From a virus: a stretch of DNA of 34,216 bases. The notes beneath the pieces are model-generated. The model saw only the letters and a list, made by a program, of their open reading frames with translations, was not told the origin of the DNA and searched no databases. Of the stretch, positions 1-34,216 are shown in pieces. The stretch covers positions 1 through 34,216 of IMG/VR virus record IMGVR_UViG_3300027734_000015, one strand, 5' to 3'. Positions within the stretch are counted from its first letter, which is position 1. Every line of letters begins with the position of its first letter. Position numbers and translations under genes: made by a program.

Positions 1-127
1 ACAAACGTCACAAACCCTTGCGTGTCTGTGAATATCCCCTGCACTGGGACGATGTTTATCGTCTGCGTGCTTGCTGTTTCGTTTTGCAGTATTTGAGACA
101 TGACAGCCCCTTAGTCGGCTTGGGCGG
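1..127. repeat. 127-bp terminal direct repeat, left copy
   Basis: Bases 1-127 are identical to 34090-34216. The copy holds the first 34 codons of the tail-fibre gene (its ATG complement is at 99-101) and the last codons of the 111-452 gene. Reading through the join gives an uninterrupted late operon, so the map is circular. A repeat of exactly 127 bases equals the largest k-mer used by SPAdes, so it is more likely an assembly overlap than a packaged terminal repeat. Confidence 0.97.
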
Positions 128-452
128 CGGCAATGTAAAGCGTATTTGTGCCGGAACTAATAGCCTTGAGATAAAACGGCGCTTTCGGTGCTGCGATAAT
201 GACCGGATAATTCATAGCTGCGGGCAGAATGTAGCTGGTGCTGCCATTGCCGGTTGAAGGAATTGCCGGAGTCGCTACGGTGCTGCTGTTCGACAATTCA
301 ACAGCCGCGATACCAGTTCCGGTATTAAGCAGTTGAACATAGTTTGTTTGATCGTTCGTCGTTGCATCGACTAGCAAGGCTGAACTCGCCGAGGTAGTAA
401 GGTCTAGCGCATACGTCTTACCGCTGACCCGAATAACTGAGGTGTTAACCAT
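111..452 (-). CDS. small beta-rich virion-type protein
   Basis: This 113-aa protein is rich in Ser, Thr, Ala and Val in alternating patterns typical of beta-sandwich virion proteins; I do not recognise a named family. It lies downstream of coat and the 143-aa protein and just before the tail fibre across the contig join, so a structural role such as head decoration or fibre attachment is inferred from position. The ATG at 452 follows an AAAGG ribosome site. The stop at 111-113 lies inside the terminal repeat, 9 bp before the fibre ATG. A terminator-like hairpin lies just upstream (475-501), so its expression may differ from that of the coat gene. Confidence 0.7.
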   Translation of the reverse strand: MVNTSVIRVSGKTYALDLTTSASSALLVDATTNDQTNYVQLLNTGTGIAAVELSNSSTVATPAIPSTGNGSTSYILPAAMNYPVIIAAPKAPFYLKAISSGTNTLYIAAAQAD

Positions 453-474
453 TTTTCGACCTTTCTAAAGAAGA

Positions 475-501
475 AAAGCCGCCCCTAATGGAAGCGGCTT
501 T
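475..501 (-). terminator. intrinsic terminator-like hairpin inside the late operon
   Basis: AAAGCCGC (475-482) pairs with GCGGCTTT (494-501) around an 11-base loop. On the - strand the stem runs into a T-rich tract (complement of 464-477); a shorter T-rich tract lies on the + side. It sits between the 143-aa and 113-aa genes, so it may let only part of the head-gene transcription through to the tail genes. Confidence 0.7.
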
Positions 502-520
502 CCCTTTTCTTCGTTACTGA

Positions 521-952
521 TTAGAACTCACCGAAGTCGAAACCGTAGACAAACACATCGACAGTTCCACCTGCAACTGCCGTACCAACTCGGACATACA
601 GAGTCTGTGCAGACAGTTGGGTAGCTTTAGTGCCAGCCACCACGGTTGAGTTAGTTACATACGAAGCGCTGGTATTGCTTGTCAGTGCAGCGTTAGTAAC
701 GATTTCAGTACCCGTACCTGCCGGTGCAGTCCAAATTGCCAGTGCGCCGCTGCTAACGTCTTTGTTAGCGTTGGTGATGGCAACGTTCTGCACGCAGTAG
801 GAGGTCGTGTTATTCAGCGGCACGGTGACGCTTGCATCGCCGGTTTGCGAGATCGGTACTGCACTCGCAAAGGCAAGCAGACGGATCGCCTGATTGGTCG
901 CCAAATTCGACGGGTGAATAGTAGTTGCTGATGCTGGGCCGGGATTAGACAT
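521..952 (-). CDS. virion-type protein downstream of coat
   Basis: This 143-aa protein is Ser/Thr/Ala/Val-rich with beta-strand periodicity and a C-terminus ending in YGFDFGEF. I do not recognise a family. It is the first gene after the major capsid protein, where decoration or minor capsid proteins are common, so a virion role is inferred from order. The start at 952 has AAGGA at a good distance. A terminator-like hairpin follows the stop. Confidence 0.75.
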   Translation of the reverse strand: MSNPGPASATTIHPSNLATNQAIRLLAFASAVPISQTGDASVTVPLNNTTSYCVQNVAITNANKDVSSGALAIWTAPAGTGTEIVTNAALTSNTSASYVTNSTVVAGTKATQLSAQTLYVRVGTAVAGGTVDVFVYGFDFGEF

Positions 953-979
953 TTGTCGTTTCCTTTTCTGTGTGAGTTA

Positions 980-2227
980 TTAAGCTGCGACGCGGCAGGC
1001 GAGTTCCGGGTACAGCGGGGCCCAGCCATACAGCACATCAAGACGAGTCGGAATCGAGTCGTTGTTGATGGTGTATTGACGGACAACGCGGATGCTCATG
1101 CCCAGTTCTTTGTCGCTTGCACGACCAGCGAAATGCACGCCCTCGGGCAGTTCAAGATCAGCCATCGCAACCGTGAAGGCATTGCGGTGCATGATGATGT
1201 TCTGCGGCGAGACTACGCCGGTATTGTTGAACGGAGTAACGACAGCGGTCGCCGAGGTAGCAGCAAGGTTGACGTTTTGGAACTGACCAGCAGTAATCAC
1301 AGCCGGGGAAACAATCACAGAGGTCGTGCCGCTGGTAGAGACAGTCACATCGGCAGTCACCACGAAGTTACGCAGCTTGTTCGAGCCGTAGGCTTGACGG
1401 TTCTGCGGGTTCACAGCAAAGACGTTAGCGATTTGAATCACGTCGCCTTGCTTAAGGCCAGCAGTCGCGGTCGTAGCAGTCAGGGCGATGGTCGAGGTCG
1501 AAGCCCAGCCACTCGTCAGAAAGCCCGTAGCGGTCGTGGTAGCGCAAGCCAAAGTAGCGGTCGAGTACGAACCAAACGTCTGATTGACCACGTTCTGATC
1601 CATCTTCCACTTCATACCGGCAGAGTCCGTACCCATCAAGCCTTTCTCGTATTGCGACGAGATTTTAGCCGACGGCATAAACAGACCTTTCAGGCTGTCC
1701 ACGATGGTTGCGCTGGTGAACGGCTCAACGACGCAAGTACGACGACCATCACGCGGTGCGCCTTCGCTGTCGAGGTACGCAGCGCCAGTCAGGTAGGTAA
1801 TCAGGCCAGTCGGAGGAGTTCCGGCAGTACCGACGATGTTCGCAGTATTGTTCTTCGCCATGACCAAACCATCGCGGTCGATCTTGTTGGCAATTGCAGC
1901 AATCGCGGGCTTCAACACACGATCCGAGAACATATCCAACGACAAAGCCAAGTCTTGCGTGGTGAACTGGGTATCGACGTGGAACTGGGTGGACAGGGTG
2001 ACAGGAACGCTGGTTTCGTTGAAGTCTTCAACGTTCAAGGCAGGGCCGGTCGTACCAATGAAGCGACCCGGACGGCGAACGTTCACGGTGTTACCAATTT
2101 TCGCACCGACAACAGCGAATTGATCGTCATAGTTACGGTCAACTTCACCGGTAAAGGTGAGTTCGTTTTCCAAGACCATCAAGGCCTCGTTAGTGATCTT
2201 ACTAATAGTCAACAGATTGTTTGACAT
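980..2227 (-). CDS. major capsid protein, P22 coat family
   Basis: At 415 aa it has nearly the same length as P22 gp5 (430 aa). The order matches the P22 coat fold: an N-terminal arm, a segment with NVRRPGRF near residue 50, a Phe/Asp-rich stretch ending DLALSLDMF near 92-100, an inserted Ala/Thr-rich beta domain at about 225-335 containing LKQGDVIQIANVF (the position of the telokin-like I-domain), and a C-terminus with RLDVLYGWAPLYPEL. It would form the T=7-type shell around the scaffold encoded just upstream. The start at 2227 has an AAGGA ribosome site. A full-length ORF on the opposite strand here is a shadow. Confidence 0.92.
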   Translation of the reverse strand: MSNNLLTISKITNEALMVLENELTFTGEVDRNYDDQFAVVGAKIGNTVNVRRPGRFIGTTGPALNVEDFNETSVPVTLSTQFHVDTQFTTQDLALSLDMFSDRVLKPAIAAIANKIDRDGLVMAKNNTANIVGTAGTPPTGLITYLTGAAYLDSEGAPRDGRRTCVVEPFTSATIVDSLKGLFMPSAKISSQYEKGLMGTDSAGMKWKMDQNVVNQTFGSYSTATLACATTTATGFLTSGWASTSTIALTATTATAGLKQGDVIQIANVFAVNPQNRQAYGSNKLRNFVVTADVTVSTSGTTSVIVSPAVITAGQFQNVNLAATSATAVVTPFNNTGVVSPQNIIMHRNAFTVAMADLELPEGVHFAGRASDKELGMSIRVVRQYTINNDSIPTRLDVLYGWAPLYPELACRVAA

Positions 2228-2254
2228 GATTTGTCCTTAAAAATGAGAATGGAA

Positions 2255-3145
2255 TCAGCGGATTTTTCCGGCCTTGCGTGCGGCTCGCCATTGAGCATAA
2301 GTACCGTGGAATTCCCCGTTACTGTCTAGCTTGTTGTCCAATGTTGACCCCATCGCCTTGATCGGTTTAATCGGTGCAGGTGCTTTAGACACCGACACAG
2401 GTTTAGCTGCCCCGGTAGGCGTTTCCAGCTTCGCCTCCAGTCTCCCAATCTCGCGCAGCGCGTTAATCGTTGACAGCTTCGCCAACTTCTCCCCAATTTC
2501 GGGATTCTCAGCAAGGTGATATAGGATTTTTGGCCCTATGTCACTTTCAAGGATGGCATCTCGCACTTGGTCGCTTACTGCGACTTCGCTGCTGGCTACC
2601 ATGTCCTCAAAATCAGGCATTTCAGCTTTTGCTGCTTCCAGTCGTTCGTTCCAAGTCGTAATGACCTTTTGACGTTCTTCCTGTACGCGGCGCTCTGCTT
2701 CTTGCTGATCTCGCTTTCTCAACGCATTTTCTGCTGAGTAATCTGCCAATGCTTTTGCATACTCAAAGGCATCGGTAAATTGCTCCGGTTTCGGTTCTTC
2801 TTCAATCGGATCAGGCTTTGGCGTGACCCTATCTTCAAGTTCCCTTAACCGCGCTTCTAGTGCTGTCCTTGCTTCACGTTCCTTTGCGGCTTCTTGCCGG
2901 GCTAGTTCGCGTTGCTTGGTCAGTTCCGAGAAACGTTTTTCGAGTTTCGGATTCTGTTTTTTTTCCGGTTCAGTTGCCTCGTTAACTGCTTCCTGTCCAC
3001 TCTCATCCTCGGATTCAGTCGGCTCGACCTCAGTCGCCTCAACTTGCTCGTCGGGAGCTAGACGCAGATGCTGGATGTTAAATTCGGCTAAATTTTCACT
3101 CGTTACAACATTTTGAGCCTGCTTCGGCTCTTGCACTTCAGACAT
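2255..3145 (-). CDS. scaffolding protein (P22 gp8-like by position)
   Basis: This 296-aa protein is very rich in Glu, Lys, Ala and Gln. It has an acidic N-terminal third, a long predicted coiled coil (about residues 70-180 with repeated EEERQK-like heptads) and a basic C-terminal end (WRAARKAGKIR), which is the usual coat-binding end of P22-type scaffolds. It sits between portal and coat, the P22 gp8 position. The start at 3145 is chosen over an upstream in-frame ATG because TTGAGGA stands in front of it and the upstream extension overlaps a hairpin. No protease gene is nearby, as expected for recycled P22-type scaffolds. Confidence 0.85.
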   Translation of the reverse strand: MSEVQEPKQAQNVVTSENLAEFNIQHLRLAPDEQVEATEVEPTESEDESGQEAVNEATEPEKKQNPKLEKRFSELTKQRELARQEAAKEREARTALEARLRELEDRVTPKPDPIEEEPKPEQFTDAFEYAKALADYSAENALRKRDQQEAERRVQEERQKVITTWNERLEAAKAEMPDFEDMVASSEVAVSDQVRDAILESDIGPKILYHLAENPEIGEKLAKLSTINALREIGRLEAKLETPTGAAKPVSVSKAPAPIKPIKAMGSTLDNKLDSNGEFHGTYAQWRAARKAGKIR

Positions 3146-3166
3146 GAGTTTCCTCAAGATTTTGAC

Positions 3167-3183
3167 CCGTTGCAATCCAACGG
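3167..3183. other. small hairpin and AT-rich gap before the scaffold gene
   Basis: CCGTTG (3167-3172) pairs with CAACGG (3178-3183) around 5 bases, followed by an AT-rich tract at 3184-3207. It lies in the 67-bp gap between portal and scaffold, one of the longer gaps in the head operon. An internal promoter in the AT tract is possible, but I see no convincing -35/-10 pair. Confidence 0.4.
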
Positions 3184-3212
3184 TAGATTAAAATAAATAT
3201 ACTCTTAGTAAA

Positions 3213-5318
3213 TCATTGCTGCAAGAATGGACTACCCTGATGCGAAATGTCTTGCGCGGCTATCGTCGCGTAAGCATTCTGCTCCATATTCCGACGCTCA
3301 ATTTCTTGCAATAGTCTGCTCGTATCCATGTGATGCAACAAAAGTTGCACGATGGCATCAATCTCGGTCTTGTTCTGCGACGTGATGGCGCGGGTGTTTT
3401 GGTCATTGACCTTTACTTCAGCCATAGTCTCGGTATTGTGGGCTTTGCTGGTCACTTCCATCAACTTACGTTTAGTCGCCCCATCTTCACGGATTTGGGC
3501 AACCTGACCACGGTTGTTGATCTCAAGCTGCATAGCCTGCAACTGTTGTTGCTGCTGTTCGATAACCTGTTTGCTTTGCGCCAGTTGCATCTGCACCTGC
3601 GGCGGGATCGGGCTTTTATCGTCAATCTGCGCCAGCGGGTTAGATGCTGCCAGCCGGTCGGCAATAATGTCTGCGCCGGGGAAATCCATGTTACGAAACA
3701 CTAGGTCGCCAGCAATCTTGAACAGTTCATCTTTTGCCATCAGCGGCATCATTGCCTCGACTGCTTGGATGCGCTTAGACTGATATCCCGGCCCTGTATC
3801 CATCACGATATCGTATTCGCCCACGGTCACGTCGTTAAGGATTGCGCCCACAGCGTCGCGTTGGTTGATCGTCACCATGTCCGGCTGACCATCGTCGCCA
3901 ATAATCCGCATGACGCGCTCTGCATCGTAAATCTTCGGGATCAAGTCGAGAATGATCTTGCCGGTGTGCTTAATCGAACGAGTCAGGTTGTCGTAGAAAT
4001 GATAGTTCGACAGGTCGATTTGCTGTTGCTGACCGTTCAACGCCTTGCCGGAAATGTTGCCCGACGGCATTTGATTTGGATCGAAGATGCCTAACACCGC
4101 TTGCAGGTCGTTGTTGATCGACGATGCTGCTTCCATAATGCCTTGCGGCGGCGCTTCGGGTTGCAGACGCGTCGGCTGCGGTGCTACGCGGCCTTCAATG
4201 TCGGTTTGCTTGTACCGCAAGACTGGTGCTGACTTGATGTTAGCCTGCGCCCATTCGTTTTCGTGACCTTCGTCCTGACCTTCAGCCAACAGCCACTTGG
4301 CTTTCGGTGCGAGGGCGATAGATTCAGTCTGACTGGTGCGCCAAAAGTTATACATCCGCTGCGGGTCTTTGGCATGACGCACTAGACCAAACTTTTTGCG
4401 TTTGTCCTCGACGGTCAATTGTGCGCCGTACACCGGAATAACGGGGATGTAACTACCAATCCACTCGCCTTCCTCAAGCACTTGCATTGAGGTGACTTTG
4501 CACCACTTGATGACCTTCTTATAGGTCTTGCGCTCGCTAATAATAGTCACGCCCGCAGCCAACATCATGTCGGCATCGGGCAAGTCCTCTTTGTATAGCT
4601 TCGTGCCATCAGAGAGTAGGACTAGCGTCGTTGCCTTGCGCTCAGTGTGGAAGTATTCCGCGATGCGGATATCTTCCTTCATTACCCATTCAGCACTTGA
4701 GTCGCCAGTAGCACGCAAAGTAAATCCCGACCCGTCATCGGCATCAGGATACATTTCGCGGAACGTTGCTTTCGGAATGACCTCAGTCACCAAGCATTGC
4801 TCGGCATCTGAACCATCCGGCTCGACAGAGTTCGGATCGAAGTAAACGGTAAACGGGTTATGGATCGGACGAATATAGATTTCCTGATCGAACGAATCTT
4901 CCCGCACGTAATCAGTCTCTACTCGCCAGTAGCCCCATCCCATCCTGACCGCGTAATCGAAAGCGTTGTCATAGGCAGTATCAGCATTAGAGTTGACCTC
5001 GATATGCCGCGTGATGCCTTCTAACGTCTTGGCTATCTTTAGGTCAGCTTCGTTGTTGACGGGGTGAACCTTGATGCGCGGGCGTTGCTGCCGCTGCTGG
5101 TTTGTAACCTGCCGCACATAGCTGTCGACTTTGTTAATCGTCAGGCAAGGTCGCGCCTCAAGGTTGCGACTGTTCTGAATTTCAACAGGCCATTGATCGC
5201 CTGCTGCAAACTTCAAATCTTCAAGCGCCTCCATCCGATTGTTTGAATCGGCATCAGAGGCCAGCCGCAAGAACTTCATTGCGGCATCTATTCTTGGGTC
5301 ATCTTCTTGATAAGGCAT
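3213..5318 (-). CDS. portal protein, P22 gp1-like
   Basis: At 701 aa it is close to P22 portal (725 aa). Family hallmarks include the N-terminal segment with FAAGDQWP, the RPCLTINKVDSYVRQVTNQQRQ stretch (about residues 57-78), a WGYWRVETDY strand, and a Gln-rich helical C-terminal region (about 575-640) matching the barrel of P22-type portals. It forms the dodecameric vertex through which DNA is packaged and ejected, and contacts terminase and the gp4-like protein. It starts 8 bp from the end of the terminase gene; no strong ribosome site is visible, so coupled translation is likely. Confidence 0.93.
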   Translation of the reverse strand: MPYQEDDPRIDAAMKFLRLASDADSNNRMEALEDLKFAAGDQWPVEIQNSRNLEARPCLTINKVDSYVRQVTNQQRQQRPRIKVHPVNNEADLKIAKTLEGITRHIEVNSNADTAYDNAFDYAVRMGWGYWRVETDYVREDSFDQEIYIRPIHNPFTVYFDPNSVEPDGSDAEQCLVTEVIPKATFREMYPDADDGSGFTLRATGDSSAEWVMKEDIRIAEYFHTERKATTLVLLSDGTKLYKEDLPDADMMLAAGVTIISERKTYKKVIKWCKVTSMQVLEEGEWIGSYIPVIPVYGAQLTVEDKRKKFGLVRHAKDPQRMYNFWRTSQTESIALAPKAKWLLAEGQDEGHENEWAQANIKSAPVLRYKQTDIEGRVAPQPTRLQPEAPPQGIMEAASSINNDLQAVLGIFDPNQMPSGNISGKALNGQQQQIDLSNYHFYDNLTRSIKHTGKIILDLIPKIYDAERVMRIIGDDGQPDMVTINQRDAVGAILNDVTVGEYDIVMDTGPGYQSKRIQAVEAMMPLMAKDELFKIAGDLVFRNMDFPGADIIADRLAASNPLAQIDDKSPIPPQVQMQLAQSKQVIEQQQQQLQAMQLEINNRGQVAQIREDGATKRKLMEVTSKAHNTETMAEVKVNDQNTRAITSQNKTEIDAIVQLLLHHMDTSRLLQEIERRNMEQNAYATIAAQDISHQGSPFLQQ

Positions 5319-5326
5319 GGCTTAGT

Positions 5327-6610
5327 CTATCCCATCCAGTTCGCGCCTACAACAAAGGTATTTTGCTGCGGCTTTGCGCGGCGTGGCTCTTTGACCATCA
5401 ACGCGATGTATCTAAAGGCATCCGCGCCGTGTGAGTAATGATCGTGTAACGGTTGTTTACTAAACTGCCCGGTGTTCGGATCGACTTCGTACCGATAGTG
5501 CCGCAAGCAGTCGATGCCTTCCTTGGTGTTCTCGCGGTCAAACCAACAGGCAGGGAAGATCGTCCGGGCAGCGTTGATGCTGTCCACAATCGGCACACGC
5601 GGTAAGATTTGTGTCTTGTACCCTGCGCCTCGGACTATCTCCTCGATGCTCTTACCGTTAGCGGCTAAAGTTTTGTTTTCAGCGTCATGCGGTAGCCAAA
5701 GCGTGTCGTACACATAACCGAACGTCTGCATCTTGGCTAGGTAGTAGCTGATTGTCTGCTGACTATCCTCAAAGTACCGCAGCAGACGGGTTTCCATGCC
5801 CACGTACTGCAAAAACCATATCGCGGTGCTGTCTGACCAGCCAAGATCAAACACCGCATGAACAGGCTTTGCAGGGTCATAGACAACATTTGTGATGCGC
5901 TGCTGGAGTTCAGCCATTTGCATCTCGCGGGCAAAGATCGCCCCGTCTACCGTCTGCCTACAGACACCTTCCCACACCGTATTGTAGGAATCCATGTCCC
6001 GGTTCTTGAGGGATTCGCGCTCAAGGTTTAGGGTTTCGGGAAACCACGGGTTATCGCTCCAGTTGATCTTGGTGACTATCGAGTCGTTCGGCGGCTTGAC
6101 TACGAAGCGCTGGTAAGTCTCGTCTGTCTCTAACTCAGGGTTAAAGCTGATCCATATCTCCGAGCCTTCCTTGCGGATGGTCGGGATCAGGACGTTCCAC
6201 GAAAGTTTGCTGACGTTGGCGGCTTCTTCCACCCAGCAGATATCTACGCCCTCAAACGACTTAATGTTTGTTACATTGTTCTTTAAGCCGGAGAAGAAGA
6301 ACTCTGTGCCGTTCTGCGCCCGAATACTGGCTTGGGTGATCTCATAAAACCCCATCAGGCCGAGGCTTTCAATCTGATCGCACAGCAGTTTGTGGACGGA
6401 ATCCTTCAAGCTAGTCTGAAACTCACGAGCACACAGGATACGCAGCGGCTTCCTAGCGCCAAGGATCAGCAGCGCTCTCGCTATGCCCCAAGACTTAGCA
6501 CCGCCTCGCCCGCCCCACAGGATGCGGTAGCGGCTTTTCTCAGGCTTGAACAGGCATTCCAGCTTTGCCGGGAACTGTGCCCTGCTTATCGCTTCAGCGA
6601 CATCCGTCAT
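5327..6610 (-). CDS. terL: terminase large subunit
   Basis: The 427-aa protein has an N-terminal packaging ATPase with Walker A GGRGGAKS (33-40), hydrophobic Walker B plus catalytic Glu in VDICWVEEA (122-130), and a C-terminal nuclease with FDLGWSD (254-260, D255) and HDHYSHGADAFR (389-400, D397). The arrangement fits the Terminase_3/PBSX-type family. It cuts concatemeric DNA and drives it into the procapsid through the portal. Its ATG overlaps the stop of the small-subunit gene by 4 bp. Confidence 0.95.
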   Translation of the reverse strand: MTDVAEAISRAQFPAKLECLFKPEKSRYRILWGGRGGAKSWGIARALLILGARKPLRILCAREFQTSLKDSVHKLLCDQIESLGLMGFYEITQASIRAQNGTEFFFSGLKNNVTNIKSFEGVDICWVEEAANVSKLSWNVLIPTIRKEGSEIWISFNPELETDETYQRFVVKPPNDSIVTKINWSDNPWFPETLNLERESLKNRDMDSYNTVWEGVCRQTVDGAIFAREMQMAELQQRITNVVYDPAKPVHAVFDLGWSDSTAIWFLQYVGMETRLLRYFEDSQQTISYYLAKMQTFGYVYDTLWLPHDAENKTLAANGKSIEEIVRGAGYKTQILPRVPIVDSINAARTIFPACWFDRENTKEGIDCLRHYRYEVDPNTGQFSKQPLHDHYSHGADAFRYIALMVKEPRRAKPQQNTFVVGANWMG

Positions 6611-6885
6611 TCGGGCTTGACGAACGAAACCACGATGCCGGACAACAAAGGCGAGCCGTCGGCATTCTCAAGCGCTTGCAGAGCCTTGCCGTCCACTCGG
6701 TCAATAATCTCCTTAATCGCCCAAGATTCGCCGTTTTCAGCCTCGGAAATCAGCTTCTCAGCGATAGAATGCAACCTATGCGGCTCTTGAATGAGGATTT
6801 TGCGTAGCTTGTCATAGAACAATCTCTGCCTTGCAGCATTTTGATTGCCTAACGGCGCTCCACGTCCTTTTGTCTCAATTTCCAT
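6607..6885 (-). CDS. terS: terminase small subunit (probable)
   Basis: This 92-aa basic protein starts with a GRGAPLGNQNAARQ segment and contains SWAIKEIIDRVDGKALQ, the pattern of a phage small-terminase family whose members end a helical DNA-binding core with a DRxDGKP-like motif. It lies directly before terL with a 4-bp overlap. It would recognise the packaging site and recruit the large subunit. No clear Shine-Dalgarno precedes the ATG at 6885. The assignment combines motif resemblance with position. Confidence 0.8.
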   Translation of the reverse strand: MEIETKGRGAPLGNQNAARQRLFYDKLRKILIQEPHRLHSIAEKLISEAENGESWAIKEIIDRVDGKALQALENADGSPLLSGIVVSFVKPE

Positions 6886-6908
6886 AGTCTTGATCTAGTT
6901 AAGTTTTC

Positions 6909-6939
6909 TTGTCAATATTTGTGTGTTCAATGGTATGAT
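6909..6939 (+). promoter_or_regulatory. extended -10 sigma70 promoter, rightward
   Basis: TTGTCA (6909-6914) lies 19 bp from TATGAT (6934-6939), and TG at 6931-6932 supplies the extended -10 element (TGGTATGAT). It points right, against the surrounding late genes, straight into the small gene at 6965. An AAGGAG ribosome site lies between. Confidence 0.65.
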
Positions 6940-6964
6940 CAACAACGTTTACAAGGAGTTAAAA

Positions 6965-7138
6965 ATGGAAGAAAACGAAATCATTTTTGAGCATTTGGTC
7001 ACTTACATTCATTTAGCTATTGAAAGCGAACAACCCGAGCCTAAAGAATTTTCTGAGGAAACTGAAAAAAGGTTACTTCTTGTTTATCGACAGCTTCGGC
7101 ACGCGCTCAAGATCAGCGACCCTGTAGATATCTCATAA
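6965..7138 (+). CDS. isolated small acidic protein, rightward
   Basis: This 57-aa protein starts MEENEIIFEHLVTYI, is acidic and looks fully helical; I do not recognise it. The start at 6965 is supported by AAGGAG at 6952-6957 with 7-base spacing, so a 14-codon upstream extension is left out. It is the only + gene within about 14 kb of leftward genes and has its own promoter. Its last 26 bases overlap, antisense, the end of the 468-aa gene. It could be an early or host-takeover factor, or a constitutively expressed moron. Confidence 0.72.
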   Translation: MEENEIIFEHLVTYIHLAIESEQPEPKEFSEETEKRLLLVYRQLRHALKISDPVDIS

Positions 7139-8519
7139 GTCCGTCAAGCCATTGTTGGTTTCCTATTTGCACCGGGTTACTCAGTTGGAATGATCTCATG
7201 TCGCCCGCTACATCTGCGCCCATTGCTCGGCGTTTGGCGTAAAAGTCAGGAAACATGATATCTCGCGGGATTGGCTTTTCAAAGCCGCCAGCATATGTGC
7301 CGCCAAGTTGATGCGAATAGCTGCCATGCGGTGCTTGAGGCTGGTCAATAACCAATCCTTCGGGGTTCATTTTTGCCACCGTGTAGCCCGTTGAGTGCAT
7401 TGGCACATCCATCAAGTTAGGGTCGGTGATAGCCACCCGCGTGCGGGCTATGCTTGGAAAACCTCTGTTTGCGTATTTGTCTAAGTTAGCTTCGGCAACA
7501 AACGCAGTCCTAATTGCGCCATTACTTTTCATGTCGGCAAGTGTTTCGGGATTGTCGATGCCTTTCCATTCGGGACGCACTTTTCGCATCGAACGGTCAA
7601 ATTCTAGTTTGGCAGTCTTGGAAATATTTGTTGCACGCATTTGCTCAAGCAACGCATCTGCCATCATGTTTGAAAAGTCGCCGCTAGTGTGAGACATAGC
7701 AACGTGAGGCATATATACATCGCCCCTTTCGCCAGCCTCTCGCACTTTTTTCGATAGCGCGGTGATTACACCCTTATCGGATGCCCATGCTGCCCCGTAA
7801 GGCGCATGAGTACGCATAAAGTCTGCGCCGCCCTCAAGCTGCACCGGACTGTTCAATGGTTTGCCACCAATATCAGTCAGCAGCATTCCTGCCGCGGTTC
7901 TGTCTCCAACCGCGGGAATGATTGTGCTGCCCTGCATAGACTCAGGGGAAATAATGGCTCTTGCAACTTTTGGCGTGTTTGGCTGTGCCGTAAACAGCAT
8001 TTCTGAGATCGGCACTTCTAATTTTTTGCCGCCACCAATCGGATGATAGTAACCTGCATCAATTAACGCTTGTTTCTTCGGGCCAATGTTCATGCCCAAC
8101 GCACCGGCAGGCGCATTGCGTGATGCACTCATGCCGCCGCCCATCATGTTCAAGGCTATGTTTGCAGCTTCTTGGGGAGCGTTAAACTTGTATTGAACGT
8201 TGCCATAATCGTCCACATAAGTTTCCATTGATCGGGCGGGCGCTGTGATTGCGTTGACTGCACCTGCCACTACGCCGGGCAAGGCTAACTCGCGCTTGTT
8301 CATTACCGAGCCGGGCATTGTGTCGCGAAATGGCAAGAATGTCGCCCTGCCTTCCATCGACAGTTCCTCGCCTGACCATGACGGCTCTACCGCTGCCGCA
8401 ATACGCCTGCGACCTTTAGCGCCCTGCCGAGCCAAATTAGAATTAAGAAGCTGCGCCATCGAGGAAATCGGCGTTCCCGTTGTCTCGACTGGCTCTACAG
8501 CGTCAGCAATTCTTGGCAT
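7113..8519 (-). CDS. 468-aa late protein of unknown function
   Basis: The N-terminal 60 residues are basic and disordered-looking (RQGAKGRRRIAAAVEPSW). A Met/Ala/Gly-rich stretch with MNMGGGMSA-like character follows at about 130-145, and then a mixed alpha/beta body with ALIDAGYYHPIGGGKK and MPHVAMSHTSGDFSNMM. It resembles large, poorly defined proteins carried in or with virions (polyvalent-type), but I see no catalytic motif I can name. It is the last gene of the leftward block that starts with the Dps-like gene, 3 bp from the 96-aa basic protein, and converges with the small + gene. Confidence 0.75.
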   Translation of the reverse strand: MPRIADAVEPVETTGTPISSMAQLLNSNLARQGAKGRRRIAAAVEPSWSGEELSMEGRATFLPFRDTMPGSVMNKRELALPGVVAGAVNAITAPARSMETYVDDYGNVQYKFNAPQEAANIALNMMGGGMSASRNAPAGALGMNIGPKKQALIDAGYYHPIGGGKKLEVPISEMLFTAQPNTPKVARAIISPESMQGSTIIPAVGDRTAAGMLLTDIGGKPLNSPVQLEGGADFMRTHAPYGAAWASDKGVITALSKKVREAGERGDVYMPHVAMSHTSGDFSNMMADALLEQMRATNISKTAKLEFDRSMRKVRPEWKGIDNPETLADMKSNGAIRTAFVAEANLDKYANRGFPSIARTRVAITDPNLMDVPMHSTGYTVAKMNPEGLVIDQPQAPHGSYSHQLGGTYAGGFEKPIPRDIMFPDFYAKRRAMGADVAGDMRSFQLSNPVQIGNQQWLDGLMRYLQGR

Positions 8520-8521
8520 GA

Positions 8522-8812
8522 TTAAGTTTTATTACGTTTCGAGATGGCTTTGGCTTTAGCCTTGGCATCTTCCTTACTGCTTGCACCCCATGCCTTCAAG
8601 GACAGCGCCAATCGAGTCGGCTTGCCTTCCTTTTCCATCGGGCCGGGCATATTGCCCATCCGGGCTAAGAATGACGCTCTGCGCGGATTGTCGCCAGCCT
8701 TGACGGGAGGCTTTAGCGTTCCCCCAGTCTCAGCGTGGTAACTTGCCCGCCCCTTTGCATTCAGCCCGCCAGCAGGGTTTTTGCCAGCTTTCTTAGTCCA
8801 CGCAGCGGTCAT
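8522..8812 (-). CDS. small basic DUF6321-type protein
   Basis: This 96-aa, Lys/Arg/Gly/Ala-rich protein carries [19 protein letters not shown] at the N-terminus and [14 protein letters not shown] in the middle, the pattern I associate with the phage DUF6321 family, whose role is unknown. The high basic charge suggests nucleic-acid contact, which is inference. Its ATG overlaps the stop of the 42-aa basic protein (ATGA at 8809-8812), implying coupled translation. Confidence 0.75.
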
Positions 8813-8937
8813 TTTTTCTTTGCCGCCTTCTTGACGGAGTAAGCAATCGCTACCGCCTGCTTGGGCGGCTTGCCAGCGGCAATCTCCGTCTTGATGTTTT
8901 TCTGCAAAGCAGCCTTGCTAGTGGACTTTTTTAGCAT
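8809..8937 (-). CDS. 42-aa lysine-rich protein
   Basis: Read on the - strand from the ATG at 8937 to the TGA at 8809. The product starts [16 protein letters not shown], has [18 protein letters not shown] in the middle and ends AAKKK. The [10 protein letters not shown] core is common in very small phage proteins. It is joined on both sides by overlapping start/stop codons: its ATG shares bases with the TAA of the 138-aa gene, and its TGA with the ATG of the 96-aa gene. It is strongly basic, and its function is unknown. Confidence 0.8.
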
Positions 8938-9353
8938 TAGCTTGCGCCGTGAATGATTGCAAAATTGATGATGACTGCTTCGCTGTACGAAGTCGAGGCA
9001 GTCAGGTTACGCAGCGTAATCAGAGCCGAACCAGCAGCCAAGTACGAAACGTAAGTGGTGTAAGCACCCAAAGCGCTACCAGTGGTGTTACTAGAAACGC
9101 ACACGATGATGGTGTCATTGATGGAAATGCTGCTATTGGTCAGAATGAACGACACAGCGGTAGCACCAGCCAGCGCAGCGTTGTTCATCGTGATGCGACC
9201 GGCAGACTTGTTCAGCGTAACGCCAGTGCTTTTGTCGGTTGCTTGAGTAACCGTACCTTGTCCAGCAGCAGAATAACCAATCTCTGCGGAGGCGTAACAG
9301 GTCGTAAATTCGGGGTCTTGGTAAGCCACACCAGTTGCGACGGAATTGCTCAT
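8937..9353 (-). CDS. virion-type beta-rich protein
   Basis: This 138-aa protein starts [16 protein letters not shown] and continues with alternating small and hydrophobic residues ([26 protein letters not shown]). The pattern resembles small capsid-associated proteins seen in many uncultured phages, but the role is not established. It lies between GroES and two small basic proteins, away from the main head operon. The ATG at 9353 follows an AAGGA-type ribosome site. Confidence 0.75.
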
Positions 9354-9368
9354 GGTGAAATCCTTTCG

Positions 9369-9674
9369 TTAAGTTTCTTCTACGAATGCGACATCCTTCC
9401 AAGACATCAAAAGGTATCGCACGTCATCTTCAAAATATTCCGAATAACGCAGGTAATCGTTGGCACTAGACTTCCCATACGTGCCGAAAAACACCTTGTC
9501 GCCCACCTTTAACGGCATCGGGTCTTGCTTGCCGTTATCGTACTTTTGTCCACTACCTACAGCCACTACAGTTCCACGGCTGTCGGCTTCGTTATCCATC
9601 ACCTGAATCACGTCTGACTTAATGCGTGCCTCGGGCAATACTAAAATTTTGTCTTGCAGTGGTCGGAATTTCAT
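9369..9674 (-). CDS. phage GroES-like co-chaperonin
   Basis: At 101 aa it is close to bacterial GroES (97 aa). It keeps the Cpn10 layout: RPLQDKILVLPEA at the start, a mobile-loop region at about 17-32 (KSDVIQVMDNEADSRG), then GTVVAVGSG, LKVGDKVFFGTYG near 55-67, and the closing strand YLLMSWKDVAFVEE. It would cap host GroEL and assist folding of phage proteins such as coat. The mobile loop lacks the usual Ile-Val-Leu GroEL contact and has Val-Ile-Gln-Val instead. No GroEL is encoded. It overlaps the upstream zinc/AT-hook gene by 4 bp. Confidence 0.88.
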   Translation of the reverse strand: MKFRPLQDKILVLPEARIKSDVIQVMDNEADSRGTVVAVGSGQKYDNGKQDPMPLKVGDKVFFGTYGKSSANDYLRYSEYFEDDVRYLLMSWKDVAFVEET

Positions 9675-9862
9675 ACAACCACCTCTAACGTCGGTTCGAC
9701 CTTACGCGGGCGACCCGGCTTGCGCTTTTCCTCTTGCCCCCACCATTCGCCACACCACTCGACGCGGTGCTTGTTGTAGCTTTGAGGATAACGACGGCAT
9801 TGCCCCATCACCTCATTGCCTGACAAAAAGTACGTGCAAGTGCTACAGTTGTATACAGCCAT
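9671..9862 (-). CDS. small zinc-binding, AT-hook-like protein
   Basis: The N-terminal half of this 63-aa protein has cysteines at 6, 9, 22 and 37 (CSTC, GQCRRYP, EWCGEWW), fit for one zinc site. The C-terminal half carries KRKPGRPRK, matching the GRP core of an AT-hook that binds the minor groove of AT-rich DNA. A DNA-binding regulatory or packaging role is inferred. It lies directly upstream of GroES with a 4-bp overlap. Confidence 0.75.
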   Translation of the reverse strand: MAVYNCSTCTYFLSGNEVMGQCRRYPQSYNKHRVEWCGEWWGQEEKRKPGRPRKVEPTLEVVV

Positions 9863-9887
9863 TCAATGCTCCTTCATTGCGTGGTTA

Positions 9888-9921
9888 GAATCTCTGAGAC
9901 TGTCAAGAGTCTCAGGGATTC
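9888..9921. other. 14-bp-stem hairpin between late genes
   Basis: GAATCTCTGAGACT (9888-9901) pairs with AGTCTCAGGGATTC (9908-9921) with one T/G mismatch and a 6-base loop. It begins 3 bp after the stop of the 64-aa gene. No T-run follows on either strand, so an RNA-processing, stabilising or Rho-related role is as likely as simple termination. Confidence 0.75.
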
Positions 9922-9923
9922 GC

Positions 9924-10118
9924 TTACTTCTGCTTGTATTCGGTACGCGAATGCGTGTAGCAAACGCCAGCAGTGCGACCCGTATCAAACTTCTTGTCTG
10001 CGCCGATAGCATCTTCTTTGCCCATCGCTACGCCACCGCGCATCGCTTCTTTGCGCTCGCCACTTGCATCAGCTTTAGCAACGCCTGCGGGTGCTTTTGC
10101 GGAAGTTCCGTATTTCAT
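9924..10118 (-). CDS. 64-aa hypothetical protein
   Basis: A Gly/Ala/Lys-rich small protein starting MKYGTSAKAPAGVAK, with a conserved-looking centre (EAMRGGVAMGKEDAIGAD) and one cysteine. I do not recognise its function. It lies 9 bp after the Dps-like gene and ends at a strong hairpin, so it is probably expressed with the Dps-like gene. Confidence 0.65.
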   Translation of the reverse strand: MKYGTSAKAPAGVAKADASGERKEAMRGGVAMGKEDAIGADKKFDTGRTAGVCYTHSRTEYKQK

Positions 10119-10127
10119 GTGATTCCC

Positions 10128-10493
10128 CTATGACAGAGTGAGTTTGTACAACGTGGTATTGATAAGATCAGCAATTTCGTCAACGATGTTCTGAAGTTCA
10201 CTATCTTGCGGCAACAACTCTCGGGCCTCGCCCACAAAGTCTTTCATTGCAGTCAGATACTGCATAGCATCGGTTGCTACGTGATAATCCTCGCCGTAGC
10301 CTTTGATGCGACCATACTTGCCCTGATACGCCTCGGCAAACTGATCGGTCGTTTCGATGATCTCTTTGTAGTATTCGCCTAGCGCGACGTGCTTGGCATA
10401 GCTGCCCGGCCCTTCGGCGGCAAGGTGCATAAGATGAGCATTCGTCCCGCTGTGCAGGAGCACCAGAACAAAGTCGGCTACATCTTTATCCAT
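10128..10493 (-). CDS. Dps/ferritin-like phage protein (DUF5856 type)
   Basis: This 121-aa all-helical protein has FVLVLLHSGTNAHLMHL, then SYAKHVALGEYYKEIIETTDQFAEAYQGKYG, and the end PQDSELQNIVDEIADLINTTLYKL. This matches the DUF5856 pattern, which resembles Dps/ferritin-like helical bundles (His-x6-Glu-Tyr-Tyr positioned like part of a ferroxidase helix). Whether it binds iron or DNA cannot be judged from sequence. It is the first gene after the terminator closing the early leftward operon, so it may begin a late unit. Confidence 0.75.
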   Translation of the reverse strand: MDKDVADFVLVLLHSGTNAHLMHLAAEGPGSYAKHVALGEYYKEIIETTDQFAEAYQGKYGRIKGYGEDYHVATDAMQYLTAMKDFVGEARELLPQDSELQNIVDEIADLINTTLYKLTLS

Positions 10494-10502
10494 AACTCAC
10501 CC

Positions 10503-10545
10503 AAAAAAATCGAGGCAGAATAGCGCCTGCAACACCAACCTCGAT
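10503..10545 (-). terminator. intrinsic terminator ending the early leftward operon
   Basis: On the - strand, ATCGAGG (complement of 10539-10545) pairs with CCTCGAT (complement of 10509-10515) and runs directly into seven T (10503-10509 are A on the + strand). A second GC-rich stem (10549-10553 with 10566-10570) lies just before it. It stands between the nuclease gene (stop at 10577) and the Dps-like gene, so late expression needs read-through or a new promoter. Confidence 0.8.
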
Positions 10546-10576
10546 AAACCGCCGGAAGGAGGGGAGGCGGCACAGG

Positions 10577-10900
10577 CTATACCCTAGCAGAAAACTTTAA
10601 ATCTGTCTCTGCCATTCTAACAGCTTGGTTCTGCATGACTAGCACTAGATTTTCTACTCCGGCTTCATCTCTTACTACAGACCAACAGCCAGTCCACTTC
10701 TCTGCCCATTCTTCCTGTAGTAAGTTTTGTTTCCCTTTAGGTTGCTTGACCTCGACCAACCAAGTGACACCTTGCTTTGCCACTAACAGATCAGGCACAC
10801 CTTTGCCCATTGCGGCTAGGGATAACACCGAACAGCCTCGCGACCGGAAATGCTCGACGATTAGGGCATGGTTACTATCGACTTTCGCTGCTCTACGCAT
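10577..10900 (-). CDS. VRR-NUC / Hjc-like PD-(D/E)xK nuclease
   Basis: This 107-aa protein has a compact nuclease core: helix with HALIVEHFRS, then GKGVPDLLV with D37, strand WLVEVKQ with E50 and K52, followed by QNLLQEEWAEKW. That is the PD-(D/E)xK pattern of VRR-NUC and archaeal-Hjc-like resolvases. It may cut branched DNA before packaging, in the place RusA or NinG holds in lambdoid phages. It overlaps the upstream Ref-like gene by 8 bp and ends just before the operon terminator. Confidence 0.85.
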   Translation of the reverse strand: MRRAAKVDSNHALIVEHFRSRGCSVLSLAAMGKGVPDLLVAKQGVTWLVEVKQPKGKQNLLQEEWAEKWTGCWSVVRDEAGVENLVLVMQNQAVRMAETDLKFSARV

Positions 10901-11177
10901 TCAACAAATCTTTCGTCTGTTGTAACAATTCTTGCTCTGTCCCGTATCTTTGCTCGAAAGCCTTGCGCCAAGGGTGTCGGCTCACATATTCCGGCGTATT
11001 GCGTCCACTTCTGTGATGGGTCGGGCACAGGCATATCACAAACATTTCACCCTTGCGCTTGCTGCCACTCAGAACGTGGTGGATATCGCCATCGGATCGG
11101 GTTTCGTGGAAAAGCCTGCACACAATGCAGCCCAAGTCTCTGACCTTGGCGTGCCACTCTTGCTCAAGTTTTGTCAA
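10893..11177 (-). CDS. Ref-like (RecA-dependent) HNH nuclease
   Basis: This 94-aa protein has C17-x2-C20, a DIHHVL motif (H33, H34), CLCPTHHRS (C51, H54, H55) and a C-terminal helix with HPWRKAFEQRYGTEQELL. This is the HNH zinc-finger nuclease pattern of the P1 Ref / phage recombination-nuclease family, where the enzyme nicks at RecA-bound D-loops. It sits between NinB and the VRR-NUC gene, overlapping both, forming a recombination cassette. Confidence 0.82.
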   Translation of the reverse strand: MTKLEQEWHAKVRDLGCIVCRLFHETRSDGDIHHVLSGSKRKGEMFVICLCPTHHRSGRNTPEYVSRHPWRKAFEQRYGTEQELLQQTKDLLNA

Positions 11178-11466
11178 CGTCTACCCCTAACGCAACCGAA
11201 GCATGATTCAGCCAGTCTAGCCATTCGCTAAACTTTTCTCGTTCGTATTCGCTGGTTCGTCTGCCTAACATCACAATGCCCCCATAAAGCCCCGGAGCGA
11301 GTCTAGGAGCGACTTCGCCCTCGTAAGTAGCTGTGAGTATGTCCTTCCAGTCGTTTTCGTGCAGGAACGTCTTTTGACCGTTTATCAGCCATTCTTTCTG
11401 TTTTGACCAAGCCTTGAGGATTCGCCATTGCGCCGCGTTTTGTTCAACGGTGCGCTTAGTATTCAT
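11164..11466 (-). CDS. ninB: NinB-like recombination protein
   Basis: This 100-aa product matches the core of NinB (lambda Orf): RTVEQNAAQWRILKAWSKQ, ENDWKDILTA, LAPGLYGGIVMLGRRTSEYEREKFSEWLDW and the final GVDVD. NinB helps load RecA or annealing proteins on SSB-coated DNA. Lambda Orf is 146 aa, so about 40 N-terminal residues are missing if the ATG at 11466 is used. The longer frame (to 11610) runs inside the GNAT gene, and its extra residues do not look like NinB. The true start overlaps the GNAT stop by 11 bp. Confidence 0.82.
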   Translation of the reverse strand: MNTKRTVEQNAAQWRILKAWSKQKEWLINGQKTFLHENDWKDILTATYEGEVAPRLAPGLYGGIVMLGRRTSEYEREKFSEWLDWLNHASVALGVDVDKT

Positions 11467-11866
11467 AGTTAATTGTTGTTCTGTTGACTTGAAGCACCTT
11501 TGCGCCATTGCGTAGATGGAAGTCTCGCGCCATGTCCGTTTTGGGTGACATCGTAATAACTTTATCTTCCCGATACCTTGCAAGAACGGCTTGCACAAGT
11601 TTCTGCCCACAACCTTTTTCGTAACTCCAAATTGAATACAAGATAACTTTCATGCCATCTTGGTTGTAGTTTTCAACTTGCAATAATTCACGCTCAGTTT
11701 TTGGGATGTTGAGCCTGTACGAACAGCAAACGATTGCACCTATGCGCTGTTCCTCAAGCCACATATAAACACGACTAAACGGGCTAACTTTTTTGTGCGG
11801 GCTGATCTTTGGGCGCACAGGGTCATCAAGCAGGATCGGATCGGGTTCAAGTAGTCTGACTAGCAT
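11456..11866 (-). CDS. GNAT-fold acetyltransferase-like protein
   Basis: In this 136-aa protein the central part has WLEEQRIGAIVCCSYRL, and the C-terminal half SIWSYEKGCGQKLVQAVLARYRED followed by MARDFHLRNGAKVL, a GNAT motif A/B pattern with a degenerate Gln/Arg-x-x-Gly-x-Gly acetyl-CoA loop (EKGCGQKL). The substrate is unknown. It lies upstream of and overlaps ninB, and it overlaps the 131-aa protein upstream by 7 bp. Confidence 0.75.
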   Translation of the reverse strand: MLVRLLEPDPILLDDPVRPKISPHKKVSPFSRVYMWLEEQRIGAIVCCSYRLNIPKTERELLQVENYNQDGMKVILYSIWSYEKGCGQKLVQAVLARYREDKVITMSPKTDMARDFHLRNGAKVLQVNRTTINYEY

Positions 11867-12255
11867 CCGTTTTTCTTCCGCAGCTTGTTTTCAACCATTT
11901 CGACGCATCGACTCCAAACGTCTATTCGTAAGTAACAATCGTGCTTTTCTTCATCCGTCAGCCCAACCCATTCGCGCTTTTTCTTACCATTAAAAAAACC
12001 AGTCATGTAGGCAATGGTAAGTTCATCAGGCTCTTGCTTCTCTGCCTCTGCGATGGCTTCTTGCAGGGCAGCGATGGCCGAATCAATCTCTACATTGGAT
12101 TTGTCTGCACCGCAAGTGCAATCATCTCCCGCTTGGTCATTAGCACACCCATCCTTATCTTTTGGGCATGAATACCAGCTATCTTCACAGGAGTAGTGTT
12201 TTCGCCGGTTGTTGTTCAGCACCTCCAGCACCTGTTTCATTGTTTCAATGCTCAT
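11860..12255 (-). CDS. Cys-rich hypothetical early protein
   Basis: This 131-aa protein starts with a helix (MSIETMKQVLEVLNNN). A Cys-rich segment follows (about 23-48, with CEDSWYSCPKDKDGCAN and DDCTCGAD), probably binding metal, then a helix and a C-terminal part with GFFNGKKKREWVGLTDEEK. The layout, with a modular centre between conserved ends, is common in early-operon phage proteins of unknown role. It overlaps the winged-helix gene by 4 bp. Confidence 0.75.
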   Translation of the reverse strand: MSIETMKQVLEVLNNNRRKHYSCEDSWYSCPKDKDGCANDQAGDDCTCGADKSNVEIDSAIAALQEAIAEAEKQEPDELTIAYMTGFFNGKKKREWVGLTDEEKHDCYLRIDVWSRCVEMVENKLRKKNGC

Positions 12256-12560
12256 TTACGCACCCATACGCGGCACATACGGCCTGACGCGCCTTTCTTT
12301 TTGCCATCGGGGTAAGCCAAGTCCAGCCGTTCTAGTTCGCTCATCCTTCGAGCGACTGCGTTGTGATCTAGGTCTGTGCGGGCAGCTATGTCATAGATCG
12401 TGCCGGGAAGGTGTAGCGCTTGCAGGATGATGCCATGGTGCTTAGTGGCTAGTTCTGCTGCCTGATCCGCTGCGGCATGGCTGGTGTCGGGATCGGTGTT
12501 GCGTACACGCGGAAACTGCAAGTTGGGAAACCATTTATCTAACATCATTTTTTTATCCAT
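12252..12560 (-). CDS. winged-helix DNA-binding protein
   Basis: This 102-aa protein begins near DPDTSHAAADQAAELATKHHGIILQAL and continues GTIYDIAARTDLDHNAVARRMSELERLDLAYPDG, a helix-turn-helix plus wing ending in CRVWVRK. This small phage winged-helix family is usually found near replication genes. It may be a regulator or replication accessory; nothing in the sequence decides. It overlaps the next gene upstream by 16 bp. Confidence 0.8.
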   Translation of the reverse strand: MDKKMMLDKWFPNLQFPRVRNTDPDTSHAAADQAAELATKHHGIILQALHLPGTIYDIAARTDLDHNAVARRMSELERLDLAYPDGKKKGASGRMCRVWVRK

Positions 12561-12676
12561 TCATAGAAAAGGTTGTTTTCATGTGCCCTCACTTCTACTA
12601 CTTGAAACTCAGCAGAAAAAGCCCTCACGATCTCGGCTGATTCGGGCATAGCTGCTGCCCGTTCTTCTCGCGTCAT
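12545..12676 (-). CDS. small early protein, start uncertain
   Basis: The reading frame contains SWRERVATAVRVQG, MTREERAAAMPESAEIVRAF and a tail ending FYEWIKK, and it looks like a real small phage protein. The ATG at 12676 gives 43 aa. GTG codons at 12691 and 12685 would add a few residues, and the frame stays open to 12826, inside the replication-protein gene. The related-looking part begins before the ATG, so a GTG start or reinitiation after the upstream stop (12718) is possible. Confidence 0.55.
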   Translation of the reverse strand: MTREERAAAMPESAEIVRAFSAEFQVVEVRAHENNLFYEWIKK

Positions 12677-12717
12677 ACCCTGCACGCGCACCGCTGTTGC
12701 TACTCTTTCCCGCCAAC

Positions 12718-13062
12718 TTACGCGGCCTGTAACCGCATGCGATACTGGAACATATCCTCGCCCGGTCTTGCCGGTACTCCGACCTTCCTGCCGTGTTCCA
12801 TCGTAAGCTGATCGCTTGTCCACCATGCCACTACCTTTTTCTCAGGCATCGAAATTTCATCGTCAAAGCGTTCGCCATTCAACCAAGACGCAGGGTGTGG
12901 AATGTATTGCTTGTCCCTTCCTTCAGCCGCCCACATCCGCACATGGTCATCAATCGCCTGTAGTGCTTTCTGTTGCTGCTCGGCAGTAAGGCGCGACCAT
13001 GCTTTGACTGCATCCTTGCGTGCTACTTTTTTGGGGTACTTGCTGTAGAAGTCGTCAAACAT
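12718..13062 (-). CDS. replication protein O-like C-terminal domain protein
   Basis: This 114-aa protein begins MFDDFYSKYPKKVARK and contains DAVKAWSRLTAEQQQKALQAI, then YIPHPASWLNGERFDDEI. This pattern is common as the C-terminal part of phage replication initiation proteins (O-like, DnaT-like) that contact host DnaB. Here it stands alone, without the usual N-terminal origin-binding domain. It has a good GGAGG site before its start. The first 14 codons recur, diverged, at 13641-13682, on the other side of the GNAT gene. Confidence 0.78.
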   Translation of the reverse strand: MFDDFYSKYPKKVARKDAVKAWSRLTAEQQQKALQAIDDHVRMWAAEGRDKQYIPHPASWLNGERFDDEISMPEKKVVAWWTSDQLTMEHGRKVGVPARPGEDMFQYRMRLQAA

Positions 13063-13076
13063 TTTTTTGCCTCCAT
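13021..13076. repeat. diverged direct repeat, copy A (start of the O-like gene)
   Basis: These 56 bp align without gaps to 13641-13696 (offset 620), with 48 of 56 bases equal by eye. The copy holds the ribosome site and first 14 codons of the O-like gene, plus a trace of the end of the small gene that normally precedes it. Confidence 0.9.
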
Positions 13077-13092
13077 TTTTTTATATTTTCTT

Positions 13093-13635
13093 TTATAACA
13101 AACACAACAAAAAATCATTTGGGTCATACCGATAAATATTTATTAATCTCTTACTTGTTTGCTTCCATGTGTTTTTGTGGGATATGCCATTTCGTTTAGC
13201 AATACAAACCCATCCCATGTGTTGCCAAAATAAATTTGATTCAAGGTCATCCGCACAACCTGCGCTAAAAGCCATTGTGCCTTGCGTTTTACCGTACTCT
13301 ACAACAGTATCTAACAGCAATCTTCCTCTTAACAATTTTCTAGCATCTGTTTGCAAACAAATTTGTGCAATTTTTCCTGATTTTGTTATTGCGTTTGGTA
13401 TTCCAAAACTTGCCAAACAAAATCCTACTAAATCACCGTTGCATTCAATAACAAATAATTTGTCATTACAAACATTGCTCCATCTATCGCCGGTTTTTAT
13501 GCCTGTAATCGCAGATTCATAAGCCATCTTTGGAATAAATCCAATGCTACGATTTTCTTTCTTGGATAAAGAAATAATATAATTTAAATCTTCTATTTTA
13601 GAAAACCTTACAACACCTAAGTCAATGTCAAACAT
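13093..13635 (-). CDS. AT-rich GNAT acetyltransferase-like protein, probably acquired
   Basis: This 180-aa protein is visibly richer in AT than its neighbours. It opens as GNATs do (VVRFSKIEDLNYIISLSKKE) and continues FVIECNGDLVGFCLASFG, IAQICLQTDARKLLRGRLLLDTVVEYGK (motif A region), FSAGCADDLESNLFWQHMGWVCIAK. The glycine loop is degenerate (RKLLRGRLL). Similar phage GNAT-type genes exist, with unknown substrates. The gene lies between two diverged copies of the replication-gene start, and its own start shares 17 identical bases with that gene, so it looks like a recent insertion. Confidence 0.75.
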   Translation of the reverse strand: MFDIDLGVVRFSKIEDLNYIISLSKKENRSIGFIPKMAYESAITGIKTGDRWSNVCNDKLFVIECNGDLVGFCLASFGIPNAITKSGKIAQICLQTDARKLLRGRLLLDTVVEYGKTQGTMAFSAGCADDLESNLFWQHMGWVCIAKRNGISHKNTWKQTSKRLINIYRYDPNDFLLCLL

Positions 13636-13682
13636 TTTTTTGCTACTTTTTTTGGGTATTTTGAATAGAACTCGTCAAACAT
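13617..13682 (-). pseudogene. truncated duplicate of the O-like gene start
   Basis: From the ATG at 13682 the frame reads MFDEFYSKYPKKVA, as in the intact gene at 13062 apart from D4 changed to E, then two Lys and five unrelated residues before a TAG at 13617-13619. Nearly all base differences from the intact copy are silent, including a Ser codon change from AGC to TCA. It therefore derives from a related but long-separated gene, not from a fresh duplication. Confidence 0.8.
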
Positions 13683-13696
13683 TTTTTAGCCTCCAT
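13641..13696. repeat. diverged direct repeat, copy B
   Basis: This is the partner of 13021-13076. It is richer in AT than copy A, like the GNAT gene beside it, which suggests that copy B and the GNAT gene arrived together from a relative. Confidence 0.9.
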
Positions 13697-13792
13697 CTCT
13701 CTAATGTCCATTGCTGCATCTGCTACACCGTGCCAATCTTCTTGCCGAACTTTCAGTAACAGGTAAGCAAGCATTACTTCTTTGTCTGTCAT
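13643..13792 (-). CDS. small early protein, 49 aa
   Basis: It starts MTDKEVMLAYLLLKVRQEDW and continues HGVADAAMDIREMEAKK, a compact helical protein of a kind common in phage early operons; its function is unknown. AAGGAG precedes the ATG at 13792, which overlaps the upstream stop by 4 bp. Its last codons run in another frame through copy B of the repeat. Copy A carries a matching tail after MEAKKCLT, so its original end lay next to the replication gene. Confidence 0.75.
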   Translation of the reverse strand: MTDKEVMLAYLLLKVRQEDWHGVADAAMDIREMEAKKCLTSSIQNTQKK

Positions 13793-14001
13793 ACCTTCTC
13801 CTTGTAGTTACTGCTATCTGCTCTTTGGTGAGCGCACGTAGCCTTAGCCAGTACGCCCTTTAGTCTGCTCTTCGGAGCCGCGACACGCGACAGTCTTTCG
13901 GTCAGAGGCACTATCTTCGCCACCTCTCTGCGTGCTGTTGCAGACCTTAGCCACCAGTAGCACTTTCCACTCATGTCGCTGTTGCTTTCATTGCCCAACA
14001 T
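13789..14001 (-). CDS. possible early protein in the position of lambda cII
   Basis: A 70-residue frame from the ATG at 14001 contains MSGKCYWWLRSATARREV and ends with HQRADSSNYKEKV, its stop overlapping the next ATG. It is basic, has no ribosome site that I can see, and belongs to no family I recognise. An inner ATG at 13974 is an alternative start. The coupled stop supports it; the missing ribosome site counts against it. Confidence 0.45.
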   Translation of the reverse strand: MLGNESNSDMSGKCYWWLRSATARREVAKIVPLTERLSRVAAPKSRLKGVLAKATCAHQRADSSNYKEKV

Positions 14002-14019
14002 GGTGTAGCCCAAAAGAAA

Positions 14020-14103
14020 AACCCTCTAGAAGAGGCTTACGGCTGCGGTGGCAAGTGGGTGAGTGACAAACCCAAAAACAACCGAAGCCCCTTCTAAAGG
14101 GTT
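14020..14103 (-). terminator. tandem terminator-like hairpins in the early leader (tR1-like position)
   Basis: AACCCTCTAGAAGAGGCTT (14020-14038) and AAGCCCCTTCTAAAGGGTT (14085-14103) are inverted repeats of each other (17 of 19), and each also folds alone (CCTCT/AGAGG; CCCTT/AAGGG). On the - strand the second small hairpin runs into a T-rich tail (complement of 14011-14020), a good intrinsic terminator. Between the Cro-like gene and the replication genes, this matches the place of lambda tR1. Together with 14104-14188, where I see no gene, it forms a leader of about 190 bp. Confidence 0.65.
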
Positions 14104-14188
14104 CTTCATCACTCTTTAGCGTTGCCACACGCCGCCCGATCTTTCTCTCGGACAAACACACAGTAAACAATTATTTTCTGTTTGTCAA

Positions 14189-14410
14189 CTACTGCTGTGG
14201 GACGATCTCTGCGACCAGTTCCTCAATGGGCACGTAGTCCGCAGGATTGACCTTCAGAGCGCCGCCGGTAATGACCTCCAACTTGTACGCTATGCCCTCG
14301 GGAATCTGCTTGCGCTTGACCCATTGGCTTACTGCCTGGCTCGTAATGCCCAATGCCTCGGCTAGTTTGCGACGGCTACCGAAATGCGCCTCTGCTTGCT
14401 TAACGTCCAT
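14189..14410 (-). CDS. Cro-like helix-turn-helix regulator
   Basis: This 73-aa protein carries SRRKLAEALGITSQAVSQWVKRKQIPEGIAYKLEVITGG (about 12-50), the helix-turn-helix of the Cro/YdaS family. The AGGAGG site before the ATG at 14410 is the strongest in the window. It is the first gene of the leftward early operon and probably represses the divergent promoters in 14411-14591. No larger CI-type partner is present, so it may be the only phage-encoded switch protein. Confidence 0.87.
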   Translation of the reverse strand: MDVKQAEAHFGSRRKLAEALGITSQAVSQWVKRKQIPEGIAYKLEVITGGALKVNPADYVPIEELVAEIVPQQ

Positions 14411-14422
14411 ACCGCCTCCTGT

Positions 14423-14432
14423 AAGTTAACTT
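14423..14432. promoter_or_regulatory. palindrome before the Cro-like gene
   Basis: AAGTTAACTT is a perfect 10-bp palindrome just upstream of the ribosome site of the regulator gene, followed by CTTG-CAAA-CAAG (14430-14441). It may be a regulator binding site or part of the leader RNA. Confidence 0.4.
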
Positions 14433-14439
14433 GCAAACA

Positions 14440-14469
14440 AGCGTAACCTATGTAAACCTATGTTGTCAA
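14440..14469 (-). promoter_or_regulatory. leftward early promoter with two operator-like repeats
   Basis: On the - strand a perfect TTGACA (complement of 14464-14469) lies 18 bp from TACGCT (14440-14445), a weak -10. AACCTATGT occurs at 14445-14453 and again at 14455-14463, 10 bp apart (one helical turn), filling the spacer. Binding there would block the promoter, so this is a likely operator for the Cro-like protein. Confidence 0.6.
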
Positions 14470-14520
14470 GCTGTGTGGATTTAGTTAAGAATACTTTACA
14501 ATTTTCCTTTGCAACAAGTG

Positions 14521-14549
14521 TTGACAATGTGCAATTAGGTAAGTAAAGT
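14521..14549 (+). promoter_or_regulatory. rightward early promoter
   Basis: A perfect -35 TTGACA (14521-14526), 17-bp spacer and TAAAGT (14544-14549; 4 of 6 to consensus) lie 43 bp before the first + gene. This is the best sigma70 promoter in the control region for the rightward operon. Confidence 0.75.
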
Positions 14550-14564
14550 CCGTCCTGTAGCACG

Positions 14565-14578
14565 AATTGACAACAACA
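14565..14578 (+). repeat. repeated leader element, copy 1
   Basis: AATTGACAACAACA occurs here and again at 14845-14858, each time followed by GGAG and an ATG. It looks like a shared translation-initiation leader for the two first rightward genes. Confidence 0.65.
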
Positions 14579-14591
14579 AAGGAGCAAACAA

Positions 14592-14819
14592 ATGAACCAG
14601 CAAAAGCCATTTAACGTCGGTGATCGCGTTAAGGGTGTGTACCACGGTCAGCAGTACACCGGCGCGGTGATATACACCCGCCCACACACAATGAACCTGT
14701 CTTATATGCATCACATCGCACTGGACACCCCCATCGTGGTGTACAGCGACACGCGTGATCACATCATCGTGTCGATCTGGGAACCAACGGAGTCTGGCAA
14801 CACCATTGAAGCTATTTAA
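14592..14819 (+). CDS. 75-aa hypothetical early protein
   Basis: The first rightward gene encodes a small beta-rich protein, MNQQKPFNVGDRVKGVY then GQQYTGAVIYTRPHTMN and an end with DHIIVSIWEPTESG. The VGDRVKGVYHGQQYTGAV part resembles an SH3-like barrel (Tudor/KOW type), an inference from pattern only. The start has AAAGGAG upstream. Being first after the promoter, it is likely expressed very early. Confidence 0.75.
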   Translation: MNQQKPFNVGDRVKGVYHGQQYTGAVIYTRPHTMNLSYMHHIALDTPIVVYSDTRDHIIVSIWEPTESGNTIEAI

Positions 14820-14844
14820 TTCAATTGCAACGCAAACCCTCACT

Positions 14845-14858
14845 AATTGACAACAACA
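14845..14858 (+). repeat. repeated leader element, copy 2
   Basis: This is the same 14 bases as 14565-14578, before the ribosome site of the 95-aa gene. Confidence 0.65.
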
Positions 14859-14868
14859 GGAGACAACC

Positions 14869-15156
14869 ATGAACCTCTGCAAAAATTGCGCTCACTACAA
14901 GAAAAACGCCGACAACGTTGAAGCAAGCGAATGCACCCGCAAGCCGCAGTTCTCGCCCATCAGCGGGCACGTGCTGCCGACGTTCTGCAACCTAGAGCGT
15001 GCAGCTTGGGGAACGTGCAAGCCCGAGGGCGCTCACTTCAAGCCACGCGAACTTACGATGACTGAATCGGAACTAGATCACGAGTGGGCACGACGCATGA
15101 ACCGTGGCGAGTTTGACCAAGACACTTTTGGTCGCAGACTGGTAGCCGGAACATGA
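14869..15156 (+). CDS. Cys-rich small early protein
   Basis: The N-terminal half of this 95-aa protein has CKNCAHY, ECTRKPQ, FCNLER and GTCKP (five Cys, probably metal-binding). The C-terminal half is helical and polar (ELDHEWARRMNRGEFDQ). Such CxxCxxY starts are common in small phage proteins of unknown role. AGGAG precedes the ATG. Its stop overlaps the ATG of the 24-aa membrane peptide. Confidence 0.75.
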   Translation: MNLCKNCAHYKKNADNVEASECTRKPQFSPISGHVLPTFCNLERAAWGTCKPEGAHFKPRELTMTESELDHEWARRMNRGEFDQDTFGRRLVAGT

Positions 15157-15227
15157 ACGGCGACCGCGCAGTAGTCATCGGCTTCACCATCATCTTTCTA
15201 CTTATTATCACGGGGGTACTAGCATGA
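15153..15227 (+). CDS. 24-aa single-span membrane peptide
   Basis: Translates as MNGDRAVVIGFT followed by a hydrophobic run (IIFLLIITGVLA) long enough to span the membrane. It is joined by ATGA overlaps to both neighbours (15153-15156 and 15224-15227), which argues that it is translated. Its role is unknown. Confidence 0.65.
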   Translation: MNGDRAVVIGFTIIFLLIITGVLA

Positions 15228-15790
15228 GCGTTTACACAAAACTGATGCAGGCACGGCTGTTTTTGCAAGCCACGAAGTTGACCAAGTCGGGCGAAAACAA
15301 GTTTGCCGTATACAAATATTTTGAGTTGGGCGACTTCCTGCCCACCGTCCAAGAAATCTTTCATAACTTGGGACTGTGCGGAGTTGTCAGCTACACCGCC
15401 GACATTGCCCGTTTGACCATCATCGACACCGAAGATGGCTCGCAACTCGAGATCACCTCGCCTATGGGTAGCGCCGCCTTGAAGGGATGCCACGAAGTCC
15501 AAAACATCGGGGCAGTCGAAACCTACCAGCGCCGCTATCTTTGGGTTACGGCAATGGAAATCGTCGAGCATGATGTGCTAGATGCGACTAACGGCAAGGA
15601 TACCCCTCAGAAACGCTTAGATTCGTTGCCACAGCTACTTGAAGCAATCAACACAGCTAACACAGCAGATGAATTGAAACTGTTCTACGCGCAAGCATAT
15701 CGCGCTGCAAAAAATGTTGAAGATACCGACGCAATGCAAAAAATTGTTGCTGCCAAAAATTCCCGCAAAGCCGAACTGGAGGCAGCATGA
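15224..15790 (+). CDS. erf: ERF-type single-strand annealing protein
   Basis: This 188-aa protein has the ERF family core: KFAVYKYFELGDFLPTVQEIFHNLGL near residues 26-51, then LTIIDTEDGSQLEITSPMG, LKGCHEVQNIGAVETYQRRYLWVTAMEI, and a mostly helical C-terminal third. ERF proteins (P22 Erf family) form rings that anneal single strands. It overlaps the exonuclease gene by 4 bp; together they are a lambda-Red-like pair that can make concatemers for packaging. Confidence 0.9.
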   Translation: MSVYTKLMQARLFLQATKLTKSGENKFAVYKYFELGDFLPTVQEIFHNLGLCGVVSYTADIARLTIIDTEDGSQLEITSPMGSAALKGCHEVQNIGAVETYQRRYLWVTAMEIVEHDVLDATNGKDTPQKRLDSLPQLLEAINTANTADELKLFYAQAYRAAKNVEDTDAMQKIVAAKNSRKAELEAA

Positions 15791-16401
15791 AAGTTTTGTC
15801 AATGCCGCAGGGTAGCCCCGAATGGCTTGCCGCCCGCGCCGGTAAAGTGACTGCTAGCCGGATCAACGATGTGATGGCGGCTAAGACCACAGCCGCTTAC
15901 CGGGATTACAGGGCGCAAATTGTGGCTGAGATTCTGACGGGTCAACCGCAGGAATCCGGTTTCACCAATGCTGCAATGCAATGGGGGACGGAGCAAGAAA
16001 AGTTTGCCCGCGCTGAATACGAAATGTTTTGCGCTTGGACGGTTGATGAGGTCGGGCTAGTCCTGCATCCGACGATTGAGCAAGGCGCAGCTAGTCCCGA
16101 CGGCTTAGTGTCTACCGATGGGCTAGTGGAAATCAAGTGTCCCAAGACTTCCACGCACCTGCAAACGTTGGTGGACAAAAAACAGCCTAGACAGTATGAA
16201 AATCAGATGCTTTGGCAGATGGCCTGCACAGGTCGGCAGTGGTGCGACTTTGTATCCTACGATCCGCGTTTGCCTGACGATCTACAGTTGTTTGTTCACC
16301 GGTTCGACCGCGATGAGAAACGCATCGAGGAAATCGAAGTAGCAGTAAAGCAGTTCCTGACTGAAACAAATGAAATGATTGACAACATAAGGACAAAATA
16401 A
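15787..16401 (+). CDS. YqaJ / lambda-type exonuclease
   Basis: This 204-aa protein has GSPEWLAARAGKVTAS at residues 9-24, MQWGTEQEKFARAEYE near 64-79, ASPDGLV with D105, and VEIKCPKT with E115 and K117. The D-x9-E-x-K spacing equals that of lambda exonuclease (D119, E129, K131). A trimer would resect 5' ends to feed the ERF protein. The stop overlaps the next ATG (TAATG). Confidence 0.92.
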   Translation: MKVLSMPQGSPEWLAARAGKVTASRINDVMAAKTTAAYRDYRAQIVAEILTGQPQESGFTNAAMQWGTEQEKFARAEYEMFCAWTVDEVGLVLHPTIEQGAASPDGLVSTDGLVEIKCPKTSTHLQTLVDKKQPRQYENQMLWQMACTGRQWCDFVSYDPRLPDDLQLFVHRFDRDEKRIEEIEVAVKQFLTETNEMIDNIRTK

Positions 16402-16649
16402 TGGCTTACATACCAAAACCCGGCAGCTTTACGCTGTTCAAGAACACCAAGAAGGAAACCGATAGCCATCCCGACTATCGCGGCGATGGGATGGACATGA
16501 ACGGCGAGCCTGTTTGGGTTAGCGCTTGGATTCGAGAAGGCGCAAAGGGCAAGTTTATGTCTTGCAGTATGCAGCACAAGAACAAAGATCAGCCGGTAAA
16601 GAAAAAGGCTGGCGATATGTCGGATTTGGATAACGACATTCCGTTCTGA
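16401..16649 (+). CDS. small SSB-like protein with acidic tip
   Basis: This 82-aa protein has TLFKNTKKETDSHPDYRG, WVSAWIREGAKGKFMSCSM and an acidic end DLDNDIPF, like the protein-interaction tip of bacterial SSB (DDDIPF). Small phage proteins of this pattern lie beside recombinases and may cover single-stranded DNA or recruit the SSB partners of the host. It follows the exonuclease with overlapping codons. Confidence 0.75.
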   Translation: MAYIPKPGSFTLFKNTKKETDSHPDYRGDGMDMNGEPVWVSAWIREGAKGKFMSCSMQHKNKDQPVKKKAGDMSDLDNDIPF

Positions 16650-16694
16650 TCTAACGGGGGAAAGCTGCGGTGAGTACCCTAGCAAAGGCACACT

Positions 16695-17063
16695 ATGGAC
16701 GAAGAAGCCCAAACGGTCGCTTGCACTCAACTTATTGCAAATGTTGTTTCGCTTGCAGTCATTGATGCTTGCCTCAAGCCGGTCAAACGTAAAGATTCAT
16801 CTAGACACAAAGTTTTCGTATCGCAAGACAAAGCCATCGACGCAATCATGTTTCTAATGGAAACCGCTGAACATTTTGTCGAACTGATTGGTATGGAAGG
16901 ATCGCGCTTCAAAAAAGAACTGATAAAAACAACGCGGAAAGATTCAACAAACGATATCACTAAACATCTTACCGATGAGCAACGCAGAAACTTTCGTTTT
17001 AATCTTGATTATTGGACAAAAAATCCCGCACGACGCAGATTTTTACCGGAGGAAGAAGAATGA
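16695..17063 (+). CDS. 122-aa hypothetical protein of the recombination operon
   Basis: Helical protein. The N-terminal part has TQLIANVVSLAVIDACLK, the middle DKAIDAIMFLMETAEHFVELIGMEGSRFKKEL, and the end NPARRRFLPEEEE is basic then acidic. It resembles a widespread phage early family without assigned function. The stop overlaps the next ATG by 4 bp, and GGAGG inside its end serves the next gene. Confidence 0.72.
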   Translation: MDEEAQTVACTQLIANVVSLAVIDACLKPVKRKDSSRHKVFVSQDKAIDAIMFLMETAEHFVELIGMEGSRFKKELIKTTRKDSTNDITKHLTDEQRRNFRFNLDYWTKNPARRRFLPEEEE

Positions 17064-17323
17064 GATTAGCCGACGCAATCAATTGGATGATGAATTACGA
17101 CGCACTACAGCCTGACCTGATACCCGTCGATAACTGGAGGCCACAAGACCCACGACGCTATGACGAGAAAAGAAAAGAGTGCATCAAGTACCTGCGAGAA
17201 CGAAACCTATACATTCTCGACGGCAAGTTCACTCCTACCAAAGCCTCGCACACCGACATAACAGTGATCTTCAATCGTGCCCGCCAGCAACAGGGCGACA
17301 AACTCATACAGGTGGCTAAATGA
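17060..17323 (+). CDS. 87-aa hypothetical protein
   Basis: It starts MRLADAINWMMNYDALQPDL and continues RYDEKRKECIKYLRERNLYILDGKFTP, ending with a helical VIFNRARQQQ stretch. The start at 17060 has GGAGG at 17048-17052, so a 16-codon upstream extension is left out. Unknown function; it is linked to both neighbours by 4-bp overlaps. Confidence 0.72.
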   Translation: MRLADAINWMMNYDALQPDLIPVDNWRPQDPRRYDEKRKECIKYLRERNLYILDGKFTPTKASHTDITVIFNRARQQQGDKLIQVAK

Positions 17324-17562
17324 AAATGCTTTGTCTTGTCTTGCTTCTTACAGGCTGTGCAGCAGATGGTACGTCACTGTTGCTAGTCGATAAGGAAGTC
17401 TCTCCCATGTCGCGGATGCAAGTGATCGCAGCTATCAATGAATGCGAAGGATCAGGCACTAGGGCGATGGTCATCACTACAAACCGCAAGGTTAACGGTC
17501 ACATGATCCCGTCAGTCGTGGAAGTGACCTGCATACCTAAGTTCACCTCACATCTGAAATGA
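17320..17562 (+). CDS. small phage lipoprotein
   Basis: This 80-aa protein begins with a short signal MKMLCLVLLLTGC, a lipobox (LLTGC) with the lipidated Cys at 13, followed by VSPMSRMQVIAAINECEGSGTRAMV and a strand-rich end with VVEVTC. It would be exported and anchored to a membrane of the host. A role in exclusion or in altering the host surface is possible but not shown. It overlaps both neighbours by 4 bp. Confidence 0.78.
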   Translation: MKMLCLVLLLTGCAADGTSLLLVDKEVSPMSRMQVIAAINECEGSGTRAMVITTNRKVNGHMIPSVVEVTCIPKFTSHLK

Positions 17563-17954
17563 AACCCCGCGCCCGTCAAATACTAGAAGGGATGCAGGAA
17601 GTTCTGCGTAGGGAAATGGAACTGACTGCCACCAACATCGCCATAGTCCTTAACGACGATGCTGGGAATATCACTCGCTACATGACAGGCATGGTGCGCG
17701 ATGGTTTAATTTTGCGAATGGGCTTGCGATTGCAATACAACGGCAAAACTCGCACTAAGCACATGATGTGGCGCATCAACTACAAAAAAATAAAGGAACT
17801 AGAAAATGCGGAAGCAACGACGATGGAGGCTGAAGGATCATCCAGCGCAATGCACGAAATGCCAAGAGATCAAGCAACCGACAGAATACAGTTTGACGAA
17901 ATTCAAAACGCTCTCGTCTTGGTGCAAAGAGTGCCACCGAACCCTGTGCCGTAA
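17559..17954 (+). CDS. probable winged-helix protein
   Basis: The first 80 of 131 residues look like a winged helix: KPRARQILEGMQEVLRREMELTATNIAIVLND, then ITRYMTGMVRDGLILRMG and a basic wing. The last 48 residues are low in pattern and overlap, in another frame, a zinc-ribbon gene. The C-terminal end therefore may be under little constraint, or the end of the gene may have shifted. Confidence 0.68.
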   Translation: MKPRARQILEGMQEVLRREMELTATNIAIVLNDDAGNITRYMTGMVRDGLILRMGLRLQYNGKTRTKHMMWRINYKKIKELENAEATTMEAEGSSSAMHEMPRDQATDRIQFDEIQNALVLVQRVPPNPVP

Positions 17955-17985
17955 TTTGTATAGGAAAAAACATGATCTTCTTTAG
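17806..17985 (+). CDS. 59-aa zinc-ribbon protein, overlapping out of frame
   Basis: Read from the ATG at 17806 to the TAG at 17983-17985. It begins MRKQRRWRLKDHPAQ, then CTKCQEI (C16, C19) and WCKECHRTLC (C40, C43), a clear zinc-ribbon pattern with basic ends. AAGGA lies before the ATG. It overlaps 149 bp of the upstream gene in a different frame and shares 14 bp with the following membrane gene. Confidence 0.75.
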   Translation: MRKQRRWRLKDHPAQCTKCQEIKQPTEYSLTKFKTLSSWCKECHRTLCRNLYRKKHDLL

Positions 17986-18148
17986 CGGACTGATAATGGC
18001 ATTAATCGGCTTTTGCGGCTTTATGTTTGTCTGCAATCCCAAGACAAAACAAACAACGTTTGCAGAGGATGTTTGTGCGTTTGTTCTGTTTACTGGTCTT
18101 TGCATTGCCTTGATCGGCGCTATTCTTTGGGTGGTGCGTCATGTTTGA
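17972..18148 (+). CDS. 58-aa two-span membrane protein
   Basis: MIFFSGLIMALIGFCGFMFV forms a first membrane span, a short loop with NPKTKQTTFAED follows, and then FVLFTGLCIALIGAILWVV forms a second. Function is unknown; size and topology would also fit a small holin-like or exclusion protein, but it lies in the early operon. It starts inside the zinc-ribbon gene. Confidence 0.7.
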   Translation: MIFFSGLIMALIGFCGFMFVCNPKTKQTTFAEDVCAFVLFTGLCIALIGAILWVVRHV

Positions 18149-18290
18149 CCGCGAATACATCAAGACGCTACAGCCTGATGCGCTTGAGCAGCTTGTCGAG
18201 CGCCATCGTAAAAGCGCCATTCAGCAAGGCTTGGTGACCGGCATTTTGTCAGGATTTTTACTCGGACTTTTATTTGGGAAATTACTATGA
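18141..18290 (+). CDS. 49-aa membrane-anchored protein
   Basis: MFDREYIKTLQPDALEQLVE is a polar helical part and GLVTGILSGFLLGLLFGKLL a C-terminal membrane anchor. It overlaps the genes before it (8 bp) and after it (4 bp). Unknown function. Confidence 0.65.
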   Translation: MFDREYIKTLQPDALEQLVERHRKSAIQQGLVTGILSGFLLGLLFGKLL

Positions 18291-18466
18291 TGGACTACGC
18301 TGAAGGCATTATCGAAATTGCGCGACTGCGCCAAAACGCGCACTATGCGCTGCTGGCAAAGGATTGGGCAAAGGCGTGTGATCTAGCGGATGAGATTGTC
18401 AAGACTGCCTCATCGCTGAAACTTTTTTGTATCTATCAGATGAAAGACGATGATGGAAAACTATGA
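18287..18466 (+). CDS. 59-aa helical hypothetical protein
   Basis: Starts MMDYAEGIIEIARLRQNA and continues ALLAKDWAKACDLADEIVK; a soluble helical protein without known role. It overlaps its neighbours by 4 and 14 bp, keeping the translational chain of the operon. Confidence 0.65.
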   Translation: MMDYAEGIIEIARLRQNAHYALLAKDWAKACDLADEIVKTASSLKLFCIYQMKDDDGKL

Positions 18467-18614
18467 ACGGTGCAAGGTTTGTGACGTTGCTTTCCGAAAG
18501 GGCGATAAGGTCATGTGGTGCAAAGTCCGGTCATGCCCTGACACTCAACAGCGCGAACCTACCGAACAGCAGTTGCGGTGGATATTCGGCAAAAAGGTTA
18601 CGCCAGCATCCTAG
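18453..18614 (+). CDS. 53-aa zinc-ribbon protein, last of the rightward operon
   Basis: MENYERCKVCDVAFRKGDKV, then WCKVRSCPD, gives CxxC plus C-x4-C, a small zinc ribbon with a basic end. The frame from 18463 that overlaps it lacks such a pattern and is taken as a shadow. Its last 17 bp overlap, tail-to-tail, the endolysin gene; I see no terminator hairpin at this convergent junction. Confidence 0.7.
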   Translation: MENYERCKVCDVAFRKGDKVMWCKVRSCPDTQQREPTEQQLRWIFGKKVTPAS

Positions 18615-19038
18615 TCCCTGTTTTGTCAATGATCATCTTAGAACCCCTGATGGCATAGGTCGGGCCATTAGGGACACTAATGTGAGTCCACGCATCAAAC
18701 TCTAGGATGATCTGATCAAACGGCACAGCGGCCGCTATACACGCCTCTACGACCTGCTTGGGAGTCATGCCGGGTACGCGCAAGTCTGCCGCGCAGCCAA
18801 GCCTATGCTGACTGGAATCCTTAGAGCCCACCGAGTCGTTGACCTGCTTGCTGCGAAACCCGCTGTTAATCATAACCGGCTTACCGCCTACGGCTTTTTT
18901 GACCTGTTCCAGCAGTTGCGCCAATCGGGTCAGGTTAGCCACCTCGTCGCCGTTGGGCGTATTGTCCCAACCATTCCTAGCCGCCGCCTCTGAATGCGTC
19001 AGTTCTTCTAAGGTGAAATGCTCTGTTAGATGCGTCAT
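18598..19038 (-). CDS. endolysin, peptidase M15 family
   Basis: This 146-aa protein has FTLEELTHSEAAARNGWDN at the start, SGFRSKQVNDSVGS near 59-72, then SSQHRLGCAADLRV with H78 and D85, and E113 and H119 in LEFDAWTHIS. These are the zinc ligands and catalytic Glu of M15 D-Ala-D-Ala/L-Ala-D-Glu peptidases. There is no signal peptide, so release depends on the holin. It is the last gene of the late transcript. Confidence 0.92.
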   Translation of the reverse strand: MTHLTEHFTLEELTHSEAAARNGWDNTPNGDEVANLTRLAQLLEQVKKAVGGKPVMINSGFRSKQVNDSVGSKDSSQHRLGCAADLRVPGMTPKQVVEACIAAAVPFDQIILEFDAWTHISVPNGPTYAIRGSKMIIDKTGTRMLA

Positions 19039-19259
19039 TTTTCAATATGCTCCGTGACCTTGACTGCCGCTAGGATGCCTATAAACCCGCCCACAATCGT
19101 TTGAAACGATGGGCCGATAATCTTAAACACATCGTCGTTATTGATGACGCTATTGGGCAAAAACAAACCAAACAAGAATACACCCACCATTGAAAGCATG
19201 ACCAGCGACAGCGTGATGCTGACAAGGATCGTCACGAAACAGATGGTCTTTTCTCTCAT
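19035..19259 (-). CDS. two-span membrane protein, holin or antiholin candidate
   Basis: This 74-aa protein has ICFVTILVSITLSLVMLSMVGVFLFGLFL as a long N-terminal span and FQTIVGGFIGILAAVKV as a second one. It lies between the 3TM-holin-like gene and endolysin, coupled to both by 4-bp overlaps. Its place and topology fit a second holin or antiholin. Confidence 0.75.
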   Translation of the reverse strand: MREKTICFVTILVSITLSLVMLSMVGVFLFGLFLPNSVINNDDVFKIIGPSFQTIVGGFIGILAAVKVTEHIEK

Positions 19260-19648
19260 TTCTTAACGCCCATGATTTTCTCAAGCGTCCTGCCGCCAAA
19301 GTAAAAGGACATGATAAGCATTCCCCATTGCCCTAGCAGTTGCACGTATTCCTTGTTCACCTCAATATCCCATGCCGACATCATGCCGAACACGGTATAA
19401 GTAACAAGAATGAAAATCAATGTGGTCGGTCGGATGTTTTTAGACAGCCACGAATCCGAGGACATATCCGCTTTAAGCCGGTCGGTCAGTTCGTGCTGCT
19501 CTGACACGTCAGCATTCAATGCCGCCAGTTCGCCGTTTTGCTGCATCTCTAGCAGCTTTAGCTTTGCAGCTTCAGCCGCCGCAGGATCAGGAAATACCTT
19601 GTCGAGTATTTTGCTGCCTATGTCTAAGACCGCGCCTAGTGGAAACAT
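19256..19648 (-). CDS. holin, GTA/3TM-holin-like family
   Basis: The 130-aa protein opens MFPLGAVLDIGSKILDKVFPDPAAAEAAKLKLLEMQQ, goes on with SWLSKNIRPTTLIFILVTYTVFG and ends with LGQWGMLIMSFYFGGRTLEKIM. The FPDP-x-A plus SWLSxNIRP pattern marks the holin family named for three membrane spans. The start at 19648 has AGGGG upstream; an earlier ATG (19675) would lie inside the preceding gene. Confidence 0.82.
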   Translation of the reverse strand: MFPLGAVLDIGSKILDKVFPDPAAAEAAKLKLLEMQQNGELAALNADVSEQHELTDRLKADMSSDSWLSKNIRPTTLIFILVTYTVFGMMSAWDIEVNKEYVQLLGQWGMLIMSFYFGGRTLEKIMGVKK

Positions 19649-19649
19649 A

Positions 19650-20183
19650 TCAACCCCTGTAGTAAATGGCGACAAAGATGATGATGCCGCCGATGCCTAG
19701 AAACACAAAGATGCCCGCAGTCATCAGCAGTTCTTCCTGTTCCTGTTTCTTCCTTGCTGCTCGGTCTTTAGCTAACCTTGCCTTGCGGATTGCTTCTCGG
19801 TTTTCTGCGTCTTGCTCACCGCTGATCCTATCGCGCTCGGCACACAGTTCGGCGTACAAATCCATCTCGCCCTTGAGTGCAAACATATCGCGCAGTTCAC
19901 GTTCAAACTCGCGCATTTGCTTGCGCTGCATCACAATCGTAAATGCTTGCGACAGGACGCTTTCTTGCTGTGCTGCTTGCTTCGGATCGTCCGACTTAGG
20001 CTGAGTCTTTAATACCTCAACCTCTTTAGCAGCTTTCTCAATCTGCCCTTGAGCCTTGAAAAACTTGCTGAGATCGTCGTAACAATCTTTGATCTCATGC
20101 CCAAGGTTGATTGCTTCCTTGACGAAGCCAACGCTAGTCTTAGCTAGTGCAAAGGCTGCTCCAATAGTGATCGGGTCTATCAT
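19650..20183 (-). CDS. coiled-coil protein with C-terminal membrane span
   Basis: This 177-aa protein starts MIDPITIGAAFALAKTS, carries a long charged coiled coil (about 60-150, ending in EAIRKARLAKDRAARKKQ) and ends with MTAGIFVFLGIGGIIIFVAIYY. This tail-anchored form recurs in phage lysis regions. A spanin role is unlikely, since i-spanins are anchored at the N-terminus. Exact function unknown. Confidence 0.75.
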   Translation of the reverse strand: MIDPITIGAAFALAKTSVGFVKEAINLGHEIKDCYDDLSKFFKAQGQIEKAAKEVEVLKTQPKSDDPKQAAQQESVLSQAFTIVMQRKQMREFERELRDMFALKGEMDLYAELCAERDRISGEQDAENREAIRKARLAKDRAARKKQEQEELLMTAGIFVFLGIGGIIIFVAIYYRG

Positions 20184-20187
20184 TCAT

Positions 20188-20349
20188 TTAGCCCCCTGTT
20201 TTTGTCACTAGATGCAGCAACAAAAGAATGATTGAGCCAGCACAAGCAATGCCAATAGATTCGATCCGCTTGATGCGAAGGATGGTTTCTTTCCAACGCT
20301 CCGCACAGACCGCCTCATGCACAGACAATCGGGTATCCATATCTTCCAT
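20188..20349 (-). CDS. XhlA-like small membrane protein
   Basis: Read from the ATG at 20349 to the TAA at 20188-20190, 53 aa: MEDMDTRLSVHEAVCAERWK, then RIKRIESIGIACAGSIILLLLHLV. The charged helix plus single C-terminal span follows the layout of XhlA-type haemolysin/lysis proteins. It begins 2 bp after the tail-collar gene and is the first of the lysis genes. Confidence 0.75.
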   Translation of the reverse strand: MEDMDTRLSVHEAVCAERWKETILRIKRIESIGIACAGSIILLLLHLVTKTGG

Positions 20350-20351
20350 GA

Positions 20352-21077
20352 CTACGATTTCATAATGTACGCGAGGGCGTAGTACGGCGGCAGGTTAGCG
20401 TTGGTCGCACTAACACCCGTTGATGCGTTAGTCACCGTGACGTTTGCTGTGCCTGATGCCGTTGTGTAAGTAGCTGATGCGCCCGTGGTTTGCAGTGCTG
20501 CACCGCCACCTGCATTGATGCTGCCTTGACCTGCAACGTAGCTATGCGTGTGTCCTGCATCCACTGCTGTCGCTGTGTGAGTGTGACTAACCACCACAGC
20601 ATCCGTCGAGCCGCCAGTAGCTGCAACCGCATAGGTAGAACCTGCGCCTACAATGAACCGATTGCGAAGATCGGGCGTGCCGTTTGAACCATCGCACAGG
20701 TAATAACCGGCCGGAATCGAGCCAGTAGCGCCCGACCACAGAACAATCACGCCTGATGGCAAGGTGGGCGACGATGCCGGAATAGTGCCTAGAATCCCGT
20801 ACAAGTTGTCGTAAGTCTGAATCAGCGAACCCGTCGAATCCTTTAGCACAAACTTGTAGTTGTAGCCGTAGGTGAGCCATATTTCATTTGCAGGGCGACC
20901 ATCGCTACCAAGGACAATCGGGTTCGCGTTAGCCACGTTGCCGCTGTTGTCGGTATACGTCGCTAGAGGCGTGCTAGAACCTGCTTGATAGGTGTAAATC
21001 AAGCCACCGGATAGGGGAGTTCCTGCATTAGTAAGAAACTGAAACCCGTTGCCGATAGGGGATAGGTTGACTGCCAT
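20352..21077 (-). CDS. tail-collar domain fibre protein
   Basis: In this 241-aa protein the N-terminal part (SGGLIYTYQAGSSTPLATYTD, then NPIVLGSDGRPANEIWLTYG) is a known podovirus appendage module. Residues from about 107 (GVIVLWSGATGSIPAGYYLCDGS, then TPDLRNRFIVGAG) match the phage tail-collar domain. The end has SHTHTAT and GHTHS motifs like the metal-binding HxH sites of trimeric fibres. It could be a short tail fibre or baseplate-like tip, and it is separate from the other fibre genes. Confidence 0.85.
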   Translation of the reverse strand: MAVNLSPIGNGFQFLTNAGTPLSGGLIYTYQAGSSTPLATYTDNSGNVANANPIVLGSDGRPANEIWLTYGYNYKFVLKDSTGSLIQTYDNLYGILGTIPASSPTLPSGVIVLWSGATGSIPAGYYLCDGSNGTPDLRNRFIVGAGSTYAVAATGGSTDAVVVSHTHTATAVDAGHTHSYVAGQGSINAGGGAALQTTGASATYTTASGTANVTVTNASTGVSATNANLPPYYALAYIMKS

Positions 21078-21086
21078 GATTAGTCC

Positions 21087-23330
21087 TTATTGGTTTTTGC
21101 CGTACTCAATAAATTCGTTTATCTTGTTTAGCTTTTTGGTCGTCTGACGTTTGTCATAAGCCATTTTCCCTAGCGTTGCAATCGGTGCTGGTATTCCACT
21201 AAGTGCAAACTGTGCGCCTGATTCTGCAAGCATTGCGCCAATCTGTGCAGCAGTACCCGATGGGTTTGTTGTGCCCATTGGAACTGTTTGAAGGTTTTTT
21301 GTAACATCATTTAGAGTGCGGTAATGCGATGCACCTTCCTTGCCAAACAAAAATTCTAATTTGCCGCTTTTATCTAACGCTCTAATTGTGTCATTTAACG
21401 CTTTTGTAGATACATAAGGCTTGTCGTTAATGTCTAACACTACGTTCTTTGTGGCTTCGTTTTTGATATGTTCAGCAACATAACCACGCAATTCATTAGC
21501 CATACGCACGCCATCCGGCCCTGACTTTTCAAGCGTTGCAAACAACTTTTGCACATCTGATGCAGGGCCACGCAAAATAGACTTATCAACAAGGTTTTCA
21601 ATCGCCACTGCCCTATCAGTCGTGCCTTTCTTAATAGCAGTCAGATTCTTAATGACAGGCGTATCTTCAAACTCGCTCATGTAACGGGCGTTAAGTTGTC
21701 GCGCTTGCTTGTAAAGATCGCCACCGGCTTTTTCGGTCGCAACATCAATGGCTTTTTTCAGCTTGTTGCCGTGATACATACTGCCGCGCTTCGTTGGATC
21801 AATTTCATTAACAATGACTTGTCTAATGTCCTCAAGTTGTCGCAGGCTAATCTGCCCCGTTTTGTTTGGGTCATTGGCTTTAATTTCGTCCTCAATAATG
21901 CCGAGGATTGGATTGTTTGATTTAAGCGTTGGACGATCTTTTGTGACCTTGTTCAAGTAATTTACTAGCGGCGCATAGGACACAGGTTGAGACATTTCGC
22001 CAGCAGCATCTGCCGCTTCGTATGCTGTCTTAACTTCGCCTTTTCGTGCTTGCCGGTATGGTTCAACAACGTTAACCAATGCTTCGCCCAACTGTGCAGA
22101 CGCAACTCCTGTCATTTCTGCACCAGTACGCTCAACTAACGCCTGCATATTTTGCTGAATTAAGTCATTGTCGCGGGCGTATTTTTCCTGCAACGGTTGA
22201 CCTAAAACTGGGTCTTTTGCTGTCTCTCGGGCAAACCTTACATCCGCAGGGTTGCGCGTTGCTTGATCCCTTGATAGTTCAATTGGCACAGGCAACGATC
22301 TTGCACGTTCAATTCGCAAGGTTTCGGACGAAACAGCCGCAGCGCCAACGCTTTGCACTCCGACAGGAGCACCACCGCCAACAGGCGCGGCAACAGGCGC
22401 AGCAGTACCAGCAGCAGGTGCGGCAGCTTGAGCCTGTGCAGCTTGTTGTGCTTGTCTAGCTTCTAGCTGTTGACGAAGTTGCGTAGGCACATCAAGGTTA
22501 ATCACGCCTTCACCGGGAGGCACTACGCGAGGTGGCGTTACTTCTACTGTCGGACGTTTTGGGCCACCACGCAAACCTAGCGCTAATGGTGCAGCGGCTA
22601 AAGCCCCTTTAGTAACAGCGCCAGCAGCGGGAGAAACTTGCGCCACAGCCGATCCTACTGGCTCTAAGATGTTTTCTTCTATCAGTTGACCGGGCACAGC
22701 CAAAATCTCTGTAGCCTGTCTGCCAGTTTTGGTTTTCGGCTCGTAAGTTAACGCTTTGCCTACACGCTCAACCCATTGTGCCCCTTGACCCGCAGGGCCG
22801 GGAAGGATCGTTCCAGCTAAACCGGCAAGACCACTCGCAACCGTAGCAACAGGGTTTTGCACCATCGTGCGGGCAACTTCACCAGCACCGGTTATGCCCT
22901 CGACTGTTTCCCTACCAACGCGACGCAAATTTTCTGCACTGTAACCTTCTACCGTTTTTTCTTTAATTTGTTGCAATCTGCTGCTTAAAGATCGCACCGT
23001 TTTCGGCGCTTCTCCGGTGCTTTCAGTAACAAACTTATCAATGGATTCGGACGAATAATCGCTCGGCACTTCGCCGCCAGTTTCGCCTAGCTTTGCTCGC
23101 ATTCCTTGGATTTGCGTGCGTAGGGTTGCATCGTCAGGGTTAAGTTTTTGCTCGTCTTGCAAAATACGCAGACGCACACGGTCGCGATCCTGTTGCTGCG
23201 ATGGCGACACAACCATATCCGGTCTGACTGGCGCTTGTCTTGCAGGCGCTTGCCTTGCCGTGGCTTTACCTACCGCCTGATTGACAAAATCATCAATCGC
23301 GGCAGACGAATACTCATCTCTAGCGCCCAT
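21087..23330 (-). CDS. internal virion/ejection protein, large
   Basis: This 747-aa protein is helical and Ala/Gln-rich. It has an N-terminal basic tract, a Pro/Ala-rich linker (about 260-330, PAAGTAAPVAAPVGG), and a long helical body with KRGSMYHGNKLKKAIDVATEKAGGDLYKQARQL near 500. Size and place (third in the ejection block, after the gp7-like protein) fit P22 gp16/gp20-type proteins that enter the cell with the DNA. No lytic transglycosylase motif is visible. Confidence 0.75.
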   Translation of the reverse strand: MGARDEYSSAAIDDFVNQAVGKATARQAPARQAPVRPDMVVSPSQQQDRDRVRLRILQDEQKLNPDDATLRTQIQGMRAKLGETGGEVPSDYSSESIDKFVTESTGEAPKTVRSLSSRLQQIKEKTVEGYSAENLRRVGRETVEGITGAGEVARTMVQNPVATVASGLAGLAGTILPGPAGQGAQWVERVGKALTYEPKTKTGRQATEILAVPGQLIEENILEPVGSAVAQVSPAAGAVTKGALAAAPLALGLRGGPKRPTVEVTPPRVVPPGEGVINLDVPTQLRQQLEARQAQQAAQAQAAAPAAGTAAPVAAPVGGGAPVGVQSVGAAAVSSETLRIERARSLPVPIELSRDQATRNPADVRFARETAKDPVLGQPLQEKYARDNDLIQQNMQALVERTGAEMTGVASAQLGEALVNVVEPYRQARKGEVKTAYEAADAAGEMSQPVSYAPLVNYLNKVTKDRPTLKSNNPILGIIEDEIKANDPNKTGQISLRQLEDIRQVIVNEIDPTKRGSMYHGNKLKKAIDVATEKAGGDLYKQARQLNARYMSEFEDTPVIKNLTAIKKGTTDRAVAIENLVDKSILRGPASDVQKLFATLEKSGPDGVRMANELRGYVAEHIKNEATKNVVLDINDKPYVSTKALNDTIRALDKSGKLEFLFGKEGASHYRTLNDVTKNLQTVPMGTTNPSGTAAQIGAMLAESGAQFALSGIPAPIATLGKMAYDKRQTTKKLNKINEFIEYGKNQ

Positions 23331-24949
23331 TATTGACCGCCGATCATGTTGTTGATGGTGTTGACCTTCAACTTAAGTTGTTTGAATTTCTGTGAATTAA
23401 CGCCGCCTAATTCGGTCAGTAATTCTTTTACTGCAATTTTGTCATCGTTTCGCATAGCGTCCATCAACCGATACGCATTTACGTCAGCTACTTGTGACCA
23501 TTTGTTTTGAAACTGTCGTGCAGCGAATGGGCTATTGTTTGCTTGCGCTACGGCATTGTTTACGCCTTGATTGAACAAGTCCACGCCTGTTGACATGGCA
23601 CGATTGATACGTGCGGTGCTCTTGATAGCGTCAGCAGTCCATGACGTTGTGCCCGTCATCTTTTCAGCAATGCCGCGTGCAGCATCCGTTCCAAGTCCTG
23701 ACGCGGAAGCAAGGTTTGCAGTCTCTAGCGCCATGTAATGACCTAGCTTGTTCAAAGCATCAGCCATATCTGTGCTGCCAACAAGACCAAGACCCGCATA
23801 TCCACCAGTCAATCCTTGCAGCAATTCCGCACCTTTGCCGGTTGCGGCTTTGTCTGCTAGTTGGATGATTTGATTTGCATTGAATTGGCTTTGCGATACT
23901 CGCTGTGCTGCTTCGTTTGCTTTTAACTGAATGTTTTTTGCTGCCGCCATTGTTCCTTCAGTTTCACCCTGCGGCATCCTAGTTATACCCATTGAAGGCG
24001 CAGCAGGTGCGGCAGCTTGAGGCGCAACAGGACTCGGTGCAGTAGGTGCAGCACCCGGCAAAGACGATGCCGGAGCATTTGTCGGAACTGTTACTTGTCC
24101 CGTTGCTCTGCCGCTTGCATCAAACACGTTAAAGACTGGATTGTTGTTAACGTCAACGCCACCTGTAGCAACCATGCGAGAACCGGGCGGCAATTCTGCT
24201 TGTGCTATTGCTTGTCTGCCGACTTGAATGCTAGGCGGCATACCACCAACAGACGGCGTAGTAACCGTCGGCAATACCTGTGCGCCGGTACTAAGTGTTC
24301 CAGCAGTCGGTGCAAATGCTTGCTGCTCCGACGGCTTGAGCAATGATTGTGCGCCAGCAATCGCCATTCCCGGCAGATTTGGGCCGGATTGAATATCTGC
24401 CCACGTTGTTTTGTATGCGTCAATTAATCGATGCAGATCAGGATTTTCTGGATTTTCTTTTTTCAGCAATTCCATTTCTTGCAGATATGCGTTTTTGTCT
24501 TGCACGCCCATTCTGCCCAAAATGCCAAACCTACTACCTACCATGTTGCGTTGTTCTTGCGTCAGTTTTTGCTTTGCATCAATAGCTTGCGTTTGTGCTT
24601 GTCCCAACGTAGTGAATTTATTTATCACGTCGCCATGAGTTAGCGGAGCAATGGCAGGAAGAGATTTGTTCATTTTGTCAATGTCGATGCGTCCATTCGT
24701 CTGATAATTTTCAGGGTTGGACATAAATTGCATGACGTTGTTGCGCTCGGTGTTTTTCTGTTCTTCAACCCCTAACGCAATCTGCCCTGTGCGCGTTGCT
24801 TGTTGTGCTTGTTGCAACAACAACGGATTAACTTCCCGCGCCTGTTGATAGCTTTGCAATCCCGCTGCGGTGTTAACCATGTCAGCAAGATTGTTCTTCG
24901 GCGGCTGTACGCCTAGCGGTATGGTTGTGTTAAATCCAAAATCTGCCAT
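23330..24949 (-). CDS. ejection protein, gp20-like by position
   Basis: This 539-aa protein has a Gln-rich helical N-terminal half (QQAREVNPLLLQQAQQATRTG), a Pro/Ala linker (about 295-325), and a helical C-terminal half with FNANQIIQLADKAATGKGAELLQGL. Such composition is typical of P22-type ejection proteins. The ATG has AAGGA upstream. It shares 1-3 bases of overlap with the following gene (TAATG). Confidence 0.75.
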   Translation of the reverse strand: MADFGFNTTIPLGVQPPKNNLADMVNTAAGLQSYQQAREVNPLLLQQAQQATRTGQIALGVEEQKNTERNNVMQFMSNPENYQTNGRIDIDKMNKSLPAIAPLTHGDVINKFTTLGQAQTQAIDAKQKLTQEQRNMVGSRFGILGRMGVQDKNAYLQEMELLKKENPENPDLHRLIDAYKTTWADIQSGPNLPGMAIAGAQSLLKPSEQQAFAPTAGTLSTGAQVLPTVTTPSVGGMPPSIQVGRQAIAQAELPPGSRMVATGGVDVNNNPVFNVFDASGRATGQVTVPTNAPASSLPGAAPTAPSPVAPQAAAPAAPSMGITRMPQGETEGTMAAAKNIQLKANEAAQRVSQSQFNANQIIQLADKAATGKGAELLQGLTGGYAGLGLVGSTDMADALNKLGHYMALETANLASASGLGTDAARGIAEKMTGTTSWTADAIKSTARINRAMSTGVDLFNQGVNNAVAQANNSPFAARQFQNKWSQVADVNAYRLMDAMRNDDKIAVKELLTELGGVNSQKFKQLKLKVNTINNMIGGQ

Positions 24950-24958
24950 GATTTATCC

Positions 24959-25708
24959 TTAACTTGTTCTCAGTTGCAAACCTTGACCAGCATTGCTGTA
25001 AGGAACTGAGGCATCCGTTATTGCTCCACCTTGCGGCGTAACCGCAGGTTTATACATTAGCGACGCTAACGTGGCGTTGTTGGCAATGTTACTAGCTGCT
25101 CCACCGTAAGCATTAGCAGCGCCTATCAAACCTGCGCCTTGTGCTGCTGCTCCACCTACGCCTAACGATGTCACATTGTTTGCCATGTTAGTGCCTGCGG
25201 TATTAACAGCGTTTTGTCCAGCCTGACCAATGCCCGCTATACCTGCTAGACGGTTATAAATGTTTGTCTGCTGATTTTGAAAGTTGGTAAACGCATTTTG
25301 ATAGGCATTTCCTGCATAGTCTTGCGTGAACTGGTTAAGACCTTGCAAAGCATTGCCGCCAATCATCCCACCGGCTTGATTTGCCTTTGCCGCGTTTATA
25401 CCTTGCCCTTGACTAAGCATGAAGTCATAGTTAGGCGCTAGTCCTGCTTGCAAATCTTGAGGGCCAAACTGTTTCGTCAGATAAGGCATCATTGACGAAA
25501 TTTGATTGACACCCTGATAGCCTAGTTCACGTTGCGGGCGTTGTTGTTGATTGACAAGATCAAATTGTGCTTTTTGAACGTCTATGCCACGGTTTGCAGC
25601 ATCCGCTTGCAGTTGTGCCGCTTCTCGCGCAGCTTTTGCTTGATTTTGCCCTGATACGTAATTGAGAACAGCACCTCCACCAACAACGGCAGCAGTTACC
25701 CATGTCAT
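24959..25708 (-). CDS. DNA transfer/ejection protein, P22 gp7-like
   Basis: In this 249-aa protein, MTWVTAAVVGGGAVLNYVSG is hydrophobic at the start. AGLAPNYDFMLSQGQGINAAKANQAGGMIGGNALQGLNQFTQDYAGNAYQNAFTNFQNQQTNIYNRLAGIAGIGQ (about 88-163) is the best-kept core of the gp7-type DNA transfer proteins. It would be ejected with the genome and help build the channel across the envelope. Confidence 0.85.
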   Translation of the reverse strand: MTWVTAAVVGGGAVLNYVSGQNQAKAAREAAQLQADAANRGIDVQKAQFDLVNQQQRPQRELGYQGVNQISSMMPYLTKQFGPQDLQAGLAPNYDFMLSQGQGINAAKANQAGGMIGGNALQGLNQFTQDYAGNAYQNAFTNFQNQQTNIYNRLAGIAGIGQAGQNAVNTAGTNMANNVTSLGVGGAAAQGAGLIGAANAYGGAASNIANNATLASLMYKPAVTPQGGAITDASVPYSNAGQGLQLRTS

Positions 25709-26139
25709 AATATTAGTCCTTGTTTAATCTGATTTCGTGCGTCATACAGCGCCTTTACGTCCGGCTCAATAATTTCGGCTTCAATTTCATCCAAATCGGT
25801 CTTATCGGTTTGATGAATTGTGATGCCGATTGAATCTTTGACTGCATACGTCACGCGCTTAGTGCCGGGTTGCGATTCCACTACATCGCCCGCCTTCAAT
25901 GTGACCATGCCTTTTTCTGACCAAGCAATGATCTCTCCAGCAGCACAAAGAAAGATATGCGCCTTCTTATGCACCTTGCCGACAATCGTCGTGCCAGCCG
26001 GACGGAATACGCGACGGCAATACATCCCGCCCGCAAAGTAATGATCCGTTTGCAGTTCAACCTGTGGCATCTTGACCATCTCTGCTTGCAGACGGTCTAT
26101 CTGCTCACGGCTCGGCGTTTCGCTGATGATTAGGTTCAT
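25705..26139 (-). CDS. cupin-like protein of the tail operon
   Basis: This 144-aa protein has a double-stranded beta-helix pattern in the middle: HYFAGGMYCRRVFRPAGTTIVGKVHKKAHIFLCAAGEIIAW then VTLKAGDVVESQPGTKRVTYAV. The His pattern (VHKKAH) recalls a cupin metal site, partly degenerate. Similar cupin-like genes are found among tail genes of podoviruses. Whether it is structural or a tailing accessory is unknown. Confidence 0.75.
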   Translation of the reverse strand: MNLIISETPSREQIDRLQAEMVKMPQVELQTDHYFAGGMYCRRVFRPAGTTIVGKVHKKAHIFLCAAGEIIAWSEKGMVTLKAGDVVESQPGTKRVTYAVKDSIGITIHQTDKTDLDEIEAEIIEPDVKALYDARNQIKQGLIL

Positions 26140-26360
26140 TGGTTGTAATAAGGCACTTTAAACTGCTGACCGTTAACCGTGACGTTCATAAAGCCAGCAG
26201 GTTTGCTAGGCAAAACGTAGTTACCCGCTGTCGCACTCGTCGAACTAGAAAAGTTCAGCAAGTTGATAAAGAATTGCTGCCATGTCCGTGTCGGGCGATT
26301 CGTCGTTTTATCGAGGAATTCCGACTGCGGATAAGGCTGTGTTTGTGAGGTTGGAAGCAT
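26136..26360 (-). CDS. small tail-operon protein
   Basis: This 74-aa protein has QSEFLDKTTNRPTRTWQQFFINLLNF, a pattern repeatedly seen in small proteins of podovirus tail operons, followed by a short beta part ending VPYYNQ. Position next to the gp10-like gene would suit a tail needle or accessory (gp26 place), but the length is far below gp26 (233 aa) and no long coiled coil is seen. Confidence 0.65.
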   Translation of the reverse strand: MLPTSQTQPYPQSEFLDKTTNRPTRTWQQFFINLLNFSSSTSATAGNYVLPSKPAGFMNVTVNGQQFKVPYYNQ

Positions 26361-28459
26361 TAGCTGTCCCCTGATGATGCTTTAAGGTTTGCCGACACAA
26401 TCACGCACTTGACGGGATCGGTTACCACGACTTCATAGATACGATCTCGCGCAGTACCAAGTCGCCGCCATATCGCACGGTTCTTGTATTTGCCGATCTG
26501 ACCTATGCTCGTCCAGTGTTCGTTTGACCAAGTAGAACCACCGTCGTTAGACCATCTCAGCATCGCTTGCGGATCGTCGCCTTGACCTGTAGATGCACCG
26601 ACACCGGGTTGGAATTGAATCTGCAACTCGTCAAAAAACTGGCGCTGGAAGTCTGAAACTAGATGCGGGCATCGTCGTAAGCGACGCACTTGCTGACCGT
26701 CATCAGTAAAAATGTCATTCTTCAATGCGTAAATTTTGCCGTTGTCATAGTCACCGACAAGCGTAAAGCCTTGAAAGAATGCAGAGCAATTCCCTCGGTG
26801 TCTTTGGTATTGGTTCTCATTCGTGCAATACAACCACTTGAACCATAGTCCGGTTGTTAGATCGTAAGCCCATGTAAGCTGCAAAGTCGGGAACGAAATT
26901 ACATAGACTTCGTGGCCTTCTAGTTGATATGACCACGCAATAGCATCAGTGATAACTTGACCTTCTAGCGAATTCTCAACTGCGTGCGTGCTGATCCGCT
27001 GCGGAACGTAACCATTCATCTGCACAATGACCGCATCGCCACGGTTATTTTTTGAGATGTAAGCGAACGAATTGCCAAGCCTAGCAATAGAGAATTTAGC
27101 TGCTATGCCATGCTGCGTAGACGTTCCCGGTATACGTTGAAACGGGAACGGAAAAGTTCCAGCATCAATCCACACCTCGCTAGAGACTTCACCAAGCAAA
27201 TAGACTTCTCTACGATCCACCATGATCGCCATCAAGTTGTCAGGCGATCCGTCTTTGCTGGCAAACGATAAAGCGGGCGAAAATGGCGATAGTGCAGACG
27301 TAGAACCAAACTGCTGCGTGTTCGGTCGGTTGTAAATAATGTAGTTGTCCACTACGTCCACCGACGTTGCGCCTGAGAATGCGCCATCCGTTGCAGGCAG
27401 AACCGTAAAGTTCAAAGCGTACATAGTCTGACTAGAAATCGTCTGCGATGGGCTGACGCTGTACGTACCTGTTCCACCCGTACCCGTACCGAGGGCGGTG
27501 ATGATGGTGTTTGCAGTAATGCCTGCGCCTTGGACTGTCTGACCGGGGTACAACGTTCCCGAAGTCGCTGTCACATTCAGCGAGTAGTTAGCCATTGTGA
27601 CCGTTCCGGTCGCGGATGCACCAGTACCACCTAGCGTGTCGGCAATCGTGAAAGTCGCAGTCGTGGTGTAGCCAGTGCCGGGGTTGGTGATCGTCACCGC
27701 AGTGACAACGCCTGCCACTTGCGTTACTGTTCCCGTTGCTGCAACGCCGCCCGATGGCGTGTTAAACGTAATGATCGGGCTGATGTAGTTAGCCCCGCCA
27801 TTAGTGACGGCAAATGACTGAACACCGCTTCCAATTGAGGCAGTCATCACAGAGGCTACAGCCGCCGAGTTCATGGTGCTGGATGCAACAGTCTGCGAGA
27901 TGTTGATGGTGTACGTACCCACCCCGCCCGAACCTGTGCCTAGCGCTGTAATTACTGTTTCCGCAGTTACACCTACCCCGAAAAGTTGCTGACCCGTCGT
28001 AATCGTTCCGCTGTTCATCAGGGTGACGGTTAAGGTTGTTCCTGAGACTGATCCTACAAACTGTGCGCCTAATGGCGTGGAAATTCTCCACGTGTAGCGA
28101 TACGTTCCATCTACGATGTACGCATTCAGCCCGTTGTCAGTAATGCCGACACGACCGGAGGACGAATTAAGCTGCCCGATAATGGTCGGGACGTAAGTCG
28201 AATCCATTGAGTAGACATAAGGGCCACACACCGCCAACAGGATTGAGCCGCCTGACAGGGTACGCATCCCCCTAACTTCTTGCTGGTTTCGCAGCACAAT
28301 CTGCGAGACTAGCCCCGGCGTCGGGTATAGAGCCACTACACCGCGCTCACCCGGCTGTTTAGTAGGGTCTACTTCGGGATACCAGTTAATGCACTCCTGT
28401 GCATCTTGGTAGATGCTAGGTGCTTCGTAACTAGCCCCTACAAATCCGAAATCCGGCAT
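26360..28459 (-). CDS. packaged-DNA stabilisation protein, P22 gp10-like, with inserted beta domains
   Basis: In this 699-aa protein the N-terminal 130 residues (GASYEAPSIYQDAQECINWYPE, YPTPGL) and the part after about 352 (DNYIIYNRPN, FQRIPGTSTQHGI, WAYDLTTGLWFKW) match P22 gp10, which plugs the tail channel with gp4 and gp26. P22 gp10 is 472 aa; the extra length is an insert at about 132-352. The insert has two copies of a GTYTxNxSQT beta domain (134-198, 292-350) around a GTGYTTTATF-type domain. A related domain sits in the gp4-like protein upstream. Confidence 0.88.
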   Translation of the reverse strand: MPDFGFVGASYEAPSIYQDAQECINWYPEVDPTKQPGERGVVALYPTPGLVSQIVLRNQQEVRGMRTLSGGSILLAVCGPYVYSMDSTYVPTIIGQLNSSSGRVGITDNGLNAYIVDGTYRYTWRISTPLGAQFVGSVSGTTLTVTLMNSGTITTGQQLFGVGVTAETVITALGTGSGGVGTYTINISQTVASSTMNSAAVASVMTASIGSGVQSFAVTNGGANYISPIITFNTPSGGVAATGTVTQVAGVVTAVTITNPGTGYTTTATFTIADTLGGTGASATGTVTMANYSLNVTATSGTLYPGQTVQGAGITANTIITALGTGTGGTGTYSVSPSQTISSQTMYALNFTVLPATDGAFSGATSVDVVDNYIIYNRPNTQQFGSTSALSPFSPALSFASKDGSPDNLMAIMVDRREVYLLGEVSSEVWIDAGTFPFPFQRIPGTSTQHGIAAKFSIARLGNSFAYISKNNRGDAVIVQMNGYVPQRISTHAVENSLEGQVITDAIAWSYQLEGHEVYVISFPTLQLTWAYDLTTGLWFKWLYCTNENQYQRHRGNCSAFFQGFTLVGDYDNGKIYALKNDIFTDDGQQVRRLRRCPHLVSDFQRQFFDELQIQFQPGVGASTGQGDDPQAMLRWSNDGGSTWSNEHWTSIGQIGKYKNRAIWRRLGTARDRIYEVVVTDPVKCVIVSANLKASSGDS
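27404..28066. repeat. inserted beta-domain cassette in the gp10-like gene
   Basis: Codons about 132-352 of the gp10-like gene. Copy 1 reads VGSVSGTTLTVTLMNSGTI then TALGTGSGGVGTYTI; copy 2 reads LNVTATSGTLYPGQTVQG then TALGTGTGGTGTYSV. Related bases also occur at 28994-29209. Confidence 0.8.
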
Positions 28460-28462
28460 TTC

Positions 28463-29434
28463 TTACCTCATAAACCCGCCGGACAATATCCAGCCCGCGT
28501 CCTTCATCTTGCCAACAAGGAGGGAATCCGGATATCTCGCAGCTTGGGTCGGTCGCATATTCGTGCGTTTGATCGTCGCTTTGCCCTGTGCGGCATAAGC
28601 ATTAATCATCGTGATTTGAGTCGTTGAGGCTTTGCCATACATCGGCATAAGACGTTCGGCAAGATTCCACCGCAGCGCCATGCTGTAGCCTTGCGGTAGG
28701 GCTATCGTGTCGTACATCGTCTGATAGCGGGCAAATACCGTATCCGCAAACAGGTGCATCTCGCCCTGTGCAGGGTTAGGCCATACGTAAATCGTACCTA
28801 GCTGTTCACCCGGCATATAGTAAAGCGCTTTAGGCCACGGCCCGTTAAGGCTTTTCAGTCCAATTTGCTCATATTCTTCGACGTTCAAAACGCCCACAGG
28901 GTAGTCCAAACCACCGTTATAGATGGGCACACCGTTGCTAGTGGTAGTGACGCGAACGAAAGCAGAATTGATCGCTAGAGGGCGCTGATAGTAAGCCGAT
29001 AGCGTGGTGCTGGAGACAGTCTGCGAGACATTGACTGTGTACGTACCAGCCTCGTTGATGTTGCCGCCTGCGCCCGAATTAAAACCTGTGATGGTCGTTC
29101 CCGCAGTGACTCCTGTACCGCTAAGAGTCTGCCCGATAGCCACCGCACCGGCAGATATAGATGTGATCGTCAGAGTAGTCCCTGAGATTGAGCCAATGAA
29201 CGTCGCGCCAATCTGACCACCCGGCCCGATTGTGTATTGGATTTGGTTCTGCACTACAGGGAAGATAATCTCGGTCTTGTAAAACACCATCATCTGCTCG
29301 TTTGACCATTGATCCACTAGGTCGTTGAGCATATCGAATGCGTCCTGCGCGGCATCCGCTGTTGGCGTTTCGCCCGCTTCTAGCGCACCTATGTCTTTCA
29401 AGGCGCGACTAATAATGTCAATCGGTTGAGCCAT
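28463..29434 (-). CDS. head-completion/tail accessory factor, P22 gp4-like, with inserted beta domain
   Basis: In this 323-aa protein the N-terminal 70 residues (IDIISRALKDIGALEAGETPTADAAQDAFDMLNDLVDQW) and the part after residue 148 (PLAINSAFVRV, GLDYPVGVLNVEEYEQIGLKSLNGPWPKALYY) match P22 gp4, which joins portal and tail hub. P22 gp4 is 166 aa. Here residues 76-147 are an insert of the same beta domain found twice in the gp10-like protein (GSISGTTLTITSISAGAV, GTYTVNVSQTV). AAGGA precedes the ATG. Confidence 0.88.
   Translation of the reverse strand: MAQPIDIISRALKDIGALEAGETPTADAAQDAFDMLNDLVDQWSNEQMMVFYKTEIIFPVVQNQIQYTIGPGGQIGATFIGSISGTTLTITSISAGAVAIGQTLSGTGVTAGTTITGFNSGAGGNINEAGTYTVNVSQTVSSTTLSAYYQRPLAINSAFVRVTTTSNGVPIYNGGLDYPVGVLNVEEYEQIGLKSLNGPWPKALYYMPGEQLGTIYVWPNPAQGEMHLFADTVFARYQTMYDTIALPQGYSMALRWNLAERLMPMYGKASTTQITMINAYAAQGKATIKRTNMRPTQAARYPDSLLVGKMKDAGWILSGGFMR
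28994..29209. repeat. inserted beta-domain cassette in the gp4-like gene
   Basis: Codons 76-147 of the gp4-like gene. The protein and base sequence are close to the first copy in the gp10-like gene (for example the stretch coding GTYTVNVSQTV compared with GTYTINISQTV). Confidence 0.8.
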
Positions 29435-29436
29435 TT

Positions 29437-29742
29437 TCAGTCCTTAAACGGCGTGAAAGCAGTCTTTAGCCACGGCAGCACAGGTTTTTCCTTGTTCAGC
29501 GCTAAAAGCTGGCTTTCTAAGTTGCTGCTGATTGCGCCTTTTGAGCCTTGTTCGATCCACGAAATGATATCTGTTTGCCGCACTTTATGATAGGGAAGAT
29601 TTGCCACCGGATCGGGAAACTTCCAGTGTCCTTCGCTTTGCACCACCTGCTCATAGCCCCTAGCCGTCACCCTGTAATGGGCGCTAGTGATAACGCCGTC
29701 GGTTTCCTCGACACTAAGAATCTGCCATTGCAGGTTAACCAT
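29437..29742 (-). CDS. small tail-region protein
   Basis: This 101-aa protein starts VNLQWQILSVEETDGVITSAHYRVTARG, a beta-rich pattern found in small tail-adjacent proteins, then IISWIEQGSKGAISSNLESQLLALNKE. Function unknown. The ATG at 29742 is preferred over TTG one codon earlier. It overlaps the FlbD-like gene end by 8 bp. Confidence 0.7.
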   Translation of the reverse strand: MVNLQWQILSVEETDGVITSAHYRVTARGYEQVVQSEGHWKFPDPVANLPYHKVRQTDIISWIEQGSKGAISSNLESQLLALNKEKPVLPWLKTAFTPFKD

Positions 29743-29932
29743 CAATCGCGCTCATAATTTCATCAATAGTTTCTTGAACTTCCCAAGAATTGCCATTCAT
29801 GCCAAATGCCACGGTAACTTTTGTGCCATCTTCCTGAGTATTCTCAAAAAATGACATCATTGCCTCAGTGTTGAGGATCAGACTTTCACCGATACGACCT
29901 TTAGTTGCATTTGTCAGCTTGATGAGTTTCAT
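29735..29932 (-). CDS. small FlbD-like beta-barrel protein
   Basis: This 65-aa protein begins MKLIKLTNATKGRIGESLILNTEAMM and continues TKVTVAFGMNGNSWEVQETIDEIMSAI. The order (strand, LN-x-I turn, T-x-V strands, V-x-E-x-x-DEI helix) recalls FlbD-like small proteins found in phages and flagellar operons. The start at 29932 is chosen because the longer frame overlaps the upstream gene. Role unknown. Confidence 0.65.
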   Translation of the reverse strand: MKLIKLTNATKGRIGESLILNTEAMMSFFENTQEDGTKVTVAFGMNGNSWEVQETIDEIMSAIDG

Positions 29933-30285
29933 ACCTGATCCCATGATTGATTGGCTTCGTTCCACGAATATTGCTTATCGTCCGTTGGCATAGGCACAGG
30001 CGCACCCCACAAACAGCTATTTTCATTCAGCACCCAAGACGGATAAGGCTGCGGAGGAATGAAAGCATCCCGCTGCGCGTCGTAGCTGTAGCCGATGCCC
30101 GCATAGTTCTTGCGGTAAGGCGTGCCACCGAGAGAATGAATACCGCCGTGGGTGTTGTAGCTAGTCTGCTTGTAAACGTCGCCAGTACGGGCAGTCAGTT
30201 CTGCCTCTTTGCCGTTGTCCTCGTCACGACCTACGGTAACAAAAGTTACGACATTGTTTGAGTCAAGTTTTGCAAAATGCGACAT
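29929..30285 (-). CDS. tail-associated protein
   Basis: This 118-aa protein starts MSHFAKLDSNNVVTFVTVGRDED, has YKQTSYNTHGG and YRKNYAGIGYSYDAQRDAFIPPQPYPSWVLNENSCLW, then PTDDKQYSWNEANQSWDQ. This Tyr/Trp/Pro-rich pattern recurs in short virion-associated proteins of cyanophages and other marine or freshwater phages, near fibres. The AAGGA site supports the start at 30285. Confidence 0.78.
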   Translation of the reverse strand: MSHFAKLDSNNVVTFVTVGRDEDNGKEAELTARTGDVYKQTSYNTHGGIHSLGGTPYRKNYAGIGYSYDAQRDAFIPPQPYPSWVLNENSCLWGAPVPMPTDDKQYSWNEANQSWDQV

Positions 30286-30294
30286 GATTTTTCC

Positions 30295-32823
30295 TTAAGC
30301 AAACGATACGGTTTCGCTAGTTGTTGATGTTGCGGTGACAGTATAAATCTTGTAGCCGCCGCTAGTCGTGGAAGTCTGCGTTACGCCACCGGAGAATGTT
30401 GCGGTGTAGGTGTCAGGTATTTTGATGATGACTACGCCTGATCCACCTGCGCCGCCTACCGTGTAAGTTCCAAACGAACTATTGACAGACCATCCACCAC
30501 CGCCACCGCCGCCAGTATTGGCTGTCCCCGCGTAACCTATGTTACCGCTGTTGCCGCCAGCACCACCACCTCCTGCACCGCCGACTGCGCTTGTTCCATT
30601 GTCAGCAACTCCACCACCACCGCCGCCAGCGTAAGTCACGGACGATCCGCTAATGCTTGATGCCGTTCCTGCGCCACCCGCGCCGGGGTTTGATCCTGAT
30701 CGAGAACCACCAGTAGCGCCTGACGCACCGCCACCACCGCCACCTGCTCCGGGATATGGACTGGAATTAGAACTTCCACCACCGTTTGCGCCTTGGGATG
30801 GAGATGTGCTTGGCGTGTTTCCTGTGCCACCTGTGCCGGAAATACGTGATGCGCCGCCACCTGACCCGCCATTGCCTCCAACGCCTGTTCCATCGTTGTC
30901 GCCACCAAGACCGCCGCCAGCAGATGTGATTGCAGCAAAAACGCTGTTATTGCCAGCAGTTGATCTAGTTGGGCTAGACGCTCCCACCCCGCCAGCGCCC
31001 ACAGTAACAGTCGTGGCAACGCCTAATGAAACTCGCAAACCTGTGGCGGTACGCATACCGCCGCCACCGCCACCGCCGCCGCCAAAGTCGCCACCACCAC
31101 CACCGCCCGCAACAACAAGATAATCAACGGGCAAAGTATTTTTAAACGTAACCGTCTCGCTGCCAGTGCTAGTCGCTGTCACCGTCCAGATGTTGTAGCC
31201 ACCTGATGTTGTCAGGCTAGAAGTAACACCACCGGAAAACACTGCGCCAATGCTGTCGATTGTTCTGAGGATGACTACGCCGCTACCGCCTGCCGCGCCC
31301 CAAGAATTGCTAGGCATACCACCGCCGCCGCCACCCGTGTTTGCAGTTCCCGCAACGGCTGCGGTTACAAGGTTGACACCACCTGCGCCGCCACCACCCG
31401 TCCCGCCCGTTGAGCGCGTTCCCGGTACACCTGCCACACCGCCACCGCCACCGCCTGCATAGGTAACGCTAGACCCCGAAATGCTAGATGCCGAGCCATT
31501 GCCTCCGTTGCCGCCGACACCTGAAGCGTTGCCGCCACCTACTGCGCCCGCACCGCCACCGCCCGAGCCGCTGTTCTGAGAATTCAGCGTCGCGCCGCCA
31601 TCATTGCCTTGTCCCGATATTCCTGTGCCGGGATAAGTTTGAGCACCGCCGTTTTGACCGCCGCCACCGCCCGAGCCGCCATTTGACCCGTCTTTAACCG
31701 CAGCGCCATCACTCGCGCCACCGCCCCCGCCGGTTGAAGTAATGGACGAAAAAACAGAGTTTGATCCGTTTACGCCTTTGGCTGATGTGCCTCCACTACC
31801 TGCACCGCCTGCGCCAACTGTGACCGTGTAGCTTGTGCCGAATACTATGGCAAGTCCATTAGCATTTCTAAAACCACCTGCGCCGCCACCGCCCCAACTG
31901 CCGCCTCCACCACCACCTGCAACTACCAAGTAATCAACGCCGGGCGAAGTCGAGAACGTCACCGTCTCCGAAGTCGTCGAAGTCGCTGTGACTGAATAAA
32001 TGTTGTAGCCGCTAACTGCGCTGCTGTATGTATAGGTCACGCCGCTTGAGAATGTGGCATAGACAGTCGATGGCACTTTGATGATGACAATGCCTGACCC
32101 GCCATTGCCGCCAGCGTATTCTGCGCCGCCAGCCCCGCCGCCACCGCCGCCGCCAAAGTTTGCGGTTGCATTACCACCTACGGTTGTGCTTGATCCATTG
32201 CCAGCGTTCGTGCCGCCTGTGCCGCCCGTGCCTGTCGGACTACCCGTATTAGTACCCCCGCCACCGCCGCCTGAATACGATTGCGAAGTGCCTGATATGG
32301 ATGAAGTTGATGCCGCGCCACCTGCTCCACCCGTTAAACTTGCGCCGTTTGCACCTGCCCCCCCTGCCCCACCTCCACCTCCACCGGGATAAGGTGCGGT
32401 ATTAAGACCGTTACCGCCGTTGTTGCCGTAGTTTGCGCCCGTGCCGCCAGTTCCTGCGTAGCCACCAGCATTGACCGCCCCGCCGCCACCTGACGCATTT
32501 GCAGACGAAGTGCCGTTTGCCGTTCCACCGGCAGTTACCGAGCCACCTCCACCACCCCCGTCAGATGTAATGCTGCTAAATACAGACGAACTGCCATCCG
32601 CGCCGTTTACAGTTCTAACCGTTGACCCAGCACCGCCAGCGCCTACTGTAACCGTGTATGCAGTGGTGTAAGACAAAGTTTGTGATGTAAGTGAACGAAA
32701 ACCGCCACCACCACCGCCGCCCCCATAGGCTTTGCCGCCGCCACCGCCGCCAGCGACGACAAGGTAATCAACAGTAATTCCCGCAGCACCACCGGCTAGG
32801 AAAAAGTTTTTAGCTGCAAACAT
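30295..32823 (-). CDS. glycine-rich modular adhesin/tail fibre
   Basis: The 842-aa product starts MFAAKNFFLAGGAAG at 32823 (the ATG overlaps the stop of the fibre gene as TAATG; the upstream frame extension is rejected). It has three modules of about 270 residues. Each opens with VDYLVVAGGGGGG, then an aromatic/Gly stretch, YTVTVGAGGAGS, a long Gly/Ser/Asn part, and ends with VTATSTTSETVTF. Gly-rich triplets like these form packed polyglycine-II helices in the S16 adhesin gp38. Receptor binding is the likely task. Confidence 0.85.
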   Translation of the reverse strand: MFAAKNFFLAGGAAGITVDYLVVAGGGGGGKAYGGGGGGGGFRSLTSQTLSYTTAYTVTVGAGGAGSTVRTVNGADGSSSVFSSITSDGGGGGGSVTAGGTANGTSSANASGGGGAVNAGGYAGTGGTGANYGNNGGNGLNTAPYPGGGGGGAGGAGANGASLTGGAGGAASTSSISGTSQSYSGGGGGGTNTGSPTGTGGTGGTNAGNGSSTTVGGNATANFGGGGGGGAGGAEYAGGNGGSGIVIIKVPSTVYATFSSGVTYTYSSAVSGYNIYSVTATSTTSETVTFSTSPGVDYLVVAGGGGGGSWGGGGAGGFRNANGLAIVFGTSYTVTVGAGGAGSGGTSAKGVNGSNSVFSSITSTGGGGGASDGAAVKDGSNGGSGGGGGQNGGAQTYPGTGISGQGNDGGATLNSQNSGSGGGGAGAVGGGNASGVGGNGGNGSASSISGSSVTYAGGGGGGVAGVPGTRSTGGTGGGGAGGVNLVTAAVAGTANTGGGGGGMPSNSWGAAGGSGVVILRTIDSIGAVFSGGVTSSLTTSGGYNIWTVTATSTGSETVTFKNTLPVDYLVVAGGGGGGDFGGGGGGGGGMRTATGLRVSLGVATTVTVGAGGVGASSPTRSTAGNNSVFAAITSAGGGLGGDNDGTGVGGNGGSGGGASRISGTGGTGNTPSTSPSQGANGGGSSNSSPYPGAGGGGGGASGATGGSRSGSNPGAGGAGTASSISGSSVTYAGGGGGGVADNGTSAVGGAGGGGAGGNSGNIGYAGTANTGGGGGGGWSVNSSFGTYTVGGAGGSGVVIIKIPDTYTATFSGGVTQTSTTSGGYKIYTVTATSTTSETVSFA

Positions 32824-34190
32824 TACGGTGTATATCCCTGTGCAATCGAACCGTACCAGTTCGTTCCATCGCTGATAAACGTCAGAATGTCCATCTTGCC
32901 CGCAGTAGCGGTAATCGTAGGCGCACCCGAAGTGCCCCACTGCACGCTAGTAAACGTCGCAGTACCATTGCCCGTAGATGCAGCTTGTTTCAGCAACAGC
33001 ACAAAAGACTTGCCAGCAGTCGCAGTCGGCATCGTGAACGTGCAAGCCGTCGAAGCCGTCAGGGTTGCAGTTTGCACAGTACCGTTAGTCAGTGACAGCG
33101 TGTTTGACGTTGTTACCGTACCAATGGCGACAACGCTTTCGACGTAGTTCGTTACTGTCGGGTTGTTGATGATTGGGCTAGTCAGTCCCGTAACCGTCAA
33201 ATAGCCGGTCGAAGGATTGAAACTCAACCGCGTGGAACTGGTGTTTTCAGCCGAAATCGTGCCGCTAGTGGCGCTCGTAAACAGCAGATAGCGCGAAGCG
33301 TTGGTCGTTGTATCGTCGGTGATCGTGATCGCAGAGGTCGGTGTATCCCATACTGGCGTACCAGCACCGGCAGACTTTAGGAATTGTCCCGAAGTGCCCG
33401 CTGCTGTAAAAGCATAGGCAGTACCGCTACCGTAAGCCACCGCACCTGCTGTCGGGGTAGCAGTTCCCGCCGTACCACCAAGGTTCACAGCAACAGGGTT
33501 AGCAAGAGTAAAAGCTGAACCGACAAGCGTAAGGCCAGTCCCTGCGGTATACGACGCACCGCCTGAGAACTGCGACCAGTTCATCGCGGTGACACCGATA
33601 GTCCCACCAGCGTTAGCCGTACAAACCCACCCCGTATCGCCTTGACTGCTGCCTTGCTCCAAGAACGTAAACGCGCCGGGGACTTCCGACCACGTATCCA
33701 TATCGGTCGAGCGTGTCCATGCACCACTTGCCACAACATAGATGCCGTTTTCTGACGCGGTGCTTTGATTCTTGACTAGACACCTATCGCCAGCAATCAG
33801 CGCGATGCCATCAACCGTTTGCGTACCTGACAGCGTGATGTTGACAGTCGTTCCAGCAATACACGAACCTTTAACGTCAAGACCCGTCACCAACGCATCG
33901 ACATAGCTTTTATTTACTATGTCATTCCCCGTTGAGGGCGTGGTTGAGATCGTTCCCGTCGTGGTAGCGATGTTTGTAAATACGCCGGTTGAGGGAACTG
34001 TAGCGCCAATCGTTGCGCCGTTAATCGTGCCGCTAGTGATAGATGCAGCGCCACTAGCACCAACGGTGAAGTACGTGCCAGCAGGCCCAACAAACGTCAC
34101 AAACCCTTGCGTGTCTGTGAATATCCCCTGCACTGGGACGATGTTTATCGTCTGCGTGCTTGCTGTTTCGTTTTGCAGTATTTGAGACAT
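32823..34190 (-). CDS. tail fibre protein
   Basis: In this 455-aa protein the N-terminal 100 residues (MSQILQNETASTQTINIV, then beta-rich) are probably the virion anchor. At about 130-215 it has GDRCLVKNQSTASENGIYVV, WTRSTDMDTWSEVPGAF and GDTGWVC, the central domain of many fibre proteins. The end (LLLKQAASTGNGTATFTSVQW, FISDGTNWYGSIAQ) matches a common fibre C-terminus. It precedes the Gly-rich adhesin, which may sit on its tip. Its start lies in the terminal repeat. Confidence 0.85.
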   Translation of the reverse strand: MSQILQNETASTQTINIVPVQGIFTDTQGFVTFVGPAGTYFTVGASGAASITSGTINGATIGATVPSTGVFTNIATTTGTISTTPSTGNDIVNKSYVDALVTGLDVKGSCIAGTTVNITLSGTQTVDGIALIAGDRCLVKNQSTASENGIYVVASGAWTRSTDMDTWSEVPGAFTFLEQGSSQGDTGWVCTANAGGTIGVTAMNWSQFSGGASYTAGTGLTLVGSAFTLANPVAVNLGGTAGTATPTAGAVAYGSGTAYAFTAAGTSGQFLKSAGAGTPVWDTPTSAITITDDTTTNASRYLLFTSATSGTISAENTSSTRLSFNPSTGYLTVTGLTSPIINNPTVTNYVESVVAIGTVTTSNTLSLTNGTVQTATLTASTACTFTMPTATAGKSFVLLLKQAASTGNGTATFTSVQWGTSGAPTITATAGKMDILTFISDGTNWYGSIAQGYTP

Positions 34191-34216
34191 GACAGCCCCT
34201 TAGTCGGCTTGGGCGG
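34090..34216. repeat. 127-bp terminal direct repeat, right copy
   Basis: This copy matches 1-127 base for base. It should be removed once to give a circular genome of about 34,089 bp. The fibre gene (start at 34190) is complete in this copy, and the next gene upstream in transcription is complete only at the left end. Confidence 0.97.

Follow-up and report, generated by a model that had tools for sequence, protein, structure and literature searches.

In an IMG/VR virus record (IMGVR_UViG_3300027734_000015), an AT-rich gene for a GNAT-fold acetyltransferase lies between two similar copies of the start of an O-like gene. The question is how a gene came to be placed at this start while the genes on both sides stayed complete. 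The stretch of DNA that was analysed, here called the window, comprises 34,216 nucleotides. On its minus strand, the gene order is Cro-like, Betaproteobacteria-1 RNA, up49, copy B, GNAT, copy A, O-like, orf93, and orf102 (Table 1). The insert differs in base composition from its flanks (33% vs 51% GC); the GNAT gene has 33% GC and 27% GC3, the window 51%.

The product of the O-like gene matches phrog_270 over profile positions 179-256 of 383 only, and "replication gene", as the first-pass annotation called it, would be a fair but partial label. The RF02932 RNA points to a betaproteobacterial host; the phage group is probably betaproteobacterial. The open reading frames called over this RNA in relatives (57-130 aa, in several frames) are probably not genes.

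Table 1. Features of the locus and their positions in the window
Feature	Position	Strand	Remarks
Cro/YdaS-like regulator	14189..14410	-	P22_Cro 2.4e-19; left border of cargo slot
Betaproteobacteria-1 RNA (RF02932)	13885..14005	-	77.9 bits vs gathering 49.4; follows Cro-like gene and precedes up49; left part of cargo slot
up49, 49-aa upstream gene	13643..13792	-	MTDKEVMLAYLLLKVRQEDWHGVADAAMDIREMEAKK plus lineage-specific tail CLTSSIQNTQKK; stop TAG 7 nt before GNAT ATG
Copy B	13641..13696	-	first allele of up49/O-like overlap: RBS GGAGG, 14 O-like codons, up49 stop
21-codon remnant ORF	13617..13682	-	MFDEFYSKYPKKVAKKCLTLT and stop; started by copy B; overlaps GNAT start out of frame (translation)
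Third copy of O-like start	13627..13643	-	GCAAAAAAATGTTTGAC; used as GNAT start; 17/17 identical to 13054-13070
GNAT-fold acetyltransferase cargo gene, 180 aa	13093..13635	-	33% GC; PF00583, AlphaFold model
Copy A	13021..13076	-	second allele of overlap; continues into intact O-like gene
O-like gene, 114 aa	12718..13062	-	C-terminal domain only of phage replication initiator
orf93	12545..12826	-	overlaps O-like by 109 nt
NinB/Orf recombination mediator	11164..11610	-	profile match
ERF single-strand annealing recombinase (Rad52-like)	15224..15790	+	PF04404, 3.8e-9
YqaJ exonuclease, ERF partner	15787..16401	+	PF09588, 1.3e-27

The doubled overlap of up49 and the O-like gene

Copies A and B align without gaps, with 48 of 56 positions identical, and translation of both gives MFD[D/E]FYSKYPKKVA, just as the first-pass annotation had read them; its remaining sequence facts also hold. 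A repeat search extends the pair to 63 nt at 83%, self-BLAST gives an E value of about 1e-12, and the longest identical run is 16 nt. Seven of the 8 differences fall within the O-like frame, where they alter one residue (D4E); the base changes are thus nearly all silent, as had been claimed. Given 7 random substitutions, the probability of one amino acid change or fewer in the O frame is ~1e-4. Read in the up49 frame, the differences in the same region alter 5 residues, against 1 in the O frame.

The limits of the repeat are the ribosome site of the O-like gene (GGAGG) and the stop codon of up49; that is, the repeat is the up49/O-like overlap. The earlier description had overlooked this. In the empty state, the two genes share about 50 nt, and for a gene to lie between overlapping genes that are both kept whole, the overlap must exist in duplicate. 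This accounts for the length of the repeat and for where it ends, without a special insertion element. Because the overlap is present twice, up49 and the O-like gene both remain complete, in agreement with the earlier statement that the resident O-like gene is intact.

Relatives were compared with and without cargo at the O-like start. The empty site is present in 26 related contigs, in which up49 directly overlaps the O-like gene with no insert. Of the contigs in which this O-like gene was found, only one lineage has the insert; it consists of the window and a second contig (L197) that is 99.93% identical to the window, with 7 SNPs over 10,380 bp (10.4 kb) and none in the insert or repeats. 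A self-repeat scan of the relatives found no repeat at the O-like start; the repeats of other relatives sit elsewhere. Immediately upstream of the O-like gene are found up49 (26), a DNA methylase (4), a TAGT glycosyltransferase (4), or none of these (3). Because these neighbours vary, the gene boundary is an exchange point, and to this extent the proposal that it acts as an insertion port is supported. A distant blastn search of window positions 12000-14500 against INPHARED gave no match, and the O-like gene was not found in 85,000 bacterial genomes.

Several other boundaries were seen during the comparison. In L023, L024, and L026, a PAPS-reductase-like insert lies at a second overlap, that of the O-like gene and orf93, and the N-terminus of orf93 is replaced by one read from the end of the insert (L023:5342-6180, and also in L024 and L026). 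L023 in addition contains one intergenic self-repeat. Contigs L143-L158 have no O-like gene at this place, and up49 there adjoins an orf93-like gene. Small up49-like proteins with the core DWHGVADAAMDIRE are widespread (L143-L196, in viral contigs of up to 169 kb), with C-terminal tails that are lineage-specific. Near-exact repeats at gene boundaries occur elsewhere as well (L017:2602-2636/2778-2812/2997-3045; L010:1864-1980/2902-3012; L147:3064-3096/3804-3836); in these three contigs, small accessory genes before ninB share modules at their starts (MSIEAMKQALEAL) and at their ends (AIRARGNE and AIEAKLREKNGG, each followed by the stop).

Standing alleles and a captured start

Over the 42 nt that lie inside the O-like gene, 7 sites distinguish copy A from copy B. 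For the same 42 nt, the pairwise median in the group is 6 (range 0-12). The nearest allele to copy B is that of L008 (4/42 differences), and thus copy B is nearer to another phage than to copy A (7/42); copy A differs from L025 and L030 at 2/42 sites each. The best identities are 91.1% for copy B (L008, tied with L037) and 94.6% for copy A (L025/L030). The O-like gene is nearest to L003 (95.0%), and for the 97 bp of up49 ahead of the overlap the best match is L008, at 95.9% identity, with a second best of 87.6%, although the nearest relative shifts often along these mosaic genomes. As the phages are mosaic throughout, it is not remarkable by itself that the nearest relative changes at the insert. 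Copy B no longer encodes O protein, so the differences between A and B most likely predate the insertion. On these sequence comparisons, the repeat is read not as a target-site duplication but as two natural alleles that were joined through recombination. The first-pass annotation had rejected such a duplication because the copies are not identical; this view is sustained, both copies diverged as functional starts of one gene, and the differences correspond to standing alleles.

We therefore favour, with a probability of roughly 60%, the reading that the locus is a recombination joint of two co-circulating variants of one phage group, with the GNAT cargo between them. The earlier proposal was instead that GNAT came in on a fragment of an AT-rich, long-diverged phage, together with the 5' end of that phage's O-like gene; recombination at the conserved start would have spared the resident gene. 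GNAT is indeed AT-rich and has AT-rich kin, copy B is lower in GC (32%) than copy A (39%), and one phage with 38% GC flanks (L046) has a stand-alone O-CTD gene followed by a GNAT gene whose DNA is among the closest (82%). However, comparison of copy B with the O-like gene of such relatives goes against this source: at 38/42, copy B is far closer to L008 than to the O-like start of L046 (MTFDIFWSKYPRKIAKR). Copy B is also continuous with a group-typical up49, which argues against its import with an AT-rich fragment, and the MFDEFYSKYPKKVAKK start is in no contig except this phage. An exact search for other phages with the FDEFYSKYPKKVAKK start likewise matched only this phage, and no phage carrying the proposed donor fragment was found. 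Finally, the distance between A and B is ordinary for the group, which argues against a long-diverged relative. Being continuous with that up49, copy B belongs to DNA of this group, and it does not have to have arrived together with the AT-rich GNAT. Thus, the diverged alleles, the intact gene, and the exchange point of the earlier interpretation stand, and its long-diverged donor is unlikely.

In-situ duplication would have the GNAT insertion double the overlap, by target-site duplication or template switch, after which the copies drifted. The duplicated piece is exactly what keeps both overlapping genes, and the 17-bp start copy resembles a fresh duplicate. Yet copy B, which has no O-like coding role, has kept the O reading while the up49 tail was altered (1 vs 5 residues); the region is unchanged in the near-identical L197; and the A/B differences match standing alleles of the group. 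This origin is quite improbable, and target-site duplication with post-insertion drift is rejected by the synonymous pattern.

The 17-nt identity between the start of GNAT and that of the O-like gene, also reported earlier, is confirmed; it is the longest identical run between copy A and the GNAT start, and a further match (94%) lies at 13674-13690. Among 763 distinct ATG starts (-8..+9) from 36 group loci, only O-like starts reach 14/17, and those of other GNAT relatives do not exceed 11/17, though a few begin with MID. The uniqueness of the 17/17 match outside O-like starts suggests that GNAT took over the O-like leader and first codons, and the borrowed part would be the leader plus the first three codons (ATG TTT GAC). 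To judge from its sequence, GNAT has no good ribosome site of its own. Since the stop of up49 immediately precedes the GNAT start, translational coupling is likely, and GNAT is predicted to be translated, probably, by coupling to up49. Promoter- and terminator-like sites are at chance level, with none bracketing GNAT.

Copy B might also be kept for a function. It would then be under present selection as a short leader ORF that has a strong ribosome site and links the translation of GNAT to up49. The GGAGG site, the remnant ORF across the GNAT start, the close spacing of the up49 stop, and the poor ribosome site of GNAT itself are in keeping with such a role. Against it, conservation of the O frame is explained by the earlier life of copy B as an O start, and constraint cannot be measured in a single lineage; present selection on a leader is very unlikely. 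It is extremely improbable that the locus is a chimera in which assembly merged two phage strains that occurred together with a third that has GNAT. Such repeats can mislead assemblers and the sampled population has many similar alleles, but the same structure is present in two contigs 7 SNPs apart and the third start copy at the joint is not produced by simple repeat collapse.

The GNAT family and the cargo slot

The GNAT product scores 21.5 bits against PF00583 (gathering cut-off 20.7). Its AlphaFold model (pLDDT 81.5) has the GNAT fold and matches GNATs of the PDB in Foldseek with E values down to 1.7e-8; a search of the sequence against solved structures gave nothing significant. The family is present in 133 IMG/VR contigs, of which the best 80, at 68-100% identity, formed the analysis set. 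It has no match in INPHARED phages (about 50,000 deposited records) or in an anti-phage defence library, and only one MAG contig carries it among 85,000 bacterial genomes. In most carriers the gene is AT-rich (28-45% GC), usually lower than its flanks. At L046:1666-2580, in an AT-rich phage, a stand-alone O-CTD gene directly precedes a member of the same family, an independent O-GNAT neighbourhood. A second possible GNAT-fold ORF of 136 aa is present in the window (11456-11866, minus strand); it is kept in most relatives and weakly matches the malonyl-CoA decarboxylase C-terminal domain (E 0.006).

Among the 71 loci with sufficient upstream sequence, Mom lies directly upstream of GNAT in 15 and an ABC-ATPase-GNAT in 2; most GNAT family loci have no Mom neighbour. 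The Mom (PF25680) loci are L040, L051, L052, L061-L070, L072, and L076, in phages that are otherwise different, and the ABC-ATPase-GNAT fusion precedes GNAT in L054 and L058. PF25680 is matched by the genes adjoining GNAT in L040, L061, and L067. The window contains no Mom gene, and its GNAT does not match PF25680, i.e., it is not a Mom member. Mom and ABC-ATPase-GNAT have been described as DNA-base acylation enzymes, the second by prediction (PMC7824862).

The interval from Cro to the O-like gene is a cargo slot. A DNA-modification gene lies there in 21 of 33 relatives: an N6/N4 methylase in 9, TAGT in 6, Mom in 4, and a C5 methylase in 2, with none in 12, counts that are not independent because several of the 33 are near duplicates. 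Comparison of the cargo genes at the junction, as had been suggested, thus yields methylase, TAGT, Mom, and C5 methylase. Cargo mostly stands before up49 in the relatives and between up49 and the O-like gene in the window alone. These phages swap accessory genes, often DNA-modification genes, beside this replication gene, and the slot, with at least 4 kinds of DNA-modification gene, offers a natural series of anti-restriction swaps.

Because the slot holds mostly DNA-modification genes in relatives and the GNAT family occurs beside Mom and ABC-ATPase-GNAT, the role of GNAT is, by association, probably DNA modification against restriction. More tentatively, the family may be an undescribed partner of Mom-type/ABC-ATPase-GNAT base acylation, in a Cro-to-O slot whose genes are swapped through ERF-mediated overlap exchange. 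With more than 100 uncultured phage contigs, the family is a testable candidate for such a partner.

Proposed history and comparison with known systems

For the favoured joint of two variants, one variant would have supplied the left half (up49 plus 14 O-like codons, copy B) and another the right half, which starts with the O-like ribosome site (copy A). From the alleles, empty sites, third start copy, and recombination genes that are observed, we infer an order of events and an enzyme responsible. First, GNAT would have joined at the O-like start and captured its translation start. Then, homeologous exchange with an L008-like phage would have swapped the upstream side, with a misaligned joint at GCA, codon 14 of the O-like gene. 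This two-step history would account for all three start copies. The flanking stretches are of intermediate identity (48/56), and the nearest relatives differ on the two sides. The intermediate of this history, in which the up49 leader would run straight into GNAT, was looked for and not found.

The event was probably brought about by enzymes that the phage itself encodes, namely the ERF annealing recombinase, the YqaJ exonuclease, and NinB. Rad52-like recombinases, an Erf included, build mosaics from diverged DNA, with help from Orf/NinB (PMC3945230, PMC2327257). The efficient pairing length reported for Red-beta is 23-27 nt, and recombination of a homology region with no identical run longer than 11 nt fell below the detection threshold (PMC3945230). 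Today's identical runs at the locus are 16-17 nt, against 23-27 nt for pairing, and the parental sequences may have shared more. Such short runs suggest that the event was rare or that longer homology outside the repeat was used.

The scars of gene uptake by phages are usually erased. Here, one can still read both parental junction alleles and the captured start codon, and the same genome encodes the recombination genes that were presumably responsible.

Among known systems, the locus resembles the relaxed (homeologous) exchange that phage recombinases of the Rad52 type carry out (De Paepe 2014, PMC3945230; Martinsohn 2008, PMC2327257) in the partly identical borders of the exchanged piece and in the ERF, exonuclease, and Orf/NinB that this phage encodes; it differs in the short homology (16-17 nt) and in the misaligned joint that doubled the overlap. 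As with morons and the accretion of accessory genes in mosaic temperate phages, the extra gene is foreign in composition and separates two genes that stand side by side in relatives. Unlike in morons, promoter and terminator signals do not rise above chance, the start is captured from the next gene, and two overlap alleles flank the cargo. With the conserved boundary-sequence idea of phage modular evolution, the locus shares exchange at a conserved gene boundary whose neighbours vary. In contrast to that scheme, overlapping genes form the boundary here, and the two parental alleles can still be seen. Mom (PF25680) and ABC-ATPase-GNAT are like the present gene in that all are GNAT-fold or GNAT-coupled, they are direct neighbours of the family in 17 of 71 loci, and Mom occupies the same cargo slot in L004, L014, L020, and L033; the GNAT of the window, a predicted acetyltransferase, differs from Mom in standing alone and in lacking a PF25680 match. 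Thus, cargo insertion by mosaic recombination is of a known kind, and what is new is the footprint that it left and the phage-specific, Mom-linked GNAT family.

What the first reader, a model, noticed from the sequence alone, without database searches (positions are those of the whole stretch)
27404..29209. Same beta-domain cassette inserted in two neighbouring tail-hub proteins
Seen: the gp4-like protein carries one copy (residues 76-147), and the gp10-like protein two copies with a different domain between them (134-198, 204-290, 292-350), although P22 gp4 and gp10 have none. The core reads GTYTxNxSQT in each. Inference: the inserts probably form loops on the outside of the tail hub, perhaps as decoration or weak glycan binding, and spread between neighbours by recombination.
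Basis: partly seen in the sequence, partly recalled or inferred. Interest (0 to 1): 0.7.

Follow-up and report, generated by a model that had tools for sequence, protein, structure and literature searches.

The report
Surface domain cassette in phage tail-hub
A small all-beta protein module that freshwater phages insert into many different particle proteins sits in two neighbouring tail-hub proteins of this phage, probably on the outside of the tail, and in one of them it has a further module built into its own loop.

Summary
Confirmed: the gp4-like adaptor holds one copy and the gp10-like nozzle protein two copies of the same ~73-aa beta domain ("A"). Corrected: the "different domain between" the nozzle copies (B) looks nested in the first hairpin of the second copy; other relatives carry domain C there, or D in another loop. 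Nozzle inserts come in steps (about 6, 146, 225, 283, 320, 409 aa) at one site; adaptor inserts measure 76-84 or about 150 aa. On a tree of nozzle cores the A pair entered once, into a lineage whose adaptor probably already had A. Spread between the neighbouring genes is not supported: copies share 54-58% of bases, same-genome pairs are no more alike than pairs from different genomes, and most copies are nearest to A domains of unrelated proteins. A recurs in a tail sheath, cement, minor capsid, neck terminator and fibre proteins, with no Pfam or NCBIfam model and no PDB sequence match. The nozzle site lies near propeller blades 2/3, where SU10 and phicrAss001 carry inserted Ig-like domains, away from the channel, so the outward reading is likely but untested. 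Best reading: an unnamed promiscuous virion-surface domain used as a nestable cassette. Glycan binding is only inference.

The parts
28463..29434 (-). gp4-like head-to-tail adaptor, 323 aa (dodecamer in homologues)
   Evidence: P22 gp4 8u10_m Z 15.4, 110 aligned, 2.4 A; SU10_adaptor Pfam 1.9e-5, just under its cut-off
28991..29212 (-). domain A copy in the adaptor, residues ~75-148, between strand 66-69 and strand 154-166 of the model, with the gp4-specific loop GAGGNINE
26360..28459 (-). gp10-like nozzle / stabilisation protein, 699 aa, seven-bladed propeller (hexamer in homologues)
   Evidence: P22 gp10 8eap_D Z 34.8, 431 aligned, 3.4 A
27872..28069 (-). domain A copy 1 in the nozzle protein, residues 131-196 (profile match runs to 202)
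27833..27871 (-). first strand of domain A copy 2, residues 197-209 (NSAAVASVMTASI), cut off from the rest of the copy by B
   Evidence: 12.9 bits to the strand-1 profile of relatives that lack B
27590..27832 (-). domain B, residues ~210-290, nested in the first hairpin of A copy 2
   Evidence: model confidence only 54-73 over most of it
27404..27589 (-). rest of domain A copy 2, residues 291-352, ending TMYALNFT at the return to the propeller

Best explanation
Domain A is an uncatalogued, promiscuous, small all-beta surface module of tailed-phage particle proteins, here inserted into outer loops of two stacked tail-hub rings. SHOWN (sequence): one A in the adaptor and an A pair in the nozzle protein, each at one fixed site; A occurs in unrelated virion proteins; the nozzle pair was gained once on the core tree, and its second member later took up further domains (B, C or D) in its own loops. 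INFERRED: with the 12 adaptors and 6 nozzles of homologous tails the particle would show 24 A domains and 6 B domains in two girdles outside the hub, none in the channel. The nozzle cassette would work like the inserted nozzle domains of SU10 and the IG domains of phicrAss001: wrapping the hub, bracing fibres and needle, and making first, weak, many-point contact with the cell surface or surrounding polymers. Domains probably arrive by illegitimate or homology-assisted recombination from a shared pool of virion genes rather than from the gene next door.
For: Three-copy match. Fixed sites: A outside the site in 0 of 133 full gp10 ORFs and 0 of 241 gp4 ORFs, loci not made distinct by contig. Stepwise insert lengths and domain strings. 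Core tree of 87 distinct gp10 cores: no-insert rows are one side of a branch (support 92), the B form one side (99), 9 changes over six forms against 47.4 in shuffles. Insert about doubled between cores 97.9% identical. 0 of 112 loci hold A in gp10 without A in gp4, while 15 hold it in gp4 alone. Promiscuity: of 50 other ORFs with A from a motif scan, 50 match PHROG 21413 and 46 PHROG 38233, and one to six each match sheath, cement, minor capsid, terminator, collar and PHROG 3287 families; in four PHROG 3287 proteins A sits at different places. Folds and the SU10 and phicrAss001 papers.
Against: No coordinates were available, so the outward direction is argued from site and length tolerance only. 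The model of B is poor. No binding or stability assay exists. The adaptor A is inherited with ordinary divergence in its clade, so it could be a fixed structural part rather than an exchangeable adhesin. The relative sample is biased to near relatives (best 80 per scan). A surface role in other proteins is itself inferred from family names.
Confidence: 0.6

Rival explanations
1. Structural cement: A strengthens the portal-adaptor-nozzle stack or the docking of fibres, with no contact to the host. Its nearest solved shape is a chain from the Arthrobacter phage Bridgette entry.
For: The gp4 insert aligns to 8eci_1 (Z 6.5, 66 residues, 2.6 A, 29% identity; Foldseek probability 0.98 but E 0.1). 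A is fused to a Phage_cement protein (L342). In the gp4 model the insert lies among the strands between helix 2 and helix 3, where by my reading T7-like adaptors have the fibre dock domain that P22 lacks (PMC9509320).
Against: Z under 8 may be only a common arrangement, and EF-Tu-domain-2-like barrels score the same. Length varies greatly between near-identical cores, unusual for a load-bearing interface. I did not learn what protein the 8eci chain is.
Confidence: 0.2
2. One reading: the cassette was copied between the two neighbouring genes by recombination.
For: The genes are adjacent (3-base gap); a 39-base stretch is 82% identical between gp4 A and gp10 A1. In 50 of 166 distinct loci the gap between the genes exceeds 250 bases; by simple motif 26 look HNH-like, 7 GIY-YIG-like and 20 fibre-like (overlapping counts); Pfam finds endonuclease-associated families in 5 of 10 such proteins scanned. 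Such genes could raise local recombination.
Against: Base identity 54-58% between copies, identical codons not far above codon-usage expectation (15 vs 11.6, 12 vs 8.3, 12 vs 9.9). Same-genome gp4-gp10 pairs are no closer than cross-genome pairs (0.494 vs 0.485; 130 loci). The gp4 loop is in 158 of 168 gp4 first copies and in 0 of 381 copies of the four other classes tested.
Confidence: 0.08
3. Neutral accretion: the domains are tolerated passengers in a permissive loop, with no selected role.
For: Large length differences between near-identical cores; many unrelated host proteins and sites.
Against: The GTYT...SQT core is kept across unrelated proteins; once gained, the A pair shows no loss on the core tree; small phage genomes tend to shed useless DNA (general knowledge).
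Confidence: 0.12

Closest known systems
SU10 nozzle protein gp17 with four inserted nozzle domains (PMC9509320; section 12 and passages read)
   Same: gp10-class seven-bladed propeller with a string of small beta domains inserted at blades 2/3, away from the channel; structural match to our model Z 21.8
   Different: SU10 domains are called Ig-like in the paper; no sequence link to A was tested. The tail elongation mechanism is unknown for our phage.
phicrAss001 muzzle gp44, IG1/IG2 and crass domain (PMC10172136; passages read)
   Same: IG1 between blades 2 and 3, IG2 in blade 3, and further polypeptide nested in loops of IG2: the same nested logic; Z 23.6
   Different: Large unique crass fold and C2-like IG domains. 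Our nested parts are small recurrent modules.
Ig-like domains on phages (Fraser et al. 2006; seen only as a citation in PMC10684548, otherwise recalled)
   Same: Promiscuous small beta domains added to many virion surface proteins
   Different: A has no convincing match to a Pfam Ig family (Big_6 E 0.05 and Big_1 E 0.19, one of 68 members each)
PHROG 21413 / PHROG 38233 (tail fiber protein)
   Same: Their models contain A: 50 of 50 and 46 of 50 other-protein members match
   Different: They are whole-protein clusters, not a named domain; function unknown or 'tail fiber'
P22 gp4 / gp10
   Same: Core folds
   Different: No such inserts: the P22 gp10 chain of 471 residues aligns over 431, the P22 gp4 chain has about 150 residues

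Membership tests
P22 gp10-type nozzle / head closure Hc3 | sequence match to the family model | tested here: met
   phrog_578 E 2.9e-101
P22 gp10-type nozzle / head closure Hc3 | gp10 fold | tested here: met
   8eap_D Z 34.8, 431 aligned, 3.4 A
P22 gp4 / SU10-type adaptor | adaptor helix-bundle fold | tested here: met
   8u10_m Z 15.4, 110 aligned, 2.4 A; SU10_adaptor 25.6 bits vs cut-off 27
Phage Ig-like domains | match to an Ig-like family model | tested here: inconclusive
   Big_6 E 0.05 in 1 of 68, Big_1 E 0.19 in 1 of 68
Phage Ig-like domains | Ig beta-sandwich fold | tested here: inconclusive
   the insert was not folded and searched alone; the rows shown for the gp4 model are mostly whole adaptors
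Promiscuous virion-surface domain | present in several unrelated virion proteins | tested here: met
Promiscuous virion-surface domain | exposed on the particle | not testable with these tools
   no coordinates of assemblies; argued from site and length tolerance
SU10-like nozzle domains | inserted at propeller blades 2/3 | tested here: inconclusive
   strand count puts it in the blade 2 C-D hairpin or the blade 2/3 junction; no coordinates to settle it
Bridgette 8eci_1 chain relatives | sequence or fold relationship | tested here: inconclusive
   no sequence match of A profiles to a PDB chain (nothing, or nothing meaningful, up to E 10); structure Z 6.5 only

The most novel reading that the evidence does not exclude
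Domain A is a dedicated 'display scaffold': its hairpin tip (used by B and C) and its ITALG loop (used by D) are themselves acceptor sites, so a lineage of freshwater podophages grows and swaps host-contact parts on its nozzle by nesting domains inside domains, independent of tail fibres, giving a second adsorption surface on the hub.
Probability: 0.3. Interest if true: 0.68.

Novelty: new member of a known kind. Interest (0 to 1): 0.47.

Why it matters
A is common in IMG/VR viral contigs yet has no Pfam or NCBIfam model and no PDB sequence match, and searches with low-complexity filtering seem to miss it. Naming it would annotate many 'hypothetical' virion proteins. The nozzle series (none, AA, AA+D, AA+B, further copies) gives closely related phages that differ mainly in the cassette, which makes the open question of what such inserted domains do for short-tailed phages directly testable. 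[quoted passage not shown]

Tried and rejected
Recent copying between gp4 and gp10: tested three ways and not supported. Tandem copies with B lying between whole domains: the strand-1 profile of relatives matches 197-209 at 12.9 bits and nothing comparable just before residue 291, so nesting is preferred; the general A profile does stretch over 282-353, so some doubt stays. Frameshift between 32823-34190 and 30295-32940: a TAATG stop/start overlap explains it. A found elsewhere in this clade: in 12 IMG/VR records of 31.8-35.8 kb all listed matches lie in open frames of 324-350 or 636-808 aa, the sizes of gp4 and gp10 (the genes were not checked one by one). PBR31 gp4 has an insert of similar place and size, but its match to A is not significant (E 2.7 with Z set to 1000). 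Domain-alone tblastn in the phage collection found nothing or near nothing, most likely because of low-complexity filtering. PDB sequence searches with the domain or the PBR31 insert gave nothing useful. No Ig domain was named among the 50 rows shown for the gp4 model, which excludes nothing. No paper naming the domain was found; searches (PHROG numbers, 0 papers) and 104 cannot exclude one.

Full report
OBSERVATION. The window is a 34,216-base virus record with a P22-like set of genes on the minus strand: major head protein, scaffold, portal, terminase, and the two hub genes. The 323-aa protein at 28463-29434 is a gp4-type adaptor and the 699-aa protein at 26360-28459 a gp10-type nozzle protein. 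They share one ~73-aa domain, A, once in gp4 and twice in gp10. Among 428 window ORFs no other protein passes the inclusion threshold with the gp4 copy as query, although the window also holds a very Gly-rich 881-aa protein. The quoted motif fits two of the three copies; the third is GTYSVSPSQT.

THE INSERTS ARE REAL INSERTIONS. In MW202520 and MW202674 (gp4 76.0% and 72.8% identical over 99-100% of its length) gp4 has the domain at the same site, but gp10 passes straight across the site with no insert; in Rhodoferax phage P26218 both proteins lack it. In one search the 13 records H4-H16 match both sides of the gp4 insert over only 570-672 bases, too short to hold it. No sequence similarity of A to solved chains was found, and no Pfam or NCBIfam model covers it.

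SURVEY. Three scans of IMG/VR gave 238 loci (the best 80 per call, so near relatives are favoured). In one search, 241 ORFs hold both halves of gp4 and 224 both halves of gp10; many loci overlap on the same contig. After removing repeats, 169 gp4 proteins: 159 with one A, 8 with two, 2 with none by the profile (P26218; PBR31, which has another insert). 169 gp10: AA 72, AAA 53 by raw profile hits, none 27, ABA 10, AAAA 4, AAAAA 2, ABBA 1. Many raw AAA are in truth a second A split by another domain, D. With models for B, C and D, 133 full-length gp10 read: AA 42, A plus A-with-D 39, A plus A-with-B 24, none 23, with further copies 4, with two D 1. These 133 are the ORFs that passed length filters, from all loci held by then; the C-bearing ones seen (L035, L019, L020, L041) are not among them.

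NESTING. In relatives without B the second A begins NSA-x-V-x-x-V-x-T-x-SI-SGTTLTV without a break. In the window the same beginning stands at 197-209, then B runs to about 290, then the rest of A goes on at NYSLNV. B and C use the tip of the first hairpin; D uses the loop after ITALG. So A itself is an acceptor. The model of the nozzle protein is confident over A (about 80-96 per block of ten) and poor over B (54-73 over most of it).

HISTORY. A tree of 87 distinct gp10 cores, the insert left out: rows without insert form one side of a branch (support 92) together with the two outgroup phages; the B form is one side (99, starred); six forms need 9 changes against a shuffled mean of 47.4. AA is thus most simply gained once, then decorated. 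Late growth is visible: L159 (AA) and L142 (more copies) have cores 97.9% identical, L330 and L323 97.7%, L232 and L127 97.7%. In 112 loci with both genes scored, A in gp10 never occurs without A in gp4, while 15 have A in gp4 alone (loci not made distinct by contig). gp4 was therefore probably first.

NOT COPIED NEXT DOOR. Base identity between the three window copies is 54-58%, and identical codons at identical residues are not far above codon-usage expectation. Over 130 distinct loci the gp4-gp10 first-copy identity is 0.494 within a genome and 0.485 between genomes (128 loci for the last copy: 0.414 and 0.412). In one search a gp4-only loop occurs in 158 of 168 gp4 first copies, 0 of 14 gp4 second copies, 0 of 139 and 0 of 132 gp10 first and last copies and 0 of 96 in other proteins. 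The nearest copy of another class belongs to an unrelated protein for 120 of 168 gp4 first copies, 81 of 139 gp10 first and 117 of 132 gp10 last copies; 42 of 139 gp10 first copies are nearest to a gp4 first copy. 'Other' is a varied class, which favours it, and mean identity of gp10 first copies to gp4 (0.49) is about the same as to others (0.48). The tree of the domain has too few columns to resolve most forks (94 of 161 inner branches open), but places the classes as near-separate groups. An ancient transfer between the genes is not excluded.

PROMISCUITY. Of these 50, 50 match PHROG 21413 and 46 PHROG 38233; 6 match PHROG 3287 (virion structural), 3 a minor head protein, 1 tail sheath. Pfam gives XM1 minor capsid 2, cement 2, and one each of terminator, sheath, collar, Gly-rich. 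In the sheath protein L287, A is at 104-173, outside the sheath domains at 201-472; in cement L342 it follows the cement domain. In four PHROG 3287 proteins A sits near residues 490, 152, 235 and 227. A BFVD hit named HK97 major capsid protein also aligns over 96 columns at 41% identity (it was not checked that this is A).

WHERE IT SITS AND WHAT IT DOES. gp10 homologues have a seven-bladed propeller; [quoted passage not shown] In our model the insert lies between strands 120-125 and 351-354, by my count the blade 2 outer hairpin or the blade 2/3 junction. The adaptor A lies among the beta strands between helices 2 and 3, where I infer the fibre dock domain that T7, KP32 and SU10 have and P22 lacks. 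Hence the likely picture: two rings of A outside the hub, 12 + 12 per particle if the usual ring numbers hold. Contact with the host surface is the function I hold most likely, structural bracing next; neither was tested. The insert of the gp4 model resembles 8eci_1 (phage Bridgette; Z 6.5) and EF-Tu-like barrels (Z 6.4-6.7), too weak to name a fold.

LIMITS. Papers: PMC9509320 (section 12 and passages), PMC10172136, PMC10575957 and PMC10684548 (passages), PMC7241545 (outline and abstract); all others only as search listings. Blade geometry beyond these papers, ring numbers for this phage and the Fraser 2006 content are recalled or inferred.

Noticed in passing
between gp4 and gp10 genes in L002, L084, L103, L122, L137 and others; window gap is 3 bases: The gp4-gp10 junction is an insertion hot spot: 50 of 166 distinct loci have more than 250 bases there, holding HNH-type or NUMOD3/GIY-YIG-like homing-endonuclease genes or fibre-like ORFs.
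   Followed up: partly
L019, L020, L023, L035, L041 (gp10 inserts): Domain C (VAITGTAGQFSC...GTPTGLTY), in one to about three copies nested in the second A; unnamed recurrent module.
   Followed up: partly
L061, L186, L188, L220 and others; 39 of 133 full gp10 by profile: Domain D (GYAVNDTVTVLGG...) nested after ITALG in the second A.
   Followed up: partly
L246 4782-7993: A Methylococcales MAG contig of 34 kb carries gp4 with A and gp10 with several A: a lead to the host, but a phage contig may have been binned there by chance.
   Followed up: no
window 30295-32940: The listed GTG start of the Gly-rich protein is probably false: an ATG at 32823 overlaps the stop of the upstream gene (TAATG), so translation is likely coupled.
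   Followed up: yes
L001 6976-8562 (MW202520 gp10): A separate insertion of about 35 aa in another loop near the C-terminus of gp10, absent from the other four gp10 compared.
   Followed up: no
MW202520 and MW202674 (L001, L002): Their gp4-like adaptors are annotated 'portal protein', which looks like a misannotation.
   Followed up: no
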